Shown: positions 1 to 64,000 of the stretch, piece by piece
How positions within the stretch are numbered: the first letter of the stretch is position 1
Layout: every line of letters begins with the position of its first letter
Source of the DNA: Chitinispirillum alkaliphilum
Lineage (GTDB): Bacteria; Fibrobacterota; Chitinivibrionia; Chitinivibrionales; Chitinispirillaceae
DNA: 64,000 nucleotides
Assembly: GCA_001045525.1 (NCBI GenBank)
Contig: LDWW01000001.1
Location: forward strand, 186,001-250,000
Direction: 5' to 3'
Position numbers and translations under genes: made by a program
Notes under the pieces: generated by a model
The model's database searches: none
Seen by the model: the letters and a program-made list of their open reading frames with translations, nothing else
What the model was told of the DNA's origin: nothing

Positions 1-187
1 GATTACGTTTGGGGGATAGTATAGGATTGGCAGCTTGAGGATAATATATTGTAGTTATGCGAAGCAGATCATGTTGTTCAGATATGTTCAGCGCATTAGC
101 ATTGTGTATGTGAGCTGTTGAGGAATCACCGACAGTGCAGGAGTAAAAAAGCCCTCTGTGTTTAGTTTATCTGCCTTATACAAAAAA

Positions 188-212
188 AGCCTGAAGAAAA
201 ACTCTTCAGGCT
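188..212 (-). terminator. Rho-independent terminator of the cold-shock gene
   Basis: Perfect 10-bp inverted repeat (arms 188-197 and 203-212, 5-nt loop). Read on the minus strand it is followed by a run of seven T residues at 181-188, the classic intrinsic terminator form. It lies 26 bases after the stop of the leftward cold-shock gene. Confidence 0.85.
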
Positions 213-237
213 AACTTCGACAAAACTGAAAGTGCTA

Positions 238-441
238 TTATAAAGCAGTCACATTCTGAGCGCTTGGCCCTTTGTCACCGGTAACTATTTCGAATTCTAC
301 GTTTTGTCCTTCTTCCAGTTTTTTGAATCCACTGGACTGAATAGCTGAGAAATGGACAAAAACATCTTTTGATCCGTCATCTGGTGAGATGAAACCGAAT
401 CCCTTGCTCTCATTGAACCACTTTACGATTCCTGTAGACAT
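238..441 (-). CDS. Cold-shock domain protein, CspA family
   Basis: A 67-residue single-domain cold-shock protein of the usual family length. RNP1 (KGFGFI, residues 14-19) and RNP2 (VFVHFSAI, residues 27-34) are intact, with the conserved [11 protein letters not shown] start. Proteins of this family bind single-stranded RNA and DNA and act as RNA chaperones in the cytoplasm. The ATG is preceded by AAAGG at a good distance. The 5' untranslated region holds a small hairpin (477-492) and a T-rich stretch, which could be a cold-responsive leader, but that is inference. The gene is monocistronic, with its own terminator downstream. Identification is secure; which Csp paralogue it is cannot be told from sequence. 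Confidence 0.95.
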
Positions 442-1043
442 ACTGCACGACCTTTTCTAAAAAAAATAAAATACTTCGGACTCCTGTCCGACATTGAACA
501 CTTTAATATATTTCAGGCAATACCAACAAAGTGAAATTAAATGAAAAAAGAGATTTTTTTTTCATTTAAGTGTTGCTCAGATCTTTTTTAGGGCAGTTGT
601 CATCAGTCCTGTTCTGAGGTACTTCTTGTTTTCTGGTTTTTCGCTGTAAAACGACCAGAAAAACTCCTTTTCAAATTACAAGGTTATTACTGCAGGATAT
701 TGAGTGTTCATCTATATATACGGCTCATTATCCAGATTATTTCCAAATAAAAATCTTATACTGCATACGCTCTGAAAAAGCTCTGGGTTAAGATTGCAGG
801 TTTTATTGACAATGCAACGTATATCTTTGCAGATTGTCATCGGGGCGGGGAGAGCATCTCGTAACGAAGAAAAATTTCTGTATTTTCCTATATTATAAGA
901 GGTCCAATCCGCCCATGTTACATATTTATGTAAGTACATGAACCAGTATTGGATATCTAATAGGCGGCTTATAATTTATGATATTTTCAGCTATCAGAAC
1001 ACAGTGTACAATCGTTGGTTCATGAAGAAGCGTTTAGATAAAT
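442..1043. other. Intergenic region upstream of the cold-shock gene
   Basis: About 600 bases between the divergent cold-shock and phosphatase genes. It must hold both promoters; AT-rich -10-like stretches are present (for example around 505 and 885) but I cannot fix either promoter. A 75-codon leftward frame (712-939) begins with ATG but lacks a ribosome-binding site and resembles nothing I know, so it is not called. No RNA gene is recognisable. Confidence 0.5.
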
Positions 1044-1856
1044 TTGAAAGAGGTGATCGAAATAGAAACTTCAACCGAGAGTTATGGGTTAACGTCTGTG
1101 CTCAATTTTCGTGATTTGGGAGGGTGCCAAACAGAAGATGGGCAACGGGTAAAAAGGGGGGTGCTCTTCAGAAGCGCTTCTCTTGATAGTGCATCAAAGA
1201 AAGATCTTCTGAAACTGTCTTCTCTGGGGATCAGGACAATCTGTGATCTCCGGGCACCGGTTGAAACCCGTTCAAGGCCGGATCGTATCCTGCCGGATTC
1301 CTCGGCCAGGTATGTAAAAATACCCGTGGTTCCCAGAAATATAGAATATATGTGTGCCTACAGAAGGCTTGGGGGGCTTATAAGCGGCAAATTCCGAAAG
1401 ATAGATTTCGAGGAGTTGATGATTGAGCAATACGGGGATTTTGTATTGCGCTTTTCGGCAGAATTCGCCACATTGCTGAAAATTGTATCCTGCAGAGAGA
1501 ATCTGCCAGTTCTGATCCACTGTACCGGAGGAAAGGATCGCACAGGATTTGCCTGTGCACTGATACAGGCTGTACTTGGGGTTTCGGAAAAAACAATCGG
1601 GGATGATTATTTGATGTCCAACAGCAGCATGGCCGGGTTTGAGGAAAAAATGTGGAAAACAATTTTCTTCATGAGGTTCTTTGGAATCACAAGGGAAAAG
1701 TTACTCCCCCTCGTAGAGGTTAGAAAACATTATCTGGATAATTCATTTAATACGATTCGCAAAGAGTACACTACACTTGAGGATTATCTCAAAAAGGGAT
1801 TGGGGCTTGAGAAGAGGTACGCTGCTGAGTTAAGGTCTTTTTTGGTTGAGCCTTAA
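1044..1856 (+). CDS. Tyrosine-protein phosphatase-like protein (Y_phosphatase3 type)
   Basis: A 270-residue cytoplasmic protein of the bacterial tyrosine/dual-specificity phosphatase group. The P-loop HCTGGKDRTG lies at residues 159-168, giving Cys160 as nucleophile and Arg166 for phosphate binding. The N-terminal NFRDLGG (21-27) and LFRSASL (41-47) motifs are typical of the Y_phosphatase3 family, members of which dephosphorylate phosphotyrosine, and some also phosphoinositides. The start is uncertain: TTG at 1044 has no clear ribosome-binding site and GTG at 1053 is an alternative. The gene stands alone and converges with the helicase gene over a shared terminator. The substrate cannot be predicted. 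Confidence 0.85.
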   Translation: MKEVIEIETSTESYGLTSVLNFRDLGGCQTEDGQRVKRGVLFRSASLDSASKKDLLKLSSLGIRTICDLRAPVETRSRPDRILPDSSARYVKIPVVPRNIEYMCAYRRLGGLISGKFRKIDFEELMIEQYGDFVLRFSAEFATLLKIVSCRENLPVLIHCTGGKDRTGFACALIQAVLGVSEKTIGDDYLMSNSSMAGFEEKMWKTIFFMRFFGITREKLLPLVEVRKHYLDNSFNTIRKEYTTLEDYLKKGLGLEKRYAAELRSFLVEP

Positions 1857-1870
1857 AAAATCAGTATAAA

Positions 1871-1905
1871 ACAAACTCCCATTAGACCTGATAGTGGGAG
1901 TTTGT
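1871..1905. terminator. Bidirectional terminator between convergent genes
   Basis: Perfect 11-bp inverted repeat (1871-1881 with 1895-1905, 13-nt loop) between the stops of the phosphatase and helicase genes. A-rich sequence on its left gives a partial T-tract for the minus strand. Its position between two convergent stops supports use in both directions. Confidence 0.65.
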
Positions 1906-1931
1906 AGTAATCGTTTCTCTTAAGGAACTGT

Positions 1932-3428
1932 TTATTTTCCCAAGAGTTTCATCGCTGTTCTTTTGAACCATGAAGATTTTTTAGGAGCCGGAGTTTTATG
2001 CAAAACAGAGGCTGTACTGTTTTGTTTAGAAGTGTTTGCCTGTGGGTGTGAGTGATTCTTGGCCCGGTTAGCTGTTTTGTGTCCTGATTTGTAATTTCTG
2101 CTTTTGGAGGCATGTGAATTGTCCGAACCATTTTGTTTGCGATAATTGCCCCGATTTGAGTTAAACTTAGCTCCCGCTTGCCTTGACTCTGAACTAGAGG
2201 AGTTTCTGTTGGAATTCCTTGATGGGGATGAGTTTCTATTCTGATTGTTTTTTCTATTGCGTTCATTTCGTTTGAAATTTATACCTGCACTCGTATCTTC
2301 CAGATACATATCAGAATCAGCGAAATTAACCGGTATTTTTATATTGGTAAGTTTCTCTATTGGCTCAAGCCCATGTACGTAATCCTCACAGGCAAGCGAA
2401 ATTGCTTTTCCGCTTTTCCCTGCCCTTGCGGTACGACCTATTCGATGGACGTAGTTTTCGCTGTGCTCTGGGATGTCGTAATTTATGACAAGCTCAAGAT
2501 TGTCGATATGAATTCCGCGTGCAGCTACATCTGTAGCAACCAGGTAACGGATCTTTCCGTTTTTAACCTGCTCGACAATGCGTGAACGTTTACCCTGGGG
2601 GAGATCACCTGAGAGGTGCTCACACATATAGCCGTTGTGACGGAGTCTTTGAGCAACGATTCGGGCCTGATCTTTCATGTTTGTAAATATGAGGGCGTTG
2701 TTTGGTGCTTCCTTTTTCAAAATACCCAATAATAGGTTCATCTTCTCGCTGCTCGAAACATGCAAAAGTTCCTGAGTGATCGCATCAACTGTGACTCGCT
2801 CCGATTCGATCTCTATTTCTGTGGGCTCATGCATATATTCCCGTGCAATTTTCCTTACCTCACGGCTGAGAGTTGCACTGAAGAGCATTGTTTGCCGTTC
2901 ACTGCAGGGTGGAAGACTCCTGAGCATCTCGATAATATCGCCCAGAAAACCCATGTCAAAGAGTCTGTCTGCTTCATCAATTACAAAAATACCGATCTCT
3001 TTAAAATCGATTTGCTTTGACTTTTTAAAATCGAGAATCCTTCCCGGAGTACCTATTAGTATGTCAACCCCTTTTGAGAGGAAACTCTGCTGACGCCCAT
3101 ATCCAACTCCGCCATAGAAACTGCAGATACCCAATCCAAGATTATGGCCAAGTAACAACGCTTCCTTTTCTATCTGTACCGCCAGCTCCCGCGTCGGAGC
3201 GATTATCATCGCCTTACTGTGCTTAAGCTTTCCAGAGCGAAGGAGTGCAAAAATCGATACCAGAAAGGCTGCAGTTTTGCCTGTTCCGGTCTGTGATTGC
3301 ACCAGTACGTCTCTGCCTTGAAGAGCATGATGGAGGGTTTGTTTCTGTACCGGCATACACTCCTGGTAGCCGGCATAGTCCAGAGCATGGATGATTTTTT
3401 GATCGAGATTGAACCCGGAAAACTTCAT
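1932..3428 (-). CDS. DEAD-box ATP-dependent RNA helicase (RhlE-like)
   Basis: RNA helicase that remodels RNA and ribonucleoprotein complexes in the cytoplasm. Counted from the chosen ATG, it has the Q motif near residues 5-30, Walker A SQTGTGKT at 45-52, PTRELA, TPGR, the DEAD box at 151-154 and SAT at 184-186. The second RecA domain follows with ATDVAARGI and HRIGRTARAG. The last 130 or so residues are a basic, Asn/Ser/Arg-rich disordered tail, as in RhlE-type and cold-adapted helicases, and probably bind RNA. I chose ATG at 3428 because GGAAAGAG lies just upstream; ATG at 3449 would add seven residues but has no ribosome-binding site. It lies about 1.5 kb from the cold-shock gene, though not in one operon. 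Confidence 0.93.
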   Translation of the reverse strand: MKFSGFNLDQKIIHALDYAGYQECMPVQKQTLHHALQGRDVLVQSQTGTGKTAAFLVSIFALLRSGKLKHSKAMIIAPTRELAVQIEKEALLLGHNLGLGICSFYGGVGYGRQQSFLSKGVDILIGTPGRILDFKKSKQIDFKEIGIFVIDEADRLFDMGFLGDIIEMLRSLPPCSERQTMLFSATLSREVRKIAREYMHEPTEIEIESERVTVDAITQELLHVSSSEKMNLLLGILKKEAPNNALIFTNMKDQARIVAQRLRHNGYMCEHLSGDLPQGKRSRIVEQVKNGKIRYLVATDVAARGIHIDNLELVINYDIPEHSENYVHRIGRTARAGKSGKAISLACEDYVHGLEPIEKLTNIKIPVNFADSDMYLEDTSAGINFKRNERNRKNNQNRNSSPSRNSNRNSSSSESRQAGAKFNSNRGNYRKQNGSDNSHASKSRNYKSGHKTANRAKNHSHPQANTSKQNSTASVLHKTPAPKKSSWFKRTAMKLLGK

Positions 3429-4001
3429 GTGTTCTCTTTCCGCACCCATTTTTTGAGCGCATCTGTGGATTTGTTATCTGCAGGTCATCATTATACCGGA
3501 TATTTATACCTCTTTGGCTGTATTGTCCGGATCTTTTGTTTTCAGAAGGAGAAAATGGGGGGATGATGATCCTGTACTTTTATTACGTATTATTTTCCAA
3601 TTAATTTTTCAAAGTGTATTAGACGTTTTGTAAATGCCGTCTCCTATAATATATGTATTAGCACACATAAGGGTGCACTTAAACTGATATCTAAATTGGA
3701 CTGGGGCAATGCAATCGTAGCTTGTATTTATGTTTTTAACCTTTTTTCAGACAGCTTTGAGATCAAAAAGGGAAGTGCCCCAATAACTGGCGAAACCTGT
3801 TTTTCAGGTTCGGTTTGGTAAAGGAATTTGACTCTCAGGTCTTGATTTTCCCTGCCGGGGGTCTGTATTTTTATTTTCAAACCAAACAGTCTGCATAGAA
3901 TCACCCCTAATAACGGTACTGCAAACTGATTATCTGTATTCATTTAGTTTTTTTTTCTGGTTATTTCAGGCGACTAACTTCTCTTCTCAGGATATTTGCA
4001 T
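3429..4001. other. Intergenic region between helicase and membrane synthase gene
   Basis: About 570 bases between divergent genes. It contains a TATAAT at about 3645 and a short hairpin near 3794-3809. A 71-codon leftward frame (3728-3943) has an ATG but no ribosome-binding site and no recognisable family, so I do not call it. No RNA gene is evident. Confidence 0.45.
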
Positions 4002-6980
4002 ATGCAGGTGTATCTCTATTTTATACTCTTTTTCATTGCCGGAATATCGGGACTTATTTATGAGTCTATTTGGTCTCAATATATAAAACACATACTTGGA
4101 CATGCTGCATATTCACAAACCCTGGTTCTTGTGGTATATATGGGTGGGATGGCGTTGGGGGCATGGATCGTCAGTTCCAAAACTTCAAAGTTGAAAAATC
4201 TTCTATCAAGTTATGCACTGGTTCAGGTTCTTCTTGGTACAGCAGCGCTCTTGTTTCATGGTGTATTCATAAAGTACCTTGATTTCTCCTATGAAACAGT
4301 GTTTCCTTTTCTCAATTCACCTTTTCTGATATCAGTTTACAAGTGGGTTACAGCATCCTTTATCATATTACCTCAATCTATTCTTCTTGGGGCAACATTT
4401 CCCCTGATGGCAGGAGGGGTGATACGCAGATTCCCGGGCTTAAGCGGTTACAAAATTTCTGTGCTCTATTTCGTTAATGCACTGGGGGCATCGCTTGGGG
4501 TAATATGGAGCGGGTTTTTCCTTGTGGAACGCTTTGGGCTGAGAGGGGCTGTTGTCACCGGGGGAATACTGGATATCGTGGTTGGAATGTTGGTTTTTTA
4601 TCTGTTCATGAGAGACAGAAAAATTCAGAGCAGCCTTTTACCAATTGAAATTGATACTCCTGATGAGGAGATACGGTTTGAGATTCCCTCATTTGAACAG
4701 AGGCAAAAGTACTATTACCCTCTGCTGGCTGTAGCATGTCTGACATCAGTTGCTTCATTTATCTATGAAATCGGCTGGATTCGTATGCTGAGTCTTGTAC
4801 TTGGAAGCTCCACTCACTCTTTTGAACTTATGCTTAGCGCCTTTATTCTGGGCCTTGCGTTAGGAAGTTTTTTTATCCGCAATCGTGTTGACAGGATTAA
4901 AAACATCCCAAGGTTTTTGGGTGTTGTGCAGGTAATTATGGGCATAACTGCACTGATGACACTTTTTACATACGGTAACATGTTCAATTTTATGCAGTTT
5001 ACAATGAATGCACTCGAAAGGAATGAACAGGGGTATCTGTTCTTTAATATCATAAGTCACGTTATCTGTCTTATAGTGATGCTTCCTTCGACCATTTGTG
5101 CCGGAATGGTAATTCCCCTCGTGACACACCTTCTCTATAAAAAAGGGTTTGGGGAACAGACTATTGGAAAGGTCTACGCGGTCAACACATTCGGTGGTAT
5201 AGTTGGTGTAATCATGGCAATCTGGATACTGATGCCACTGTTTGGGTTGAGGTTGCTGATCTCTTTGGGCGGAACTTTAGACATAATGATCGGAATGTAT
5301 GTGCTGTATACCTTTACAGAGACAAGAGATGGCTTTCTTAAAACAGCACTCTCTCCTGTATGTGTGGTGATCGTTTTCAGTACACTTGCTTTTGGTAAAA
5401 TTGATCCAATACTAATGGCTTCAGGGGTTTTCAGGTATGGCAACATCTCACGGGATAAGAGTATTATTTCTCATCGTGATGGAAGGGCTGCATCTGTCAG
5501 CTTGTTCTCTACTTCAAACAATCTGGTACTCTCTACAAACGGCAAACCCGATGCAAGTGTAGGGAAAAATGACAGATTCAGCAGTGATGAATACACTATG
5601 GCAATGCTTGGGGTAATTCCGATGGCTGTTAAAGATAGTGCATCGAGTGCTGCTGTAATTGGAATGGGGGCAGGGATGACAAGTCATTTTCTCCTCTACG
5701 ATGAGCAGTTTGAAAATGTTGATGTAATAGAAATAGAGCCTGAGATGTCAAGGGCTGCTAAAAGAATGGGAGAGAGAGTAGAGAACACCTTCATCGATCC
5801 ACGTTCAAGGATCTACTTTGAAGATGCTAAAACTTTCTTCTCTTCACGAAATGAAACGTATGATATTATTATTTCGGAACCATCGAACCCATGGGTCAGT
5901 GGGGTGTCCGGGCTGTTCTCGCGAGAGTTTTTTCATCGCATAGGCAACTACATCAGTAAAGACGGTATACTGGTTCAGTGGTTTCATAAATATGAGTGTG
6001 ATATCTCTATCGTTGTCTCTATTCTTAAAGCCTTACGAGAATCGTTTCCGGTGTATGAGTTGTATGCTGTTGGTTCAGATTACATAATTGTTGCAAGCCA
6101 GAATCCTCAGGCCGATATCAGTATAAAAAGAGACGTCTTTGAGATCCAACCTCTTGGGAACAGTCTAAGTAGAATGGGGTTTTTAAGTATTGATGATATC
6201 AAACTGATACGATTTGCCAATAATACAATTCTTGATCCTCTGATTGATGCATATGATTACCCGGCCAATTCCGATTACCACCCCTTTGTGGATTTACATG
6301 CTGTAAAACACAGGTTTATGGGCAGTTATGTTGAAGAGTTTGACATTATAAGGAGATCTGTGGTACCTGTGAGGAAAATTGCAGAGTGGGATACTTCATA
6401 TATTCATTTCGATCTCGATCGGTTTTTCCCTGATATTTTCAATATGGAAGAAATCTATGATGCTAAAGAGTTGTACCGTATGCTTGTAGAAAGTATTGGA
6501 ATGACAGGTGAATCTCACCCGCTCGGATCATCGGTTATGGTACTGGAGCATTTAAATGTAAATCCTGACAGAGTGAGTTTTTACCAGCTTCAAACTGAAA
6601 TATCCAAAATCCTGGAAAGCACAATGCCCTTTCTCTCTGCTAAAGAGATGAGGGGGATATGGGGATACATAAAAGAGAAAACTTCAGCACTGCAGTTTAC
6701 TGCATCAGAAGAAATATGGATGAAATTCCTTGAAGCTTTGTGTAGTTATGACATGTACAATGTAAACGACTTCTCGAGGCTGCTCATTCCTGATGGAAAC
6801 ATAGCAGATAATCATATCAACAGAGTACTGCTTACTTCACTGTTTGCGTCATCTGCACATATAGGGGATTTCTATGAACTGGATGAAATTTGGGAAAGAT
6901 ACAGCAGCAGAAATTATCCACATCTGATTGTAAGGCTTGCAAGAGATATTGCTCTTTCAAGAAGAGAAGAGCAGTCTTAA
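4002..6980 (+). CDS. Polytopic membrane protein fused to a spermidine-synthase-like domain
   Basis: About 992 residues. The N-terminal half holds two sets of hydrophobic segments (about residues 1-210 and 240-480), each with a GLIYE/SFIYE-type signature early on, as expected for an internally duplicated membrane transporter-like part. The C-terminal half is a Rossmann methyltransferase/spermidine-synthase fold, with the nucleotide loop VIGMGAGMTSHF near residue 550, acidic VIEIEPEM after it, and SEPSNPWVSG near 627. The last motif marks the fused membrane-SpeE family rather than classical SpeE, so aminopropyl transfer is not certain. ATG at 4002 is chosen because AGGA lies nine bases upstream; TTG at 3996 is possible. 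It is probably co-transcribed with the FMN-binding gene 27 bases downstream. Substrate unknown. Confidence 0.8.
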   Translation: MQVYLYFILFFIAGISGLIYESIWSQYIKHILGHAAYSQTLVLVVYMGGMALGAWIVSSKTSKLKNLLSSYALVQVLLGTAALLFHGVFIKYLDFSYETVFPFLNSPFLISVYKWVTASFIILPQSILLGATFPLMAGGVIRRFPGLSGYKISVLYFVNALGASLGVIWSGFFLVERFGLRGAVVTGGILDIVVGMLVFYLFMRDRKIQSSLLPIEIDTPDEEIRFEIPSFEQRQKYYYPLLAVACLTSVASFIYEIGWIRMLSLVLGSSTHSFELMLSAFILGLALGSFFIRNRVDRIKNIPRFLGVVQVIMGITALMTLFTYGNMFNFMQFTMNALERNEQGYLFFNIISHVICLIVMLPSTICAGMVIPLVTHLLYKKGFGEQTIGKVYAVNTFGGIVGVIMAIWILMPLFGLRLLISLGGTLDIMIGMYVLYTFTETRDGFLKTALSPVCVVIVFSTLAFGKIDPILMASGVFRYGNISRDKSIISHRDGRAASVSLFSTSNNLVLSTNGKPDASVGKNDRFSSDEYTMAMLGVIPMAVKDSASSAAVIGMGAGMTSHFLLYDEQFENVDVIEIEPEMSRAAKRMGERVENTFIDPRSRIYFEDAKTFFSSRNETYDIIISEPSNPWVSGVSGLFSREFFHRIGNYISKDGILVQWFHKYECDISIVVSILKALRESFPVYELYAVGSDYIIVASQNPQADISIKRDVFEIQPLGNSLSRMGFLSIDDIKLIRFANNTILDPLIDAYDYPANSDYHPFVDLHAVKHRFMGSYVEEFDIIRRSVVPVRKIAEWDTSYIHFDLDRFFPDIFNMEEIYDAKELYRMLVESIGMTGESHPLGSSVMVLEHLNVNPDRVSFYQLQTEISKILESTMPFLSAKEMRGIWGYIKEKTSALQFTASEEIWMKFLEALCSYDMYNVNDFSRLLIPDGNIADNHINRVLLTSLFASSAHIGDFYELDEIWERYSSRNYPHLIVRLARDIALSRREEQS

Positions 6981-7007
6981 TTCATATTAACTACCAAGGA
7001 TCAAAGT

Positions 7008-7424
7008 ATGAAAAGGAAGCATAAGGCTTTAATCGCAATTTTTCTGGTAATCGGTATCGGTTTGTTTTTCGGAGTCAGAGGGGTGCGCTCCATTGTTGAA
7101 AAATTAAATGCCGGGGTTGAACATATGGAGAATATGGATTTTTCCGATCTGGATCTTAAGTTGATTGAAAACGGAACTTATGAAGGCAGTTATTCCGTTT
7201 TCCCGATATCTGTTAAGGTGAAAGTGACAGTTGAAAATCACAAAATTACCTCCATTGAGCTTATCAGGCACAGCAATGGCAGGGGAGCTCCCGCAGAAAA
7301 AATTATTGACAAGGTATTGAAGAAACAAAGTTTACAGGTTGATGCTGTTTCCGGAGCAACCTACAGCAGTAATGTTATCTTGAAAGCCATAGAGAATGCC
7401 CTGGTTGAGGATAATGACCAGTAA
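7008..7424 (+). CDS. Membrane-anchored FMN-binding domain protein
   Basis: A 138-residue protein with one N-terminal membrane segment (about residues 6-28) and an FMN_bind domain (about 55-135). Residues 112-118, DAVSGAT, fit the DxxSGAT flavinylation site, in which an ApbE-type transferase attaches FMN to Thr118 through a phosphodiester bond. Such domains carry electrons on the outer face of the membrane in RNF, NQR and flavin-based extracellular electron transfer. It follows the membrane synthase gene by 27 bases and is probably in the same transcript. No apbE or other redox partner lies in the window, so its electron donor and acceptor are unknown. Confidence 0.85.
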   Translation: MKRKHKALIAIFLVIGIGLFFGVRGVRSIVEKLNAGVEHMENMDFSDLDLKLIENGTYEGSYSVFPISVKVKVTVENHKITSIELIRHSNGRGAPAEKIIDKVLKKQSLQVDAVSGATYSSNVILKAIENALVEDNDQ

Positions 7425-7758
7425 TAACTGACAGGTCTTATTAGCCTGCACAGCAGTGAAAAGGCGAAGCTTGAAAGGATATAGAAAAAGTTATTTACTG
7501 GCGTAACAGCCTGGGTAAAAATTAAAATCCATTGTGATAAAAATTCTAAAATGCACTCTTGCTTGCGCATTCCAAAAGAACCCTCCTGAAGTGTGATAAA
7601 GGCCGAAAATGTTCTGTATACTCACTTGAATTTTATAAAACACAGAAAAACTGGACCATTTATACCAATTACTGTATTATATATATTACAACATATATAA
7701 TGAATATAAGCGAGCTGAATACATTTTAAGGCTGCATGATACCGGGAAGGCTCTCTTT
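7425..7758. other. Intergenic region upstream of giant gene 1
   Basis: 334 bases, AT-rich on the right. Holds the candidate promoter at 7696-7701 listed separately, and an 8-bp inverted repeat (TTATATAT / ATATATAA) overlapping it. I see no terminator after the FMN-binding gene and no coding frame. Confidence 0.4.
7696..7701 (+). promoter_or_regulatory. Candidate -10 element of giant gene 1
   Basis: TATAAT in the context ACATATATAATG, 57 bases before the chosen start. A near-identical context (ACAATATATAATG) lies 59 bases before the paralogous giant gene 2. The -35 region is poor in both. Confidence 0.4.
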
Positions 7759-10700
7759 TTGATTGTGAATTTGTTCCAAAACCTCCACGCTCCCCAAAAA
7801 AACAGGGTTAAATTCCAAAACACCCTGTTCCATGGTACACTTTTTCCCTTGTTTTTGATATATCTCTTTGTGTCAGGTGTGTGGGTTACTGTCGAGGGCC
7901 AGGTAGATGGATACAGCACAGTGGGTACATTAAAATTCAGCGGCTCAGAAGGGAGTGGAAATTCTATAACCCGTTCAACTGAGGTAGGTGGAGAATCCTT
8001 TAATGCAATACTTCGGGATACATCGTGGGATAACTTCATTTTTGAGTCTGGAGAATGGGATGTCGGCGCTGAAATGTGGACGGAAGCGGGAGCGATAATT
8101 TTCAGGTATAATGAGGACCATGGGACTTATTACTCAGTTACGATATTACGGGATCATCAAGGAAGACTGATACAGTTAAAAAAGGATAACATCAATTGTG
8201 GCAATAGTACCGGGCAGATTGCTTCATACCAGTCAACCTCAGCCGTCACGTCGCTTGAAATAAAGGCCAACGGTGATTCAATCAAAATATGGGTTAATGG
8301 CATACTTCGTATAGATGTTTCAGACAATTCCTATTCATCTGGAAAATTTGGTTTTGCTGCTGGCAGCCTTAATTATGGTCCTGGTGAAACCATGGCATGG
8401 CACGATGTCTCATGGACAGAACTTGTAACAGCCGGAGACCGGGTAAAAGAGGACAACACCGACAATCTCGATCTGAGCTCAAGCTGGGTTGGGGGAACTG
8501 TTCCCACGAATGTGGACACCGCGGTCTGGGATACTACTGTCACTACTGCAAATACGGTAATCATGGGTTCTGATGCTGAGTGGAATAAGCTCAGAATTGC
8601 TCATCCTGGTGGTGATGTTGCCATAAACAACAATACGCTGACCCTTGGTGCAGGCGGGATTGACATGAGTGATGCAGAAGTAGACCTTTCCATAGGCAGC
8701 GCTGTTATTCTGGGGGCAAGCCAGACCTGGAATGTGGCAGGCGGACGAACTCTTACATCAAGCGGAGCGGTGGGGGGCTCTTCCAGTCTCACCAAATCAG
8801 GAGCAGGTACTCTTACACTTTTAGGAGACAACACTTTTTCAGGGGATGTGAATTTTCCTTACGTAAATTATGCTGAGTTTACTGACCACGGAGCCATAAG
8901 AGTGGCCCACGACAATGCACTTGGAAGCGGATTCAAAAATGTCAATTTGCTGAGCTCCAGCCAGGCTGTAAATCGAATTGAACTCATTGATAATGTATCT
9001 GTCAGCGGTGTCAATATCAGAACAAGAGGCCGGTCATCAACTGACAACAGACATGTTTTTCTCAGCAATATATCCGGCAACAATACCTGGAGCGGCAATA
9101 TATCCATAATAGATTACGGTGGTGGTTATGCCATAGAGTCTAAATCTGACACACTTACTCTTGCCGGTTCAATCCAAACAGATCTGGAAGATCCACGCAC
9201 TTACCAATTTATGGGTGACGGTGTAATAGATATTGCCGGAGAGATTACAGATCACAATGCTTCTGTTTCGGTTGTCAAAAAGGGTAACGGTACGATGGTT
9301 TTATCAAATGACAACACCTACACGGGCTTAACCACCATAAACTCAGGGGTATTTATTGTAAATGGTTCAATTTCTTCTGGTGCTGGACAGGTGACCGTTG
9401 CTTCTGGTGCAACCCTCGCAGGAACAGGTACTGTGGGTGGTTTTGTCAATGTGGAACAAGGAGCAACCGTTTCTCCGGGAAACAGCGGACCCGGCAAACT
9501 GACATTGGCGAACGGACTCACTCTCAACAGTACTTCCATTCTCAATTTTCATCTGGGTACGCAAGCCGACACCATTGCGGTGACTGGAGACCTGGTTCTT
9601 GACGGAGAACTTAACATAACAGCAGGTACTGGTTTTGGAGAAGGCTCCTATACTATTATCACCTATACCGGGAGTTTAACTAATAATACTCTGGTGGCCG
9701 GTGCAACTCCCGGCGGATACTGTTATGAGTTTGAAATCGATACAGAAGAGAAAGAAGTTATTCTGCATGTATATACTCCGTCTGTCGGAGGAACCCTAAG
9801 CGGTGGTGACACTCCAATTTATCTGGGAGAGGAAACCGGTAATATGATTCTAAGTGATCATACAGGGGATGTAGTGAAATGGCAAAGACGGGTTGATGGC
9901 GGCGGATGGTCGGACATTGAGAACACCGGTACACTCTATTCAGATCAACCTCCTTCTGACGGGCAATGGGATTACCGGGTAATAGTAAAAAACGGAACCT
10001 GTGGTGAGGACACCTCTTCCATACGCACTATTGTTGTAAATACTTTGAGCTCCAGGGGAGGCAAAATTACGATAGAAGCAGCGGAAACTGAACCTGATAC
10101 TCTGACTGATACACTTGTTCTCACCAGAAGGGTACTCAGAAATGATCAATATACATCATCTGGTTACGATGGAGGAGAAGCTGGAGAATGGTTAAGGCAT
10201 TCTGGAACGGTACGGGAAACGATGATGAGGGCTGATCTTTCTGATATTCCTTCCGATGCCAAAATATTATCGGCTAAGGTTAAAATCCATGTAACAGACA
10301 TCAATTTTCCAACCATTTCCCCAACTATTTACCTGTACGAACAAGACAAGGGAGAATATGATCCCGAAGCAGAATATAGCACTTATGAGCCAACAGCATG
10401 GAGTAATCAGTTAGCAGGTAAAGGAATCGCCTGGAATGATGATGTAAACCAATGGTATGCTTTTGAAAGTGAAAACATAAGGAATTTGGTTCAAAGTTGG
10501 ATTAAAGAAGGAAAAAACAATGAGGGGTTCGTACTTGCCGGGGACGTTAGGTGGGCAAGCGGGATAATAACTTTCAGTGATGCTATATTAGTTTTAGAGT
10601 ATGAAGACAGCGGCGCGGAAGGCGATAGTCTTGACATCTGCTACGGGGCGTCCACCTCCATTATGACTCTCAGAGATCATGTGGGGGATGTACTGAAATG

Positions 10701-13700
10701 GCAGAAAAGGGTTAATGAAGGGACCTGGCTGGATATTGCAAACACAAACATTACCTATTCGGAAACACCCTCTTCTACTGGGGTGTGGGAATACAGGGCT
10801 GAAGTACAGTATGGGGAAACAGCTCCCGCTTTTTCCAAAACGGCAGTGATCACTGTGACATCCGATATTGATCCGCCCTATTCTCCAGTACACGGTGAAA
10901 GGTGTGGTACAGGAACCGTTGGCCTCTCTGCAAGCGTAAATGAAGGAGAAACAATCGACTGGTATGACTCTGCAACCGGCGGTTCTGTTATTGCGGGCGG
11001 TGAGGGGACTTTGACTTTCACTACACCCTCCATAAGCTCCACTACTACCTACTTTGCTGAAACCAGAAATTTGGCAACCGGCTGTCTAAGTGATACCAGA
11101 ACTGCGGTAACCGCTACGGTTCATCCCCTTTCTGATGGAGGAACCTTAAGCGGCGGCAGGGATTTTATCCTTGTCGATGAATCGACCGGAACCTTGACTC
11201 TTAGCGGACACACCGGAGAGATAGTAAAATGGCAGAAGCGGGTTGACGAAGGAAGCTGGACAGATATCGCTCATACAGATTTTACTTATTCAGAAATACC
11301 ATCTTCTGAAGGTATCTGGGATTACAGGGTAGAAGTTAAAAGCGGAACTTGTGAAAACGATTACTCCAGTATACGAACCATTGCTGTGACACAGTTACCG
11401 GTTGTTGCAGGCTCAGGAAGTGCGCTTGATCTTAACGGGACAACTGACTATGTGGAATTGCCGTCAGGGTGCATGGTTGCAGGGGATATCTTTACACTTG
11501 AGTTCTGGGTGAAGCCGGATAATCCTGCAGAGTTCTCAAGAATTTTCATACAGGGTGAAAATGGCTGTGATTCAAGGCAGATCATGGCTGTGTGGTACAA
11601 TAGTATGATATCTTTTGTTACCGAACAGGGCGAAACTGCTGGATACCCTCAAGTCACATCCGGTTCAATACCAGATGGGGTGTGGTCACATGTTGCATGG
11701 ACTTCTAACGGAACAACCGGTTCGGTTTATGTCAATGGTGCTGTTTCTACCGGATCTGATGTCACGTTTTATGGCATTGATGGTGGTAATTATATAGGCA
11801 GCAGAGGAGGTTCACAGAACTTTTTCAGCGGTGAACTCGACGAAGTCCGTCTCTGGAGCGCAGCACGTACTCAGCAAGACATACAGCGTGACAAGTATAA
11901 ACCGCTGACTGGAAACGAAACCGGACTTCAGGGTTATTGGCGTTTTGATGAGCCAAACGGAGTTACCGTATATGATGTTAGCCCCAATAGAAACCACGGT
12001 ACACTTGTGGGCTCCTCTGACAGAGTGGCTTCAGAGGCCTGGAAATACCGCACCGTGAAATGTGAGCCTCTGACTCACAGTGCCGGATACGATCCGGGCG
12101 GAGAGGCTGTTACCATCTCCCAGGTTTCAGGCCCTTCACAGGGTTCACTCAGCTTCGATAACGCTCAAAGAACTGTCACCTTTACACCTGCCGAAACAGG
12201 AGTTTTTACTTATACATATCGCATAAGTGACGGAACTTCCCATGATGACTACACAATGAGTGTAACCGTAGAATCTCCGGTGGACGGAGAGGTTACAGGC
12301 GGAACTTCTCCGTTAGAACTGGGTTTCTCAACCGATGGAATGACTCTGAGCGGGCATGTCGGTGATATTATCAAATGGCAGAAAAGATTCAATGAAGGGA
12401 GCTGGATAGATATCGCAAACACTTCAACCACTTACTCCGAAACTCCGCCTCTGGCTGGAAACTGGGATTACAGAGCCGTTCTGCAAAGCGCAGTCTGTGG
12501 GGTGGCATTTTCTGAATATCGCAGAATCGAGGTGTATCCGGGAGGTAGTGGAGAGTGTATTGATACTGCTTACACCTTTGCGTCAGGACAGGCAAGGATG
12601 TACTACAAGCCATATTCCGGCACTACAGATCCACCGGAGACATATTCAGTACCACCTGATTCTCTTATCACCGATACCAGTCCCATAGAAGAATCCAACG
12701 AATCACGGTTACTGCTTTCCGGACAAGAGGACAGGGTTACTTATCTTCGCTTTGTTATGGATATACATGAAGATGTAAATGCTATTGACAGTTTTCAGGT
12801 GCTATGGGAAGGAAACTTAACCAGTACCAATTCAATGGATGGAAAGAGGGTTTACATTTGGAATTACAAGACTTCTGTATGGGATTCTATAGGTCATGGC
12901 AATAGTGTTGGTGAGGATATTACCCTCAGCAAAAGAATCGATACCGACATATCTCATTATATCCAGGATTCACTGAACATAATGGTGACCTTTCTTCGCT
13001 CCGGTGGCCCCTGTAATATACTCACAAATTACTTCGAATGGCGAATCTGGGGATGCGAAGAGGGAGACGTTGCTTACTCCCTAATCTGGGACAGCTCTGA
13101 AGATGAGGGGATTCAGCCAGCAAGCGGCACCTGGGGAACGGATGATTTCTGGACACCTGATAATCTTGACGGGACAATACTTATTGCCTGGCCAGAAGGC
13201 CCGGGATCAAACGCCACATTTGCAGGAAGCGACGGCAACTGGAACATAACTGTAAGTGGAACCCAGAATGTAGACAGCATTACATTTCTGAACAGTGGAT
13301 ATACACTTAATAATGGTACTCTTAATTTTAATGACAGTGCTGTAAAAATATCTGTTCTTACAGACAAAAGTGCCACTATTGGTTCTTCTCTTGAGGGTAG
13401 TTCAGGAATGGACAAGCTCGGAGACGGAACACTCATTTTGACAGGCACAAATACCTTCACTGGCGCATCAGCAATTACTGCAGGAACTCTGGTTGTGGAT
13501 GGAACCACAGCATCCGGCAGTGCATTTACCCTTAATTCAGGAACCACGCTTGCCGGAAGCGGTACTGTGGGCGGTCCTGTTACAGTTGAGAATGACGCCA
13601 TACTATCTCCCGGAAATAAAGGGACAGGAAAACTTACCACAGGGACTCTTACTCTGAACAGCTCATCTGTGCTGGAATTTGATCTGGGAGCAACATCCGA

Positions 13701-16700
13701 TACTATCATTGCACAAGGAAATGTCACTCTCAACGGTGTGTTGAATATAACTGGTATAGAAGGGTTTGGACCCGGAAGTTATACATTACTAAAAGTAAAT
13801 GGCAGCATTGATAATCAGGGTCTCACAGTGGGATCTGCTCCTCCCGGGTATGAGTATTCTGAAGTTTATGTGATCGGAGATGAAGTAAGAATAGATGTGT
13901 TGTTGTCAGAAGCAGGCCTTCTGCCTGTAACTGTAAGAACGGACGGGGCACAATGCTCTGTGTATACCGATTCCTGGACACTTATTTTTGACAACAACAG
14001 TGGCGGGGGAATATCATTTCTCAATTTTGAGGATGGAGATAATCTGGCGCATACGGCAAAAACTCTTTACTATTTCGATATTGACAACACTCTTTCCACT
14101 TCCACCGGTTCCTGGAGCATTATTGACAGCACCGGGTTTTATGCGAAAATACGCCAGAGCGGTACCATAAACGATCTCGATTATACGGTTGATTATACGG
14201 TCCATGGATCAGGCAGAATGTTTATAAGAACGAGTTTCCATAATCCTACAACCGGAACTGTATCCTCTTCGGTTTACAGACACGGCATAGCGCGTAGGGA
14301 GGGCGGCAACACCGTATCCTCAGGCCACACTGATGCTTCACTTTCCCATTATGTGCACCTGGCAAATAACGGTGCCGGAGAACTGGATCTGGTACTTGTG
14401 ACAAAAGATCTCTGGAATACATCTTACGGTGCAGCCAACAGCGCAACAGGTTTTATAATAGATGCGGATAAGGCCGGATATGTAAAATCCACATCAACCA
14501 ACCTTGAACCTGATCAAAAGCAGGTATGGGAGTTTATGCTCTGTTTCGGTGTTGAGGACTGGGGAAATTCTAAGGCAGTCTCCATGGCTGCACTGGATTA
14601 CTATTCCCCTGACAGTCTGAAATTCATAGCAGGTACACCCCTAATGGAGAAGAGCTGGGAGCACTATCTCAGAGGTCACTGGACATTCGATGAGCATGCC
14701 GGAGACAGCGCTTTTGACAACTCAGGAGCTCTCAGAAACGGCTATGTTACCGGTGGTTCCTGGGTCACAGGCAAGTGGGAAGGCGCTCTTGATGTAGCTT
14801 TAGGGGAACATGTGCAGCTTGGTGATAACGCACAGCTCTCCGGTACATCCGGCGGTTTCACCATAATGGGCTGGATAGAACCCTCGAGTGCTATCAACAC
14901 TTCATCGGTAATTTTCGGCAAGCATGATGGATCCAGTGGCTACAAATTAACCGGTACTCAAGGAGGGCAGCTTGCGCTCGTACTGGATGATGCTCCACCA
15001 TTGAGCGCAAGCCGTACTATTGGTACAGGCACCTGGCGTCACGTGGCCGCAAGTTTCAATGGCTCAAACGAGGTAAAGATCTATGTTGACGGAAGACTTG
15101 ACAGGATACATACGGGGGCGTTTAACGTAAGTCCCACTGATGTTCAGGCTGTGATTGGAAATAACTACGCAGGCAAACTGGATGATTTCAGATTTTACGG
15201 TGAACGGGTTTCTGAAAACACCATTAAGAGCATATATCAAAAAGGCTTCAGTTCGGGAGACGGTTTTTACAAAATCCGGGCAGATGACAACAGCACTGTT
15301 CATTTCTACATTGACGGCAGCACCACACCACGGCGCTATCCTTTCTTCCATATCGCCAATTACTGGTCCGATCAGCTCCCCGCAGCTGTTGTTCTTAACG
15401 GCTCACCATTGATAAAGGATCAGGATTATTTTGTGCATTTAAGGGGGCGGGAACTTTTCATAGGACTCAACCGGGTGATTACAGGCGATTTCAGACTGTT
15501 TGTAGACAATGCAAGCGGTGAAGGTGCTTATAAGGTTAACCCGGTGCCTAAAATGAGCTGGGGAACCAAGGGAAATAATTTTTATGTAAAAAATTTTACC
15601 GGTGAATATTTCGGTCCGGCAGGAAGTAACCAGTTTTATCTGTACTGGAACATGTCAAATTCAGGCGGTACTGCAAGTAAAGATGGGGAAATATTTAAGT
15701 TTAAGTCCTCAGAGCTCAACCCCAACACTCCGATATCATCTTCGGATAACATGATTCCGGTAAATGCCTCTGATGGAACGATGGGGTATTTCGATAACCA
15801 TAATGTTTTCCCTGACGGCGATTTCTCCCGCAGCTGTGAGCATTCTGCCAGTAATGCCACCTATACTGTTCTCGATTCCTCGGAAGCCAGGGTCAGGCTC
15901 AGAATAAACACCCGGACTATAAGTAACGATTTTTCCTACGATCTTACAACTATATGGACTATTTATCCCACCGGGCAGATTTTCCGCTATGATACACTTA
16001 CAAATCTCACTGAAACCATAGAGTTTGAGGGGATGAGGTGGAGAACCAAAAACGATAATGAATTAACATCCTATACTGTTAACAGCAAATACAGAGGCGG
16101 TGTACACGGTGGTTCAAATGTCGCCGACTTTGCAGTTGCCATGATTGGTTCAGCTGACAATTCCGGGCCTGTACAACTGTTTACCGGTGACCCAGACACT
16201 GTACTTTATCAATCTGGCGACGGATTCTCTGGAATAAGATTCTGGGGTACAGATCACCGTACTTCAGCCAATCAGCCATACCGTTACGCCTGGTATCTGG
16301 ATATCCAGCACTGGAACATGAGCAATGCTTTTATCGATTCGGTGTGTGACGGCGTACAGGTGATAAATTGGGGCGATGCAGATGTGTTCGCCGGCACACG
16401 TGTCACTGATTCTGAAGGAGATATCAACAGCAATGGCTTCAACGAAGCTGAAGGAGCCTACATACTGGAAGCAGACAACAATACAGTACATTTCAAACTC
16501 AGAAGCGATGATCAAGTCTGCAGATTCAACCCTGTGTTCAGAATTACACAATACAGGTCATCCATAAAACCGCAGTATGTATTTATCTATGATGAAAGCG
16601 ACACCCTTGCCCTGCTTGAAGGGTTTCAGTACAATATCTTCCACGACAGGAACAATAATCAGCTTGTAATTCAGCTTGATACGGTGCTGTGTAATACGGT

Positions 16701-17433
16701 AAATATCTATTTGTCATCAGATGTCACACTTGCTGTTACGATTGCCGGGTTTTACGCTCAAAGCGGGGACAGGGTGAATTCTCTTTTCTGGGAGACCGAG
16801 AGTGAACAGGATAATCTTGGTTTCTATCTTTACAGAAGAATACAGCCGGAGTTTATGGATAGTCTTGCAGATGCCGTAAATCAGGTGTATTCCGACTCTC
16901 TGCTTGACAATGCAGGCAGGCTTTATAAGGAAAACAAAATAGGAACCAAAGACACCTCCTGGGTAAGAGTGAACAGAAGAATAATTCCGGGAGCAGAATC
17001 GGGAGTCTCCCATGGTTTGAGAGAATACTCGTTTGACGACCGGAATGTGTCAAATGATGTGCTCTATGAGTATAAACTCGTTTCGGTCGATTTTGCAGAT
17101 TATAGGGAAACTGTAGGAAATACCGAAGCTATGCCCAAATTCCAGATTCCCCTCAAATATTATCTGGGGAACAATTATCCCAATCCTTTCAGAAATACTA
17201 CTTTTATACGGTTTGAGTTGCCTGTGGAGACCAAGGTGTCACTCAATATCTATGATCTCAGGGGACGTCTTGTAAAACGACTCATAACACCGGATCAGCT
17301 TTATAAACCCAATTTCTACAGAGTATTGTGGGATGGCACAAACGACGCAGGAAGGCTGGTTGCAGCGGGACATTATTTTTATAAGCTGCGCACCAGGGAT
17401 TTTGTGGGGACAAGAAGGATGATAAGGTTTTGA
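7759..17433 (+). CDS. Giant multidomain secreted surface protein 1 (3,224 aa)
   Basis: Probable cell-surface adhesin or matrix protein. After an N-terminal signal-type hydrophobic stretch (about residues 25-45) come a jelly-roll-like domain (50-220) and autotransporter-associated beta repeats (about 230-670). Then four Ig-like modules (675-762, 954-1034, 1124-1212, 1506-1595), a DNRLRE domain (768-951), a CHU_C-associated Ig-like domain (1037-1122), a LamG (1218-1435) and a cadherin-like domain (1435-1505). An unassigned stretch (1598-1771) and a second block of beta repeats (1778-2051) follow. The region from about 2054 to the end, with another LamG (2305-2498), is collinear with giant protein 2. 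The final 85 residues form a FlgD-like/T9SS-type tail with NYPNPF and YDLRGRLV. TTG at 7759 has GGGAAGG eight bases upstream; GTG at 7765 is possible. No catalytic domain recognised. Confidence 0.85.
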   Translation: MIVNLFQNLHAPQKNRVKFQNTLFHGTLFPLFLIYLFVSGVWVTVEGQVDGYSTVGTLKFSGSEGSGNSITRSTEVGGESFNAILRDTSWDNFIFESGEWDVGAEMWTEAGAIIFRYNEDHGTYYSVTILRDHQGRLIQLKKDNINCGNSTGQIASYQSTSAVTSLEIKANGDSIKIWVNGILRIDVSDNSYSSGKFGFAAGSLNYGPGETMAWHDVSWTELVTAGDRVKEDNTDNLDLSSSWVGGTVPTNVDTAVWDTTVTTANTVIMGSDAEWNKLRIAHPGGDVAINNNTLTLGAGGIDMSDAEVDLSIGSAVILGASQTWNVAGGRTLTSSGAVGGSSSLTKSGAGTLTLLGDNTFSGDVNFPYVNYAEFTDHGAIRVAHDNALGSGFKNVNLLSSSQAVNRIELIDNVSVSGVNIRTRGRSSTDNRHVFLSNISGNNTWSGNISIIDYGGGYAIESKSDTLTLAGSIQTDLEDPRTYQFMGDGVIDIAGEITDHNASVSVVKKGNGTMVLSNDNTYTGLTTINSGVFIVNGSISSGAGQVTVASGATLAGTGTVGGFVNVEQGATVSPGNSGPGKLTLANGLTLNSTSILNFHLGTQADTIAVTGDLVLDGELNITAGTGFGEGSYTIITYTGSLTNNTLVAGATPGGYCYEFEIDTEEKEVILHVYTPSVGGTLSGGDTPIYLGEETGNMILSDHTGDVVKWQRRVDGGGWSDIENTGTLYSDQPPSDGQWDYRVIVKNGTCGEDTSSIRTIVVNTLSSRGGKITIEAAETEPDTLTDTLVLTRRVLRNDQYTSSGYDGGEAGEWLRHSGTVRETMMRADLSDIPSDAKILSAKVKIHVTDINFPTISPTIYLYEQDKGEYDPEAEYSTYEPTAWSNQLAGKGIAWNDDVNQWYAFESENIRNLVQSWIKEGKNNEGFVLAGDVRWASGIITFSDAILVLEYEDSGAEGDSLDICYGASTSIMTLRDHVGDVLKWQKRVNEGTWLDIANTNITYSETPSSTGVWEYRAEVQYGETAPAFSKTAVITVTSDIDPPYSPVHGERCGTGTVGLSASVNEGETIDWYDSATGGSVIAGGEGTLTFTTPSISSTTTYFAETRNLATGCLSDTRTAVTATVHPLSDGGTLSGGRDFILVDESTGTLTLSGHTGEIVKWQKRVDEGSWTDIAHTDFTYSEIPSSEGIWDYRVEVKSGTCENDYSSIRTIAVTQLPVVAGSGSALDLNGTTDYVELPSGCMVAGDIFTLEFWVKPDNPAEFSRIFIQGENGCDSRQIMAVWYNSMISFVTEQGETAGYPQVTSGSIPDGVWSHVAWTSNGTTGSVYVNGAVSTGSDVTFYGIDGGNYIGSRGGSQNFFSGELDEVRLWSAARTQQDIQRDKYKPLTGNETGLQGYWRFDEPNGVTVYDVSPNRNHGTLVGSSDRVASEAWKYRTVKCEPLTHSAGYDPGGEAVTISQVSGPSQGSLSFDNAQRTVTFTPAETGVFTYTYRISDGTSHDDYTMSVTVESPVDGEVTGGTSPLELGFSTDGMTLSGHVGDIIKWQKRFNEGSWIDIANTSTTYSETPPLAGNWDYRAVLQSAVCGVAFSEYRRIEVYPGGSGECIDTAYTFASGQARMYYKPYSGTTDPPETYSVPPDSLITDTSPIEESNESRLLLSGQEDRVTYLRFVMDIHEDVNAIDSFQVLWEGNLTSTNSMDGKRVYIWNYKTSVWDSIGHGNSVGEDITLSKRIDTDISHYIQDSLNIMVTFLRSGGPCNILTNYFEWRIWGCEEGDVAYSLIWDSSEDEGIQPASGTWGTDDFWTPDNLDGTILIAWPEGPGSNATFAGSDGNWNITVSGTQNVDSITFLNSGYTLNNGTLNFNDSAVKISVLTDKSATIGSSLEGSSGMDKLGDGTLILTGTNTFTGASAITAGTLVVDGTTASGSAFTLNSGTTLAGSGTVGGPVTVENDAILSPGNKGTGKLTTGTLTLNSSSVLEFDLGATSDTIIAQGNVTLNGVLNITGIEGFGPGSYTLLKVNGSIDNQGLTVGSAPPGYEYSEVYVIGDEVRIDVLLSEAGLLPVTVRTDGAQCSVYTDSWTLIFDNNSGGGISFLNFEDGDNLAHTAKTLYYFDIDNTLSTSTGSWSIIDSTGFYAKIRQSGTINDLDYTVDYTVHGSGRMFIRTSFHNPTTGTVSSSVYRHGIARREGGNTVSSGHTDASLSHYVHLANNGAGELDLVLVTKDLWNTSYGAANSATGFIIDADKAGYVKSTSTNLEPDQKQVWEFMLCFGVEDWGNSKAVSMAALDYYSPDSLKFIAGTPLMEKSWEHYLRGHWTFDEHAGDSAFDNSGALRNGYVTGGSWVTGKWEGALDVALGEHVQLGDNAQLSGTSGGFTIMGWIEPSSAINTSSVIFGKHDGSSGYKLTGTQGGQLALVLDDAPPLSASRTIGTGTWRHVAASFNGSNEVKIYVDGRLDRIHTGAFNVSPTDVQAVIGNNYAGKLDDFRFYGERVSENTIKSIYQKGFSSGDGFYKIRADDNSTVHFYIDGSTTPRRYPFFHIANYWSDQLPAAVVLNGSPLIKDQDYFVHLRGRELFIGLNRVITGDFRLFVDNASGEGAYKVNPVPKMSWGTKGNNFYVKNFTGEYFGPAGSNQFYLYWNMSNSGGTASKDGEIFKFKSSELNPNTPISSSDNMIPVNASDGTMGYFDNHNVFPDGDFSRSCEHSASNATYTVLDSSEARVRLRINTRTISNDFSYDLTTIWTIYPTGQIFRYDTLTNLTETIEFEGMRWRTKNDNELTSYTVNSKYRGGVHGGSNVADFAVAMIGSADNSGPVQLFTGDPDTVLYQSGDGFSGIRFWGTDHRTSANQPYRYAWYLDIQHWNMSNAFIDSVCDGVQVINWGDADVFAGTRVTDSEGDINSNGFNEAEGAYILEADNNTVHFKLRSDDQVCRFNPVFRITQYRSSIKPQYVFIYDESDTLALLEGFQYNIFHDRNNNQLVIQLDTVLCNTVNIYLSSDVTLAVTIAGFYAQSGDRVNSLFWETESEQDNLGFYLYRRIQPEFMDSLADAVNQVYSDSLLDNAGRLYKENKIGTKDTSWVRVNRRIIPGAESGVSHGLREYSFDDRNVSNDVLYEYKLVSVDFADYRETVGNTEAMPKFQIPLKYYLGNNYPNPFRNTTFIRFELPVETKVSLNIYDLRGRLVKRLITPDQLYKPNFYRVLWDGTNDAGRLVAAGHYFYKLRTRDFVGTRRMIRF

Positions 17434-17781
17434 GGATTCCAGAAAGGGACTTGTTTACGCGCCCGGCAGAATTTTATTGGCTGTATCGAAATTGTTTCCT
17501 GGATAAAAAAACCACTACGCCGCAATATCCTGTCACTGCGCTAAAGTGGATCCACTGCAGGTAAATAATCAGCCACTTCGGCCCAGATGTACCCACTGCG
17601 CAGTGGGTACTGGAAAGCAAAAAAAACCCCGCGCCAAACGGCCCACAATTTAATTGTCAACAAATCGAAAACAATAAGGTGGTATCTGTGTGCTAATGTT
17701 ATATTATCGCCAGTTTTGAATGAATTTTCATGAATCTTCAATAAAAAGTCTCATTTCAAATCAAAGAGAGCAGCAGACTGT
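17434..17781. other. Intergenic region with two perfect palindromes
   Basis: 348 bases between giant gene 1 and lgt. It carries a 12-bp palindrome AGTGGATCCACT (17545-17556) and a 22-bp palindrome (17589-17610) built from GTACCCACT and AGTGGGTAC around GCGC. The CACTGC word recurs at 17534, 17553 and 17594. The larger palindrome could fold as the terminator of giant gene 1, though it lacks a T-run on the plus strand. A 66-codon leftward frame here (17541-17741) has no support. Confidence 0.5.
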
Positions 17782-18618
17782 ATGAGTCACATAAGTTGGA
17801 ATGTTAACCCGGAAATCCTGAATGTATTTGGTATTTCAATCAGATATTACGGTTTGTTATTTGGCGCCGGACTGTTACTCTGTCTTTATATCTTAAGGGG
17901 TATATTTAGAGATGAAAACATATCATCCGAAAAATTTGACAAGTTGACCCTTTATTTGGTGATCGGTGTTTTTGTCGGAGCGAGACTGGGGCACACACTC
18001 TTCTATCAGGCTGCACATTATCTGAGCAACCCCTTGGAAATATTTCTTCCTATTGAAAGAACCGTTGGGGGAGGGTACAGATTTTCCGGCTTTCAGGGAT
18101 TGGCAAGCCATGGTGGTGCAATAGGTTTAATTGCAGCCTTTATTATTTGTTCAAAAAAAACAAAACTGCCTATGGTCCGGACCATGGATCTGATCGCAAT
18201 TGTTGCGCCTCTGGGTGCTGTTTTTATCAGACTGGGTAACCTGATGAATTCTGAAATAATTGGGTTGCCAACCAATGTTCCCTGGGCATTTGTTTTCCTC
18301 CGTAACGATAATGTGCCACGACATCCAACCCAGCTATATGAAGCAATCGCTTATCTGGTCACATTTTTTGTGCTGTTTTTCCTGTACAAAACAAGGCATC
18401 ACAAAATCAAAAACGGATTCTATTTTGGACTTGCGATGGTAATGATTTTTACCGCACGGTTCTTTATTGAGTTCGTTAAAGAAAGACATGTGGCATTTGA
18501 AGAACAGCTGTCGCTTAGCATGGGACAAATGTTAAGTGTTCCGTTTGTTCTGTTAGGAATCGGATTTATCTTATTCAACTCTCACAAACTGTTGAGATAT
18601 CGTCAACAGGTTCGATAA
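17782..18618 (+). CDS. lgt: Prolipoprotein diacylglyceryl transferase
   Basis: Inner-membrane enzyme that moves diacylglycerol from phosphatidylglycerol to the lipobox cysteine of prelipoproteins, the first step of lipoprotein maturation. At 278 residues it has the family length and about seven hydrophobic segments. The Lgt signature region GLASHGGAIGL (about residues 109-119) and the following RLGNLMNSEIIG stretch (about 151-162) match the conserved His and Arg/Asn elements of the family. ATG start. The gene is solitary, between giant gene 1 and the polysaccharide locus, with a possible weak terminator downstream. Identification is firm. Confidence 0.95.
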   Translation: MSHISWNVNPEILNVFGISIRYYGLLFGAGLLLCLYILRGIFRDENISSEKFDKLTLYLVIGVFVGARLGHTLFYQAAHYLSNPLEIFLPIERTVGGGYRFSGFQGLASHGGAIGLIAAFIICSKKTKLPMVRTMDLIAIVAPLGAVFIRLGNLMNSEIIGLPTNVPWAFVFLRNDNVPRHPTQLYEAIAYLVTFFVLFFLYKTRHHKIKNGFYFGLAMVMIFTARFFIEFVKERHVAFEEQLSLSMGQMLSVPFVLLGIGFILFNSHKLLRYRQQVR

Positions 18619-19133
18619 AATAATTTGCTTGTTCCTACTTTCTTTTATACCTATCAGCACAGTTGATTGGGGGCTGGTACCAGCAACTCAGTTTTTTTAA
18701 ACGAGGTGGAGACTGTTGGTGCAGCGAAATCTATATCTGATTATCGGTTTTTCTGAAAAGAGGGCTGATAATCATTTTTTATAATTGCAAATCTCACCTG
18801 CTGCTATACTTTACATTTTCAAGTTCCCCTTTTGGCTCTTCTATTGTAGGTTATAATTAAGGCTTTTTTGGTTTAAGTATGGAAAGAAAAAAGGAGTGCA
18901 GGCACCTGCTAAGGAACAGGGATAAAAATAGACTACCCGTTTACCCTACCAGCATTTGGCTTTCTCCAGAATTTCTCTGCATAGTGGGGGCTTGTGAGGC
19001 GGGATTGTTGCTGTAAATATATTTGTTCAGGTGAGAATTGTGAGAATCTGACTTTATCAAACCTATTATTTCTATCCCGCTTTTATCACATTTTCATTAA
19101 CTGAATAGCCAAACAAAAAGATCGGAGAGTGAA
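18619..19133. other. Intergenic region between lgt and the polysaccharide locus
   Basis: 515 bases. A possible weak terminator lies at 18739-18773. A TATAATTAAG stretch at about 18850 could be a promoter element for the deacetylase gene but sits far from its start. I found no coding frame, riboswitch or RNA gene. Confidence 0.4.
18739..18773 (+). terminator. Possible terminator downstream of lgt
   Basis: GATTATC (18739-18745) pairs with GATAATC (18767-18773) across a 21-nt loop and is followed by ATTTTTTAT. The stem is short and AT-rich and lies 120 bases after the stop, so this is a weak call. Confidence 0.35.
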
Positions 19134-20063
19134 ATGAGATTATTTCCCAATACAATCATAAATTTTCATGCAATATATGACAGAGCATGGATGGAGAACG
19201 TTTTACAGCTGTTAAATAATACCTACAAGATGGTTCATATAGGTGACTTGAAGGAATATTATTACTCAGAAAAGGATTTGGATAAAACTTGTCATATAAC
19301 ATTTGATGACGGGGATGTGAGTTTTTATAGAATAGTTTTCCCGCTTTTAAAAAAGTATAACATACCGGCTTCTATTTTTGTCTCACCCATGGCAACCGTA
19401 GAGAGGAAGAATTTCTGGTTTCAGGAAATCTCAGATTATGATGCAAACATAATGCAAAAAATCATTAGCGAAAGGGGCTATTTCAACAAAACAGTTTCAA
19501 CCATGTACAACTTGACAGCTCTCTTAAAGTCCCTTAAAATCGAGGAAATCTGGGACACTATATATGAATATCAGAGGATTACAAACACACCTGCTAAGCC
19601 CTGTGTAAACATGGACAAAACACAACTATTGGATTTGAGCAGGTCAAATCTTGTGGAAATTGGTGCACATACACTTAATCATCCGATTCTGAAAAATGAA
19701 ACAGATAGAGTTTCTGAATATGAAATCAGAGAAAGTATAGAATACTTAAGCCATATCATTGATCGCAGGATTGAATACTTTGCCTATCCCAATGGAATCT
19801 CTGAATTGGATTTCGGGGAAAGAGAAATGATAACTCTGAAAAAATGTGGCATCAAACTGGCTTTTTCAGCTGTTAACAGCCCCTTTAGTAAATCTGATAT
19901 GATACTTTCAATTCCAAGAAGTCATTTCTTTAAAGGCTGTTCAGCTTATCTCAAAACAAAACTGATACTGGGTAATAAATGGGATCTGGTAAAGAGAATC
20001 ATAAAGGGAAAAAATGATGAGGAATCTTTGAGGAGAATGATTCTGGATTCTCATATATCTTAA
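19134..20063 (+). CDS. Polysaccharide deacetylase (NodB homology domain)
   Basis: A 309-residue carbohydrate esterase 4-type protein. The metal-binding TFDDG motif (about residues 55-59) and the HTLNH motif (about 180-184, HxxxH spacing) are intact, followed by a YFAYPNG motif (about 217-223). Enzymes of this family remove N-acetyl groups from polysaccharides such as chitooligosaccharide, peptidoglycan or exopolysaccharide. No signal peptide is seen, so it probably acts in the cytoplasm or at the membrane on a precursor. It is first in the polysaccharide locus and converges with a glycosyltransferase gene 35 bases away, so substrate modification of the local polymer is the likely role. Confidence 0.85.
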   Translation: MRLFPNTIINFHAIYDRAWMENVLQLLNNTYKMVHIGDLKEYYYSEKDLDKTCHITFDDGDVSFYRIVFPLLKKYNIPASIFVSPMATVERKNFWFQEISDYDANIMQKIISERGYFNKTVSTMYNLTALLKSLKIEEIWDTIYEYQRITNTPAKPCVNMDKTQLLDLSRSNLVEIGAHTLNHPILKNETDRVSEYEIRESIEYLSHIIDRRIEYFAYPNGISELDFGEREMITLKKCGIKLAFSAVNSPFSKSDMILSIPRSHFFKGCSAYLKTKLILGNKWDLVKRIIKGKNDEESLRRMILDSHIS

Positions 20064-20098
20064 GCCAAAATTCAGCAGTTTCTACAAAAGACCAGTTT

Positions 20099-21208
20099 TC
20101 AATTTAAAACTTCATGATAGAAATCAACAATTCTTTTCGTGGTAACCTCTGGTTTATAGTTCTGTTCAGCAAATTTGAATCCATTTTCTGCACACTTTCT
20201 CAAAGCTTTACGGGTATTTAAAAATGTAATAATCTGATCTGCTGCAGCTTCTGGTGATTCTTTTAGAATTACTCCTGCATCCCACTTGTTTATGATTGAA
20301 TCCATATTACACCCGCTTGTAACAGCAACAGGAACTTTTCTCAACATTGCATCTGCAATTGACACTGGAGACCCCTCCCATCGTGATGTCTGGATATATA
20401 ATGTACTGTTTTGGTAGACCTTTTCCTTCTCTGTGCCAAATACCGGATCGTGAATCATAACATTCTTAAGACCCAGCCTGTGTTTTAGCAGATTCAAGTT
20501 TTCACGATCTTTACCATCTCCATATAAATTTAAATAAATATCCTCGTTTTTCAACTCTATGTGCTTTTGAATTGAAAACAGCCTGTCCAGACCTTTGCAG
20601 TAAATGTCGTATCTCCCCAAATAAGTTAAGCTATATCTGTATGCTGCTTTATCCTCTTTTTTCAGTCTGTAATTATAACAGGTAACTGGATTGTTAATGA
20701 GTTTGATTTGTCCGTTATATTTTAATATTTTGACATCTGAAACTTCATTTTCTGAAATACAATGAATACCAGAAGCGTTGGTTAGGACAAATTTTTCGAA
20801 CAGGTGATAGTATATGTTTTTCTTTAGAAAATGTCTCAGAAAAACCTTTTTGTTGTAACCATTATGCGGTGTTAATATGTACGAATAGCCAAACTTTTTT
20901 AAAGTTCTTGCAACTGCATAATTATATGGGGTAAAAACACTGCTAAGATGATAGATATCGATATTGTCGATATTATCTTTTACATGTTGAGTGAAATCAA
21001 GTGAACTTCTGAACAAACTCTTTGATTTAAAACACCTCTTCTTAATACCGTTCTTGTCTTTGTAAATATAGGATGAATCACCATTTTCATTTGAATAGAA
21101 AAACACTTCATGACCCTTCTGAACAAGTCCTTTAGCATTTGCGTAGGTTGCATTTGAAACTCCGCAAACTGAATTTTCGGAAAAACTACCAATAAAAGCG
21201 ATTCTCAT
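20099..21208 (-). CDS. Glycosyltransferase family 4 (GT-B fold)
   Basis: A 369-residue retaining glycosyltransferase. The N-terminal domain starts with the GT4-like MRIAFIGSFSENSVCGV and contains HLSSVFTPYN. The C-terminal domain has YLGRYDIYCKGLDRL (about residues 196-210), typical of GT4 sugar-nucleotide binding, and SRWEGSPVSIADAM (about 277-290), whose glutamate aligns with the family's ExxG/E region. The start ATG is preceded by GGGAG at a good distance. It transcribes leftward, apart from the main operon. Sugar donor and acceptor are not predictable. Confidence 0.85.
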   Translation of the reverse strand: MRIAFIGSFSENSVCGVSNATYANAKGLVQKGHEVFFYSNENGDSSYIYKDKNGIKKRCFKSKSLFRSSLDFTQHVKDNIDNIDIYHLSSVFTPYNYAVARTLKKFGYSYILTPHNGYNKKVFLRHFLKKNIYYHLFEKFVLTNASGIHCISENEVSDVKILKYNGQIKLINNPVTCYNYRLKKEDKAAYRYSLTYLGRYDIYCKGLDRLFSIQKHIELKNEDIYLNLYGDGKDRENLNLLKHRLGLKNVMIHDPVFGTEKEKVYQNSTLYIQTSRWEGSPVSIADAMLRKVPVAVTSGCNMDSIINKWDAGVILKESPEAAADQIITFLNTRKALRKCAENGFKFAEQNYKPEVTTKRIVDFYHEVLN

Positions 21209-21627
21209 CTATAACTCCCGGTTTTGGTTTTTTCAAAAAAGCAATTCAACATAATCCCTCTGTTTTGAAGTTTCAGAAAAGTTGTTAATTAGCTGTTCTG
21301 ATTTCACTGTGATGATTTCCGTCGATATGTGCTTCTCTCTAAAAGTCCCTTAATCCCCAGGGGTGAACTTGAAGAGCTTGCCCAGATAAATAATCCACTC
21401 ACATTTAGTAAGAGTGTCTGCATACGCTGTTTTTATAGCCATTTCCTATTTAGACCTAATATCACTTGCCGAAAGTTTCCGGAGGGACTAAATGGTCTCT
21501 TAAATAACACAACATAACCTCTCCTTGATTTTGATGCCACCCACGCCTGAGGCGGGATCAGTACAGTAAGTGTGAACGGAACCATATATGCTGCATAATA
21601 CCCCGGCTGTCAGTCAGAATGGGCAGA
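21209..21627. other. Intergenic region in the polysaccharide locus
   Basis: 419 bases between the glycosyltransferase and flippase genes, both leftward. A small inverted repeat CGCCTGAGGCG lies near 21545. A 62-codon rightward frame (21329-21517) lacks support. The upstream gene's promoter is presumably near 21250-21300, but I cannot define it. Confidence 0.35.
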
Positions 21628-23016
21628 TTATTGGTTTGGGTGAACGGAACGGTTTTTATCGGCTTTACAGGTTTTATAAAGGACTATGGCAATTAGAATA
21701 CCATTATTGACTGCCCCAGAAATCCCCAAAAGTGCAATAGTTACCAGATCGCTTTTGAACAGGGAAAAACCAATTGTTATAACTGCCATTGTTATACCAA
21801 TCGAATAGATCGTAAATATCAGGTGGAATCCCTGGGCTGAAATAACAGGAAGTACTTTAATGCTTGGCTGACTAATAAATGTCACAAAAATCCATACTGC
21901 TAACCAGCTTGCGTATTTTCCGGCATGCTGCCACTGGGAGCCAAATATCACTCCAAACAACCAGGGGCCAAATATAATAATGAGTAGGAAAGGGATTATC
22001 CCTATTGCTGCCAATGCTGCAGTTGTTTTAAGTATGGGTCTGCACAAATCCTCTCCCCTGTGAGCGGCTTCGGAAATGTGAGGATAAAAAACATCACCTA
22101 CTGAAGCGCCTATAAGCACCATAGGCATACTCAACAGTTTCATACACAAAATGTAAAATCCTGCATAGCTGGTACCTACATAGGATGCGAGCATAAACAC
22201 AGGTAAGCTTTGTGAGATACTATGGATAAAGGTCTGTGTAGAGCGATACAAAGGGAAATCGTAGTATTTTTTTGCAAGAGCCCATAATGACAACTGTGGT
22301 TGTTGTGTTTGTTTTTTGGGTTTGAATTTACCTTTGATTGATCCCCCTGTTAGAAAGGCTGCGTTTGTGGCAATTCCAATGGTGGTAATGAAAATGAGTG
22401 CTGCAGATATTGGCTTGAAAATCCCAACTGCAACTTTTGCTGAATTCACCAACAAAGACTGGATCACTGCAACACGGGCAGAGAGTACAAAAAGTTTCTT
22501 TCTTACAAGCCATTGACCGACAATCTCCTGCCATGCAGAGAAAATAACCACAAGTGGTATCAGCATGACAAACGGTTTGATTTCTTGGATTCCGAATGCA
22601 CTAATAATTGTATTTCCGAATGTGAGGAGAGTTAAGGTGACTATGCACACCACAAGGAAAGAAGTGTAGGCAGAAAGTTTTACAATTCGTTTGGCTTCGT
22701 GGTCACTTTGAGGTATGACTATGGCTATGGGAAAAGAAAGAGCGGCGATCGTGGCTATAACAGATATCAGGGCCATAAATGTACCAAGCACGCCGAAAGC
22801 TTCCGGACCATATATTCTGGTTATTACAGGCGAAAAAGCAAGACTTATGGCCTGTGCTCCAGCAGAACCGGTTGCTACAATTATAACATTTCTTACGAAT
22901 CTGTTTTTTTTGATATTCTGTAAGCTGAAAATTGATGCTTTCGTGCCTGTATGCCTTGTTTTTTCTTCAATGTTGCTTAAGTTCATATAACCCCATGTTT
23001 GGTAAGAATTGTACAT
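21628..23016 (-). CDS. Wzx-type polysaccharide flippase
   Basis: A polytopic inner-membrane protein of 462 residues with about 12 hydrophobic segments and the polysaccharide biosynthesis/MviN-like opening (NVIIVATGSAGAQAISLAF, about residues 43-61; ITRIYGPEAFGVLGTF after it). Such proteins flip lipid-linked sugar units to the periplasm for polymerisation. The charged, flexible first 35 residues are longer than usual. ATG at 23016 has no obvious ribosome-binding site; ATG at 22986 (residue 11) after GGGG is an equal candidate. It is divergent from the polymerase/ligase gene, its natural partner, across a 102-base shared promoter region. Confidence 0.88.
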   Translation of the reverse strand: MYNSYQTWGYMNLSNIEEKTRHTGTKASIFSLQNIKKNRFVRNVIIVATGSAGAQAISLAFSPVITRIYGPEAFGVLGTFMALISVIATIAALSFPIAIVIPQSDHEAKRIVKLSAYTSFLVVCIVTLTLLTFGNTIISAFGIQEIKPFVMLIPLVVIFSAWQEIVGQWLVRKKLFVLSARVAVIQSLLVNSAKVAVGIFKPISAALIFITTIGIATNAAFLTGGSIKGKFKPKKQTQQPQLSLWALAKKYYDFPLYRSTQTFIHSISQSLPVFMLASYVGTSYAGFYILCMKLLSMPMVLIGASVGDVFYPHISEAAHRGEDLCRPILKTTAALAAIGIIPFLLIIIFGPWLFGVIFGSQWQHAGKYASWLAVWIFVTFISQPSIKVLPVISAQGFHLIFTIYSIGITMAVITIGFSLFKSDLVTIALLGISGAVNNGILIAIVLYKTCKADKNRSVHPNQ

Positions 23017-23118
23017 AACTAAAGCAAAAAGTTATCCATCAAATCGATTGCAATAATTTATAAATGGGCACAAAAGTTGCCTCTCTAAAAGCGAAGCTAA
23101 ACTCATTTATATTTCTGG

Positions 23119-24426
23119 ATGATTAAAATGAACCATGACAAATTATACCATTCCTCAGAAAAAAGAGAAAAAATAGCTGGTCTTAGCCTATTGGCTTGCC
23201 TTTTACTCAATACTACTTCTATTCTTTATTTTTGGGATAATGACTCCGATTTTTTTAAACAAGACTTTTCTGGGGGGGACAGTCTTAATACCTTTATAGG
23301 CGGTGCGATTATAGTCCTGATAATACCTCAGCTGCTGTCAAAAAAAAATGAGATATTTCAGTTGTTTAAAACTTCATGGCCTTTAATACTTTTATTTGGT
23401 TTCTCTTTGATAAGCTGTCTGTGGTCGCAATTCCCTGCGGTTTCGTTTAGAAGATGGGTACGGTTGACAATAACTGCAGTATGTATTCTTAATCTTATCA
23501 GTGAACCCAATGGGATAAATCTCCTGAAAAAATATTTGTACAGTTATGTCAAAATAACTGCTATGGTTTCTCTTTTTCTAATCACGATGATGCCTCAGTA
23601 TGGGTGGCACAGATCTGATGGATTTGGTAGTCTGCCTATGGGGTTTCTTGGACATAAAAATAACCTCGGACAATTTGCTGCAATCTCTATTCTGTTTTTA
23701 TTTTGGCTTAAATGGAGTGGATTCGTTTTTAAAAAAGAAAAAGAATTGAAAATTTTGTTTGTTTGCTTATTCGTATTGCTCCTGATTTCTCAGGCCAAAA
23801 CTTCAATGGGCGGATTTATCCTGGGCACTGTTACTGCGGTTACATATGGAAGTATGAGGGGAAATTACAAAAAAAAGGCTGTATTCGGTATGCTGTGCAT
23901 TTTCGTGGCAATGACCTTCGGTTTTCTCTTTTTACGTGTAAATAACATCGTTAACGATCCAATATATTATGCAGTAGAACTGAGTGGAAGAGATATGACT
24001 TTCACTGGTAGAACTGATTTATGGAGCTCTTTAATGTTTTTAGGAACAAGAATGCATCCGGTTCTTGGAAGTGGATATGGGGCATTTTTCCTTGGAGAAC
24101 AGAGCTCATGGCTTTTGAAATATCTGCAATGGCAAGCGCCTGATGCTCATAATGGATTTCTAAGTGTGTTTTTGGAGCTTGGATTTACAGGATTGGGAAT
24201 TGTGATATTTGCATTGGCTTACAACCTCTACAAAATAGCTACAAACAGGCTCTCAGGGAAAAAAGAAAATGCTGTCTTATTGGGGATTTTCATCTTTATC
24301 ATATTTTTCAATATGTTTGAAGTCGGTTTGATGACTAACTCCTTATCTTTTTTTACTTTTATAATTATCTCGTTTTATCTTGCAACTCAAAAGTGTTTTT
24401 TCCAAAAGACATTATCAACCAAATAA
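23119..24426 (+). CDS. O-antigen ligase / Wzy-type polymerase
   Basis: A 435-residue membrane protein with about 11-12 hydrophobic segments. A large periplasmic-type loop (about residues 285-350) contains GRTDLWSSLMFLG and GSGYGAFF, with DAHNGFLSVFLELGFTG after it. That pattern, with an essential Arg/His pair, is typical of the Wzy_C/O-antigen ligase superfamily. Members either polymerise repeat units or attach the polymer to its acceptor. The neighbouring flippase suggests a Wzx/Wzy-type pathway, so polymerase is slightly preferred. The start may be ATG at 23119 or at 23128, the latter after GGATG. Convergent with the operon that follows, with strong hairpins between. Confidence 0.85.
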   Translation: MIKMNHDKLYHSSEKREKIAGLSLLACLLLNTTSILYFWDNDSDFFKQDFSGGDSLNTFIGGAIIVLIIPQLLSKKNEIFQLFKTSWPLILLFGFSLISCLWSQFPAVSFRRWVRLTITAVCILNLISEPNGINLLKKYLYSYVKITAMVSLFLITMMPQYGWHRSDGFGSLPMGFLGHKNNLGQFAAISILFLFWLKWSGFVFKKEKELKILFVCLFVLLLISQAKTSMGGFILGTVTAVTYGSMRGNYKKKAVFGMLCIFVAMTFGFLFLRVNNIVNDPIYYAVELSGRDMTFTGRTDLWSSLMFLGTRMHPVLGSGYGAFFLGEQSSWLLKYLQWQAPDAHNGFLSVFLELGFTGLGIVIFALAYNLYKIATNRLSGKKENAVLLGIFIFIIFFNMFEVGLMTNSLSFFTFIIISFYLATQKCFFQKTLSTK

Positions 24427-24447
24427 GGTACATGTGTAGCATGTACC
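24427..24447. terminator. Hairpin after the polymerase gene
   Basis: Perfect 8-bp stem (GGTACATG / CATGTACC) with a 5-nt loop directly after the stop codon. There is no T-run, so it may be a 3'-end stabiliser rather than a full terminator. Confidence 0.4.
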
Positions 24448-24485
24448 GGTACGGAATGCTTACGGTCTGAAACGTTTTTGCATTA

Positions 24486-24526
24486 GACCATTCAGTTTGT
24501 TAGTCAATCTGGCAAACTGAATGGTC
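24486..24526. terminator. Strong hairpin between convergent genes
   Basis: Perfect 14-bp inverted repeat (24486-24499 with 24513-24526), 13-nt loop, between the convergent polymerase and glycosyltransferase stops. T-runs are weak on both sides, but the position suits a bidirectional terminator. Confidence 0.55.
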
Positions 24527-24535
24527 ACATCTGTT

Positions 24536-25516
24536 TCAATCTGCATTTTCCGGAAAAAACGTTACCTTCTTAAGCGGTTGTCTTCTGAAAAGACTGCCGA
24601 TCTGGTAACAATGTTTCTTTAATTTCACAATCGCATCATTGAAATATGTTTTCTTTGAAAAACCTGGATCAAATGGCGGATTTACACTATGTAGAGGGAT
24701 GTTGACATCATAAGAATTAAGAGGGTCTGAAAATAAGTAAGTCGTGTGAGTGGCCTCATCCCCGAACCCAATATTTTTAATCATATTCCTGGTTGGAATC
24801 AGAGCCAACTTTTTATTGAAAAGCTGAGCGATATTCCACTGGTAATCCCAGGCACTTACTGTTCCTGCCCTTATTTTTCTTATACTTCTCGACATGTGAA
24901 TAAATTCAAGAAATGAACCTGAATTGGCAAGAATTTTATAATATATTCTCAAACCCTTACCTGAGCCCAATTCTATATCAAATATATCTACAGATCTTTT
25001 CCATGTGGCCCAACCCCATGTAGCACCTCTGGTGGTTATGAAAAAGTCGCAGCCTTTTATTTTCCTGTACTTTTCCAAATGATTTCTGCCACTAATTACT
25101 CCGATATTTTCGCTGTGCTTGTATCTGTTAAGTAATTCTTCACAGTACCAGAAAAAACTAAGAACTGGCAAACAGTCGTCCTCCAAAATAATCCCCATTT
25201 CTTCATGTTCAAAAAACCACTTTATGGCATTGCCAGGTCCATATTTACAGCCAATATTTTTTTCTCTGAAAAGTGTTTTTACTTCACACTCCCAATCAAT
25301 ATTGTTCATTACATAATCACGTACCCTGATTACCTGCTCCTCTTCATCCGCTCTTCCCTCCCTGGCTCCGTCTGAGGCAATGTACAACCGTGGTGGTTTT
25401 GCTTTACGGATTACATCAAAAACCTGTCTTGTGGTATGAAGTCTCTTGAAAACAATAAACAGCACTGCTGTATTAAGTTTGGATGAAGGCCGAAAAGTTT
25501 GATTGTTGTGTTCCAT
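24536..25516 (-). CDS. Glycosyltransferase, GT-A/nucleotide-diphospho-sugar transferase type
   Basis: About 326 residues from the chosen start. The fold signature begins with NTAVLFIVFKRLHTT and continues to LYIASDGAREGRADE. The metal-binding acidic motif is LEDDCLP in the IILEDDCLP strand, after GNAIKWFFEHEE; a TTRGATWGWATWKRS motif follows. It resembles the 'hemolytic protein HlpA-like' sugar transferases. I chose ATG at 25516 because an AAAGG lies upstream and conserved sequence begins soon after; the longer frame to 25627 adds 37 residues of unlikely sequence. Last gene of the five-gene leftward operon. The sugar is unknown. Confidence 0.78.
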   Translation of the reverse strand: MEHNNQTFRPSSKLNTAVLFIVFKRLHTTRQVFDVIRKAKPPRLYIASDGAREGRADEEEQVIRVRDYVMNNIDWECEVKTLFREKNIGCKYGPGNAIKWFFEHEEMGIILEDDCLPVLSFFWYCEELLNRYKHSENIGVISGRNHLEKYRKIKGCDFFITTRGATWGWATWKRSVDIFDIELGSGKGLRIYYKILANSGSFLEFIHMSRSIRKIRAGTVSAWDYQWNIAQLFNKKLALIPTRNMIKNIGFGDEATHTTYLFSDPLNSYDVNIPLHSVNPPFDPGFSKKTYFNDAIVKLKKHCYQIGSLFRRQPLKKVTFFPENAD

Positions 25517-25639
25517 TACAATAATGCCTTTCAAATGGATATGGTGTTTTTTACATCGAAGTGAAAAAACAATCTGTAGTTTTAAACTGGCTTTTGATTT
25601 ATAAGGCACCTCAGGGGTAAAAACCAAATTTGACTTCTG

Positions 25640-26911
25640 TTAATTGGATGGTACATTCAGCTTGTCTTTTTTCTCTTCCTGCAGCCTGACCTTTGAAGAG
25701 AGTAAAACCTGATTGTAAACAGCGATTATCTTTTCAGCATTTTTCTTCCAGGTATGATTGTGGGCACGCATAATTGCTCCTTTAGACTTTTGCGTAAGCT
25801 CGTGCTTGTTTTGGGAAATGTGTTGCAATTTTTGCCTTAGACTATTAACCATTTGGGTGAAATTACCAACCGGAACAAGATAGCCACAAGATTCTTTTTT
25901 GCCAACTATATCGAGAGCTCCGTTCAATGCCATTGCCACAACCGGAAGGCCTTTGGAAAGAGATTCCAATAACACACTACCGCTGGTTTCCCGTAAACTG
26001 GTGAAGACAAAAATGTCTGCTTTGTGATATAAATCCATTGCTTTATGATGAGGGATTCTGCCTTTAAATTCAGTTTTTCCCATTATTCCACACTCCCGGG
26101 CTAAATTTTTCCATCTGGCTGTCAGATGACCATCGCCCAGTACCGTTAGCCTGAAATCAAAATAAACATCCCGCAATGCGTATATCAGAAGATCCAGTCG
26201 TTTAAAATCGAAATGATTGCCTGACCACAATATCTTCAGCGGGCCATCGGCTGAGTATTTCTTAGGACTCAATACGATATCCTCTTTTCTGCATCCGACC
26301 TCTGAGATCACCTGATTGTTTTTTGATCTTAAGAAATGTTTGGTCTGTTTTGTTGCATAGATTATCTCTGAACAGCCTCTTTTGGCGTGGTGATAATGTA
26401 TGCTGAAACTGCGCTGAATAAAATTGGCGATATTTCGGGAACTTTCTTTTATAAGCCCCCCTAAAGAGAGATTTCCCATACATTTCCATGGGAAATTTTG
26501 AGCTCCTCCTATGGGACCCCATATGCAGGGCAGGGGAAGTTTGTACAAATATCCCGGTGCACGGTACCCTATAAATGTAAGAATATGGGTGAGATCAAAA
26601 TGATACATTATGTGAAGCTCTGAAGCTAAAGACAATGCGCGTTTTTGCCACATCCTATATCCCAGGTAATAGGTGATCTGATGCTGCATGAGAGCTCTCT
26701 CATGTTCAGAGTGGGGGAGGTAATGAAAATGGATGTTTTTTTTCAAAGTATTGGTTTCAAGAAACCTCTTTATAGAGTTTTTATTCAGTTCTTTACTTAC
26801 GATTGCATGGACCTCATATTCGGCTGCAATTTCATTTATATAATTCCATCCTACTCCCGCTTCTGAACCCCAGTCTGGTGAGCATGCGTATGCCTGAATC
26901 AGAACTTTCAT
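25640..26911 (-). CDS. Glycosyltransferase family 4
   Basis: A 423-residue GT-B enzyme. The start has the usual GSEAGVGWNYINEIA (about residues 16-30), and the C-terminal half has KILWSGNHFDFKRLDLLIYAL and DIFVFTSLRETSGSVLLESLSKGLPVV, the conserved EX7E-like region of GT4. AGGAG lies nine bases before the ATG. It is the fourth gene of the leftward operon, 37 bases after the GT2 gene. Role: adding one sugar of the repeat unit on the cytoplasmic side of the membrane. Confidence 0.88.
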   Translation of the reverse strand: MKVLIQAYACSPDWGSEAGVGWNYINEIAAEYEVHAIVSKELNKNSIKRFLETNTLKKNIHFHYLPHSEHERALMQHQITYYLGYRMWQKRALSLASELHIMYHFDLTHILTFIGYRAPGYLYKLPLPCIWGPIGGAQNFPWKCMGNLSLGGLIKESSRNIANFIQRSFSIHYHHAKRGCSEIIYATKQTKHFLRSKNNQVISEVGCRKEDIVLSPKKYSADGPLKILWSGNHFDFKRLDLLIYALRDVYFDFRLTVLGDGHLTARWKNLARECGIMGKTEFKGRIPHHKAMDLYHKADIFVFTSLRETSGSVLLESLSKGLPVVAMALNGALDIVGKKESCGYLVPVGNFTQMVNSLRQKLQHISQNKHELTQKSKGAIMRAHNHTWKKNAEKIIAVYNQVLLSSKVRLQEEKKDKLNVPSN

Positions 26912-26948
26912 ATGTGTAGACTCCTGAATGCAGATAAATTCCTACCCT

Positions 26949-27878
26949 TTAAACAGAACTCCTCCTCTTGTACTCTTCATATCTGAAAGGAAATGCAACG
27001 CTTGCATGACCAAGTTGCAAAAAAGCATATCGAAATGATTTCACCCCATGGGAGAAACCGAAAAAGAGAGACAGGGGAATGGTGGAAAGGAGTATAATGC
27101 CAAATACCGCGAAACGTAATAGAAAATAGAGCACTTTGTAAGCTACACCAAGATTTCTGGTTTTGTGTTCAGAGTATGTTTGCCCATAACGGAACGCTCT
27201 CTTTATTATCCACCATATGTTAAGTCTGCTGTTTTCGATCTCCTCATAAACCACCGCCTTTTTTGCCCAGTATAGAAAACCGTTCTTCTCTATCATTCGG
27301 TTGAAAAAATCTGTATCCTCACCACCGGTTATCCCCAGCTCCGGGTTGAAAGTGAATTTCTTTTCTTTGATCCATTCACTTCTCATAAGAGCGTTTCCAG
27401 TTCTACCGATACTGATCTGCTGATGGTCTTTTGGGTTGTAGCTTTCAAAAACACGGCTTTCAATAATCCAATCCGGAGTGCCTGGTGGGTATACAGGCAG
27501 AACAGGACCGAATACCGCATCGCCTTTGGTTGTTGTCAACGCAAGGTAAAGCTCCGATAACCAATTTTTGGAAGCGTATTCATCATCATCGATAAAAGCT
27601 ATATAGTCTCCTTTTGCATGAGACAATGCAAGATTTCTGGTGAGGGATATGTTTTTTTGCGGCTGAATGTCATATGTGACAAGCATATCAGCATTGGCCC
27701 TTTCAAATTTCCGGACCACTTTCTCTGCTTCTCTGTCTGCACCGTTGTCTACAACAATGATTTCGAAACCTGGACAGTCGTATGCAAGGTTCTGGGATGC
27801 AATGCTGTTGAGCAAGCGTTCAAGTAACAAAGGACGATCACAGGTGGCAATACAAACCGATATGCCTATTTTTTTCAT
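26949..27878 (-). CDS. Glycosyltransferase family 2
   Basis: A 309-residue GT-A enzyme. It shows the opening SVCIATCDRPLLLERLL, VVDNGADREAEKVV and the DxD-type motif AFIDDDEYASKNWL (about residues 93-106). GGEDTDFFNRM, containing the ED acid pair, follows near residue 185. One or two hydrophobic segments near the C-terminus (about 245-275) suggest membrane association. Its ATG overlaps the stop of the upstream WecG-type gene by four bases (27875-27878), implying translational coupling. Donor sugar unknown. Confidence 0.9.
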   Translation of the reverse strand: MKKIGISVCIATCDRPLLLERLLNSIASQNLAYDCPGFEIIVVDNGADREAEKVVRKFERANADMLVTYDIQPQKNISLTRNLALSHAKGDYIAFIDDDEYASKNWLSELYLALTTTKGDAVFGPVLPVYPPGTPDWIIESRVFESYNPKDHQQISIGRTGNALMRSEWIKEKKFTFNPELGITGGEDTDFFNRMIEKNGFLYWAKKAVVYEEIENSRLNIWWIIKRAFRYGQTYSEHKTRNLGVAYKVLYFLLRFAVFGIILLSTIPLSLFFGFSHGVKSFRYAFLQLGHASVAFPFRYEEYKRRSSV

Positions 27879-28672
27879 ATGCGGTATCCCTTAAGGCTGG
27901 ACTGGAGAAATTTTTTTACAAAGCATATGTTGCAATACAGATATCTCCTCCATAACCGTCTGGGCTCTTTATACAATCTGTAGGCCCACTCCAGACCAAG
28001 ATTTTGCATAAGTGCAGGAGCCTGAGGCAGTACGCCGGCATGGAAATCAAATGCAGCACCCACACAAAGCATCGGCATGTGGATTGCATTTTTCTGGCGC
28101 CCTGCCCACAGCTCCTGTTTAGGACACCCCAGTCCGATAAAGAGGATCCGGGCTCCGCTTTGGTTTATTCTTTCCGCTGCCTGACTGTATTCTCTTGGGG
28201 AAAGTTCCCTGAACGGAGGTGATTCCATCCCTGCAATTGAGAGATTGGGATAGCGCTCCAGGAGATTTTTTCTCAGTTTCTCCAGGACCTCAGGTTTTGA
28301 ACCATAAAAGAATACCGGTATATTTTGTGCATGGGCTCTGTCTAAAACGTGCAGAGTCAGGTTCGGACCATATACCCGGTCTTTTAGCCCGGAGTTGTGA
28401 AATTTATTCAGGGTCCACCGCACAGGCTGACCATCGGGGCACACCATGTCGAATTTCTCTCTGATCATTTTGCCGTAAGCGGGATTCTTGATAGCCGATA
28501 TTAAACTGTGTACAGCCATGCAGTCTACGCAGGCAGAGACTTTTTTAACTGCTGCTGCGGTTATGCACTCGGTTGCCTCCTTGTAGTTGGTAGGTGTAAC
28601 CGGAATCCCGAAAACGTCCTTGCGCTCAGGCCAGAGTATAGAAGACTTCTTATCTGTTGCCGTTAAATCCAT
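27875..28672 (-). CDS. WecG/TagA/CpsF family glycosyltransferase
   Basis: A 265-residue transferase of the GT26 type, related to WecG (UDP-ManNAcA transferase) and TagA (UDP-ManNAc transferase). The conserved VCPDGQPVRW region (about residues 77-86) carries the catalytic Asp. FFYGSKPEVLEKL, LFIGLGCPKQELW and VGAAFDFHAGVLPQAP follow in the family order, as does the basic C-terminus (PRRLWRRYLYCN) thought to bind the membrane. It usually adds the second sugar onto an undecaprenyl-linked primer. AGGA precedes the ATG. It lies 47 bases after the epimerase gene. Confidence 0.92.
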   Translation of the reverse strand: MDLTATDKKSSILWPERKDVFGIPVTPTNYKEATECITAAAVKKVSACVDCMAVHSLISAIKNPAYGKMIREKFDMVCPDGQPVRWTLNKFHNSGLKDRVYGPNLTLHVLDRAHAQNIPVFFYGSKPEVLEKLRKNLLERYPNLSIAGMESPPFRELSPREYSQAAERINQSGARILFIGLGCPKQELWAGRQKNAIHMPMLCVGAAFDFHAGVLPQAPALMQNLGLEWAYRLYKEPRRLWRRYLYCNICFVKKFLQSSLKGYRI

Positions 28673-28719
28673 ATTATTAATCCTGCGTTAAACGGAGAAA
28701 AGAAATTTTGACAATGAGT

Positions 28720-29751
28720 CTAAACTGTCTGATCCTTAACTGTCGCTTGATGAGAGAAGGATTCTCTTTTTTCTGCACTATTAAAAGAATCGATCTCAAT
28801 CTGTTCTTTAATCCACTCATAAGTTTTTCTCAATCCTGAGTTCAACGAAAAACTGGGGGCCCAGCCGATCTTTTCATATATCAAACTGTTATCGGAATTC
28901 CTTCCCCTTACCCCCGTGGGGCCATCGATATGTTTTATCCGGATATTTTTCCCCGCTATCCGTGAGACCATTTCTGCAAGCTGATTAATTGTGACCATCT
29001 CTTCTGAACCAATGTTTACAGGTCCCGGAAATTGACTTGACATAAGACGCCTTACACCCTCAACACACTCATCTATATAGAGAAAACTTCTTGTCTGTTT
29101 ACCATCTCCCCAGATCTCTATCTCTCCGTTATCCTCACATTCAGCTACTTTGCGGCATATGGCTGCAGGAGCCTTCTCCTTGCCCCCTCTCCATGTCCCC
29201 TCAGGACCGAATATGTTGTGAAAACGGGCAATACGAACATTAAGACCAAAGTTGCGCATATAGGAGAGATAAAGCCTTTCGGAGAAAAGCTTTTCCCAAC
29301 CATACTCACTGTCCGGATTTGCAGGGTAAGCAGAATCTTCGCAGCATTTAGGGTTGTCAGGCTCCAGCTGATTGTGTTGTGGGTACATACATGCTGAGGA
29401 GGAGTAGAAAATCTTCCCTATGCCGGCCTGCTTTCCGTAATGTGCGATGTTGAGATTTATCATGGCTGAATTGTGCATAACATTTGCATCATTCTCTCCG
29501 GAAAAAATATAACCAGCTCCGCCCATATCTGCCGCAAGCTGATAAACCTCATCAAAGGGCCTATCAAGGATCTCCTTGCATACACTATCTTCACGTAAAT
29601 CCCCGATTACAAAATCATCCGCTGCGGTTTGTGAAAATTCCGGATGTTTCAAATCAACTCCACGAACCCAATACCCCTCTCTTTTCAACCTTTTTACAAG
29701 ATGAGAGCCTATAAACCCCCCGGCCCCTAATACCAGTGCAGTATTTGCCAT
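28720..29751 (-). CDS. GDP-mannose 3,5-epimerase homologue
   Basis: About 343 residues, an extended short-chain dehydrogenase/reductase. The NAD-binding loop is GAGGFIGSH (9-17). Against plant GDP-mannose 3,5-epimerase from memory, the catalytic set is complete with a constant offset of 24: Cys121, Tyr150, Lys154 and Lys193 here match Cys145, Tyr174, Lys178 and Lys217 there. The segments GTWRGGKEKAPAA, DGKQTRSFLYIDECVEGV and GPTGVRGRNSDN are near copies. It should convert GDP-D-mannose to GDP-L-galactose or GDP-L-gulose. I chose ATG at 29751 because AAGGAG lies seven bases upstream; the frame from 29832 adds 27 unsupported residues. First gene of the five-gene operon, so it probably supplies the sugar nucleotide for the polymer. 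Confidence 0.88.
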   Translation of the reverse strand: MANTALVLGAGGFIGSHLVKRLKREGYWVRGVDLKHPEFSQTAADDFVIGDLREDSVCKEILDRPFDEVYQLAADMGGAGYIFSGENDANVMHNSAMINLNIAHYGKQAGIGKIFYSSSACMYPQHNQLEPDNPKCCEDSAYPANPDSEYGWEKLFSERLYLSYMRNFGLNVRIARFHNIFGPEGTWRGGKEKAPAAICRKVAECEDNGEIEIWGDGKQTRSFLYIDECVEGVRRLMSSQFPGPVNIGSEEMVTINQLAEMVSRIAGKNIRIKHIDGPTGVRGRNSDNSLIYEKIGWAPSFSLNSGLRKTYEWIKEQIEIDSFNSAEKRESFSHQATVKDQTV

Positions 29752-30153
29752 TTTTGTGCTCCTTATATTAAACCTTTTTTGGGTATACCTGATAAGAGGT
29801 GAAATGATTCCTTCTGCTATTTGTTGAAACAACTCTTATACCACACTCTTTCAAACAGAGAGCATCAGAGAAGTCATCTATACAGTATGAACCAAAAGAT
29901 GTAACTGTCGGTGGACCTCACTCTTGGGTTGGCTTGACGGAAGATAGCGGGGTGTCTGTTTCCGTTATTGGGGCAGGGTGTAAGGGGGAAAGCAGGCTAA
30001 AAAGAGATGATCAGTAGTAATAAAAAATACACGCCTCTTATCCGTTTAAATAAAGGGTGTTTTCATTTACCGAAATGGGAAATATATTCCTTTGTTGTGA
30101 ATGGCTCCGGAGGGCTGATTGGTTTTATTAATTGTATAGATTTCCCGTAACTG
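29752..30153. other. Region between giant gene 2 stop and the epimerase operon
   Basis: About 400 bases. It must hold the promoter of the leftward epimerase operon and the 3' end of giant gene 2. A short dyad TTGTT-GA-AACAA lies at about 29821. No convincing terminator after giant gene 2 and no coding frame were found. Confidence 0.35.
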
Positions 30154-33100
30154 CTAAAGTCTGATCATCCTGCGTGTTCCCACAAAGTCTTTTGTGCGGA
30201 GTCGGTAAAAGTAAGGACCGGCTCCCACCTGCTGTCCTGAGTCATTGGTGCCGTCCCATACAATTCTGTAGAAATCTGCTTTCAAAGGCTTATCTGGTTT
30301 AACCAATTGTCGTACAAGTCTTCCCCTGAGATCATAAATGTTGAGAGATATAACAGTCTCAACCGGGAGTTCAAATCTGATGGTTGTACTTCCTCTGAAT
30401 GGATTGGGGAAATTGTGTCCCAGGCTGAATTCCACCGGTATTCGTGCCCTGGGCATCGCTTCGGCATAACCGACAACCTCTTTCATATCAGAAAAATCTA
30501 CCGCAATCAGCTTGTATTCATAAAGTACATCGTTTGAAACTGCATGATCTATATACTGATACTCAATGGTACCATAGGATACCCCCGATTCTGCCCCAGG
30601 TATTATTCTTCTGTTAACTCTTACCCATGTGGTGTCATTTAGGCCGATTCTGTTTTGCTTGAGCAGTTTTGCTGCATTGCTGACCAAAGTGTCTGTTTCT
30701 GTAATTTTGACAGAAATGATAAGACTGTCCATAAACTGAGGCTTGATTCTTCTGTAAATATGGAACCCGAGATTATCCTGTTCACTATCTGTTTGCCAGA
30801 AAAGTGTATCTACCCCATCCCCTGCATGGGCGTAAAATCCGGCCAGAGTCACAGCCAGTGTGATATCTGATGAAAGATAGAAATTCACACTGTTGCAAAG
30901 AACCGTATCCAACTGTATTATGAGCTGATGGCTGTTTCTGTCGTGATGAATATTATATTGATAGTTTCTTAACAGGGTAAGGGTGTCGGTCTGATCGTAT
31001 AGAAAGATGTACTGTGGCTTTTGAGATGAACGGTATTCAGTTATCCTGATAACAGGGTTAAAACGGCAGGTGTAGGCATCGGAGTTGAGCCTGAAATGAA
31101 CAGTGTTGTTTTCTGCTTCTAAAATGTAGGCACCTTCAGCTTCATTGAACCCGTTACCGTTGAGGTCCCCGATACTGTTTGTCACCCTGCTTCCCCTGAA
31201 CACATCTGAGTCGTCAAAGAGGATGTTCTGTACTCCCATGCTCACCGAATCCATATACAGACTGTCCATACCCGTTCTTCGTATATCCTGATAAAATGCC
31301 ACCTGTATGGGAGTATGTGACGGTCCCCAGTTCTCCATGGGATCGGAATGTCTGTCTTTAAACAGAATACCGGACATATCCTGATCCGCAAAAGCTCGGA
31401 TAGTCTGCAGAGCCCAGGGGGACTGTGGCCAGTTAATCGTATCTGTGTCATTACTGAATGCCAGAAATGTTACTGCAAAATCTGTTATTCCCGTGCCGTT
31501 ATACACAACACCTCTCATATTTTCCCCGTTGATTCTGGCGATCTGATTCTCTGAACCTCTGAGCAGGAAGGGGTGTGAAGCACGGATAGGACTACCGCTT
31601 ACGTTGGTGATACTGTCCCAGCGGAATATTTGTCCCGAAGGATAGATGGTCCAGCGTGTAGTCACAGTGAATGATTCCCCTAAGCTGCTGGCCACTCTTT
31701 CATTAAGCTGCAACCGCACCCGTGCCGGTGAAGCTTCAAGCAGTGTTAAATCCTGCTGTGCAGAAGAAACAGAATAGGAGGTCGCAGGCCAGCCTGAACC
31801 GATCTGGTATTTAACTGTTCCCCATGATTCATCATACCCTTCCCCCTGACCCTGGATCTGATTTGTTGTGGAGATGGTGTCCACTGAGGTAAACGGGTTA
31901 ACACATGAAGTCGCCAGGTACCAGATTTCATCACATCTTGTCTCATTCACCGGTCCGCTCTTCCATACAATGAAAAATTCCCCTGCATCAACTTCACCAA
32001 ACTGATCCCCCGCATTTTTAACCCAGAAGTAATCAGAAGAACCATCGGTGTAATCTCCCCAGGAAAGTGTTTTTGAAGGATTAATCATGTGTGCCCCTCT
32101 GTCACTTTGTTTGTCTATGAAAAGCCTTGAGTTACTGGCTATCACCCTGTTAAGCCCAATTGATAGTTTCTGACCTCTGAGGTGTGCATAGTAGTCATCA
32201 TTAAGGACTAAAGGCGAACCATTGAGTACCACAGCCGCAGGAAGACTTTCAGACCAGTAATTGGCTATTTCAAATACCGGAAATCTTCGGGCCACCCTGC
32301 TTCCGTCAATGTGGAAGTGAGTCGTGCTGTTGTCATCGGCTCTCAGATGGTAAAAACCTGTCGCTGCACTGTAGCCACGCTGGTAAATACTTTTGATTGT
32401 TTTTTCAGATATCCTCTCATTATAAAAACGAAAATCGTCCAGTTTGCCGGTGTATCCATGACCGATAATGGCCTGTACATCGTTTGAACTCACCGTATAG
32501 TAACCTGTGTGTATGCGGTCAATCCTTCCGTCAACAAAAAGTTTGACACTATCCGCTCCGTTGAAACTCACCGCCACATGGCTCCACTGACCCGTTTGAA
32601 TTTCCCGTACGCCGCTCAGTATTGTCCCATCAGCCTGAAAAGCAAGCCTTCCCCCCGTATCTGCGGTTAGTCTGTAACCGCTGTTTCCATCGTGTTTGCC
32701 AAATACTACAGACGAAGAAGACAGTGTTGCCGAGGGGGCGATCCATCCCATAACTGTAAAGCCGCCTTCTGTACCGGACAGTTGCATAAGATTTCCCAGT
32801 TCCACATACTGAGCAGAGCTGACCTGCAGAGCACCTTCCAATTTACCATTCACCCAGGTCCCGCCCGTAACTGTACCGTTTCTGCCTGCACCGGAATTGT
32901 CGAAGGCTTTGCTGCCCATAACCTCATCAAATTTCCAGTGTCCTCTGAGATGATGCTCCCAGGCACTCTCCATAAGGGGGGTGCCCGCTATGAATTCAAG
33001 GCTATCGGGTGTGCGGTAATCCATTGCTGTTGTGGCTACTCCTCCAGCAGGTTCCCACTCCTTATTGGCAAAGTGAAGCATAAACTCCCATACCTGTTTC

Positions 33101-36100
33101 TGACCAGCATCAAGAACTGTCGGGCTGCTCTTTTCGAGTCCGGCCAGATCAGAGCCGCCTATAAAACCTGATGCACTGTTTTGTGCACCATATGAAACAT
33201 TCCAGAGATCTTTTATTACCAGTAAAAGATCGTGCTCACCCGTACCACTATTTGACAAAAGCACATAAGGAGATAGCGATGCATTGGTGTGAGCGGTGGT
33301 GATATTGTTACCACCTTCTTTACGGGCTATACCGTGACGGTAAACTGAAGAGGTAATACTGCCCCCGCTCCGGTTGTGAAATTCTGTTCTGATAAATATT
33401 CTTCCAGAACCATGTATGGTGTAATCTACCGTATAAGTGATACCGTTAATTACTCCGCTCTGACGGAGTTTTGCATAATGGGCAGCGCTGCTGTCGATTA
33501 TTCTCCAGGTACCATCAGAAGTGGAAAGTATACCGTGTATATTAAAATAGTAAAGAGAATGGGTTGGATGAGCGAGGTTTGGACCCTCATCATAGCTGAG
33601 AAAAGAGATTCCGCCACCGCTGCTATTATCAAATATCAACATCCACCTGTCGGTATATACAGAGCACTGATCTGCCCCGTTGGTGCGCACGGTCAACGGG
33701 AGAAGCTCCATTTCCGGCACCACCACCACTGTCATGGTGTAGTCATCATGATGTGTTCCGTCGCTTATACGGTAGGTGTAAGTGAAAGTACCTGCTACTG
33801 CCGGGGTAAAGGTGACAGTTCTGTTACTGTTATCAAAACTGAGAGAACCCTGTGAAGGAGCCGATACTTTTGAAATAGTAACCGCATCACCGTCCGGATC
33901 ATACCCTCCGCTATGAGTCAGAGGGGTACGAAAGCCTGTGCGTCGTTCTTTGAATGCTTCGGAAGTCAACCAGCTTTCATCACTCATGTTATGCAAAACA
34001 CCATGATGTCTGTTGGGGGAATAGTCCCTGAGCATCATTCCTTCTGAATTGTCAAAGCGATAATATGCCAAAAGGTCTGGTTCGTTTCCACCCAGAGGTG
34101 TGTGCATCTTCATTTGAATATTGCTTTGAGTCAGTGATTTGCTCCATATTCTTAGTTCATCGATTTTACCATCAAAAATTCTGTCGTATCCGACGATGCT
34201 TGATAGGTGAGAACAACCAAGAATATGCCATTCTGCCCCGAATATCTCCCCAGTGCTGCCGGATTCAGAGCCTGTTGATTTACCATTCATAAACACCTGA
34301 GTTTCCGATCCGTCATGAGTAACAGCCAGATGAGTCCATTGCTCAACCGGAGGTGTCTGGAGATTTCTTATATCAACATTTCCCAGTCGTATTCTCAGCC
34401 CCTCTGGGGTGATTTCAAAATGTGTGTTATTGCCACTATTACCCCTGTGCCCCCAGATTCCTGATGTTGCAGTTCCATTCCAGTAAACCCATACCTCAAG
34501 TGATACCGGTTTATTTGTCCGGCTCTCCAGTGATCTCAGACGAACACCATTTCCTGTGCCGGTAAACCGGAGTGCATTTCCTGAACCGGCCACAGGCGCA
34601 GCATTGATATTTGAAACCGAAACTTCCACTGTGTACTCGTCAGTGGAAACGCCGTCTGTAACCTGATATGTATAGCTGAATGTACCGCTTGAATTCAAAA
34701 CCGGTGTATACCACAGCCTGTTGTTGTGGTTATCGATATCCAGAAAACCGCTGACTGGGCCGTTTATCTCTGATATGATTATGGAATCTCCGCCTGGATT
34801 ATATCCTGCGCCATGGAAGAGCTGAGAAACGTCTTCTACGGTGCGGTATTTCCAGGCTCTGGAGTCGATCCACTCAGGAGCCCCCTGAAGATTACCATGA
34901 TTCTGATTGGGAGTTGCATCCATAGCGGTTGGACCTGTGCCTTCATCAAACCGCCAGTATCCCTGCAACCCGGTTTTGTTTCCCGGAAGGGGCGAATACA
35001 TATTCTGCTCTATTTCATGGGGCGTGCGTGTTGTATTCCAAAAACGGATTTCATCGAGCTGACCGCGAAAGAAGTTTTGTGTACCACCTCTCGATGCTAT
35101 GGAATTTCCACCATCGAGTGAATAATATGTTTCATCCGGGGTACTTGAGATTTTACCGTTTACATAAACAGTGCTGCTTGTTCCATTGTAAATCCAAGCT
35201 ACATGACTCCACTTCCCATCAGGTATTATCCCTGAACTGATCTCAGGATAAGCGGCATTGGTGTATTCGCCGGTCACAAATGAAATTGAGTTACCGGTCC
35301 ATACCGCCATTATCTGCCTGGGACCACAGGCTGAATAAGCCTGTATAAAAATCCTTGAATTTGCTTCAGGGTTATCCGGTTTTACCCAGAATTCAAGAGT
35401 GAAAACATCTCCGGAGACAATGCAGCCCAAAGGCAATGATAAAAAATCGTTTTCACCATCAAAGGAGAGGGCACTTCCGGAACCAGCCACAACAGAAGGA
35501 GTTTCTACATCGATACTCTTTATTGACGAGTACGCTTTTTGGCAACTTCCGCTTTGTACAACGACTCTGTATTCCCATAGATTAGCAGAGGGAGGGGTTT
35601 CAGAAAAGGTTGGTTCAGCATGAGCTATATCCTGCCACTCTTCACCCTCAATTCTTTTCTGCCATTTAATGATCTCACCAGTGTGCCCGTTCAGAGTCAT
35701 ATCACCGGTGGACTGACCCAGAATAATGCGGGTGTTTTGAGCATCGATTGTGCCGCCTTCCGAAGCAGGTTCAACTACAATTGTCCGTATCGAGGAGAAT
35801 ACCGAAGGACAGCTGAGGTTTTTCACCTCTGCCCTGAACTCCCATATGCCTGCGGCAAGCGGAATTTCAGAGTGGGTGTCAGCTGTGTTTGGTATGTCAA
35901 CCCAAGTTCCGCCATTGAGCCTGCGCTGCCACCGGACAACGCTTCCGGTATATCCGCTTAGGGTAATGGTGCCTGTGGATGATCCGATACAGATCGGTGT
36001 GGCGCCACCGGTTAGCGAGCCGCCGGATGAGGATGGGTGTACTGTTGCGGTCACTGCTGTACGGGAGGTACTGATACATCCTGTCGTTGTATTTCTTGCC

Positions 36101-38943
36101 TCTGCATAATAGGTGGTACTTGTACTTATGGAGGGTGTTGTGAAGTTCAAAACGCCTTCACCACCGGGTACAATAGAACCTGAAGAATCTGAATCATACC
36201 AGTCAATTGTAACTCCGTCAGGGACGCTTGCTGTGAGAGTGACGCTGCCTGTACCACATCTCTGGCCATGAACAGGGGAGTGTGGTGCTTCCGGCGGGGC
36301 GTTTACAAATATTGTTCTTACGGAAGAAGTCGCTTCTGTACAGGTTCCGTTTCTTACCACAACCCTGTATTCATTTGTACCCGCATTTACAGGGGTAACG
36401 ATGGCGCTTGTGCCAGTGAAAATAATATCAGTCCATTGACCACCGTTTACCCTTCTCTGCCAGCGCAAAACTTCTCCAGTATGATCTGAAAGGGTCAGTA
36501 CGCCTGCTGAAGCTTCCAGACAAATCGGTGAGGTGCCCCCCGAAAGAGTTCCTCCATCCGATAACTCCTCTACCGTTATCGTTTGTGATGCAGAGAAAAC
36601 CGATTGGCAGGTTCCGTTTTTTACTTCAGCTCTGTACTCCCATGCTCCAGGGGTTGTGGGAGTGTGGGAATAAGTTGTCGAGGTGTTATCAATATCTACC
36701 CATTGACCACCGTCTACTCTTTTTTGCCATCTCACCACATTACCGTTGTGTCCGCTCAGGCTCATCTCGCCGGTCGTAGCCCCCTGACATATCACAGTAC
36801 TGCCGCCGCTTACAATTCCTCCCACGGAAAGGGGTTCAACTGTTACCGAACGGATTGAAGAGTAAGCCGGGGCACAAACACCATTCTGAACAGCTGCACG
36901 ATATTCCCATATTCCTGCAGAGGAGGGTGTTTCGGAGTAGGTTGTGGCAGTGGTTGCAATATTTGACCACTCACCGCCATTTAAACGCCTTTCCCAGCGA
37001 ATTACAACACCGGTGTGTCCGTTCAGAGTCATTGGACCTGTGGAGCTGCCCTGACAAATGGGTGATATACCCCCGCTTATGCTGCCGCCAACAGAGTTTG
37101 CATCAACAGTGATGCTTGTTACTGTGGAATATGTATAGCAGGATCCGCTCTGAATTCTTGCACGGTATTCCCACACTCCCGGAGAGGGAGGTGTTTCTGA
37201 GTGGGTGTTTGATGTGTTGCTTATATCCTGCCAGGTACTGTTATCCACCCGTCTTTGCCATCCTGCGATACTGCCGCTGTATTCACTTAATGTCATAGTG
37301 CCTGTAGAGCTGCCATGACAAACTGGGGAGTTTCCCCCTGTTATACTTCCCCCTGAAAATGGCGTGTAATCGACAATCAGGCGTGCATCGCTTATATCCC
37401 AATAGAACGTGGCATGACCAAAATTACCTCCTAGAATAAAACCTTCATTCTGTTTAGCTCCGCTTACCCAATCCTGAACAAGAGTGCGAAGATCATCACC
37501 GGTTATGCTTTTCCAGCCGGTTGTGTTGTCGGTAACGGATCCAAGCGAATTATCCCAGGCCACGTCTTCATAGGTTAGGTAGTGAGCATTAGGATCGTGA
37601 CCGCCTTTATTCTGCTCGTAAAGAGTGGCTGTCCTGAGGGTTGCATCAGTATTAACATGTGGAATATAGAATTCCAGTCTGGCATTTGATATAAATGCGC
37701 AATTCAAGTAATCTAAATCGGCATAAAGAAGTGCTTCATTGGAGCTTCCGAAAGTGTTGCCTCTTGCAAATCCGCCAACCCGCCCGTTATTGTCACCATA
37801 GGAACTGAAAGAGTGATAATAAAGGTGCCGTATCGAGAGAGAAAGTGTGTCTGTGCCGGGTTCACCGCCTCCCCCCCCAACTATAATGGTCCTGATGTTG
37901 GAAAAAACCGAAGGGCACTCACCATTTTTTACTTCAGCTCTGTAATTCCATGTGCCCTCAGACGAAGGGATTTCCGAGTAGGTTAATGAGGTGTTGCTGA
38001 TATTTACCCAATCTCCGTTGTCTACCCTTTTCTGCCATCTTACCACATTGCCTGTGTGACCGCTTAGTGTCATGGTGCCTGTGCTGATACCCGGTTCTAT
38101 AGGAGTAGTGCCGCCGGTAATGCTGCCTCCTACAGAAAGTTCCTGAACAAGAATTGTTCTGATTGAAGAGTAGGTCTCCGGACAACTCTCGTTTTTAACG
38201 ACAGCTCTGTAATCCCAGGAGCCTGCTGCAGAGGGGGTTTCCGAAAAAGATATGGTGGTGTTGTCTATACCTATCCATTCACCGTTATTCACCCTTTTCT
38301 CCCACCTCACAATCTCCCCGTTCTGCCCGCTGAGGGTCATTGTACCAGTTGAAGTACCCTGGCATATTGGCGTGTTTCCTCCGCTGATACTCCCACCAAC
38401 AGATGAGGAGTGTACGATTATTGTGAGCGGGTCGGTGTAGGCAAAGCTGCCAGCCCCATCACTGATGCGGACCCTGTAATCCCATACACCCGCAGAAGAG
38501 GGGGTTTCCGAATAGGTGGTCGATGTGTTTGGGATATTCTCCCAGACTTCTCCGTCAACCCTTCTTTCCCAGCGTTCAACAACCCCGCTGTGTCCGCTGA
38601 TGCTAATGACACCAGTTGCCGCACCCTGGCAAATTGGCGAGATCCCTCCACTGAGACTGCCGGCTTCAAGAAATACACCATTATCTGTCCATACATCGGT
38701 ACCGAGGCCGTTTGAGTTTAAATCTGGCTGCTCACCCTGACTCCACCACTTGTTTGTGTACCACCTGCCATTCCATTGAACATCGAATCCAGGATTGGGA
38801 TAGATAGTTGCAGGATCCCAGAGAGGCAGGGAATGTACATATGTCGCGGAGAACAGAAGTATTAAGAATAAAAACCCAAAGGGTGATGTAAGTGATCTGT
38901 ACGAGAAGAGTTGTTTCGGAAGTTCTCGGTTAATCGGCTTCAT
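30154..38943 (-). CDS. Giant multidomain secreted surface protein 2 (2,929 aa)
   Basis: Paralogue of giant protein 1, in opposite orientation. A signal peptide (hydrophobic core about residues 23-35, cleavage near 38) is followed by a CBM5/12-like chitin-binding stretch (41-90) with WNGRWYTNKWWSQGEQP. Then come nine Ig-like modules of about 88 residues: three at 95-358, four at 527-880, and two at 972-1148. They are interrupted by a DNRLRE domain (about 360-527) and a CHU_C-associated Ig-like domain (880-971). Next are LamG (1150-1375), cadherin-like (1378-1448), LamG (1448-1672), cadherin-like (1674-1745), an unassigned domain (1749-1995) and a third LamG (1998-2188). The rest matches giant 1 through to the T9SS-type tail with NFPNPF. 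Most modules carry a PIC...NGxC cysteine pair. Likely a chitin- or glycan-binding adhesin; no catalytic domain recognised. Confidence 0.85.
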   Translation of the reverse strand: MKPINRELPKQLFSYRSLTSPFGFLFLILLFSATYVHSLPLWDPATIYPNPGFDVQWNGRWYTNKWWSQGEQPDLNSNGLGTDVWTDNGVFLEAGSLSGGISPICQGAATGVISISGHSGVVERWERRVDGEVWENIPNTSTTYSETPSSAGVWDYRVRISDGAGSFAYTDPLTIIVHSSSVGGSISGGNTPICQGTSTGTMTLSGQNGEIVRWEKRVNNGEWIGIDNTTISFSETPSAAGSWDYRAVVKNESCPETYSSIRTILVQELSVGGSITGGTTPIEPGISTGTMTLSGHTGNVVRWQKRVDNGDWVNISNTSLTYSEIPSSEGTWNYRAEVKNGECPSVFSNIRTIIVGGGGGEPGTDTLSLSIRHLYYHSFSSYGDNNGRVGGFARGNTFGSSNEALLYADLDYLNCAFISNARLEFYIPHVNTDATLRTATLYEQNKGGHDPNAHYLTYEDVAWDNSLGSVTDNTTGWKSITGDDLRTLVQDWVSGAKQNEGFILGGNFGHATFYWDISDARLIVDYTPFSGGSITGGNSPVCHGSSTGTMTLSEYSGSIAGWQRRVDNSTWQDISNTSNTHSETPPSPGVWEYRARIQSGSCYTYSTVTSITVDANSVGGSISGGISPICQGSSTGPMTLNGHTGVVIRWERRLNGGEWSNIATTATTYSETPSSAGIWEYRAAVQNGVCAPAYSSIRSVTVEPLSVGGIVSGGSTVICQGATTGEMSLSGHNGNVVRWQKRVDGGQWVDIDNTSTTYSHTPTTPGAWEYRAEVKNGTCQSVFSASQTITVEELSDGGTLSGGTSPICLEASAGVLTLSDHTGEVLRWQRRVNGGQWTDIIFTGTSAIVTPVNAGTNEYRVVVRNGTCTEATSSVRTIFVNAPPEAPHSPVHGQRCGTGSVTLTASVPDGVTIDWYDSDSSGSIVPGGEGVLNFTTPSISTSTTYYAEARNTTTGCISTSRTAVTATVHPSSSGGSLTGGATPICIGSSTGTITLSGYTGSVVRWQRRLNGGTWVDIPNTADTHSEIPLAAGIWEFRAEVKNLSCPSVFSSIRTIVVEPASEGGTIDAQNTRIILGQSTGDMTLNGHTGEIIKWQKRIEGEEWQDIAHAEPTFSETPPSANLWEYRVVVQSGSCQKAYSSIKSIDVETPSVVAGSGSALSFDGENDFLSLPLGCIVSGDVFTLEFWVKPDNPEANSRIFIQAYSACGPRQIMAVWTGNSISFVTGEYTNAAYPEISSGIIPDGKWSHVAWIYNGTSSTVYVNGKISSTPDETYYSLDGGNSIASRGGTQNFFRGQLDEIRFWNTTRTPHEIEQNMYSPLPGNKTGLQGYWRFDEGTGPTAMDATPNQNHGNLQGAPEWIDSRAWKYRTVEDVSQLFHGAGYNPGGDSIIISEINGPVSGFLDIDNHNNRLWYTPVLNSSGTFSYTYQVTDGVSTDEYTVEVSVSNINAAPVAGSGNALRFTGTGNGVRLRSLESRTNKPVSLEVWVYWNGTATSGIWGHRGNSGNNTHFEITPEGLRIRLGNVDIRNLQTPPVEQWTHLAVTHDGSETQVFMNGKSTGSESGSTGEIFGAEWHILGCSHLSSIVGYDRIFDGKIDELRIWSKSLTQSNIQMKMHTPLGGNEPDLLAYYRFDNSEGMMLRDYSPNRHHGVLHNMSDESWLTSEAFKERRTGFRTPLTHSGGYDPDGDAVTISKVSAPSQGSLSFDNSNRTVTFTPAVAGTFTYTYRISDGTHHDDYTMTVVVVPEMELLPLTVRTNGADQCSVYTDRWMLIFDNSSGGGISFLSYDEGPNLAHPTHSLYYFNIHGILSTSDGTWRIIDSSAAHYAKLRQSGVINGITYTVDYTIHGSGRIFIRTEFHNRSGGSITSSVYRHGIARKEGGNNITTAHTNASLSPYVLLSNSGTGEHDLLLVIKDLWNVSYGAQNSASGFIGGSDLAGLEKSSPTVLDAGQKQVWEFMLHFANKEWEPAGGVATTAMDYRTPDSLEFIAGTPLMESAWEHHLRGHWKFDEVMGSKAFDNSGAGRNGTVTGGTWVNGKLEGALQVSSAQYVELGNLMQLSGTEGGFTVMGWIAPSATLSSSSVVFGKHDGNSGYRLTADTGGRLAFQADGTILSGVREIQTGQWSHVAVSFNGADSVKLFVDGRIDRIHTGYYTVSSNDVQAIIGHGYTGKLDDFRFYNERISEKTIKSIYQRGYSAATGFYHLRADDNSTTHFHIDGSRVARRFPVFEIANYWSESLPAAVVLNGSPLVLNDDYYAHLRGQKLSIGLNRVIASNSRLFIDKQSDRGAHMINPSKTLSWGDYTDGSSDYFWVKNAGDQFGEVDAGEFFIVWKSGPVNETRCDEIWYLATSCVNPFTSVDTISTTNQIQGQGEGYDESWGTVKYQIGSGWPATSYSVSSAQQDLTLLEASPARVRLQLNERVASSLGESFTVTTRWTIYPSGQIFRWDSITNVSGSPIRASHPFLLRGSENQIARINGENMRGVVYNGTGITDFAVTFLAFSNDTDTINWPQSPWALQTIRAFADQDMSGILFKDRHSDPMENWGPSHTPIQVAFYQDIRRTGMDSLYMDSVSMGVQNILFDDSDVFRGSRVTNSIGDLNGNGFNEAEGAYILEAENNTVHFRLNSDAYTCRFNPVIRITEYRSSQKPQYIFLYDQTDTLTLLRNYQYNIHHDRNSHQLIIQLDTVLCNSVNFYLSSDITLAVTLAGFYAHAGDGVDTLFWQTDSEQDNLGFHIYRRIKPQFMDSLIISVKITETDTLVSNAAKLLKQNRIGLNDTTWVRVNRRIIPGAESGVSYGTIEYQYIDHAVSNDVLYEYKLIAVDFSDMKEVVGYAEAMPRARIPVEFSLGHNFPNPFRGSTTIRFELPVETVISLNIYDLRGRLVRQLVKPDKPLKADFYRIVWDGTNDSGQQVGAGPYFYRLRTKDFVGTRRMIRL

Positions 38944-39465
38944 TTGTAAGCCTGTTTTCGTTGTGAAACGTTTGAGAAGTTGAATATTTGTCTATCCTAT
39001 ACATTATATATTGTATGCCTTTTCGGGAAAATAGTCCACATATTTGTATTCAAAGGAAAGTTTTGGTATAGTGCAGGACTGTAAAATCAGATTTTCCGGC
39101 ATCATGCATGTTCCCTCTCATCGGCTGTAATTTCTGCCCGGGAAAAACTTCTCAGACTCACGCTGTGCTGCAAGATTTCACACATACGCTGCAATATGTT
39201 TCATATTTGTGATACTGAGCCGATTTTTGCATCACTGTGGTGGTTAAAAGGGATCGATTTGCTAAAGCTGGATCCATAGCTATATTTTTTATGATCTTGG
39301 AATAAAACGTGTAAGCTCCTGCGGGGATTAATATTTTTAATAGTGGCAGAGTGGGGAGAGGGTAAACTCTGTTCTTTTTTGCTATATTATGAACAGCGAA
39401 GTAGACTACACCCACGATCCGGATGATCTGAATAAAAATTTCTTGTATGTGCCAGAGGGAATTGC
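38944..39465. other. Divergent intergenic region between giant gene 2 and PBP1A
   Basis: 522 bases. Carries the candidate promoter of giant gene 2 (39003-39008, minus) and a TATATTATG stretch at 39383-39391 that may serve the PBP gene 76 bases downstream. A 127-codon leftward frame (39158-39541) overlaps the start of the PBP gene and is rejected. Confidence 0.4.
39003..39008 (-). promoter_or_regulatory. Candidate -10 element of giant gene 2
   Basis: TATAAT on the minus strand in the context ACAATATATAATG, 59 bases before the ATG. It matches the element before giant gene 1 in sequence and distance. No good -35. Confidence 0.4.
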
Positions 39466-41664
39466 ATGGAAAAAAGCAACGATAAAAAGAATACCAGACT
39501 TGGAAGAAACTTAATAATTTTCCTGATTGTAATATGCGCATTTGTTTCTTTGGGAGTAAGTGGTTTGGGGTGGTTTATGTACCGTCTCTATGAGACTCTT
39601 CCCACTCACAACGAGTTACATTCCATTCAGCAACCCCTTGTCTCGAAGGTTTTGGCACGTGACGGGTCGCTGATTCATGAATTTAGTATAGAGCGGCGTT
39701 ATTGGGTTTCGCTCGATGAGATTCCCATTGAACTTCAGGAAGCTGTTATTGCGATCGAAGACCGTAAGTTTTATGATCACTGGGGAATAGACTTACATCG
39801 AATTTTCGGTGCGATCGTTGTGGATATAATGCACAGAAGGTTTGCCCAGGGGGCTTCTACACTCACCCAGCAGCTGGCACGAAATCTCTACCTCACCTCA
39901 AGAACTTCCATGATAAGAAAACTCAGGGAAATGCTGACTGCGATCAAACTTGAGCAGAGATACACAAAAGATGAACTTCTGGAGCTTTACCTGAATCAGG
40001 TATACCTCGGAGCGGGTGTTTATGGGGTGCAGGCTGCAAGCCAGCATTATTTTGGCAAACACGTTTCCGAATTGGGTCTTAACGAATCAGCTGTTATCGC
40101 CGGCATAATCCAGCTTCCTGAGAGATTCAGGCCTGACCGGGACGTGAATATCGAAAGAATCACCAGAAGAAGAAATGTAGTCTTAAGCTCTATGGTTACC
40201 GTCGGGTACATTGATTCCCCGACAGCCAGGGAAACAATGGAGAAGCCTATTGTTGCTGTTTCCACAGAGCGGAGGACTTCACTTGGGCCTTACTTTATTG
40301 AGATGGTCAGAAGGTATGTTGCCAATCGTTACGGCAATGATCTTTTGTATAACGGGGGGCTGACTATACATACGACCCTCGACCCTGTTGCCCAGGATTC
40401 AACTGAGCAGGTGGTTAAAGAGCGGGCTGCAGATCTCCAGCAGCGCCTTAACCGAATGTTTCTTGACTACACCGGTGTGCATACAAAGATGAATATCCCG
40501 AGGGATCAGTTTCTAAGTAGTTTTGATTCAATTTACGCAGCTAATGAAGAGGAACTTTCAGCATTTCCCGATTCCGTAAGGCTCCGCAAAGCACAGATCT
40601 CAGTTGTCTCTCTTGATGTTGAAACGGGAGAAATATTAACCCTTGTGGGGGGAAGGGATTTTCAGGAAAGCAGGTTTAACCGCGCTATACAGGCCAGACG
40701 ACAGCCGGGATCCTCCTTTAAGCCCATTGTATTCACCGCAGCTTTTGACAATGGTTTCAGTCCTGCTTCCGTGCTACTCGATCAGCCTATCACCCTTACT
40801 ACTCCGGAAGGAGAGTGGAGGCCGGAGAATTACGACAGAAGATTCCGGGGGCCAATTACTCTTCGTGAGGCAATGGCCAGTTCTGTGAATATGGTGGCGA
40901 TACAACTTTACAATCGAATCGGAGGGAATCTGGTAATAAATTACGCCAGAGAAATGGGCTTCAGGCACAGAATGAACCCGGTTCCATCACTCGCCATTGG
41001 AGCCTGTGAAGTAACTCCCATGGAGATTACTTCTGCTTATTCCATATTTGCCAATAACGGTTTGCATGCAGAGCCATATTTTGTATCTAAAGTTGTGGAC
41101 AAGGATGGGCGTATTCTTGAACAGGCCACACCTCAGGTCAGGGAGGTGCTTAGACCCGAAACAGCCTTCCTTATGAGCGATCTGCTTAAAAGTGTTGTGT
41201 GTTGCGGCACCGGAGCTTCGATACCCGGGCTGGGATTCAGGAGGCCTGCAGCGGGAAAGACCGGAACCACAAACAACTATTCCGATGCCTGGTTTGTGGG
41301 ATTTACCCCACAGATTGCAACCGGAGTCTGGACCGGTGTTGATGAAAGAAGATCTCTGGGCAGAGGGGTAACTGGTACACAGGGAGCGATACCGGTGTGG
41401 GTTTCTGTTATGAGAGCATTGCACCGTGACCTTCCGGTAAAGGACTTCAGGGCTCCACAAGGGGTGAAAAGGAAAAAATTATGCGCAGAATCGCACCTCC
41501 TGGCCAGAGCCGGGTGTCCCGAGTCCAAATCAGAATTTTTCCTCCGATACGCTGAGGTCGACTCCTGTGGTGTGCATGGAGATGTAAGAAGACGGCGTGA
41601 TGAGATAAATCCGCTGGATTCCCAAAGACGCAGAGATACCGACAGAAGACCTTTTATGTTTTAA
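39466..41664 (+). CDS. Class A penicillin-binding protein (PBP1A type)
   Basis: Bifunctional peptidoglycan synthase of 732 residues, anchored by one membrane segment (about 15-37). The glycosyltransferase 51 domain has EDRKFYDHWGID (Glu98 catalytic) and QGASTLTQQLARNL (128-141). The transpeptidase domain has Ser416-SF-Lys419, Ser473-V-Asn475 and Lys598-Thr-Gly600. It polymerises lipid II and cross-links the glycan strands on the periplasmic side. The C-terminus is short and basic, without an extra domain. Length and motifs are complete. Its stop is 13 bases from that of the convergent beta-helix gene, with no obvious terminator between. Confidence 0.95.
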   Translation: MEKSNDKKNTRLGRNLIIFLIVICAFVSLGVSGLGWFMYRLYETLPTHNELHSIQQPLVSKVLARDGSLIHEFSIERRYWVSLDEIPIELQEAVIAIEDRKFYDHWGIDLHRIFGAIVVDIMHRRFAQGASTLTQQLARNLYLTSRTSMIRKLREMLTAIKLEQRYTKDELLELYLNQVYLGAGVYGVQAASQHYFGKHVSELGLNESAVIAGIIQLPERFRPDRDVNIERITRRRNVVLSSMVTVGYIDSPTARETMEKPIVAVSTERRTSLGPYFIEMVRRYVANRYGNDLLYNGGLTIHTTLDPVAQDSTEQVVKERAADLQQRLNRMFLDYTGVHTKMNIPRDQFLSSFDSIYAANEEELSAFPDSVRLRKAQISVVSLDVETGEILTLVGGRDFQESRFNRAIQARRQPGSSFKPIVFTAAFDNGFSPASVLLDQPITLTTPEGEWRPENYDRRFRGPITLREAMASSVNMVAIQLYNRIGGNLVINYAREMGFRHRMNPVPSLAIGACEVTPMEITSAYSIFANNGLHAEPYFVSKVVDKDGRILEQATPQVREVLRPETAFLMSDLLKSVVCCGTGASIPGLGFRRPAAGKTGTTNNYSDAWFVGFTPQIATGVWTGVDERRSLGRGVTGTQGAIPVWVSVMRALHRDLPVKDFRAPQGVKRKKLCAESHLLARAGCPESKSEFFLRYAEVDSCGVHGDVRRRRDEINPLDSQRRRDTDRRPFMF

Positions 41665-41677
41665 TCTCAGCACTTTA

Positions 41678-42487
41678 TTACTCTGGTCGAATTATTCCGA
41701 TCTGAGTTCCATTTGCTGCTACCGGGTTGTGGAATGCGGTTTCGCTGCTCCAGAATCCGGGTACCTCATCTTTACCCAGTGAAAACTGAGGTGTTTCTGA
41801 GATGTTGGAGTTGTCGAGCCTGGCAAACGTGTTGTGTGATGTGCGGTTGTCGAAAAAATTATTGGTGATGATCCTTGACCTGCGGGATTGTTCCGAAGCC
41901 CAGATTCCATACTGCTTGTTTTTTGAAAACTGATTATTACGAATCAAAATCTCTGTTGAGCCTGAAAGCATCACTCCGCTGTAGCCATTTTCCGCAATTA
42001 CATTATTTTCGATTGCATTTCTGTGTGCCCTGACTGATTCGCAGAAAATCCCGCTCCATTCGTTTCGGTAGATCAAATTGTTTCTGATGTCGGGCAGTGA
42101 AATTATGCATTGTATACCAGATCCTTTGTTGTCGCGAATCGTACAGTACTCTATCACCATTGAGATGTTTTCTGCTAATATGCCCACATTACCATTCTCT
42201 ATGGTGAAATTACGCAATGTTGCCCCATTGGCACCTCTTACAACAGGGTTAACTATGTTGCCTCTTATTATGCTGAGTTCCGGTGATGCGCCAAGAAGGT
42301 GGATTGATTCTCTGAGGGTAACTGACTCCCGGTACACCCCTTCACCCACAAAAACCGTATCTCCTGTGTTTGCATGGTCGATGGCTTCCTGAATTGAGGA
42401 AAAATGCTCAGGGACACGAATCACCTCTGTTGCATTTGTAATTACCGGGAGTAAAATCAGTGCGGATAAAAAAAGAATTAAGCTCAT
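41678..42487 (-). CDS. Secreted right-handed beta-helix repeat protein
   Basis: A 269-residue protein with an N-terminal signal peptide (about residues 1-19) and a DUF1565/NosD-like start (PEHFSSIQEAIDHANTGDTVFVGEG). About seven to eight beta-helix coils follow, with repeated NxIxxNxxxGI-type turns such as RNNLIYRNEWSGIF and RNNQFSKNKQYGIW. Proteins of this fold bind or cleave polysaccharides, but I see no catalytic signature, so no enzyme activity is claimed. It is divergent from the ilv operon across a region with a perfect dyad at 42555-42576. Confidence 0.8.
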   Translation of the reverse strand: MSLILFLSALILLPVITNATEVIRVPEHFSSIQEAIDHANTGDTVFVGEGVYRESVTLRESIHLLGASPELSIIRGNIVNPVVRGANGATLRNFTIENGNVGILAENISMVIEYCTIRDNKGSGIQCIISLPDIRNNLIYRNEWSGIFCESVRAHRNAIENNVIAENGYSGVMLSGSTEILIRNNQFSKNKQYGIWASEQSRRSRIITNNFFDNRTSHNTFARLDNSNISETPQFSLGKDEVPGFWSSETAFHNPVAANGTQIGIIRPE

Positions 42488-42554
42488 TTTGATTCTCCTT
42501 GGGTTTAAAAGAGAACAGGATTCCCATTGGTTATTTGTCTAAATGAGAAGATAA

Positions 42555-42576
42555 ATAGTGATCACCCGATCACTAT
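42555..42576. promoter_or_regulatory. Perfect dyad between divergent genes, candidate operator
   Basis: Arms ATAGTGATC and GATCACTAT (9 bp each, perfect) around ACCC. It lies about 70 bases from the start of the leftward beta-helix gene and 80-100 bases before the ilv leader peptide. That place and symmetry suit a dimeric repressor or activator site. A transcribed hairpin is the alternative. Confidence 0.4.
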
Positions 42577-42656
42577 CATGAATATAAGGTAAGTGGGGAT
42601 GAAAATGTTGAAAAAAACGACTTGACTAAAAGGTTGGAGGAATTTAGTTTATAAAG

Positions 42657-42758
42657 ATGAAAACAAAAAAGCTAGTAATCAGACTGATTCTAAATGTCAT
42701 TGACGTGGTCAATGATAGTGTGATTATTGTTCCCCAAATGAGGGAAACGGGTATTTAG
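42657..42758 (+). CDS. ilvL: Branched-chain amino acid-rich leader peptide (attenuator)
   Basis: A 33-codon frame from ATG to TAG, too short for ordinary gene finding. Fifteen of 33 residues are Leu, Ile or Val, including the run DSVIIVP just before the antiterminator segment. An in-frame TAG at 42645 limits extension upstream. The nearest good ribosome-binding site, GGAGG at 42636-42640, is rather far (16 bases), so initiation strength is uncertain. Its role would be to sense charged branched-chain tRNAs: a ribosome stalled at these codons leaves 42741-42751 free to disrupt the terminator. The gene symbol follows the functional analogue in Escherichia coli; there is no claim of sequence homology. 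Confidence 0.82.
   Translation: MKTKKLVIRLILNVIDVVNDSVIIVPQMRETGI
42697..42715 (+). promoter_or_regulatory. Hairpin within the leader-peptide coding region
   Basis: TCATTGAC (42697-42704) pairs perfectly with GTCAATGA (42708-42715) over a 3-nt loop. In attenuators an early hairpin of this kind pauses RNA polymerase so that the ribosome can catch up; here that role is inferred from position. Confidence 0.5.
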
Positions 42759-42794
42759 GATCAGATCCAGATTACAAAAGAGGCCCGTTTCCCT
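42741..42794 (+). promoter_or_regulatory. Antiterminator pairing of the ilv attenuator
   Basis: AGGGAAACGGG (42741-42751, codons 29-32 of the leader peptide) is exactly complementary over 11 bases to CCCGTTTCCCT (42784-42794), which is the upper 5' arm and loop of the terminator hairpin. The two structures cannot coexist. A ribosome finishing the leader peptide at TAG 42756-42758 would cover the first segment and favour termination. Confidence 0.8.
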
Positions 42795-42819
42795 TAGGGG
42801 GAGACGGGCCTCTTTTGTA
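42773..42819 (+). terminator. Intrinsic terminator of the ilv attenuator
   Basis: Perfect 16-bp stem (42773-42788 with 42804-42819) capped by a C-rich/G-rich loop that can add three pairs. The GC-rich core is followed by TCTTTTGTATTTATAT. It lies 113 bases before the ilvB start, so as a plain terminator it would block the operon; it makes sense only as a conditional one. Confidence 0.85.
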
Positions 42820-42931
42820 TTTATATATATGTGATTTCTTGATTTGCAACCAAACAGGTGGTATTTTAAACTGTTTTAATTTCGATAATTGTCCTTGCTT
42901 TGTTGGCAGGGGTAAATTTCTGGGGGTACTT

Positions 42932-44656
42932 TTGAAAAAAACAGGTGCGCAGATTGTCGTCGATGCTTTAGTTAAAGAGGGTGTAGAGGTTTTGTTTGGT
43001 TACCCCGGTGGGGTCGTAATCCCTATTTTCGACGTCTTGTATGAAACCAAGGATATCAAATTCATATTAACCCGTCATGAACAGGCTGCTGCTCACGCTG
43101 CTGATGGTTATGCCCGTGCCACCGGACGTCCCGGGGTTTGTCTGGCTACTTCAGGGCCGGGGGCAACGAATATAATGACAGGTTTGGCAACCGCTTATTT
43201 GGATTCAATTCCGATGGTTGCAATTACCGGTCAGGTGGCTTCACCCCTTTTGGGAACTGATGCTTTTCAGGAGGCCGATATCGTAGGGATGAGCCGCCCT
43301 ATTACAAAACATAATTTTCTGGTAAAATCAGTGGAAGAACTGCCGCTGATTTTAAAGCAGGCCTTTCATATCGCAACTACAGGAAGACCGGGGCCGGTTC
43401 TGGTTGATATACCTGCTGATGTTTCTAAGGGGGCTACGGAGAATTTCTCTTATCCAGAAAGCGTTTCGATAAGAAGTTACAAGCCTAATGTACAGGGGCA
43501 TATAAAACAGATAGAAAAGGCTGCTGAATTTATCTCAAATGCCAAAAAGCCCATTATCTTTGCTGGGGGAGGTATAATTCACTCCGGGGCTCATGAAGAG
43601 CTGCGGGTGTTTGCTGAAACAACAAATATTCCTGTTACCACCTCCTTTATGGGGCTGGGAGGCTTTCCCGGAGATCATCCGCTTTTTATGGGTATGCCTG
43701 GAATGCATGGGTCAAAATGCGCTAACTTCGCACTCCAGGAATGCGATCTTATAATCTCTATCGGAGCCCGCTTTGATGACAGGGTGACCGGTTATGTAAA
43801 AGAGTTTGCGCCGAATGCATCCATCATCCATATGGATATAGATCCTGCAGCCATATCAAAAATCATAAAAGTTGATGTGCCGGTTGTTGGAGATGCCAAA
43901 AATATTCTTAAGTCTCTGAACAAGATTGTTAAGCCCAGAGAAACTGATTCCTGGAATGATAAGATCAACACATGGAAAGGTGAGAAGCTCTTTACATATA
44001 CTCAGTCTGACACCGTGATCAAACCCCAGTATGTGGTTGAAAAACTCAGCGAGATAACAAAGGGTGAAGCTCTTATCGCAACGGAGGTGGGGCAGAATCA
44101 GATGTGGACGGCTCAGTACTACAAATTCAGAAAACCAAGAACCCTTATTTCTTCAGGGGGACTGGGGACAATGGGATTTGGAATGCCTGCGGCCATGGGA
44201 GCGGCTCTGACTAACCCCGGGGTTCCGGTTATTGATGTTGCAGGTGATGGCTCGATTCAGATGAATATTCAGGAACTTGCTACCTTGTCGGTAAACAAAA
44301 TACCTGTTAAGATAGTTATTCTCAACAATTCTTACCTTGGTATGGTTCGTCAATGGCAGCAGATCTTCTTTGATAAACGCTACAGCGGAACATGTCTGAG
44401 GGGTGGAGCGCTTTGCAATGAGTGTGTCGGTCCTCAGAATTGTCAAAAGGTATATTTGCCAGATTTTGTTAAATTAGCAGAAAGTTACGAGGTTCCGGCT
44501 TTCCGTACAGATAAAGTTTCTGAAATTGAAACGGTTCTCAATAAGGGACTTGAGGTGGATGGTCCTGCACTGATGGAGTTTATTGTGTCTCAGGAGGAGA
44601 ATGTGTTTCCTATGGTGCCGGCCGGAAAACCAATCCATGAGATTCTGGAGGGATAA
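42932..44656 (+). CDS. ilvB: Acetolactate synthase large (catalytic) subunit
   Basis: ThDP- and FAD-dependent enzyme of valine, leucine and isoleucine synthesis: joins pyruvate to pyruvate or 2-oxobutyrate. About 574 residues. The catalytic Glu lies in RHEQAAAHAADGYARATG, and the ThDP-Mg motif is GDGSIQMN followed by VILNN. The frame is open from 42815, but that would put the start inside the terminator. Conserved sequence begins at LLKKTGAQIVVDAL, so I choose TTG at 42932, with GGGGGT five bases upstream. Unusual: four cysteines (488, 495, 498, 504) in an insertion after YSGT near the C-terminus. Its stop abuts the ilvN start. Confidence 0.95.
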   Translation: MKKTGAQIVVDALVKEGVEVLFGYPGGVVIPIFDVLYETKDIKFILTRHEQAAAHAADGYARATGRPGVCLATSGPGATNIMTGLATAYLDSIPMVAITGQVASPLLGTDAFQEADIVGMSRPITKHNFLVKSVEELPLILKQAFHIATTGRPGPVLVDIPADVSKGATENFSYPESVSIRSYKPNVQGHIKQIEKAAEFISNAKKPIIFAGGGIIHSGAHEELRVFAETTNIPVTTSFMGLGGFPGDHPLFMGMPGMHGSKCANFALQECDLIISIGARFDDRVTGYVKEFAPNASIIHMDIDPAAISKIIKVDVPVVGDAKNILKSLNKIVKPRETDSWNDKINTWKGEKLFTYTQSDTVIKPQYVVEKLSEITKGEALIATEVGQNQMWTAQYYKFRKPRTLISSGGLGTMGFGMPAAMGAALTNPGVPVIDVAGDGSIQMNIQELATLSVNKIPVKIVILNNSYLGMVRQWQQIFFDKRYSGTCLRGGALCNECVGPQNCQKVYLPDFVKLAESYEVPAFRTDKVSEIETVLNKGLEVDGPALMEFIVSQEENVFPMVPAGKPIHEILEG

Positions 44657-45139
44657 ATGAATACACATACTATTTCTATACTTGCTGAAAACCATAGCGG
44701 TTCACTATCCAGAATTGCGGGATTGTTCTCAAGCAGAGGGTATAATATTTCCACTCTTACTGTGGCCGAAACTGATGATCCCACAATTTCAAGAATGACT
44801 ATCGTTGTTCAGGGTGATGAGGGAATACTTGAGCAGATTGTAAAACAGCTCAATAAACTCATCGATGTTATCAAAGTCGTTGACTTTAAGGATGAACCGA
44901 TTCTGGAAAGAGAGCTGTTGCTTGTAAGAGTTGATGCATCTAAGTCAAACAGACATGAAATTGTAGAGGTTGCAAATCTTTTTAAGGCAAAAGTCGCGGC
45001 TGTATCTGCTGCATCTGTTACATTGGAACTTACAGGAGAACGGCAGAGAATCGATGACTTTACAATGATGCTAAAACCCTACGGCATAAAGGAACTTGTG
45101 CGATCAGGGGCTATTGCAATTGGACAATTGAGAAAATAA
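44657..45139 (+). CDS. ilvN: Acetolactate synthase small (regulatory) subunit
   Basis: A 160-residue regulatory partner of IlvB. The N-terminal ACT domain (about residues 1-75) has NHSGSLSRIAGLFSSRGYNI, the valine-binding type motif, and the C-terminal ferredoxin-like domain has the expected length. It confers feedback inhibition by valine and raises catalytic activity. The ATG follows the ilvB stop without a gap, so translation is coupled and the subunits are made in step. Confidence 0.95.
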   Translation: MNTHTISILAENHSGSLSRIAGLFSSRGYNISTLTVAETDDPTISRMTIVVQGDEGILEQIVKQLNKLIDVIKVVDFKDEPILERELLLVRVDASKSNRHEIVEVANLFKAKVAAVSAASVTLELTGERQRIDDFTMMLKPYGIKELVRSGAIAIGQLRK

Positions 45140-45221
45140 ACCGATAGGCATATGCAGTTTTGTATTTGTAAAATTTATCTGAAGTCAGATACTTTCACTT
45201 TTCAAGAAGGAGCCCTTTAAC

Positions 45222-46322
45222 ATGGCAGTTATCGATTTTGGCGGCGTAAAAGAAGATGTTATTACCCGCAAAGAGTTTACCGTGGCAAAAGCCAGAAGAA
45301 TCCTTAAAAATGAAACCATTGCTGTTATCGGTTACGGCGTTCAGGGACCTGCTCAGGCACTGAACCTCAAAGACAACGGTTTCAATGTGATTATCGGCCA
45401 GTCAAAAAAGTTCAAAAAAGACTGGGAAAGAGCCCGTAAAGATGGATGGGTACCAGGGAAAACTCTTTTCGATGTCGATGAGGCTGTTCAAAAGGGTACT
45501 ATCATTAAAATTTTAGTTTCTGATGCTGCTCAGAGAATTGTATGGCCAACTGTTAAGAAGAATCTAAAAGAGGGTGATGCGCTCTATTTCTCTCACGGAT
45601 TCTCAATCGTATACAAAGAACAGACTAAGGTTGTTCCACCTGAAAATGTGGATGTTATCCTGGTCGCACCTAAGGGAAGCGGTACATCGGTAAGAAGAAA
45701 TTTTCTCTCAGGCGCAGGTATCAACTCAAGTTATGCAATTTTTCAGGACTTCACAGGCCGTGCAGCCGAACGCTGCCTGGCTCTTGGTATAGGTGTGGGG
45801 TCTGGGTACCTTTTCCCAACCACCTTTGAAAAGGAAGTCTACAGTGATCTTACCGGTGAACGTGGTGTTCTTATGGGGGCTCTTGCCGGTATGATGGAAG
45901 CACAGTATCAGGTTCTTCGCAAAAACGGCCACAGCCCAAGTGAGGCATTCAACGAAACTGTCGAAGAGCTTACTCAGAGCCTTATTCGTCTCGTTGACGA
46001 AAATGGAATGGACTGGATGTACTCAAACTGCTCTGCAACTGCTCAGAGAGGTGCATTGGACTGGAAACCAAAGTTCAAAAAAGCCACTCAACCCGTATTT
46101 GAAGAACTTTACAAGTCTGTCAAGAGCGGAAAAGAAACAAGGCGTGTTATCACCGCATGTGGAAGAGCCGATTACCAGGAACGTCTGGACAAGGAACTCT
46201 CAAAACTGGGCGAGTCTGAAATGTGGAAAACCGGTAAAGCGGTACGTGACCTCAGACCAAAACAGAAAGCCCGTCAGATCACCAAGGCTACAAAGGGTGT
46301 GAGAGGAAGAGCAGGTAACTGA
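45222..46322 (+). CDS. ilvC: Ketol-acid reductoisomerase
   Basis: Second step of valine and isoleucine synthesis: NADPH- and Mg-dependent alkyl migration and reduction of acetolactate or acetohydroxybutyrate. At 366 residues it is a class I-like enzyme, a little longer than the usual 330. The nucleotide loop is GYGVQGPAQALNL (about residues 38-50), and the metal-binding acidic motif is DLTGERGVLMG (D-x3-E). The C-terminal tail is Lys/Arg-rich. AAGGAG precedes the ATG. It lies 82 bases after ilvN. Confidence 0.95.
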   Translation: MAVIDFGGVKEDVITRKEFTVAKARRILKNETIAVIGYGVQGPAQALNLKDNGFNVIIGQSKKFKKDWERARKDGWVPGKTLFDVDEAVQKGTIIKILVSDAAQRIVWPTVKKNLKEGDALYFSHGFSIVYKEQTKVVPPENVDVILVAPKGSGTSVRRNFLSGAGINSSYAIFQDFTGRAAERCLALGIGVGSGYLFPTTFEKEVYSDLTGERGVLMGALAGMMEAQYQVLRKNGHSPSEAFNETVEELTQSLIRLVDENGMDWMYSNCSATAQRGALDWKPKFKKATQPVFEELYKSVKSGKETRRVITACGRADYQERLDKELSKLGESEMWKTGKAVRDLRPKQKARQITKATKGVRGRAGN

Positions 46323-46353
46323 TTGATATTTGATCAGTGGTTTTAAAACACAA

Positions 46354-46382
46354 TTCGGCCTGGGGTTAAACCCCGGGCCGAA
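46354..46382 (+). repeat. GC-rich hairpin between ilvC and leuA
   Basis: 12-bp stem (46354-46365 with 46371-46382, one G-U pair) around TTAAA, with no T-run afterwards. It sits 26 bases before the leuA start. It is more likely an RNA-stabilising or processing element within the operon than a terminator. Confidence 0.5.
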
Positions 46383-46408
46383 ATCAAAATAGAGGACCTG
46401 AATTACTT

Positions 46409-47968
46409 ATGAAGATCGATAACGTTTTTATCTTTGATACTACTTTGCGGGATGGAGAGCAGGCCTTACCCTCAAGCCTTTCTGTTGAACAGAAACTTAG
46501 GATTGCAAAACAGCTTGCCCGTCTGAACGTAGACGGTATTGAAGCGGGGTTCCCGGTTTCTTCACCTGGGGATTTTGAGTCTGTTCACACCATCGCTTCC
46601 CAGGTAAAGGGACCTGTGATTTGCGGGCTTGCGCGTACTGTTGAGAAGGATATCCTCTCATGTGCAAAAGCTGTGAAGCCTGCAGAGCGTCCACGGATAC
46701 ATACCTTCATAGGTACTTCTGCAATCCATACGGAAAAAAAGCTGAGAAAATCGCAGGACAGCATTTTGCAGCTTGTTTATGACAGTGTCAAACTGGCAAG
46801 AAAACACTGTGGTGATGTGGAATTTTCGGCAGAAGACGCTGGCAGAACCGGAACTGATTACCTGTGCAGGGTTGTGGAAACTGCCATAAAAGCGGGAGCG
46901 TCTACAATAAATATTCCAGACACAGTCGGCTATACTGCACCGGAACATTTCGCCTCAATAATTGATGAGCTCTTCAATCGGGTTCCCAATATCGACAAAG
47001 CTGTGATTTCTGTGCATTGTCATGATGACCTTGGTATGTCAACCGCAAACTCACTGACCGCTATCGCTCATGGTGCAAGACAGGTTGAGTGCACTATAAA
47101 CGGTATCGGGGAGAGGGCGGGTAATGCCGCTCTTGAGGAAATCGTAATGGCCATAAAGGTCAGAAAAGATATCTTTAAGGTTTCCACAAATGTGGACGCA
47201 AAAGAACTGATGCGTACCAGTAAACTCGTACGGGATGTGTGCAGTATGCCCGTTCAGCCTAATAAGGCCATTGTGGGAAGTAATGCCTTTGCACACTCAT
47301 CTGGTATTCATCAAGATGGTGTCCTTAAGGCCAAAAAAACCTATGAAATCATGACCCCTCAGTCTGTCGGGCTCAAAGATAACAAAATGAATCTTACCGG
47401 ACGCTCCGGCAGCCATATGGTCAAATCAAGGCTACTCAGCCTGGGCTACAGTGAAGCTGATGTGGATATGCCTAAGTTTTATGATAAGTTCAAGGCGCTC
47501 GCTGATAAAAAGGGCACAGTTTACGATGATGATCTGATTACGTTGATGGAATCAAGAAGCAGTGCTGATCTTGAAGATAAATATATACTTGAATATATCA
47601 ATGTATCCAGCGGAAAGGGTACTGTCCCTACTGCAACCGTCAAACTCAGAATCAATGGCAAGCTTTTGCAGGAAGCGGCCTGTGGAGATGGTGCAGTTGA
47701 TGCTGCCACCAAGGCTATTGACCGAATTGTGGGGTTTGATATAAAAATCGACAACTTTCAGATTGAAGCAGTCACTGAGGGAAGGGAAGCTTTGGGTAAA
47801 GTAACCATAACGGTCAAAGCCCCTGAAGGTTTCTTTGTGGGAAAAGCAAACAGTACCGACATCGTAGAGGCTTCAGCAATGGCCTACATGGATGCGGTGA
47901 ATAAAATTGCAAGAATAAAAATGTTCAAAAAAAATCCCAAAACTAAAAAGTTGCAGGAACATCTCTAA
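46409..47968 (+). CDS. leuA: 2-isopropylmalate synthase
   Basis: First committed step of leucine synthesis: condenses acetyl-CoA with 2-oxoisovalerate. At 519 residues it has full length. The TIM-barrel part opens with FDTTLRDGEQALP (8-20), and the metal-binding HCHDDLGMS lies near residue 210, followed by GIGERAGNAALEE and HSSGIHQDGVLK. The C-terminal LeuA regulatory domain (about 390-515), which binds leucine for feedback inhibition, is present. Fourth gene of the operon. Confidence 0.95.
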   Translation: MKIDNVFIFDTTLRDGEQALPSSLSVEQKLRIAKQLARLNVDGIEAGFPVSSPGDFESVHTIASQVKGPVICGLARTVEKDILSCAKAVKPAERPRIHTFIGTSAIHTEKKLRKSQDSILQLVYDSVKLARKHCGDVEFSAEDAGRTGTDYLCRVVETAIKAGASTINIPDTVGYTAPEHFASIIDELFNRVPNIDKAVISVHCHDDLGMSTANSLTAIAHGARQVECTINGIGERAGNAALEEIVMAIKVRKDIFKVSTNVDAKELMRTSKLVRDVCSMPVQPNKAIVGSNAFAHSSGIHQDGVLKAKKTYEIMTPQSVGLKDNKMNLTGRSGSHMVKSRLLSLGYSEADVDMPKFYDKFKALADKKGTVYDDDLITLMESRSSADLEDKYILEYINVSSGKGTVPTATVKLRINGKLLQEAACGDGAVDAATKAIDRIVGFDIKIDNFQIEAVTEGREALGKVTITVKAPEGFFVGKANSTDIVEASAMAYMDAVNKIARIKMFKKNPKTKKLQEHL

Positions 47969-48017
47969 GAAAAACAAGTCATAAACCAATTATTCCTACT
48001 TTCAAAAGGATGTTGTA

Positions 48018-49079
48018 ATGAAAACGTATAATATTGCTCTCATGCCGGGGGATGGAACAGGACCTGAGGTTCTCAGGGAAGGTGTTAAAGTTCTGGATGC
48101 TGCTTGTGCTAAACATGATATCAAGTTGAACTATACCGAATATGATTTCGGTGGCGAAAGATATAAAAAAACAGGGGAAACCCTTTCGGACTCCGGAATC
48201 GAGGAGTTAAGCAAACATGATTCAATTTTCCTTGGTGCAATCGGACATCCGGATGTAAAGCCCGGCGTTCTTGAACTTGGAATTTTACTTAAACTGAGAT
48301 TCGCACTCGATCAGTACATTAACTTAAGACCTGTCAAACTTTACCCCAATGTGGAAACTCCACTGAAAGATAAGGGACCTGAACATATTGATTTCGTAGT
48401 GGTGCGTGAAAACTCAGGCGGTATCTATACCGGCATGGGTGGGGTTACAATGAAAGGTACTCAGAATGAGATCGCCACTCAGCTGATGTGTTACTCAAGG
48501 CCCGTGGTTGAGAGATGTATACGCTATGCCTACGATCTTACACGTAAACGTAACAAGAAAAAGCTCCTGACCCTGGTTCATAAATGTAATGTCCTTACAG
48601 ATGTTGGTGATCTGTGGGTTAGAACTCATCAGGAAGTAGGGGAAAAGGATTTTCAGGATATCAAACAGGATTACAACCATGTTGATGCATGCACTATGTG
48701 GATGGTGAAAAGCCCTGAGTTCTACGATGTAATTGTAACATCAAATCTTTTCGGTGACATTATTACCGATCTTGGTGCGATGATACAGGGTGGGATGGGT
48801 ATCGCTGCTGGTGGTAACATAAATCCTGAAGGTGTTTCGATGTTTGAGCCTATCGGTGGCAGTGCTCCTAAATACACCGGACAGAATATCATTAACCCAC
48901 TTGCTGCTATTTGCGCCGGTGCAATGATGCTTGAGACTCTTGGAGAAGCGGATGCTGCTGCTGATATAGATAAAGCCGTAACTGCAGCTCTTGAAACCGG
49001 GAAGATTAAGAGTCTCTCTGCTGGTCGTATGGGAATGAGTACGTCTGAAACCGGTGATTTTGTCGCTTCACTTCTTTAA
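48018..49079 (+). CDS. leuB: 3-isopropylmalate dehydrogenase
   Basis: NAD-dependent oxidative decarboxylase of 353 residues. [25 protein letters not shown] with the substrate-binding arginines, [11 protein letters not shown] and [13 protein letters not shown] (Mg-binding aspartates) are all present. In this operon it would act on 3-isopropylmalate for leucine and probably also on methylmalate from the citramalate route to isoleucine. The family overlaps with tartrate and homoisocitrate dehydrogenases, but the context decides. AAAAGGA precedes the ATG. Confidence 0.92.
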
Positions 49080-49125
49080 TACCGATGTGTGAAACAAGCA
49101 AAATTTGTTATTAATCAAAACTTAA

Positions 49126-49175
49126 GCTGAACACTTATATGCGTCTGTCTTAAATCCGGACATTAAGTGTTCAGC
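49126..49175 (+). promoter_or_regulatory. Stem-loop in the leuB-cimA gap
   Basis: GCTGAACACTTA (49126-49137) pairs perfectly with TAAGTGTTCAGC (49164-49175). The 26-nt loop contains a further GTC/GAC pairing. There is no T-run. It ends 16 bases before the cimA start, so it could influence cimA translation or protect the RNA end. Confidence 0.45.
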
Positions 49176-49191
49176 ATACAGGCAGAAAGAT

Positions 49192-50817
49192 ATGAATGAT
49201 AATAAAAATCGAAAAATAGATCTATATGACACTACCCTGAGGGATGGAAATCAGGCACTTGGTATAAGTCTTTCACTAAATGACAAGCTTGATATTGCGG
49301 TGAAACTTAATGAGCTGGGTGTGAAATACATTGAGGGCGGCTGGCCAAACCCCACAAACACTATCGATACCGAATTTTATTCTCATGCTTCAAAGCTTAA
49401 TCTTACTGCCAAAATTGCTGCTTTTGGAAGTACCCGAAGACCAGGCAATGAGGTTAGCAAAGATCCTTTCATGGAAATGCTTGTATCGACTAAAGCTCCC
49501 GTTGCCACTATCTTTGGTAAATCATGGGATCTTCATGTGACACAGGTCATAAATACTACGCTTGAAGAAAATCTGGCGATGATTTACGATTCGGTACATT
49601 TCCTCAAAAAGCATATGGATGAAGTGATCTATGATGCGGAGCATTTCTTTGACGGGTACAAAAATAATCCCCGGCATGCTCTTGATACCCTTAAGGCCGC
49701 TGAGGATGGCGGGGCGGACTGCATTGTGTTGTGTGATACAAACGGTGGACTTCTCCCTGATGAATTTATCTCTATTTTTAAAGAGATCAAATCCAAAATC
49801 AACACCAAAATCGGAATCCATATGCACAATGATTCAGGGTGTGCCGAAGCGATGTCGTGCCTGGGTGTAATCGAGGGGGCTGATCATGTACAGGGTACTA
49901 TTAACGGACTTGGCGAAAGGTGTGGAAATGCAAATCTCTGCACAATCATTCCCAGTCTGCAGCTTAAAAGAGGGTTTGATCTGATCTCTGCGGATCAGCT
50001 TAAAAATCTTACATCCATTTCTGTCTATGTTGCAGAAGTGGCAAATGTTACACCCGACATCCGTAAACCTTATGTTGGTGAAGCCGCTTTTTCTCATAAG
50101 GCAGGGGCTCATGCCGATGGCGTGAGAAAGGTAAGGCACTCCTTTGAACATATATCACCCGAAATTGTTGGCAATAACAGATATTTCGTAGTATCTGATC
50201 AGGCCGGGTCAAGTACTATACTTGAGAAACTGGAGTTTATCAAGCCTGGTTTGGACAAAAAGGATCCCGACGTAAAAAAACTGCTGCTTAAAATCAAGGA
50301 ACTGGAGAGCGATGGGTATCAGTTTGAGGCTGCAGAAGGTTCTTTTGAGCTTATTGCAAGAGAGATCCTTGGGCAGTTCAAGGAACCTTTTCTGGTGAAA
50401 GGTTTCAGGGTGATCGAAGAGAAAAACGAGAATGGGCAGGTTTATTCCGAGGCTACCATAAAGGTACAGGAAGAGGATGTTTTTGAGCATACCGCAGCTG
50501 AGGGTGACGGGCCTGTGAATGCGTTGGATAACGCACTCAGAAAGGCTCTCATTAAATTTTATCCATCTCTCTCTGAAGTTAAACTTGAAGATTTCAAGGT
50601 GAGGGTTCTCGATGGACGGGATGGGACTGAGGCAAAGGTTCGGGTATTGATCGAGTCCACCGATATCTACGACAGATGGGGTACTGTGGGTGTCTCAACC
50701 AATATTATTGAAGCAGCATGGTTTGCTCTTATTGACAGTTTGAAATATAAGCTAATGAAGGATACTCTTAAAAACAGAGAAGACAAAACCCAGAACATCT
50801 CAACGGCTGCTCGTTAA
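49192..50817 (+). CDS. cimA: Citramalate synthase
   Basis: A 541-residue LeuA-like enzyme that condenses acetyl-CoA with pyruvate to citramalate, giving 2-oxobutyrate for isoleucine without threonine. The barrel opens with YDTTLRDGNQALGISLS. The CimA-type features are YIEGGWPNPTNT, FGSTRRPGN, the IYDAEHFFDGYK motif and HMHNDSGCAEA. A C-terminal regulatory domain (about residues 410-530) ends the protein, as in isoleucine-inhibited forms. These features separate it from the leuA product of the same operon. Confidence 0.93.
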   Translation: MNDNKNRKIDLYDTTLRDGNQALGISLSLNDKLDIAVKLNELGVKYIEGGWPNPTNTIDTEFYSHASKLNLTAKIAAFGSTRRPGNEVSKDPFMEMLVSTKAPVATIFGKSWDLHVTQVINTTLEENLAMIYDSVHFLKKHMDEVIYDAEHFFDGYKNNPRHALDTLKAAEDGGADCIVLCDTNGGLLPDEFISIFKEIKSKINTKIGIHMHNDSGCAEAMSCLGVIEGADHVQGTINGLGERCGNANLCTIIPSLQLKRGFDLISADQLKNLTSISVYVAEVANVTPDIRKPYVGEAAFSHKAGAHADGVRKVRHSFEHISPEIVGNNRYFVVSDQAGSSTILEKLEFIKPGLDKKDPDVKKLLLKIKELESDGYQFEAAEGSFELIAREILGQFKEPFLVKGFRVIEEKNENGQVYSEATIKVQEEDVFEHTAAEGDGPVNALDNALRKALIKFYPSLSEVKLEDFKVRVLDGRDGTEAKVRVLIESTDIYDRWGTVGVSTNIIEAAWFALIDSLKYKLMKDTLKNREDKTQNISTAAR

Positions 50818-50869
50818 TTGGGATCGTTTTGAGTGTTAATGATAATTTTTCGGCTTTACAGGATTCTAT

Positions 50870-51889
50870 ATGAAAAAAGATATCGATTGGCGTAATCTGG
50901 GCTTTCAGTACATGCAGACCGATTGCTATGTGACTGCAACTTATTCTGAAGGGTCCTGGAGTGAACTTAAGGTTTGTAACGAACCAAATATGAGTATCCA
51001 TATTGCAGCAACATGTCTGCACTACGGGCAGTCTTGTTTTGAAGGCCTCAAAGCGTTCAGTCGTCAGGATGGCTCGATTGCATTATTCAGACCGGAGGAA
51101 AACGCGGCGCGTCTGATAAATTCTGCAAAGCGAATCGCCATGGTGGCACCTCCTAAAGAACTCTTTGTACAGGCTGTAAAAAAGGTTGTGGAACTCAATA
51201 AAGACTGGGTGCCTCCATATGGAACCGGTGCATCATTTTATCTGCGGCCAATTTTGATCGGTACAGACCCTAAAGTAGGGTTACAACCTTCACAAAGCTA
51301 TATGTTTATCGTCATGGGTATGCCGGTTGGACCGTTTTATAAGAATGGGTTTTTCCCTGTCAGTGCCTGTGTTCAGGATGAATATGACAGAGCTGCTCCA
51401 AAAGGAGTAGGCAATGTAAAGGTTGCGGGTAATTATGCTGCCGGAATGTTAGGTGATATAGAAAGCAAGGCCGGGGGGTATTCAATAACCCTTTATCTTG
51501 ATTCCGCAACTCATCAGTATGTGGAAGAATTTGGAACATCTAACCTGATTGCAATCAAGCAGGGTAAAAAGTTTGTGACACCGCAATCAGAATCAATTCT
51601 ACCGTCCATCACAAACAGAAGTGTTCAGATAATAGCAAAAGATTTTGGACTCGATGTCGAATACAGACCTATACCTTTTGATGAATTGTCACAATTCACA
51701 GAGGTCGGGGCCTGTGGTACGGCTGCTGTGATCACTCCTGTCTACTCGATCACCAAGGGTGAAAAAGTGTTTACTTTTGGGCGGGAGGACAAGGCCGGTG
51801 AAACTTTGGAAAAACTCTACAGGGAAATGCAGGGTATTCAGTTCGGTGAAATAGAAGATCGTCACGGATGGATGAAACCGGTTTCCTGA
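50870..51889 (+). CDS. ilvE: Branched-chain amino acid aminotransferase
   Basis: Fold-type IV PLP enzyme of 339 residues that makes the last transamination for valine, leucine and isoleucine. The PLP lysine is Lys184 in GNVKVAGNYAA. FEGLKAFSRQDG, FYLRPILIG and EEFGTSNLIAIK are the expected family blocks. The length and pattern fit the eukaryotic-like type II group rather than the 308-residue enterobacterial form. Last gene of the operon, 52 bases after cimA, with a hairpin soon after its stop. Confidence 0.93.
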   Translation: MKKDIDWRNLGFQYMQTDCYVTATYSEGSWSELKVCNEPNMSIHIAATCLHYGQSCFEGLKAFSRQDGSIALFRPEENAARLINSAKRIAMVAPPKELFVQAVKKVVELNKDWVPPYGTGASFYLRPILIGTDPKVGLQPSQSYMFIVMGMPVGPFYKNGFFPVSACVQDEYDRAAPKGVGNVKVAGNYAAGMLGDIESKAGGYSITLYLDSATHQYVEEFGTSNLIAIKQGKKFVTPQSESILPSITNRSVQIIAKDFGLDVEYRPIPFDELSQFTEVGACGTAAVITPVYSITKGEKVFTFGREDKAGETLEKLYREMQGIQFGEIEDRHGWMKPVS

Positions 51890-51908
51890 AAAGCTTAGGG
51901 GCTTATAA

Positions 51909-51936
51909 TGATACCAGGTTAGATAGCCTGGTATCA
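51909..51936. terminator. Hairpin at the end of the ilv-leu operon
   Basis: Perfect 10-bp stem (TGATACCAGG / CCTGGTATCA) with an 8-nt loop between the convergent ilvE and acyltransferase stops. No T-run on the plus strand, so its terminator strength is uncertain. Confidence 0.55.
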
Positions 51937-51949
51937 TCCCGCAAGTCCC

Positions 51950-53164
51950 TTAAAGGTGTCCCCGATTTTCATACTCCTCAAATCCATTGAGATACCGAAG
52001 ATAAGTTACCCATTTCATGGGACTTTTATCCTTTAGAACAACTCTGATCTCATTGTCACCATTGTCAAATTGAAAAATATTTTTCCTCTGCACGACGAAA
52101 TTTGCAGTTGAAGAAACCGGCCAACGAAGTTCAAGCTCGTCTGATTTAAAGGACATGATTTCTCTTGTGAGAGTTAGTGTTCCATCTTGAGCCAGTGTTG
52201 AGTAGGTTTGACGGTTGTTTTCGGCGCGCTGGATTTCAACATTAGTACTGAATGTGAGAATATTATCGTTTGCTGAGGCATTTTTAATTCTGTTCTTTAC
52301 ATCCTGTTTTTGATATCCGGCCCAGTCATGAAGATCAAATTCGGGAGCAGGGGATGAGCGTGTATAGAACCTGCAGTGAGCGTCTATATCGTACTTCTGA
52401 TTGCAGTTTGTACACTCAATTGTGTTGTTCTTTGCTTTGAGGCTATCTTCTTTGTTGCACTCCCTGCAAACCCAGAGAAAATTTTCCAACCCTTCAGCCA
52501 TATTTTTCCCTTTAAAAGGTATCTTGAGGTTTGAGGGGTCCTTGATATCGTTCTGGTAAATGGAGCTTTTTATCTTTTCGAGGAGTTGAGGCTCTGATAA
52601 CTGCTCGATTTCTTCCCTGCTAAGAGTTTTGAATGATATTGCGACTTTCCCTTTTCTCTGTGTTTTTGCCCACCATGGTTTTGAGAGGAAATTTCCCTGA
52701 AAACGGACAAACATTATGGGACATTTTGCTCTTTTGGCAATTTTTTCAATTCCGCTGTAAATGGGTTGTGTTTCACCGTCCCATGTTGTTTGGCCTTCAG
52801 GGAAAATACATACAGCTTTTCCCGATTTTAAGCAGCTGAGAGTGGTTTTCATGGCCTTGAAATCAGAGGCACCTTTTTTTTTGGGAATGGTACCTACGAT
52901 TTTCAAATATAGACTTGTAAATTTACTGGCCCTGAAAGCATCATCGTTTATCATAAAAAGAAACGGAGTGAAACTGTAGAAACCTGCCATCCAGGGGTCA
53001 AAGAAGGTGCCGTGGTTTGCAATTACCAGAAAAGGAGGTTTTGGTATAGGATCGCAGGGTTTTTTGCGTGAGAAATGGTAGTTTCCTTTGATATGGCACA
53101 GGATAAATATTTTTGAGATAACTGTCCAGACAAACCATCTCAATGCTGCTTTAATGATGTTCAT
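51950..53164 (-). CDS. PlsC-type 1-acylglycerol-3-phosphate acyltransferase with zinc-ribbon extension
   Basis: 404 residues. The N-terminal acyltransferase domain has a hydrophobic segment (about 10-24), the catalytic His51-x4-Asp56 in NHGTFFD, and FPEGQTTW (121-128). It would acylate lysophosphatidate or a related acceptor at the membrane. After about residue 225 comes an extension with two CxxC pairs (233/236 and 251/254), forming a likely zinc ribbon, then a beta-rich C-terminal region. This extension is not in ordinary PlsC. It lies 33 bases downstream of ychF and is probably co-transcribed. Confidence 0.82.
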   Translation of the reverse strand: MNIIKAALRWFVWTVISKIFILCHIKGNYHFSRKKPCDPIPKPPFLVIANHGTFFDPWMAGFYSFTPFLFMINDDAFRASKFTSLYLKIVGTIPKKKGASDFKAMKTTLSCLKSGKAVCIFPEGQTTWDGETQPIYSGIEKIAKRAKCPIMFVRFQGNFLSKPWWAKTQRKGKVAISFKTLSREEIEQLSEPQLLEKIKSSIYQNDIKDPSNLKIPFKGKNMAEGLENFLWVCRECNKEDSLKAKNNTIECTNCNQKYDIDAHCRFYTRSSPAPEFDLHDWAGYQKQDVKNRIKNASANDNILTFSTNVEIQRAENNRQTYSTLAQDGTLTLTREIMSFKSDELELRWPVSSTANFVVQRKNIFQFDNGDNEIRVVLKDKSPMKWVTYLRYLNGFEEYENRGHL

Positions 53165-53197
53165 AGATAACCGTTAGGACCTGGGTGAAATGGAATT

Positions 53198-54289
53198 TTA
53201 AACATTAAATTTGAAAAACATTATGTCTCCGTCTTTTACAACATAGTCCCTTCCCTCGGAGCGTATTTTACCGGCAGCTCTGATTGCTACCTCAGACTTG
53301 TGTGTCTCCAGATCCTCTAATGTGTATACATCAGCACGGATAAACCCTTTTTCAAAATCGCTGTGAATAACACCTGCGGCCTGAGGGGCAGTGGAGCCTT
53401 TTCTGATGGTCCAGGCTTTGTTTTCCTTTTCCCCTGCGGTAAAAAAGGTTTCAAGGCCAAGAAGTCTATAAATTGCCTTTGACAGTGAATTCAGCCCTGG
53501 TTCGGACAGATCCATGCTCTCAAGGAATTCTGTTCGATCCTCTGCTTCAAGCTGAGCGATTTCAGATTCCACTTTTCCGCTTATCTTTATGCACTGGGCG
53601 TTTTCTTTTGCAGCATGTTCCATTACAGCCTTTACAGCATCATTGTCTTCATGCAGTTCGTTTTCATCCACATTTGCCACATATAGTACCGGCTTTGAAC
53701 TAAGAAGGTGCATCTGTGAGACGATTTGCATTTCATCCTCATTGAGCACCTTGCGCACAGGGACCCCCTCAGAGAGACTCTTCAGTACGGTTTCGTAAAC
53801 AGGGATGCTGGCTTTCATATCCTTATCACCACCTTTGGCGATTTTTGCAGCCCTGTTCAGGCCCCGTTCTGCAGTTTCAAGATCTTTAAGCATCAGCTCT
53901 GTTTCAATAGTGGCAATATCCCTCAGTGGGTCAACGGATCCATCCACATGCACAACATCGCTGTTTTCAAAGCATCTTACAACGTGCACCACCGCATCAA
54001 CATCTTTTATGTGACCCAAAAACTGGTTTCCAAGCCCCTCACCCTGTGATGCTCCTCTTACCAGACCGGCTATGTCAGTGAGTTCCAGAAAAGCCGGAAC
54101 AACTTTCTGAGTTGGGATAAGTGAAGTGATGCGAATTAAGCGTTCGTCCGGTACTGCTACAACGCCCTGATTTGGATCGATTGTGCAGAATGGGTAGTTT
54201 TGTGCCTGTGCCTTACCGCTGCACAGAGCGTTGAAAATCGTGGATTTACCTACATTGGGCAGACCTATTATTCCTGCTGCGAGTCCCAT
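53198..54289 (-). CDS. ychF: Redox-regulated ATPase YchF (OLA1 family)
   Basis: A 363-residue TRAFAC-class ATPase that associates with ribosomes. The G1 loop is GLPNVGKST (9-17), then the YchF hallmark NYPFCTIDPNQGVVAVPD. DIAGLVRGASQGEGLGNQF and a G4-equivalent VANVDENE replace the NKxD of GTPases, consistent with ATP preference. The C-terminal TGS domain (about 278-361) ends with the family's typical DGDIMFFKFNV. First of a two-gene leftward unit with the acyltransferase. Confidence 0.96.
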   Translation of the reverse strand: MGLAAGIIGLPNVGKSTIFNALCSGKAQAQNYPFCTIDPNQGVVAVPDERLIRITSLIPTQKVVPAFLELTDIAGLVRGASQGEGLGNQFLGHIKDVDAVVHVVRCFENSDVVHVDGSVDPLRDIATIETELMLKDLETAERGLNRAAKIAKGGDKDMKASIPVYETVLKSLSEGVPVRKVLNEDEMQIVSQMHLLSSKPVLYVANVDENELHEDNDAVKAVMEHAAKENAQCIKISGKVESEIAQLEAEDRTEFLESMDLSEPGLNSLSKAIYRLLGLETFFTAGEKENKAWTIRKGSTAPQAAGVIHSDFEKGFIRADVYTLEDLETHKSEVAIRAAGKIRSEGRDYVVKDGDIMFFKFNV

Positions 54290-54496
54290 TGTTTTCTGAT
54301 TCCTAAGTTTATAGTTTTAGAAAAATTTTAAGATACCTGGAAAAAAATATAAGGGGTAAAAATAGCTTATGTCGGCATTTGATTCATACTGTGATCGGCA
54401 AGTTTTTTGCATTATTCATTATTTTCAAAGATAGTTTATACCAGAGCTTTTTTAGTGAGGGCAAATGCGCCCTTTTTATATAGATCGGAGGAACGC

Positions 54497-54985
54497 ATGT
54501 ACTCCCCCAAAAAGACAACAGTAAACAACATTCTCCATATACTTAAAAATGTAACCATCTTTTCAGGCCTCTCAGAACAGGACATCTGTTCAATCTATGA
54601 AAACAGCGAAATACTGGAGGCCGAAATCGGCGATATCCTTCTCAAGGAGGGAACCCCGGCAACAGAGATCTTTATCATCCTGAGTGGCCGTGTAACCATT
54701 ATGCTCAATATAAACGAAACACCACTGGAAATGGGTGACTTTGGTTCCGGCAATTGTATAGGAGAAGCTTCTGTTATTGGAATTCAAAACCACAGTGCTA
54801 CAGCTGTTGCAATGGAAACTACCACACTGCTTATCTTAAGCCGAAGACTTCTGATGCAGTTATTCGAGTCAAACAAGGAATTATTTTCTCACCTTATATT
54901 AAATATCGCCAGAGAAATTGCAAGAAGATTGCACCACACGGATGAAATCCTCCTGCACTATGGAAGAAAAATCGGCCAGGTGTGA
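54497..54985 (+). CDS. Cyclic nucleotide-binding domain protein
   Basis: A 162-residue protein, essentially one cNMP-binding beta-roll. It includes LKNVTIFSGLSEQDI, LLKEGTPATEIFIILSGRV and the phosphate-binding cassette-like GDFGSGNCIGEASVIG. The usual Arg of a high-affinity cAMP site is not evident in that cassette (GEASVIGIQNHSATAVA), so ligand binding is doubtful. There is no DNA-binding domain. ATG at 54497 is chosen because GGAGG lies six bases upstream; the frame from 54407 adds 30 unlikely residues. Convergent with the kinase gene. Confidence 0.85.
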   Translation: MYSPKKTTVNNILHILKNVTIFSGLSEQDICSIYENSEILEAEIGDILLKEGTPATEIFIILSGRVTIMLNINETPLEMGDFGSGNCIGEASVIGIQNHSATAVAMETTTLLILSRRLLMQLFESNKELFSHLILNIAREIARRLHHTDEILLHYGRKIGQV

Positions 54986-55042
54986 AACTACTCCTGGCAA
55001 CAAAACTGGCCTTTCACCGCCGGATAAGGGATAACTGTACCT

Positions 55043-56179
55043 TCAGACCTTACTGCCCGAAATCTCCCTGTCTTCCGAAATTTTCTCCTTGAGAAATCCT
55101 CTTAAATCACACAGTAACTCTTCCATGTTCTGATACCGCGACCATCGCTCATTCATGCATTTGTTTATTATTTTCTGAAGTAATTCATAACCCTGGGGCG
55201 GTGTGCGTTCACGGGGTTTCTCATAGGCCAGTTTTTCAAGGAAATTACTTGAATGTTCATCAAGATTTTTGGGGTGTACGCGGTGTAAAAGCTCATAGCA
55301 GATAATTCCAAAAGAATAGATATCTGTACGCTTGTCCATGTTTTTGGGGTTGAGAATCTGCTCCGGTGACATATAAAACTGTGAGCCTATAATCACCGCA
55401 TCATACTTGTCCGTATAGGATTTCATCCACCGTACTGTACCGAAATCACCGATTCTTACGTCTAAACCACACGATTTTCCATCACAGTCCCTGCATACAG
55501 AGCGGGGTGATTTTCCCTTTGAGAAAAGAATGTTTTCCGGTTTGATATCTCTGTGAAAAATCCCTTCCTTATGTACATTGCTGAGCTTTTCAGCAATTTT
55601 TATCATCAGCTGTATTTTACATCGGGGTGTGTCGGGAGACTCATGGCTATCTTTGATGTAGTTTCGAAGCGTCATGTCCATGCGCTCCATAAGTATGAAA
55701 CGAAATTCATGTTTGCTGTCAAATTCCCCATGATCGTATACTGGAACAACACTGTTGGCAATGTTGTCAGAAACATTCTTTGAAAGATCCCACTGTACGT
55801 AAGATTCGTTCTTGAAACGCTTCTTTACCTCCTTGACCCGCATCTCCTCCTCTGTTGGATTGTATTGCTTGCCCTTGCGTATCTGAAGCAGGTCCTCTCT
55901 GAGGATCTTGATCGCAAAATCCTGCACCCCATCGTAATCGCTTGTTGCAGAATATACCTCCGCAAATCCTCCCGATCCCATGTGGCGTCCTATGAAAATT
56001 GGTGGCTTGTGCTGTTGGAAAACTTTTTTTAATATTTTATGCCTTCTCTTTATACTACCCGTTTCATTGGGAAGGATATATGAATCAACTCTCAGTTTTT
56101 TGGGAATCACATACCCGATTTTTGAAACTATGGAATCGAGAGATTGGCGATTTTTACCCGAATTTCTAAACAAAAACAT
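55043..56179 (-). CDS. Hanks-type serine/threonine protein kinase
   Basis: 378 residues, soluble, with a complete kinase domain (about 60-365). The glycine loop is GRHMGSGGFAEVYSA, with Lys91 in FAIKIL, Glu125 as the likely helix C partner, His209-Arg-Asp211 in HRDIKPENIL and Asp245-Phe-Gly247. SPEQ (271-274) replaces the APE motif. Between the catalytic loop and DFG is an insertion with Cys229, Cys232 and Cys237 (CRDCDGKSC), possibly a metal or redox site. There is no transmembrane segment or PASTA/sensor domain. The first 55 residues are basic and unassigned. It lies 106 bases after the amidohydrolase gene and may share its transcript. Substrate unknown. Confidence 0.88.
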   Translation of the reverse strand: MFLFRNSGKNRQSLDSIVSKIGYVIPKKLRVDSYILPNETGSIKRRHKILKKVFQQHKPPIFIGRHMGSGGFAEVYSATSDYDGVQDFAIKILREDLLQIRKGKQYNPTEEEMRVKEVKKRFKNESYVQWDLSKNVSDNIANSVVPVYDHGEFDSKHEFRFILMERMDMTLRNYIKDSHESPDTPRCKIQLMIKIAEKLSNVHKEGIFHRDIKPENILFSKGKSPRSVCRDCDGKSCGLDVRIGDFGTVRWMKSYTDKYDAVIIGSQFYMSPEQILNPKNMDKRTDIYSFGIICYELLHRVHPKNLDEHSSNFLEKLAYEKPRERTPPQGYELLQKIINKCMNERWSRYQNMEELLCDLRGFLKEKISEDREISGSKV

Positions 56180-56285
56180 CTATACTCCTCTTGTTTTCCC
56201 CAATTTTTTCCGATTACTGGATTCCAGTGAATAATCTTGTTACCTGAATCGGTTGTAGGTTAACGAGATTATGCTGGTTTTGTGA

Positions 56286-57083
56286 TCAAATTCCAAGCAG
56301 TTCAGAACCATTTTTATAGAGTATCTTTTCAATATCGTATGAAGACATGCTGCTGGATTGGATCCATTCCACAGCTTCCTTTTGATCATACCATGGAGTG
56401 TCGCTCCCGAAAAGTATCCTTTCTGTGCCATGCTTTCTGCACAGACGTACAAAATCCTCCCGATTCATATATTCGTTAACTGCCGATGTATCAAACCATA
56501 TCTCCTCACCACTGAGCTCAGTTTCAACCTTTTCCCACAGTTTCCATCCTCCCATATGGGCAGCAATCATCTTAAGGCGTGGAAAATCGCGGTGTACCCT
56601 TTTCACAGCTCCCGGAAGAGCGTGGTCACAGGTAAACGGGCCGGGATCTTTCCCGGTGTGAAAAACAACAATCAACCCCGCATTTGCCAGCTGTTCATAA
56701 ATTGGGTACATGGATCTGTCATCAATATGGAAATACTGATATTCCGGATGAAGCTTAATCCCTCTGATACCATTGGAGCGGAGGTATTCTATCTCCTTTT
56801 CAGAATCCTGCATAAGTGGGTGAAGTGATCCGAAGGGAATAATCAATTGGTCTGCTTTAGCCTCTGCGACCTGTTGATTTATCGCCCGTACGTGTGAAGG
56901 CTTAGTCGCCACCTGAAGGGTAACAGAGAGGTCTATGCGGGCTCTTTTCATTGAGTCATGAAGTCCCCTTAGTGTGCCGTCTGTTCGGTTTTTGGCGCCG
57001 GGTGAGGTTTGAACGATATGATCAATTGCCTTTGGGGCCAGATCATCGGGAAAAAAATGGGTGTGAAAGTCTATTATTTGCAT
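56286..57083 (-). CDS. Amidohydrolase family (amidohydrolase 2 / TIM-barrel metal-dependent hydrolase)
   Basis: 265 residues. Metal ligands appear as His7 and His9 in DFHTHFFP, followed by KLHPEYQ, VVFHTGKD, AAHMGGWKLWE and the C-terminal Asp in LFGSDTPWY. This pattern fits the ACMSD/amidohydrolase 2 branch, which contains decarboxylases and hydrolases of many small molecules. The substrate cannot be deduced, and no pathway neighbours help. Possibly the first gene of a leftward unit with the kinase. Confidence 0.85.
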   Translation of the reverse strand: MQIIDFHTHFFPDDLAPKAIDHIVQTSPGAKNRTDGTLRGLHDSMKRARIDLSVTLQVATKPSHVRAINQQVAEAKADQLIIPFGSLHPLMQDSEKEIEYLRSNGIRGIKLHPEYQYFHIDDRSMYPIYEQLANAGLIVVFHTGKDPGPFTCDHALPGAVKRVHRDFPRLKMIAAHMGGWKLWEKVETELSGEEIWFDTSAVNEYMNREDFVRLCRKHGTERILFGSDTPWYDQKEAVEWIQSSSMSSYDIEKILYKNGSELLGI

Positions 57084-57337
57084 TTATTCCTGTTACTCCC
57101 AAAATTGTCACCTTTAAAATAGTTAATTTTTTTTCTCAGGTTAGAATCTTCTGCAACAATTATAAGAGCATGTCTTCACCAATACGGGGATTTGTTCAGG
57201 TGATGTGTCATGGTGCTAAAACTTCTCTGATTAAAATCAGGAAATCCGAAGAGGTAAATTTTACCATCGCGTCTGAATAAGTTAGTATATTTTTACATTG
57301 CTGATTTAGCTGGGCGGACTCTACACAGGAGAATAAA

Positions 57338-60058
57338 ATGAAAAAGGTTTTAAAGGTATTGTTGATTCTTGTTGTGCTGTTTGCATTATTGTTCACTGCC
57401 GGGGCTGTGACTCTGTATGTGATGTTTCCCCCTGAGCAGGTGAAACAACTTGCGGTTACTCATCTGGAATATGCGCTTGGAAGAGAAATAGAGGTGGGAT
57501 CGGTATCTTTTCGCTTTTTCCCTGCTCTGGGTGTTTCGCTTTCTGATGTGGAAGTGTCTGAAACCAAGAGGGAGTCATTTGGTTCAGAACGCCCGTTTAT
57601 AAGTTTCGACAGGTTTTTAATCTCGATTTCTGTGCGTTCAATATTCAAAGGATACCCGGAAGTAACCTCCGTGGTGCTTCAGAACCCGGAAATCACTATT
57701 GAAGTTGATGAGGATGGGGCTTTCAACTATGATGATCTGAAAATTCTTCAGGCTGCTGGAGATAGTGATGTCTCAGACAGGGAACAGGCGGTCATGGCTT
57801 TACCGGTACCGATAACTCTAAGGAGTCTGAGAATCCGTGACGGAATGATAAGGTATATCGATCAGAAAGAGCAGAGTATTGTTACCATTGGGAAATTGGA
57901 GAAAAACCTCGGTTTGGCAATAAATAAGAGTCTCAGTGAGGTTAACAGTTCCGGCTCACTTATTCTGGATCGGATATCTGTTGAGACTAAGGAGGTCTCT
58001 ACTCCGCTGTCAGATTTGTCGTTCACTTTTGATCATGACCTCTCAGTTGATCTTCTGCAGGGGGCTGTAAAGATCAATAAGGCTGAGATCTCGCTTCAGA
58101 AACTGCAGTTTGACATAACTGGAACAATTACGGAATTTTTTGACACACCGGTTTTGGATCTGGTGGTAAACTCTTCGCCTTTTGATATAGAAGATATCAT
58201 TTCTGAGATCCCCGCAGAATTGTTTCCCGAAAAAGAAAAACTCACAGCTTCGGGCACAGCAAAGCTGGATCTGGTGATTAGTGGAATTCTGGAGGATGAA
58301 TCGCTTCCTATAAAGGGGACGCTCGTATTCAGTGACGGAAGGATCGGCTACACTGATCTCCCTCAGGATGTAAGCGGCATAAACAGTATTATTGAGTTCA
58401 CCGATAACAGTCTCGATCTGAAGGAAACATCTTTCAATTTTGGCAGCAGCCCGATTGAGCTTGGTGCAAAGGTCCAGAATTTTGAACAACCCTTTATTGA
58501 CGGTTTCTTAAGGGGTGTAATAAATTTATCGGATGTACAGGAGATGATAGAAGTGCCACCGGGAGCCTCGGTCTCCGGAAGAGTGAATGCTGATATCAGG
58601 GCAAAAGGGGAAGCTGATCCGCAGGACCCCTCAAAGCTTGACCTGGGAGGTAAGGTTGAACTGGATAACCTGGTGATAAGCTGGCCTCCACTGGCAAAAC
58701 CCGCTGAAATCCAGGGAGTCTTCACTCTGTCATCAAGAGCGATTGGTGAGAAAATGACCGTTAATATCGGTCAGTCCTCATTGAGCATGGAAGCTACCAT
58801 TACAGACTATCTTTCTCTTCTGATCCCTGAAAAGGAAAAAGAGCTCCCAAGGCCAAAAATCGATTTTGCACTTACATCACCTCTACTCAACATCGATGAG
58901 ATTCTTATAGAGGAGAAGGGGGATCCCTCACAACAATCAGGAAATGAAACAGCTCCGTTTATTGCACCACTGCCAGGTGTGGATATGCAAGGGACCGTAA
59001 GGGCGCGAAAAGTTGTTTTTAATGGTCTTGATATGGACAACCTTAATGTGGGGGTAGATGTAAGAAACGATGTGGCTGATGTAAATATCACGACTTTGTT
59101 TTCTGGTGGAAGAATAAATAATGTGCTGAATGCGGATCTGCGTAATGTGGAGAATGTTTCTTTTAACAACAGACTTGATGTAAGCGGGGTGGAAGTAAAT
59201 CAGCTATTTTCAGGCTTCGGCGATTTTATCCCTCCCACAACCGCACTAAACCGCGAATTGCGTAATCTTCAAAACAGTCTCTTCGGGAAAATAAACATTA
59301 GCAGCAGACTCTCCGGCAGAGGCGCGAATCCCGATGAAATTGTTGAAAGCCTCAACGGTAATATCAATTTTGAGCTGAGCAATGGTTACATCTCCAATGC
59401 ACTTATTCTTGATCGTGTGGCCGATATAGTGAAAAATTTCATAGAAATCGAAAATCTCACATTCAGACAGTTCAATGCTCAGATGCAGGTAAGCAAGGGA
59501 AATCTTATAATAGATGACATGAATATTCTATCAACAGCAGGGGACTGGCGGGCCAGTGGAAGAGTAGGTTTCAATAACCAACTGGATCTTAACATTTCCA
59601 ACAGACTGCCCTCTGGAATAAGTCAGTCGATTCTTTCCGTGCAGAGCAGGGGCAGAGATGCTCTGAGTGGTCTTTTGTCAGGCACCGCTCTTGACGGTGC
59701 CTCAGGTCTCCTTGATGAGGTGGGGATACCTTCAGACCGTGATGGAAGGGTCACTTTGCTATTGAATGTGGGAGGTACTCTCGATGATCCAGGTGTTACC
59801 TTTACCGGTTTTGCTCCCGGTGAGGCATCAAGAGCTCCTGCACGGCGTTCGGTTCAGGAGAGTGTAACAGAGCGGGTGCAGGAGAATGTTGAGCAGCACA
59901 GAGAGCAGATCGAATCCAGGGTCAGGGAGGAGAGAAACAGAATAGAGGAACAGATAGAAGAGAGGGTGCGGGATAAAAGCTCTGATTTAGAAGAGCAGAG
60001 AAGAGAAGTTGAGGGAGAGGTCAGGCGAGGTCTCGATAGATTAAAAAGGAGATTCTGA
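57338..60058 (+). CDS. AsmA family protein
   Basis: 906 residues. One N-terminal membrane segment (about 5-28) is followed by the AsmA opening (LEYALGREIEVGSVSFRFFP, about 44-63) and a long beta-rich stretch. An AsmA-2-type C-terminal block (about 620-800) includes GDWRASGRVGFNNQLDLNISNRL spread over two strands. AsmA-like proteins span the periplasm as lipid-transfer bridges between the two membranes. The last 70 residues are a highly charged Glu/Arg/Gln helix, probably coiled coil, which is unusual for the family. It is 102 bases before the phosphohexomutase gene. Confidence 0.87.
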   Translation: MKKVLKVLLILVVLFALLFTAGAVTLYVMFPPEQVKQLAVTHLEYALGREIEVGSVSFRFFPALGVSLSDVEVSETKRESFGSERPFISFDRFLISISVRSIFKGYPEVTSVVLQNPEITIEVDEDGAFNYDDLKILQAAGDSDVSDREQAVMALPVPITLRSLRIRDGMIRYIDQKEQSIVTIGKLEKNLGLAINKSLSEVNSSGSLILDRISVETKEVSTPLSDLSFTFDHDLSVDLLQGAVKINKAEISLQKLQFDITGTITEFFDTPVLDLVVNSSPFDIEDIISEIPAELFPEKEKLTASGTAKLDLVISGILEDESLPIKGTLVFSDGRIGYTDLPQDVSGINSIIEFTDNSLDLKETSFNFGSSPIELGAKVQNFEQPFIDGFLRGVINLSDVQEMIEVPPGASVSGRVNADIRAKGEADPQDPSKLDLGGKVELDNLVISWPPLAKPAEIQGVFTLSSRAIGEKMTVNIGQSSLSMEATITDYLSLLIPEKEKELPRPKIDFALTSPLLNIDEILIEEKGDPSQQSGNETAPFIAPLPGVDMQGTVRARKVVFNGLDMDNLNVGVDVRNDVADVNITTLFSGGRINNVLNADLRNVENVSFNNRLDVSGVEVNQLFSGFGDFIPPTTALNRELRNLQNSLFGKINISSRLSGRGANPDEIVESLNGNINFELSNGYISNALILDRVADIVKNFIEIENLTFRQFNAQMQVSKGNLIIDDMNILSTAGDWRASGRVGFNNQLDLNISNRLPSGISQSILSVQSRGRDALSGLLSGTALDGASGLLDEVGIPSDRDGRVTLLLNVGGTLDDPGVTFTGFAPGEASRAPARRSVQESVTERVQENVEQHREQIESRVREERNRIEEQIEERVRDKSSDLEEQRREVEGEVRRGLDRLKRRF

Positions 60059-60160
60059 TACAGTTTCCACAACTGAGATACAGAATCTCAGGCTGATATT
60101 TCTGATCTTTAATTATATTGGTTAGAATTGATAAGACCAGAACAATGAAAGGGATGTAAA

Positions 60161-62305
60161 ATGGATACAGCGCTTTTTAAAGGACTTGTTGAAAAAAACA
60201 GCATGTTACTTGAAAATCTCAGAAAAAAGAGAGTTTTCATTATTGCCGGGATCAATTGCGGAGGTTTGCTTTGCGATCTTTCCATTGCGGATAAGAGTGC
60301 TGAAGCATTGGGTGATGTTTCGGAAGAAAGTTTCCAGAAACTAATCGGTTCTGATTTCATCAACAATTATGAAAATGCAGTACTGATAGATTTCAGTAAG
60401 ACCTTATCACTTTATGATAGTTCAGATTTGCCTGAAGAGGAGCGTATCAATACCGCCTTTACTATGTCCCGTGTTAATTTTATGGGTACCGATGGTATCA
60501 GAGGTAAAGTGGTGCTCCAGACCAAAGATAATTTTATTGCAGATCTTTTGAACGACAATGCCTTTACACCTGATCTTGTGGAGGCTTGCTCATACTCCTT
60601 CGCACAGATTCTGCTGGAAAACGGCATCGTAAAAGCAGGAGACACAATCATAACTGGCAACGATGGCAGAGACAGTGCCTATGAGTGGAAACTAAATACA
60701 GCCATGCGCGATGGGTTCTGTAAAGCTTCTCTCAATGTGCTTGATCTGGGAACTGTGCCTACTGCAATGGTACCCTATAACATGCTCAAAAAACAGTATC
60801 GCGGTGGAGCTATGCTTACCGCAAGCCACAATCCCTCCAATCAAAACGGGATCAAATTTTTCCTCGATGGTAAAAAGCTCCTCCCTGAAGGCAATGCCGG
60901 AGATTTTGTCCTCTCGGCACTAATGTACAACTACTGCCTTCTTGAGTCTCTTCCTGAGAAAAGCGGTTCAGTCGAATCTGCAGAGAATGTGCTCCAACAG
61001 GGTACTGATTTCTGTATCTCTGTATTACCGGATAATTCTGCTGAGGTGCTTAAGGATACTCATGTGGTTCTCGATACTGCAAACGGTGCGTTTTCTCAGA
61101 TCGGTATCAAGGTTTTCGATACTTTGGGCCTTACCTACAGCAGTGTAAATGAGGAACCGAAAGGGTCCAACATAAACAGAGATTGTGGAGTGGTGGATAT
61201 CGAAGGTGTGGAATACTTTGATTCAAAGGAATATGATTCCTGTATGCCTTCTGTGAAGGAGGTCTTCAATAAGGGGCGTACTCTTGAGAAGGGGAATGTG
61301 TTTGGAATCGCTCTTGACGGAGATGGGGACAGGGGATTTCTTCTCTACTACGACAAAGAACTCGACAGGGTAAATGTGATAGACGGTGATAAATGCGGCT
61401 ATATTCTTTCTGAATACCTTATAAAAAAGCATAAATTAAATCCTTCAGAGTATTATTTCGTATCCACCATTGAATCTGATCTTATGACCTCTTCAAGTGC
61501 CGCTGCTCAATTGGGGTTGAAGACAAGTATTGTAAGCGTAGGGGATAAGTACATATGTAATTTTTCTGAAGGAAAACTGCTTTGTGGTTTGGAAACTTCA
61601 GGGCACCTTATTTTTCCCATACCGGTACAGGATAGTGAGGGTGAAGAAAAAATTCTCCTTTCCGGAATAGGCTTATTGACCGGGTTGATGTCTTTGATTG
61701 CGGTGAAAGAACTTGATTTGCCAGGGGAGCGCATTGTTGAGCCTTTTGAACCCGGAGTATCAAAAACTTCATACGTGTATTTTGTAGACAAATCAAAATT
61801 CTACAAAAACAGCGAAATATGGAATAAATGTAAAGAGCAGATTGTTTCCGAAATAGAAGAATTAAAAGAGCTTGGGAAACTGGACTCTGAACTGGGTATT
61901 CGATTTGAGGATAAGGAAGATCCTAACGTGTTATACGCAAGCCTTGTTGATGGCCAGGGTGTTCAGGGATGTATTTTTCTGCGCAACTCAGGAACAGAGG
62001 ATAAAAGTGCGGTCTATGTAAAAGGTACTTCTAAGTTAAAAGAACCATTGTTCCTTATCGGAAAAAAATTACAACTCAGTCAGACTGCTGTTATGAAAAA
62101 CAAAAACAGGATCGAGTATTTTTATGAGAATTTCATTATTGAAACACTTAAAAACAAAAGATCTGTATCTGTACAGGATATCCTAACTGCTCTGAATACC
62201 GAAAGCGGAAAAGAGATAAGTGAAAGTGATCTTTATGGAGTTATTCACGGACTTAAAAAAGAGGAACGGCTAAACATGGAGGAATCTACTATAAGCTTGC
62301 TTTGA
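60161..62305 (+). CDS. Phosphoglucomutase/phosphomannomutase family protein, extended
   Basis: 714 residues, longer than the usual 450-580. An unassigned N-terminal region (about 1-105) precedes the mutase core. The core has GTDGIRGKV, the phospho-serine loop TASHNPSNQNG (Ser222), metal-binding Asp386/388/390 in DGDGDRG, the sugar loop CGLETSGH and the phosphate loop RNSGTEDKSAV. It should interconvert sugar 1- and 6-phosphates, feeding nucleotide sugars. The last 75 or so residues look like a small winged-helix-type domain. The precise sugar is unclear; GDP-mannose supply to the polysaccharide locus is possible but only an inference. Confidence 0.88.
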   Translation: MDTALFKGLVEKNSMLLENLRKKRVFIIAGINCGGLLCDLSIADKSAEALGDVSEESFQKLIGSDFINNYENAVLIDFSKTLSLYDSSDLPEEERINTAFTMSRVNFMGTDGIRGKVVLQTKDNFIADLLNDNAFTPDLVEACSYSFAQILLENGIVKAGDTIITGNDGRDSAYEWKLNTAMRDGFCKASLNVLDLGTVPTAMVPYNMLKKQYRGGAMLTASHNPSNQNGIKFFLDGKKLLPEGNAGDFVLSALMYNYCLLESLPEKSGSVESAENVLQQGTDFCISVLPDNSAEVLKDTHVVLDTANGAFSQIGIKVFDTLGLTYSSVNEEPKGSNINRDCGVVDIEGVEYFDSKEYDSCMPSVKEVFNKGRTLEKGNVFGIALDGDGDRGFLLYYDKELDRVNVIDGDKCGYILSEYLIKKHKLNPSEYYFVSTIESDLMTSSSAAAQLGLKTSIVSVGDKYICNFSEGKLLCGLETSGHLIFPIPVQDSEGEEKILLSGIGLLTGLMSLIAVKELDLPGERIVEPFEPGVSKTSYVYFVDKSKFYKNSEIWNKCKEQIVSEIEELKELGKLDSELGIRFEDKEDPNVLYASLVDGQGVQGCIFLRNSGTEDKSAVYVKGTSKLKEPLFLIGKKLQLSQTAVMKNKNRIEYFYENFIIETLKNKRSVSVQDILTALNTESGKEISESDLYGVIHGLKKEERLNMEESTISLL

Positions 62306-62324
62306 TGCGTTGTTTTGATTTTTG

Positions 62325-62361
62325 AACCCCCACTGTCACAATTGTAATGAGAGTGGGGGTT
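62325..62361. terminator. Bidirectional terminator
   Basis: Perfect 10-bp stem (AACCCCCACT 62325-62334 with AGTGGGGGTT 62352-62361), followed on the plus strand by GTTTTCTTTG and preceded by T-rich sequence. It lies between the convergent mutase and transpeptidase-like genes. Confidence 0.75.
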
Positions 62362-62375
62362 GTTTTCTTTGTAAA

Positions 62376-64000
62376 TTAGTTGATTTCCCTCAGAATAACC
62401 TCTTCTGAATAATCATCACCACTTTCTGTTTCTGTTTCTGTTTGAATGATTTCATCTTCGGTTGTTTTTCCCGGGACAGAACAGTCCTCTGTTTCCGGAG
62501 TGACCCTGTGGAGATAGTTTTCGTATTGCGAGTAGAAACCATTTGGAGCCTTTATGCCGCCTTTGTGCAAAAGGCCCATAGTGAGAAATTTGTGAAGAGA
62601 TTTACCGTCTCTTGATCCGGTATAATGCTGGTTTGTTTCGCCTATGCATGCGACGGTTAGATCCCGTATTTCGGTAGGGCCGCTGCCTCTTATCTTTGAC
62701 ATGTCAACCCGTATCACAGCATTCCACAACCCGTAATTGGTTCGCTCCTGACTTGAGGGTTCGACATTGAATGGTCTGAAAATCCGGTCAGTTGTTCCAC
62801 TTTTGGCAAAATTGGAAATAGGTTCATTGATGTAGTAGGCATCTTGATGGAAATGAGCATAGCTGTAGACCGGATCATTGAAATCTGGTGTGTATGCGAT
62901 GTCGTAATCTGTCAGACCGTCCCATCTGTGTGAGACCAGTCTTTTGTGCAACCCAAGCAGGGTTGGGCGAATGTTGTTGATATCAGAGAACGGACGGTAG
63001 CGCCTGATAGTATCCCTGACTGCAACGGGGTTATTGTTAAGTTCAATAGATTTGATTACAAGTGAGGGGCGCTGGGCAGGTTTTTCGATTATCTCATTAT
63101 TGTAAAGAACATTGAACAGATGCATCTGTTCGTAAAGTGACATTTCGAGTGTACCAAGAGCAACAGAATACAGACTGTCAGATACAACCATTCTGCTGTT
63201 GCCGGATCTTATGGTGTCAACCTCTGCACCCACTATTCTCGAAAGTTCTCTGTAGACCCTTACGCCGGTAACGTAATTGAGTTTCAGCTCATCTCTGAGC
63301 TTTGAGTATGCCCCGATTCTGTACAGTAAATTGACCAGAGGAAAGGCATCCGGTGCGATTTCTCCCTGCTTGAAAAGCTGCTGGTTGAGTCTGTAAATAG
63401 TTTCCACACCAAGGATGTTATTTGAAGTGTTGAGATGGTCAAAAACGTACTGGCAACCTTCCAGGGACCTGCTGTAGTTGTGAACCGGATAGCCTCTGCC
63501 TCTGACCGAAGTTTCTTCGAAAATCACTCCTACGGGTGTTCCGCCCCTGTAGTTTATCTCTCTTCGCCAGGGGACATCTTCGGTAACCGGTTTGGCATCT
63601 GTCCATTTACTGTATGGTTTGAACACCCCAAGGTCATAGTTGAGTGCATTAATAATGGGCTTTGCAAGAGCTGATCCATTAGGTGTTCTGTTTCTTAACA
63701 GCCCGGTAAGACGTGAACCCAGCTTGTCTCTTGAATAATAGGCAAGCAGTTCCCCTGTTCGGGAATCCATTATGGAATAGGCATAATATTGACCGTCAAC
63801 ATGACCGGGTCTGCGCTGATAATTAAAAACACTTCTTCGGTATTCGTTTTTCCCAAGATTTCTGTAACGGATATTCTGCAAAAGAGTATCACCGGGCTGG
63901 AGAGTGGTAATATAGCTTGATCCCGGTTCAGAAAAATCAGTTGGCTCTGTTATGATACTCTGTTTTCTGATTGTATCCTGTGGTTTTGAGTCAAGGGTGA
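62376..64000 (-). CDS. Divergent penicillin-binding-type transpeptidase domain protein, 5' end outside window
   Basis: The frame is open from 62376 through the right edge, so only the C-terminal 541 or so codons are seen. TTG at 63881 could serve as a start, but the reading frame continues upstream without a stop, so the true start is outside. Transpeptidase landmarks are present in the right order: NGSALAKP, SNN in LNTSNNILGVETIYR, then YSVALGTLEMSLYEQMHLF (like the PBP 'ALG..EVTP' block), and KSGTT (for KTG). The first motif has Ser-x3-Lys instead of Ser-x2-Lys, so activity is doubtful. An acidic Glu/Thr-rich tail ends the protein. It may be a class A-like PBP or a catalytically altered relative. 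Confidence 0.7.
   Translation of the reverse strand, partial: TLDSKPQDTIRKQSIITEPTDFSEPGSSYITTLQPGDTLLQNIRYRNLGKNEYRRSVFNYQRRPGHVDGQYYAYSIMDSRTGELLAYYSRDKLGSRLTGLLRNRTPNGSALAKPIINALNYDLGVFKPYSKWTDAKPVTEDVPWRREINYRGGTPVGVIFEETSVRGRGYPVHNYSRSLEGCQYVFDHLNTSNNILGVETIYRLNQQLFKQGEIAPDAFPLVNLLYRIGAYSKLRDELKLNYVTGVRVYRELSRIVGAEVDTIRSGNSRMVVSDSLYSVALGTLEMSLYEQMHLFNVLYNNEIIEKPAQRPSLVIKSIELNNNPVAVRDTIRRYRPFSDINNIRPTLLGLHKRLVSHRWDGLTDYDIAYTPDFNDPVYSYAHFHQDAYYINEPISNFAKSGTTDRIFRPFNVEPSSQERTNYGLWNAVIRVDMSKIRGSGPTEIRDLTVACIGETNQHYTGSRDGKSLHKFLTMGLLHKGGIKAPNGFYSQYENYLHRVTPETEDCSVPGKTTEDEIIQTETETESGDDYSEEVILREIN

Follow-up and report, generated by a model that had tools for sequence, protein, structure and literature searches.

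Evidence for a ribosome-mediated transcription attenuator in front of ilvB, conserved across a bacterial order

The window analysed here, a stretch of DNA of 64,000 nucleotides, carries an operon for branched-chain amino-acid synthesis. Sequence comparison makes us highly confident that transcription is attenuated ahead of its first gene, ilvB, by a ribosome-mediated device in which four RNA strands compete. Matched mutations have preserved this switch in 33 of 35 related genomes, which makes it very probable that a shortage of leucine, isoleucine or valine activates the pathway through it. A first-pass annotation of the window had proposed this kind of control, which is now supported by covariation among strands A, B and C, by the fixed position of the leader stop codon and by the presence of the element in those 33 genomes. 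The operon, on the plus strand like all features of the element, consists of ilvB, the large subunit of acetolactate synthase (42932-44656, TTG start, TIGR00118 over cut-off); ilvN/ilvH, its small subunit (44657-45139, TIGR00119); ilvC, ketol-acid reductoisomerase (45222-46322, TIGR00465); leuA, 2-isopropylmalate synthase (46409-47968, TIGR00973); a leuB-like 3-isopropylmalate dehydrogenase gene (48018-49079, NF002898 over cut-off); cimA, citramalate synthase of the isoleucine branch (49192-50817, TIGR00977); and ilvE, branched-chain aminotransferase (50870-51889, TIGR01123). Elsewhere in the window, positions 184-598 of the minus strand match the Rfam cspA thermoregulator above its gathering score.

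The leader is a short open reading frame (ORF) enriched in codons for the amino acids of the pathway. It spans 42657-42758, with a TAG stop codon at 42756-42758 and no Shine-Dalgarno sequence, and reads MKTKKLVIRLILNVIDVVNDSVIIVPQMRETGI up to the stop. The frame described at first pass was reproduced here, with 33 codons of which 15 are Leu, Ile or Val. With eight window genes as background, the probability of at least 15 such residues in 33 is 0.004. The Leu/Ile/Val share is 43% in the leaders of the comparison set versus 23% in the window genes, and the pooled leaders hold 140 Leu, 130 Ile and 171 Val codons; with this composition the leader could plausibly respond to each of the three. In enterobacterial attenuators the rare Leu codon CUA serves as a control codon, for example in E. 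coli leuL. CTA makes up 28 of 127 leader Leu codons (22%) versus 15 of 1233 (1.2%) in the ilvB genes of the same genomes (p = 4e-20), as expected for a sensitive control codon. The last regulatory codon run in the window, V-I-I-V at 42720-42731, lies 9 nt from strand A, and roughly half of the 33 leaders show the same gap.

Strand A (42741-42751), the 5′ strand of the antiterminator or segment 2, lies just 5′ of the stop codon. The exact 11-base complementarity reported between AGGGAAACGGG in this strand and CCCGTTTCCCT at 42784-42794 was found again, and the duplex grows to 18 bases, with a score reached by 0 of 200 shuffles. The second stretch is strand B (segment 3), which is common to antiterminator and terminator. 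Its other partner, strand C (segment 4, 42797-42810), is the 3′ strand of an intrinsic terminator hairpin at 42773-42819, followed by a T-rich tract, that separates the leader ORF from the first structural gene. The position of this hairpin was correctly given before; its stem is longer than the 16 bp noted then, with 22 bp and a 3-base loop. The whole leader folds much more stably than its dinucleotide shuffles (z = -7.8, 0 of 200). Across the leader set the two alternatives are balanced in median energy, at -22.0 kcal/mol for A:B and -22.6 kcal/mol for the terminator. In the window the terminator, at -39.4 kcal/mol, is far stronger than A:B (-22 to -25), which means that antitermination there must be kinetic. 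A local protector, TTGTT.CCC at 42727-42735, pairs with 42742-42750; it is weak and not general. The hairpin noted earlier inside the ORF, at 42697-42715, does exist (8-9 bp). It was rejected as a conserved part of the attenuator, being found in the window's genus and g6 and not order-wide.

We compared 40 genomes of the window's order, 35 of which have an ilvB orthologue. Before ilvB, 33 of these 35 carry a Leu/Ile/Val-rich ORF, an antiterminator and a terminator in the same order, and share one plan: ORF, strand A at its end, spacer, B, loop, C and T-run. The sole exceptions are two genomes of family f7 (g17), which lack the leader, and the plan was not found upstream of ilvB in the phylum's other families examined (f8-f11). 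It is the recurrence of the plan in 33 genomes that exceeds chance. Covariation was counted, without fitting, after 25 leaders had been aligned with plain MAFFT. Strands A and B are paired in 95.0% of cells, with two-sided changes at 8 of 11 pairs and 22 such cells (shuffled mean 6.5, 0 of 500 shuffles); B and C are paired in 94.4%, with two-sided changes at 8 of 13 pairs and 32 such cells (shuffled mean 12.2, 0 of 500). The genomes are partly fragmented and, since they are related, counts are not independent events and shuffle counts are not probabilities under common ancestry. When the registers were slid by 1-3 columns, pairing fell to 35-67%, and when whole B strands were exchanged between species, the observed pairing was reached in 0 of 5000 trials for both duplexes. 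A table of 12 columns and 33 rows aligned by hand agrees, the MAFFT counts being the unbiased check. As examples of compensation, the A/B pair GGGAAACGGG/CCCGTTTCCC becomes GGGAGACGGG/CCCGTCTCCC in f3 and GGAGAAACAGGC/GCCTGTTTCTCC in g4; genus g10 has mismatches within A:B. Because A is coding and B and C are noncoding, codon constraint does not explain the covariation. Loss of the 11-bp pairing while the peptide drifts had been named as the pattern that would speak against attenuation. We looked for it and found the reverse: compensatory changes keep the pairing, and the peptide drifts yet stays rich in Leu, Ile and Val. Covariation thus maintains two structures, antiterminator and terminator, that both need strand B and exclude each other.

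The geometry of the leaders fits control by a ribosome. Counted from the final base of the stop codon, strand A takes up positions -17 to -6 in most of them, within the footprint of a terminating ribosome. The commonest distance from the end of the last Leu/Ile/Val codon to A is 9 nt, so that a ribosome halted on this codon would just leave A free. By this geometry, A would be covered by a ribosome at the stop codon and not by one halted on the control codons. The ORF, strands A, B and C with their covariation, the fixed stop position, the rare-codon use and the above-chance pairing of segment 1 come from sequence comparison; promoter use, start sites, ribosome stalling and the amino-acid response are inferred. 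In the proposed mechanism, RNA polymerase would start at a promoter, P1, at or beside the leader ATG, and the 33-codon leader would be translated from a nearly leaderless transcript. With charged Leu, Ile and Val tRNAs, the ribosome would reach the stop codon and its footprint would cover A, so that B:C would form and transcription end at 42819. If one of the three amino acids were short, the ribosome would halt on the regulatory codons 5′ of A and the emerging B would pair with A. This duplex would block the terminator, and the polymerase would continue into ilvB-ilvN-ilvC-leuA-leuB-cimA-ilvE. If the leader were not translated, segment 1 could keep A from B and the terminator would form by default.

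Segment 1, the candidate anti-antiterminator strand (42682-42695), would form a longer-range helix with 42753-42767, the outer portion of segment 2, which surrounds the stop codon. When leaders were folded without B, the 5′ part of the ORF repeatedly paired with A and the stop region. Taken in aggregate over the 33 leaders, which are not independent, the segment 1:2 duplex exceeds both codon-shuffled (mean z -1.43) and synonymous (-1.39) controls. We hold with moderate confidence that segment 2 has a conserved upstream partner, in a long-range helix that would act as an anti-antiterminator, and single genomes vary. In the window, the fold predicted without a ribosome and as far as the 3′ end of B prefers A:B to segment 1:2. 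This leaves the default-off state uncertain, and the role of segment 1 is the least certain part of the attenuator.

The promoter P1 is a predicted one, TTGACT-N17-TAGTTT at 42622-42650 (-35 box 42622-42627, -10 box 42645-42650), and ends 6 nt before the leader ATG. In 21 of 33 genomes, against 6% expected by shuffling, the best sigma70-like site is 4-9 nt 5′ of the leader ATG. Nearly all leaders of families f1 and f2 have 6-9 nt from the -10 box to the ATG and no Shine-Dalgarno sequence; f3, f5g15, f6 and f7 have a longer promoter-ATG gap, several of them with a Shine-Dalgarno-like stretch. The short distance from promoter to ATG and the lack of a Shine-Dalgarno sequence make it probable that, in the window's family, translation of the leader uses a leaderless or nearly leaderless mRNA. 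Upstream of P1, at 42554-42577 between the divergent genes, we also observed a 10-bp inverted repeat, ATAGTGATC-ACCC-GATCACTAT, a possible operator or minus-strand terminator.

Transcripts starting downstream of 42819 had been named as evidence that would count against the attenuator. Downstream of the terminator and ahead of ilvB there is indeed a conserved promoter-like sequence, P2 (TTGATT-N17-TATTTT, 42839-42867), shared by the window's family, f3 and f5 (most of f1, f3 and f5). It would not abolish the attenuator but make it one of two inputs. The idea that P2 is the genome's generic promoter motif was rejected, as the exact pattern has only 5 matches in the 4.4-Mb genome. A stretch like CTGTTTT or CTATTTT is conserved after the P2 -10 box, around the predicted transcription start, at 42868-42877 and in relatives. 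Because P2 lies 3′ of the terminator, some of the transcription of ilvB probably escapes the attenuator, and P2 could account for much of the ilvB mRNA. The P2 hexamers are nearly invariant, and ilvB is preceded by a Shine-Dalgarno sequence and a short 5′ UTR. From this one might argue that the attenuator works but P2 dominates, leaving little physiological effect on ilvB in the window's family. We consider this unlikely, since covariation and codon choice point to continuing selection on the attenuator in the same genomes; P2 probably gives a basal supply there, to which the attenuator would add an inducible share.

The strong conservation of P2 in the window's family could also mean that ilvB is transcribed from P2, and that P1 drives a separate leader RNA whose main action is in trans, either as a small leaderless mRNA or as a riboregulator. 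The unit from P1 to the terminator would yield a discrete RNA of about 163 nt, and rnTrpL/peTrpL of Sinorhizobium meliloti offers a precedent (PMC7298713). This is improbable in our view. P2 is absent in f2 and f7, which keep the leader and A:B:C (terminator-ilvB spacing is 24-62 nt in intact loci), so read-through is the only evident route to ilvB there; an RNA that always terminates would, moreover, give no reason to keep the antiterminator strand. A trans role could coexist with attenuation.

Elsewhere, ilvB genes have T-boxes or ppGpp riboswitches (PMC10272879), and a riboswitch or T-box might sense a metabolite or uncharged tRNA directly, with the ORF being secondary. The chance of this is very slight: no Rfam ilvB or leader family, T-box or ppGpp riboswitch scored over its gathering threshold in the window leader and 20 related loci, and conservation is limited to the ORF-stop-A-B-C plan, without a further aptamer-like block. 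Weak Rfam matches to Thr_leader, Pxr and rliE were discarded because they rest on the GC-rich terminator only. An ordinary terminator next to an accidental ORF, with no regulation, might be entertained for a single genome, where a 33-codon ORF and its complement could be chance (P about 0.004 from Leu/Ile/Val content alone), and is refuted almost beyond doubt by the three-strand covariation, the fixed stop position, the CTA enrichment and the presence in 33 of 35 genomes.

We also searched 168 genomes of the phylum with a covariance model of the ilvB leader. The strongest matches were all at ilvB leaders, and the weaker ones were mostly plain terminators, which were set aside (L169, L170, L172-L174, L176, L177, L179-L181, L184 and L185). 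No attenuator was found before the window genome's own ilvD, hisG, trpE-like and homoserine dehydrogenase genes. The DAHP synthase gene of this genome (G000:C2:207561-209000, minus strand, L175/L191) has two aromatic-rich leader ORFs in series, such as those ending in SYFYFWFFKTCKGLMAF and NAFEYFFFWYFSLSKMGG before the stop, each with its own antiterminator and terminator. Such tandem leaders occur in four genera of the family (L175/L191, L192, L193, L194), and in 8 of 8 the A:B pairing is better than nearly all shuffles (0-22 of 400). Salmonella mgtCBR is a known case of leader ORFs in tandem (PMC3641672), and our search of open-access papers found no aromatic tandem-leader case. In f11 (L178, G053), an Ile-rich leader, MKSTLAIRIIITPPGSGL, with antiterminator and terminator lies directly before cimA, with an A:B score reached by 0 of 400 shuffles. 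In f9 (L166, G041), a leader rich in branched-chain residues, MKYRIHSLVSLITVVLIVPQCRGARG, and a terminator precede ilvD of an ilvD-ilvB operon, where ilvB is 3′ of ilvD; taken by itself, the A:B match of this leader does not reach significance (34 of 400 shuffles). Leaders such as one ending in HAVWAIIPHGSKGAA precede an EamA-family transporter gene in f11 g28 (L167, L168, L182), with terminators and a promoter near the ATG. Before gltB in f2 (L171, G024) there is an Arg/Thr/Asn-rich leader, MNSLYLLIKPTRNTKRTRTVNGMRNWSGLL, with antiterminator and terminator. We give about an even chance that the phylum uses leader-peptide attenuation widely and mostly leaderless beyond ilvB, at ilvD, cimA, the EamA-type transporter gene, gltB and, in tandem, DAHP synthase. 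If so, the series arrangement at DAHP synthase would multiply two starvation-dependent gates.

Attenuators of this kind are known; the lineage is one in which they are apparently undescribed. The first-pass annotation knew of no report in the Fibrobacterota-like group, a phylum name of its own suggestion, and our literature search (open-access papers) likewise found none. The best-documented cases of ribosome-mediated attenuation come from Proteobacteria and Actinobacteria, the only two phyla that a 2010 survey named before adding Firmicutes. A well-covarying, order-wide case in another phylum makes the mechanism broader, and either older or repeatedly invented. The leader set offers a natural comparison of leaderless with Shine-Dalgarno-led leaders and of loci with and without a bypass promoter, and the attenuator allows a prediction of when an uncultured bacterium would sense a lack of branched-chain amino acids.

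Several known systems resemble this one in part. The enterobacterial ilvGMEDA, leu, trp and his attenuators follow the same logic, but here segment 1 lies early in the ORF, 5′ of the main regulatory codons and not overlapping them, and the leader lacks a Shine-Dalgarno sequence. The ilvB-OMG and ilvB (Leptospira) motifs are ilvB-associated uORF motifs, proposed as attenuators in other phyla (PMC10272879); Rfam scans, with a set of models that may not include these motifs, gave no match to them here, and also none in 19 Omnitrophota and other loci. In S. meliloti trpL the leader ORF begins at the first base of the transcript (PMC7298713), as is predicted here, but that system serves trp, not ilv, and its trans role has no shown counterpart. 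Together with C. glutamicum ilvBNC and Streptomyces ilvL, it is a precedent for leaderless leaders. Mycobacterium tuberculosis ilvB1NC shares a uORF rich in branched-chain residues, a stop-codon ribosome that covers the antiterminator and a mutually exclusive terminator (PMC13236596), and differs in its leader of about 166 nt, its phylum and its unrelated sequence. The closest in design is the ilvBNC attenuator of Corynebacterium glutamicum (leader IlvL, ilvB-II motif), with a Leu/Ile/Val-rich leader before ilvB and anti-antiterminator, antiterminator and terminator hairpins; its transcription starts one nucleotide from the leader start codon, making it leaderless, and the operon has further promoters (PMC11857589; PMC10272879). 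Its leader has 15 codons, MTIIRLVVVTARRLP, whereas the one described here has 33 and ends in R-E-T-G-I. The ilvB-II motif was described from Corynebacterium. The operon of the window has P2 after the terminator and before ilvB, and includes leuA, leuB, cimA and ilvE as well.
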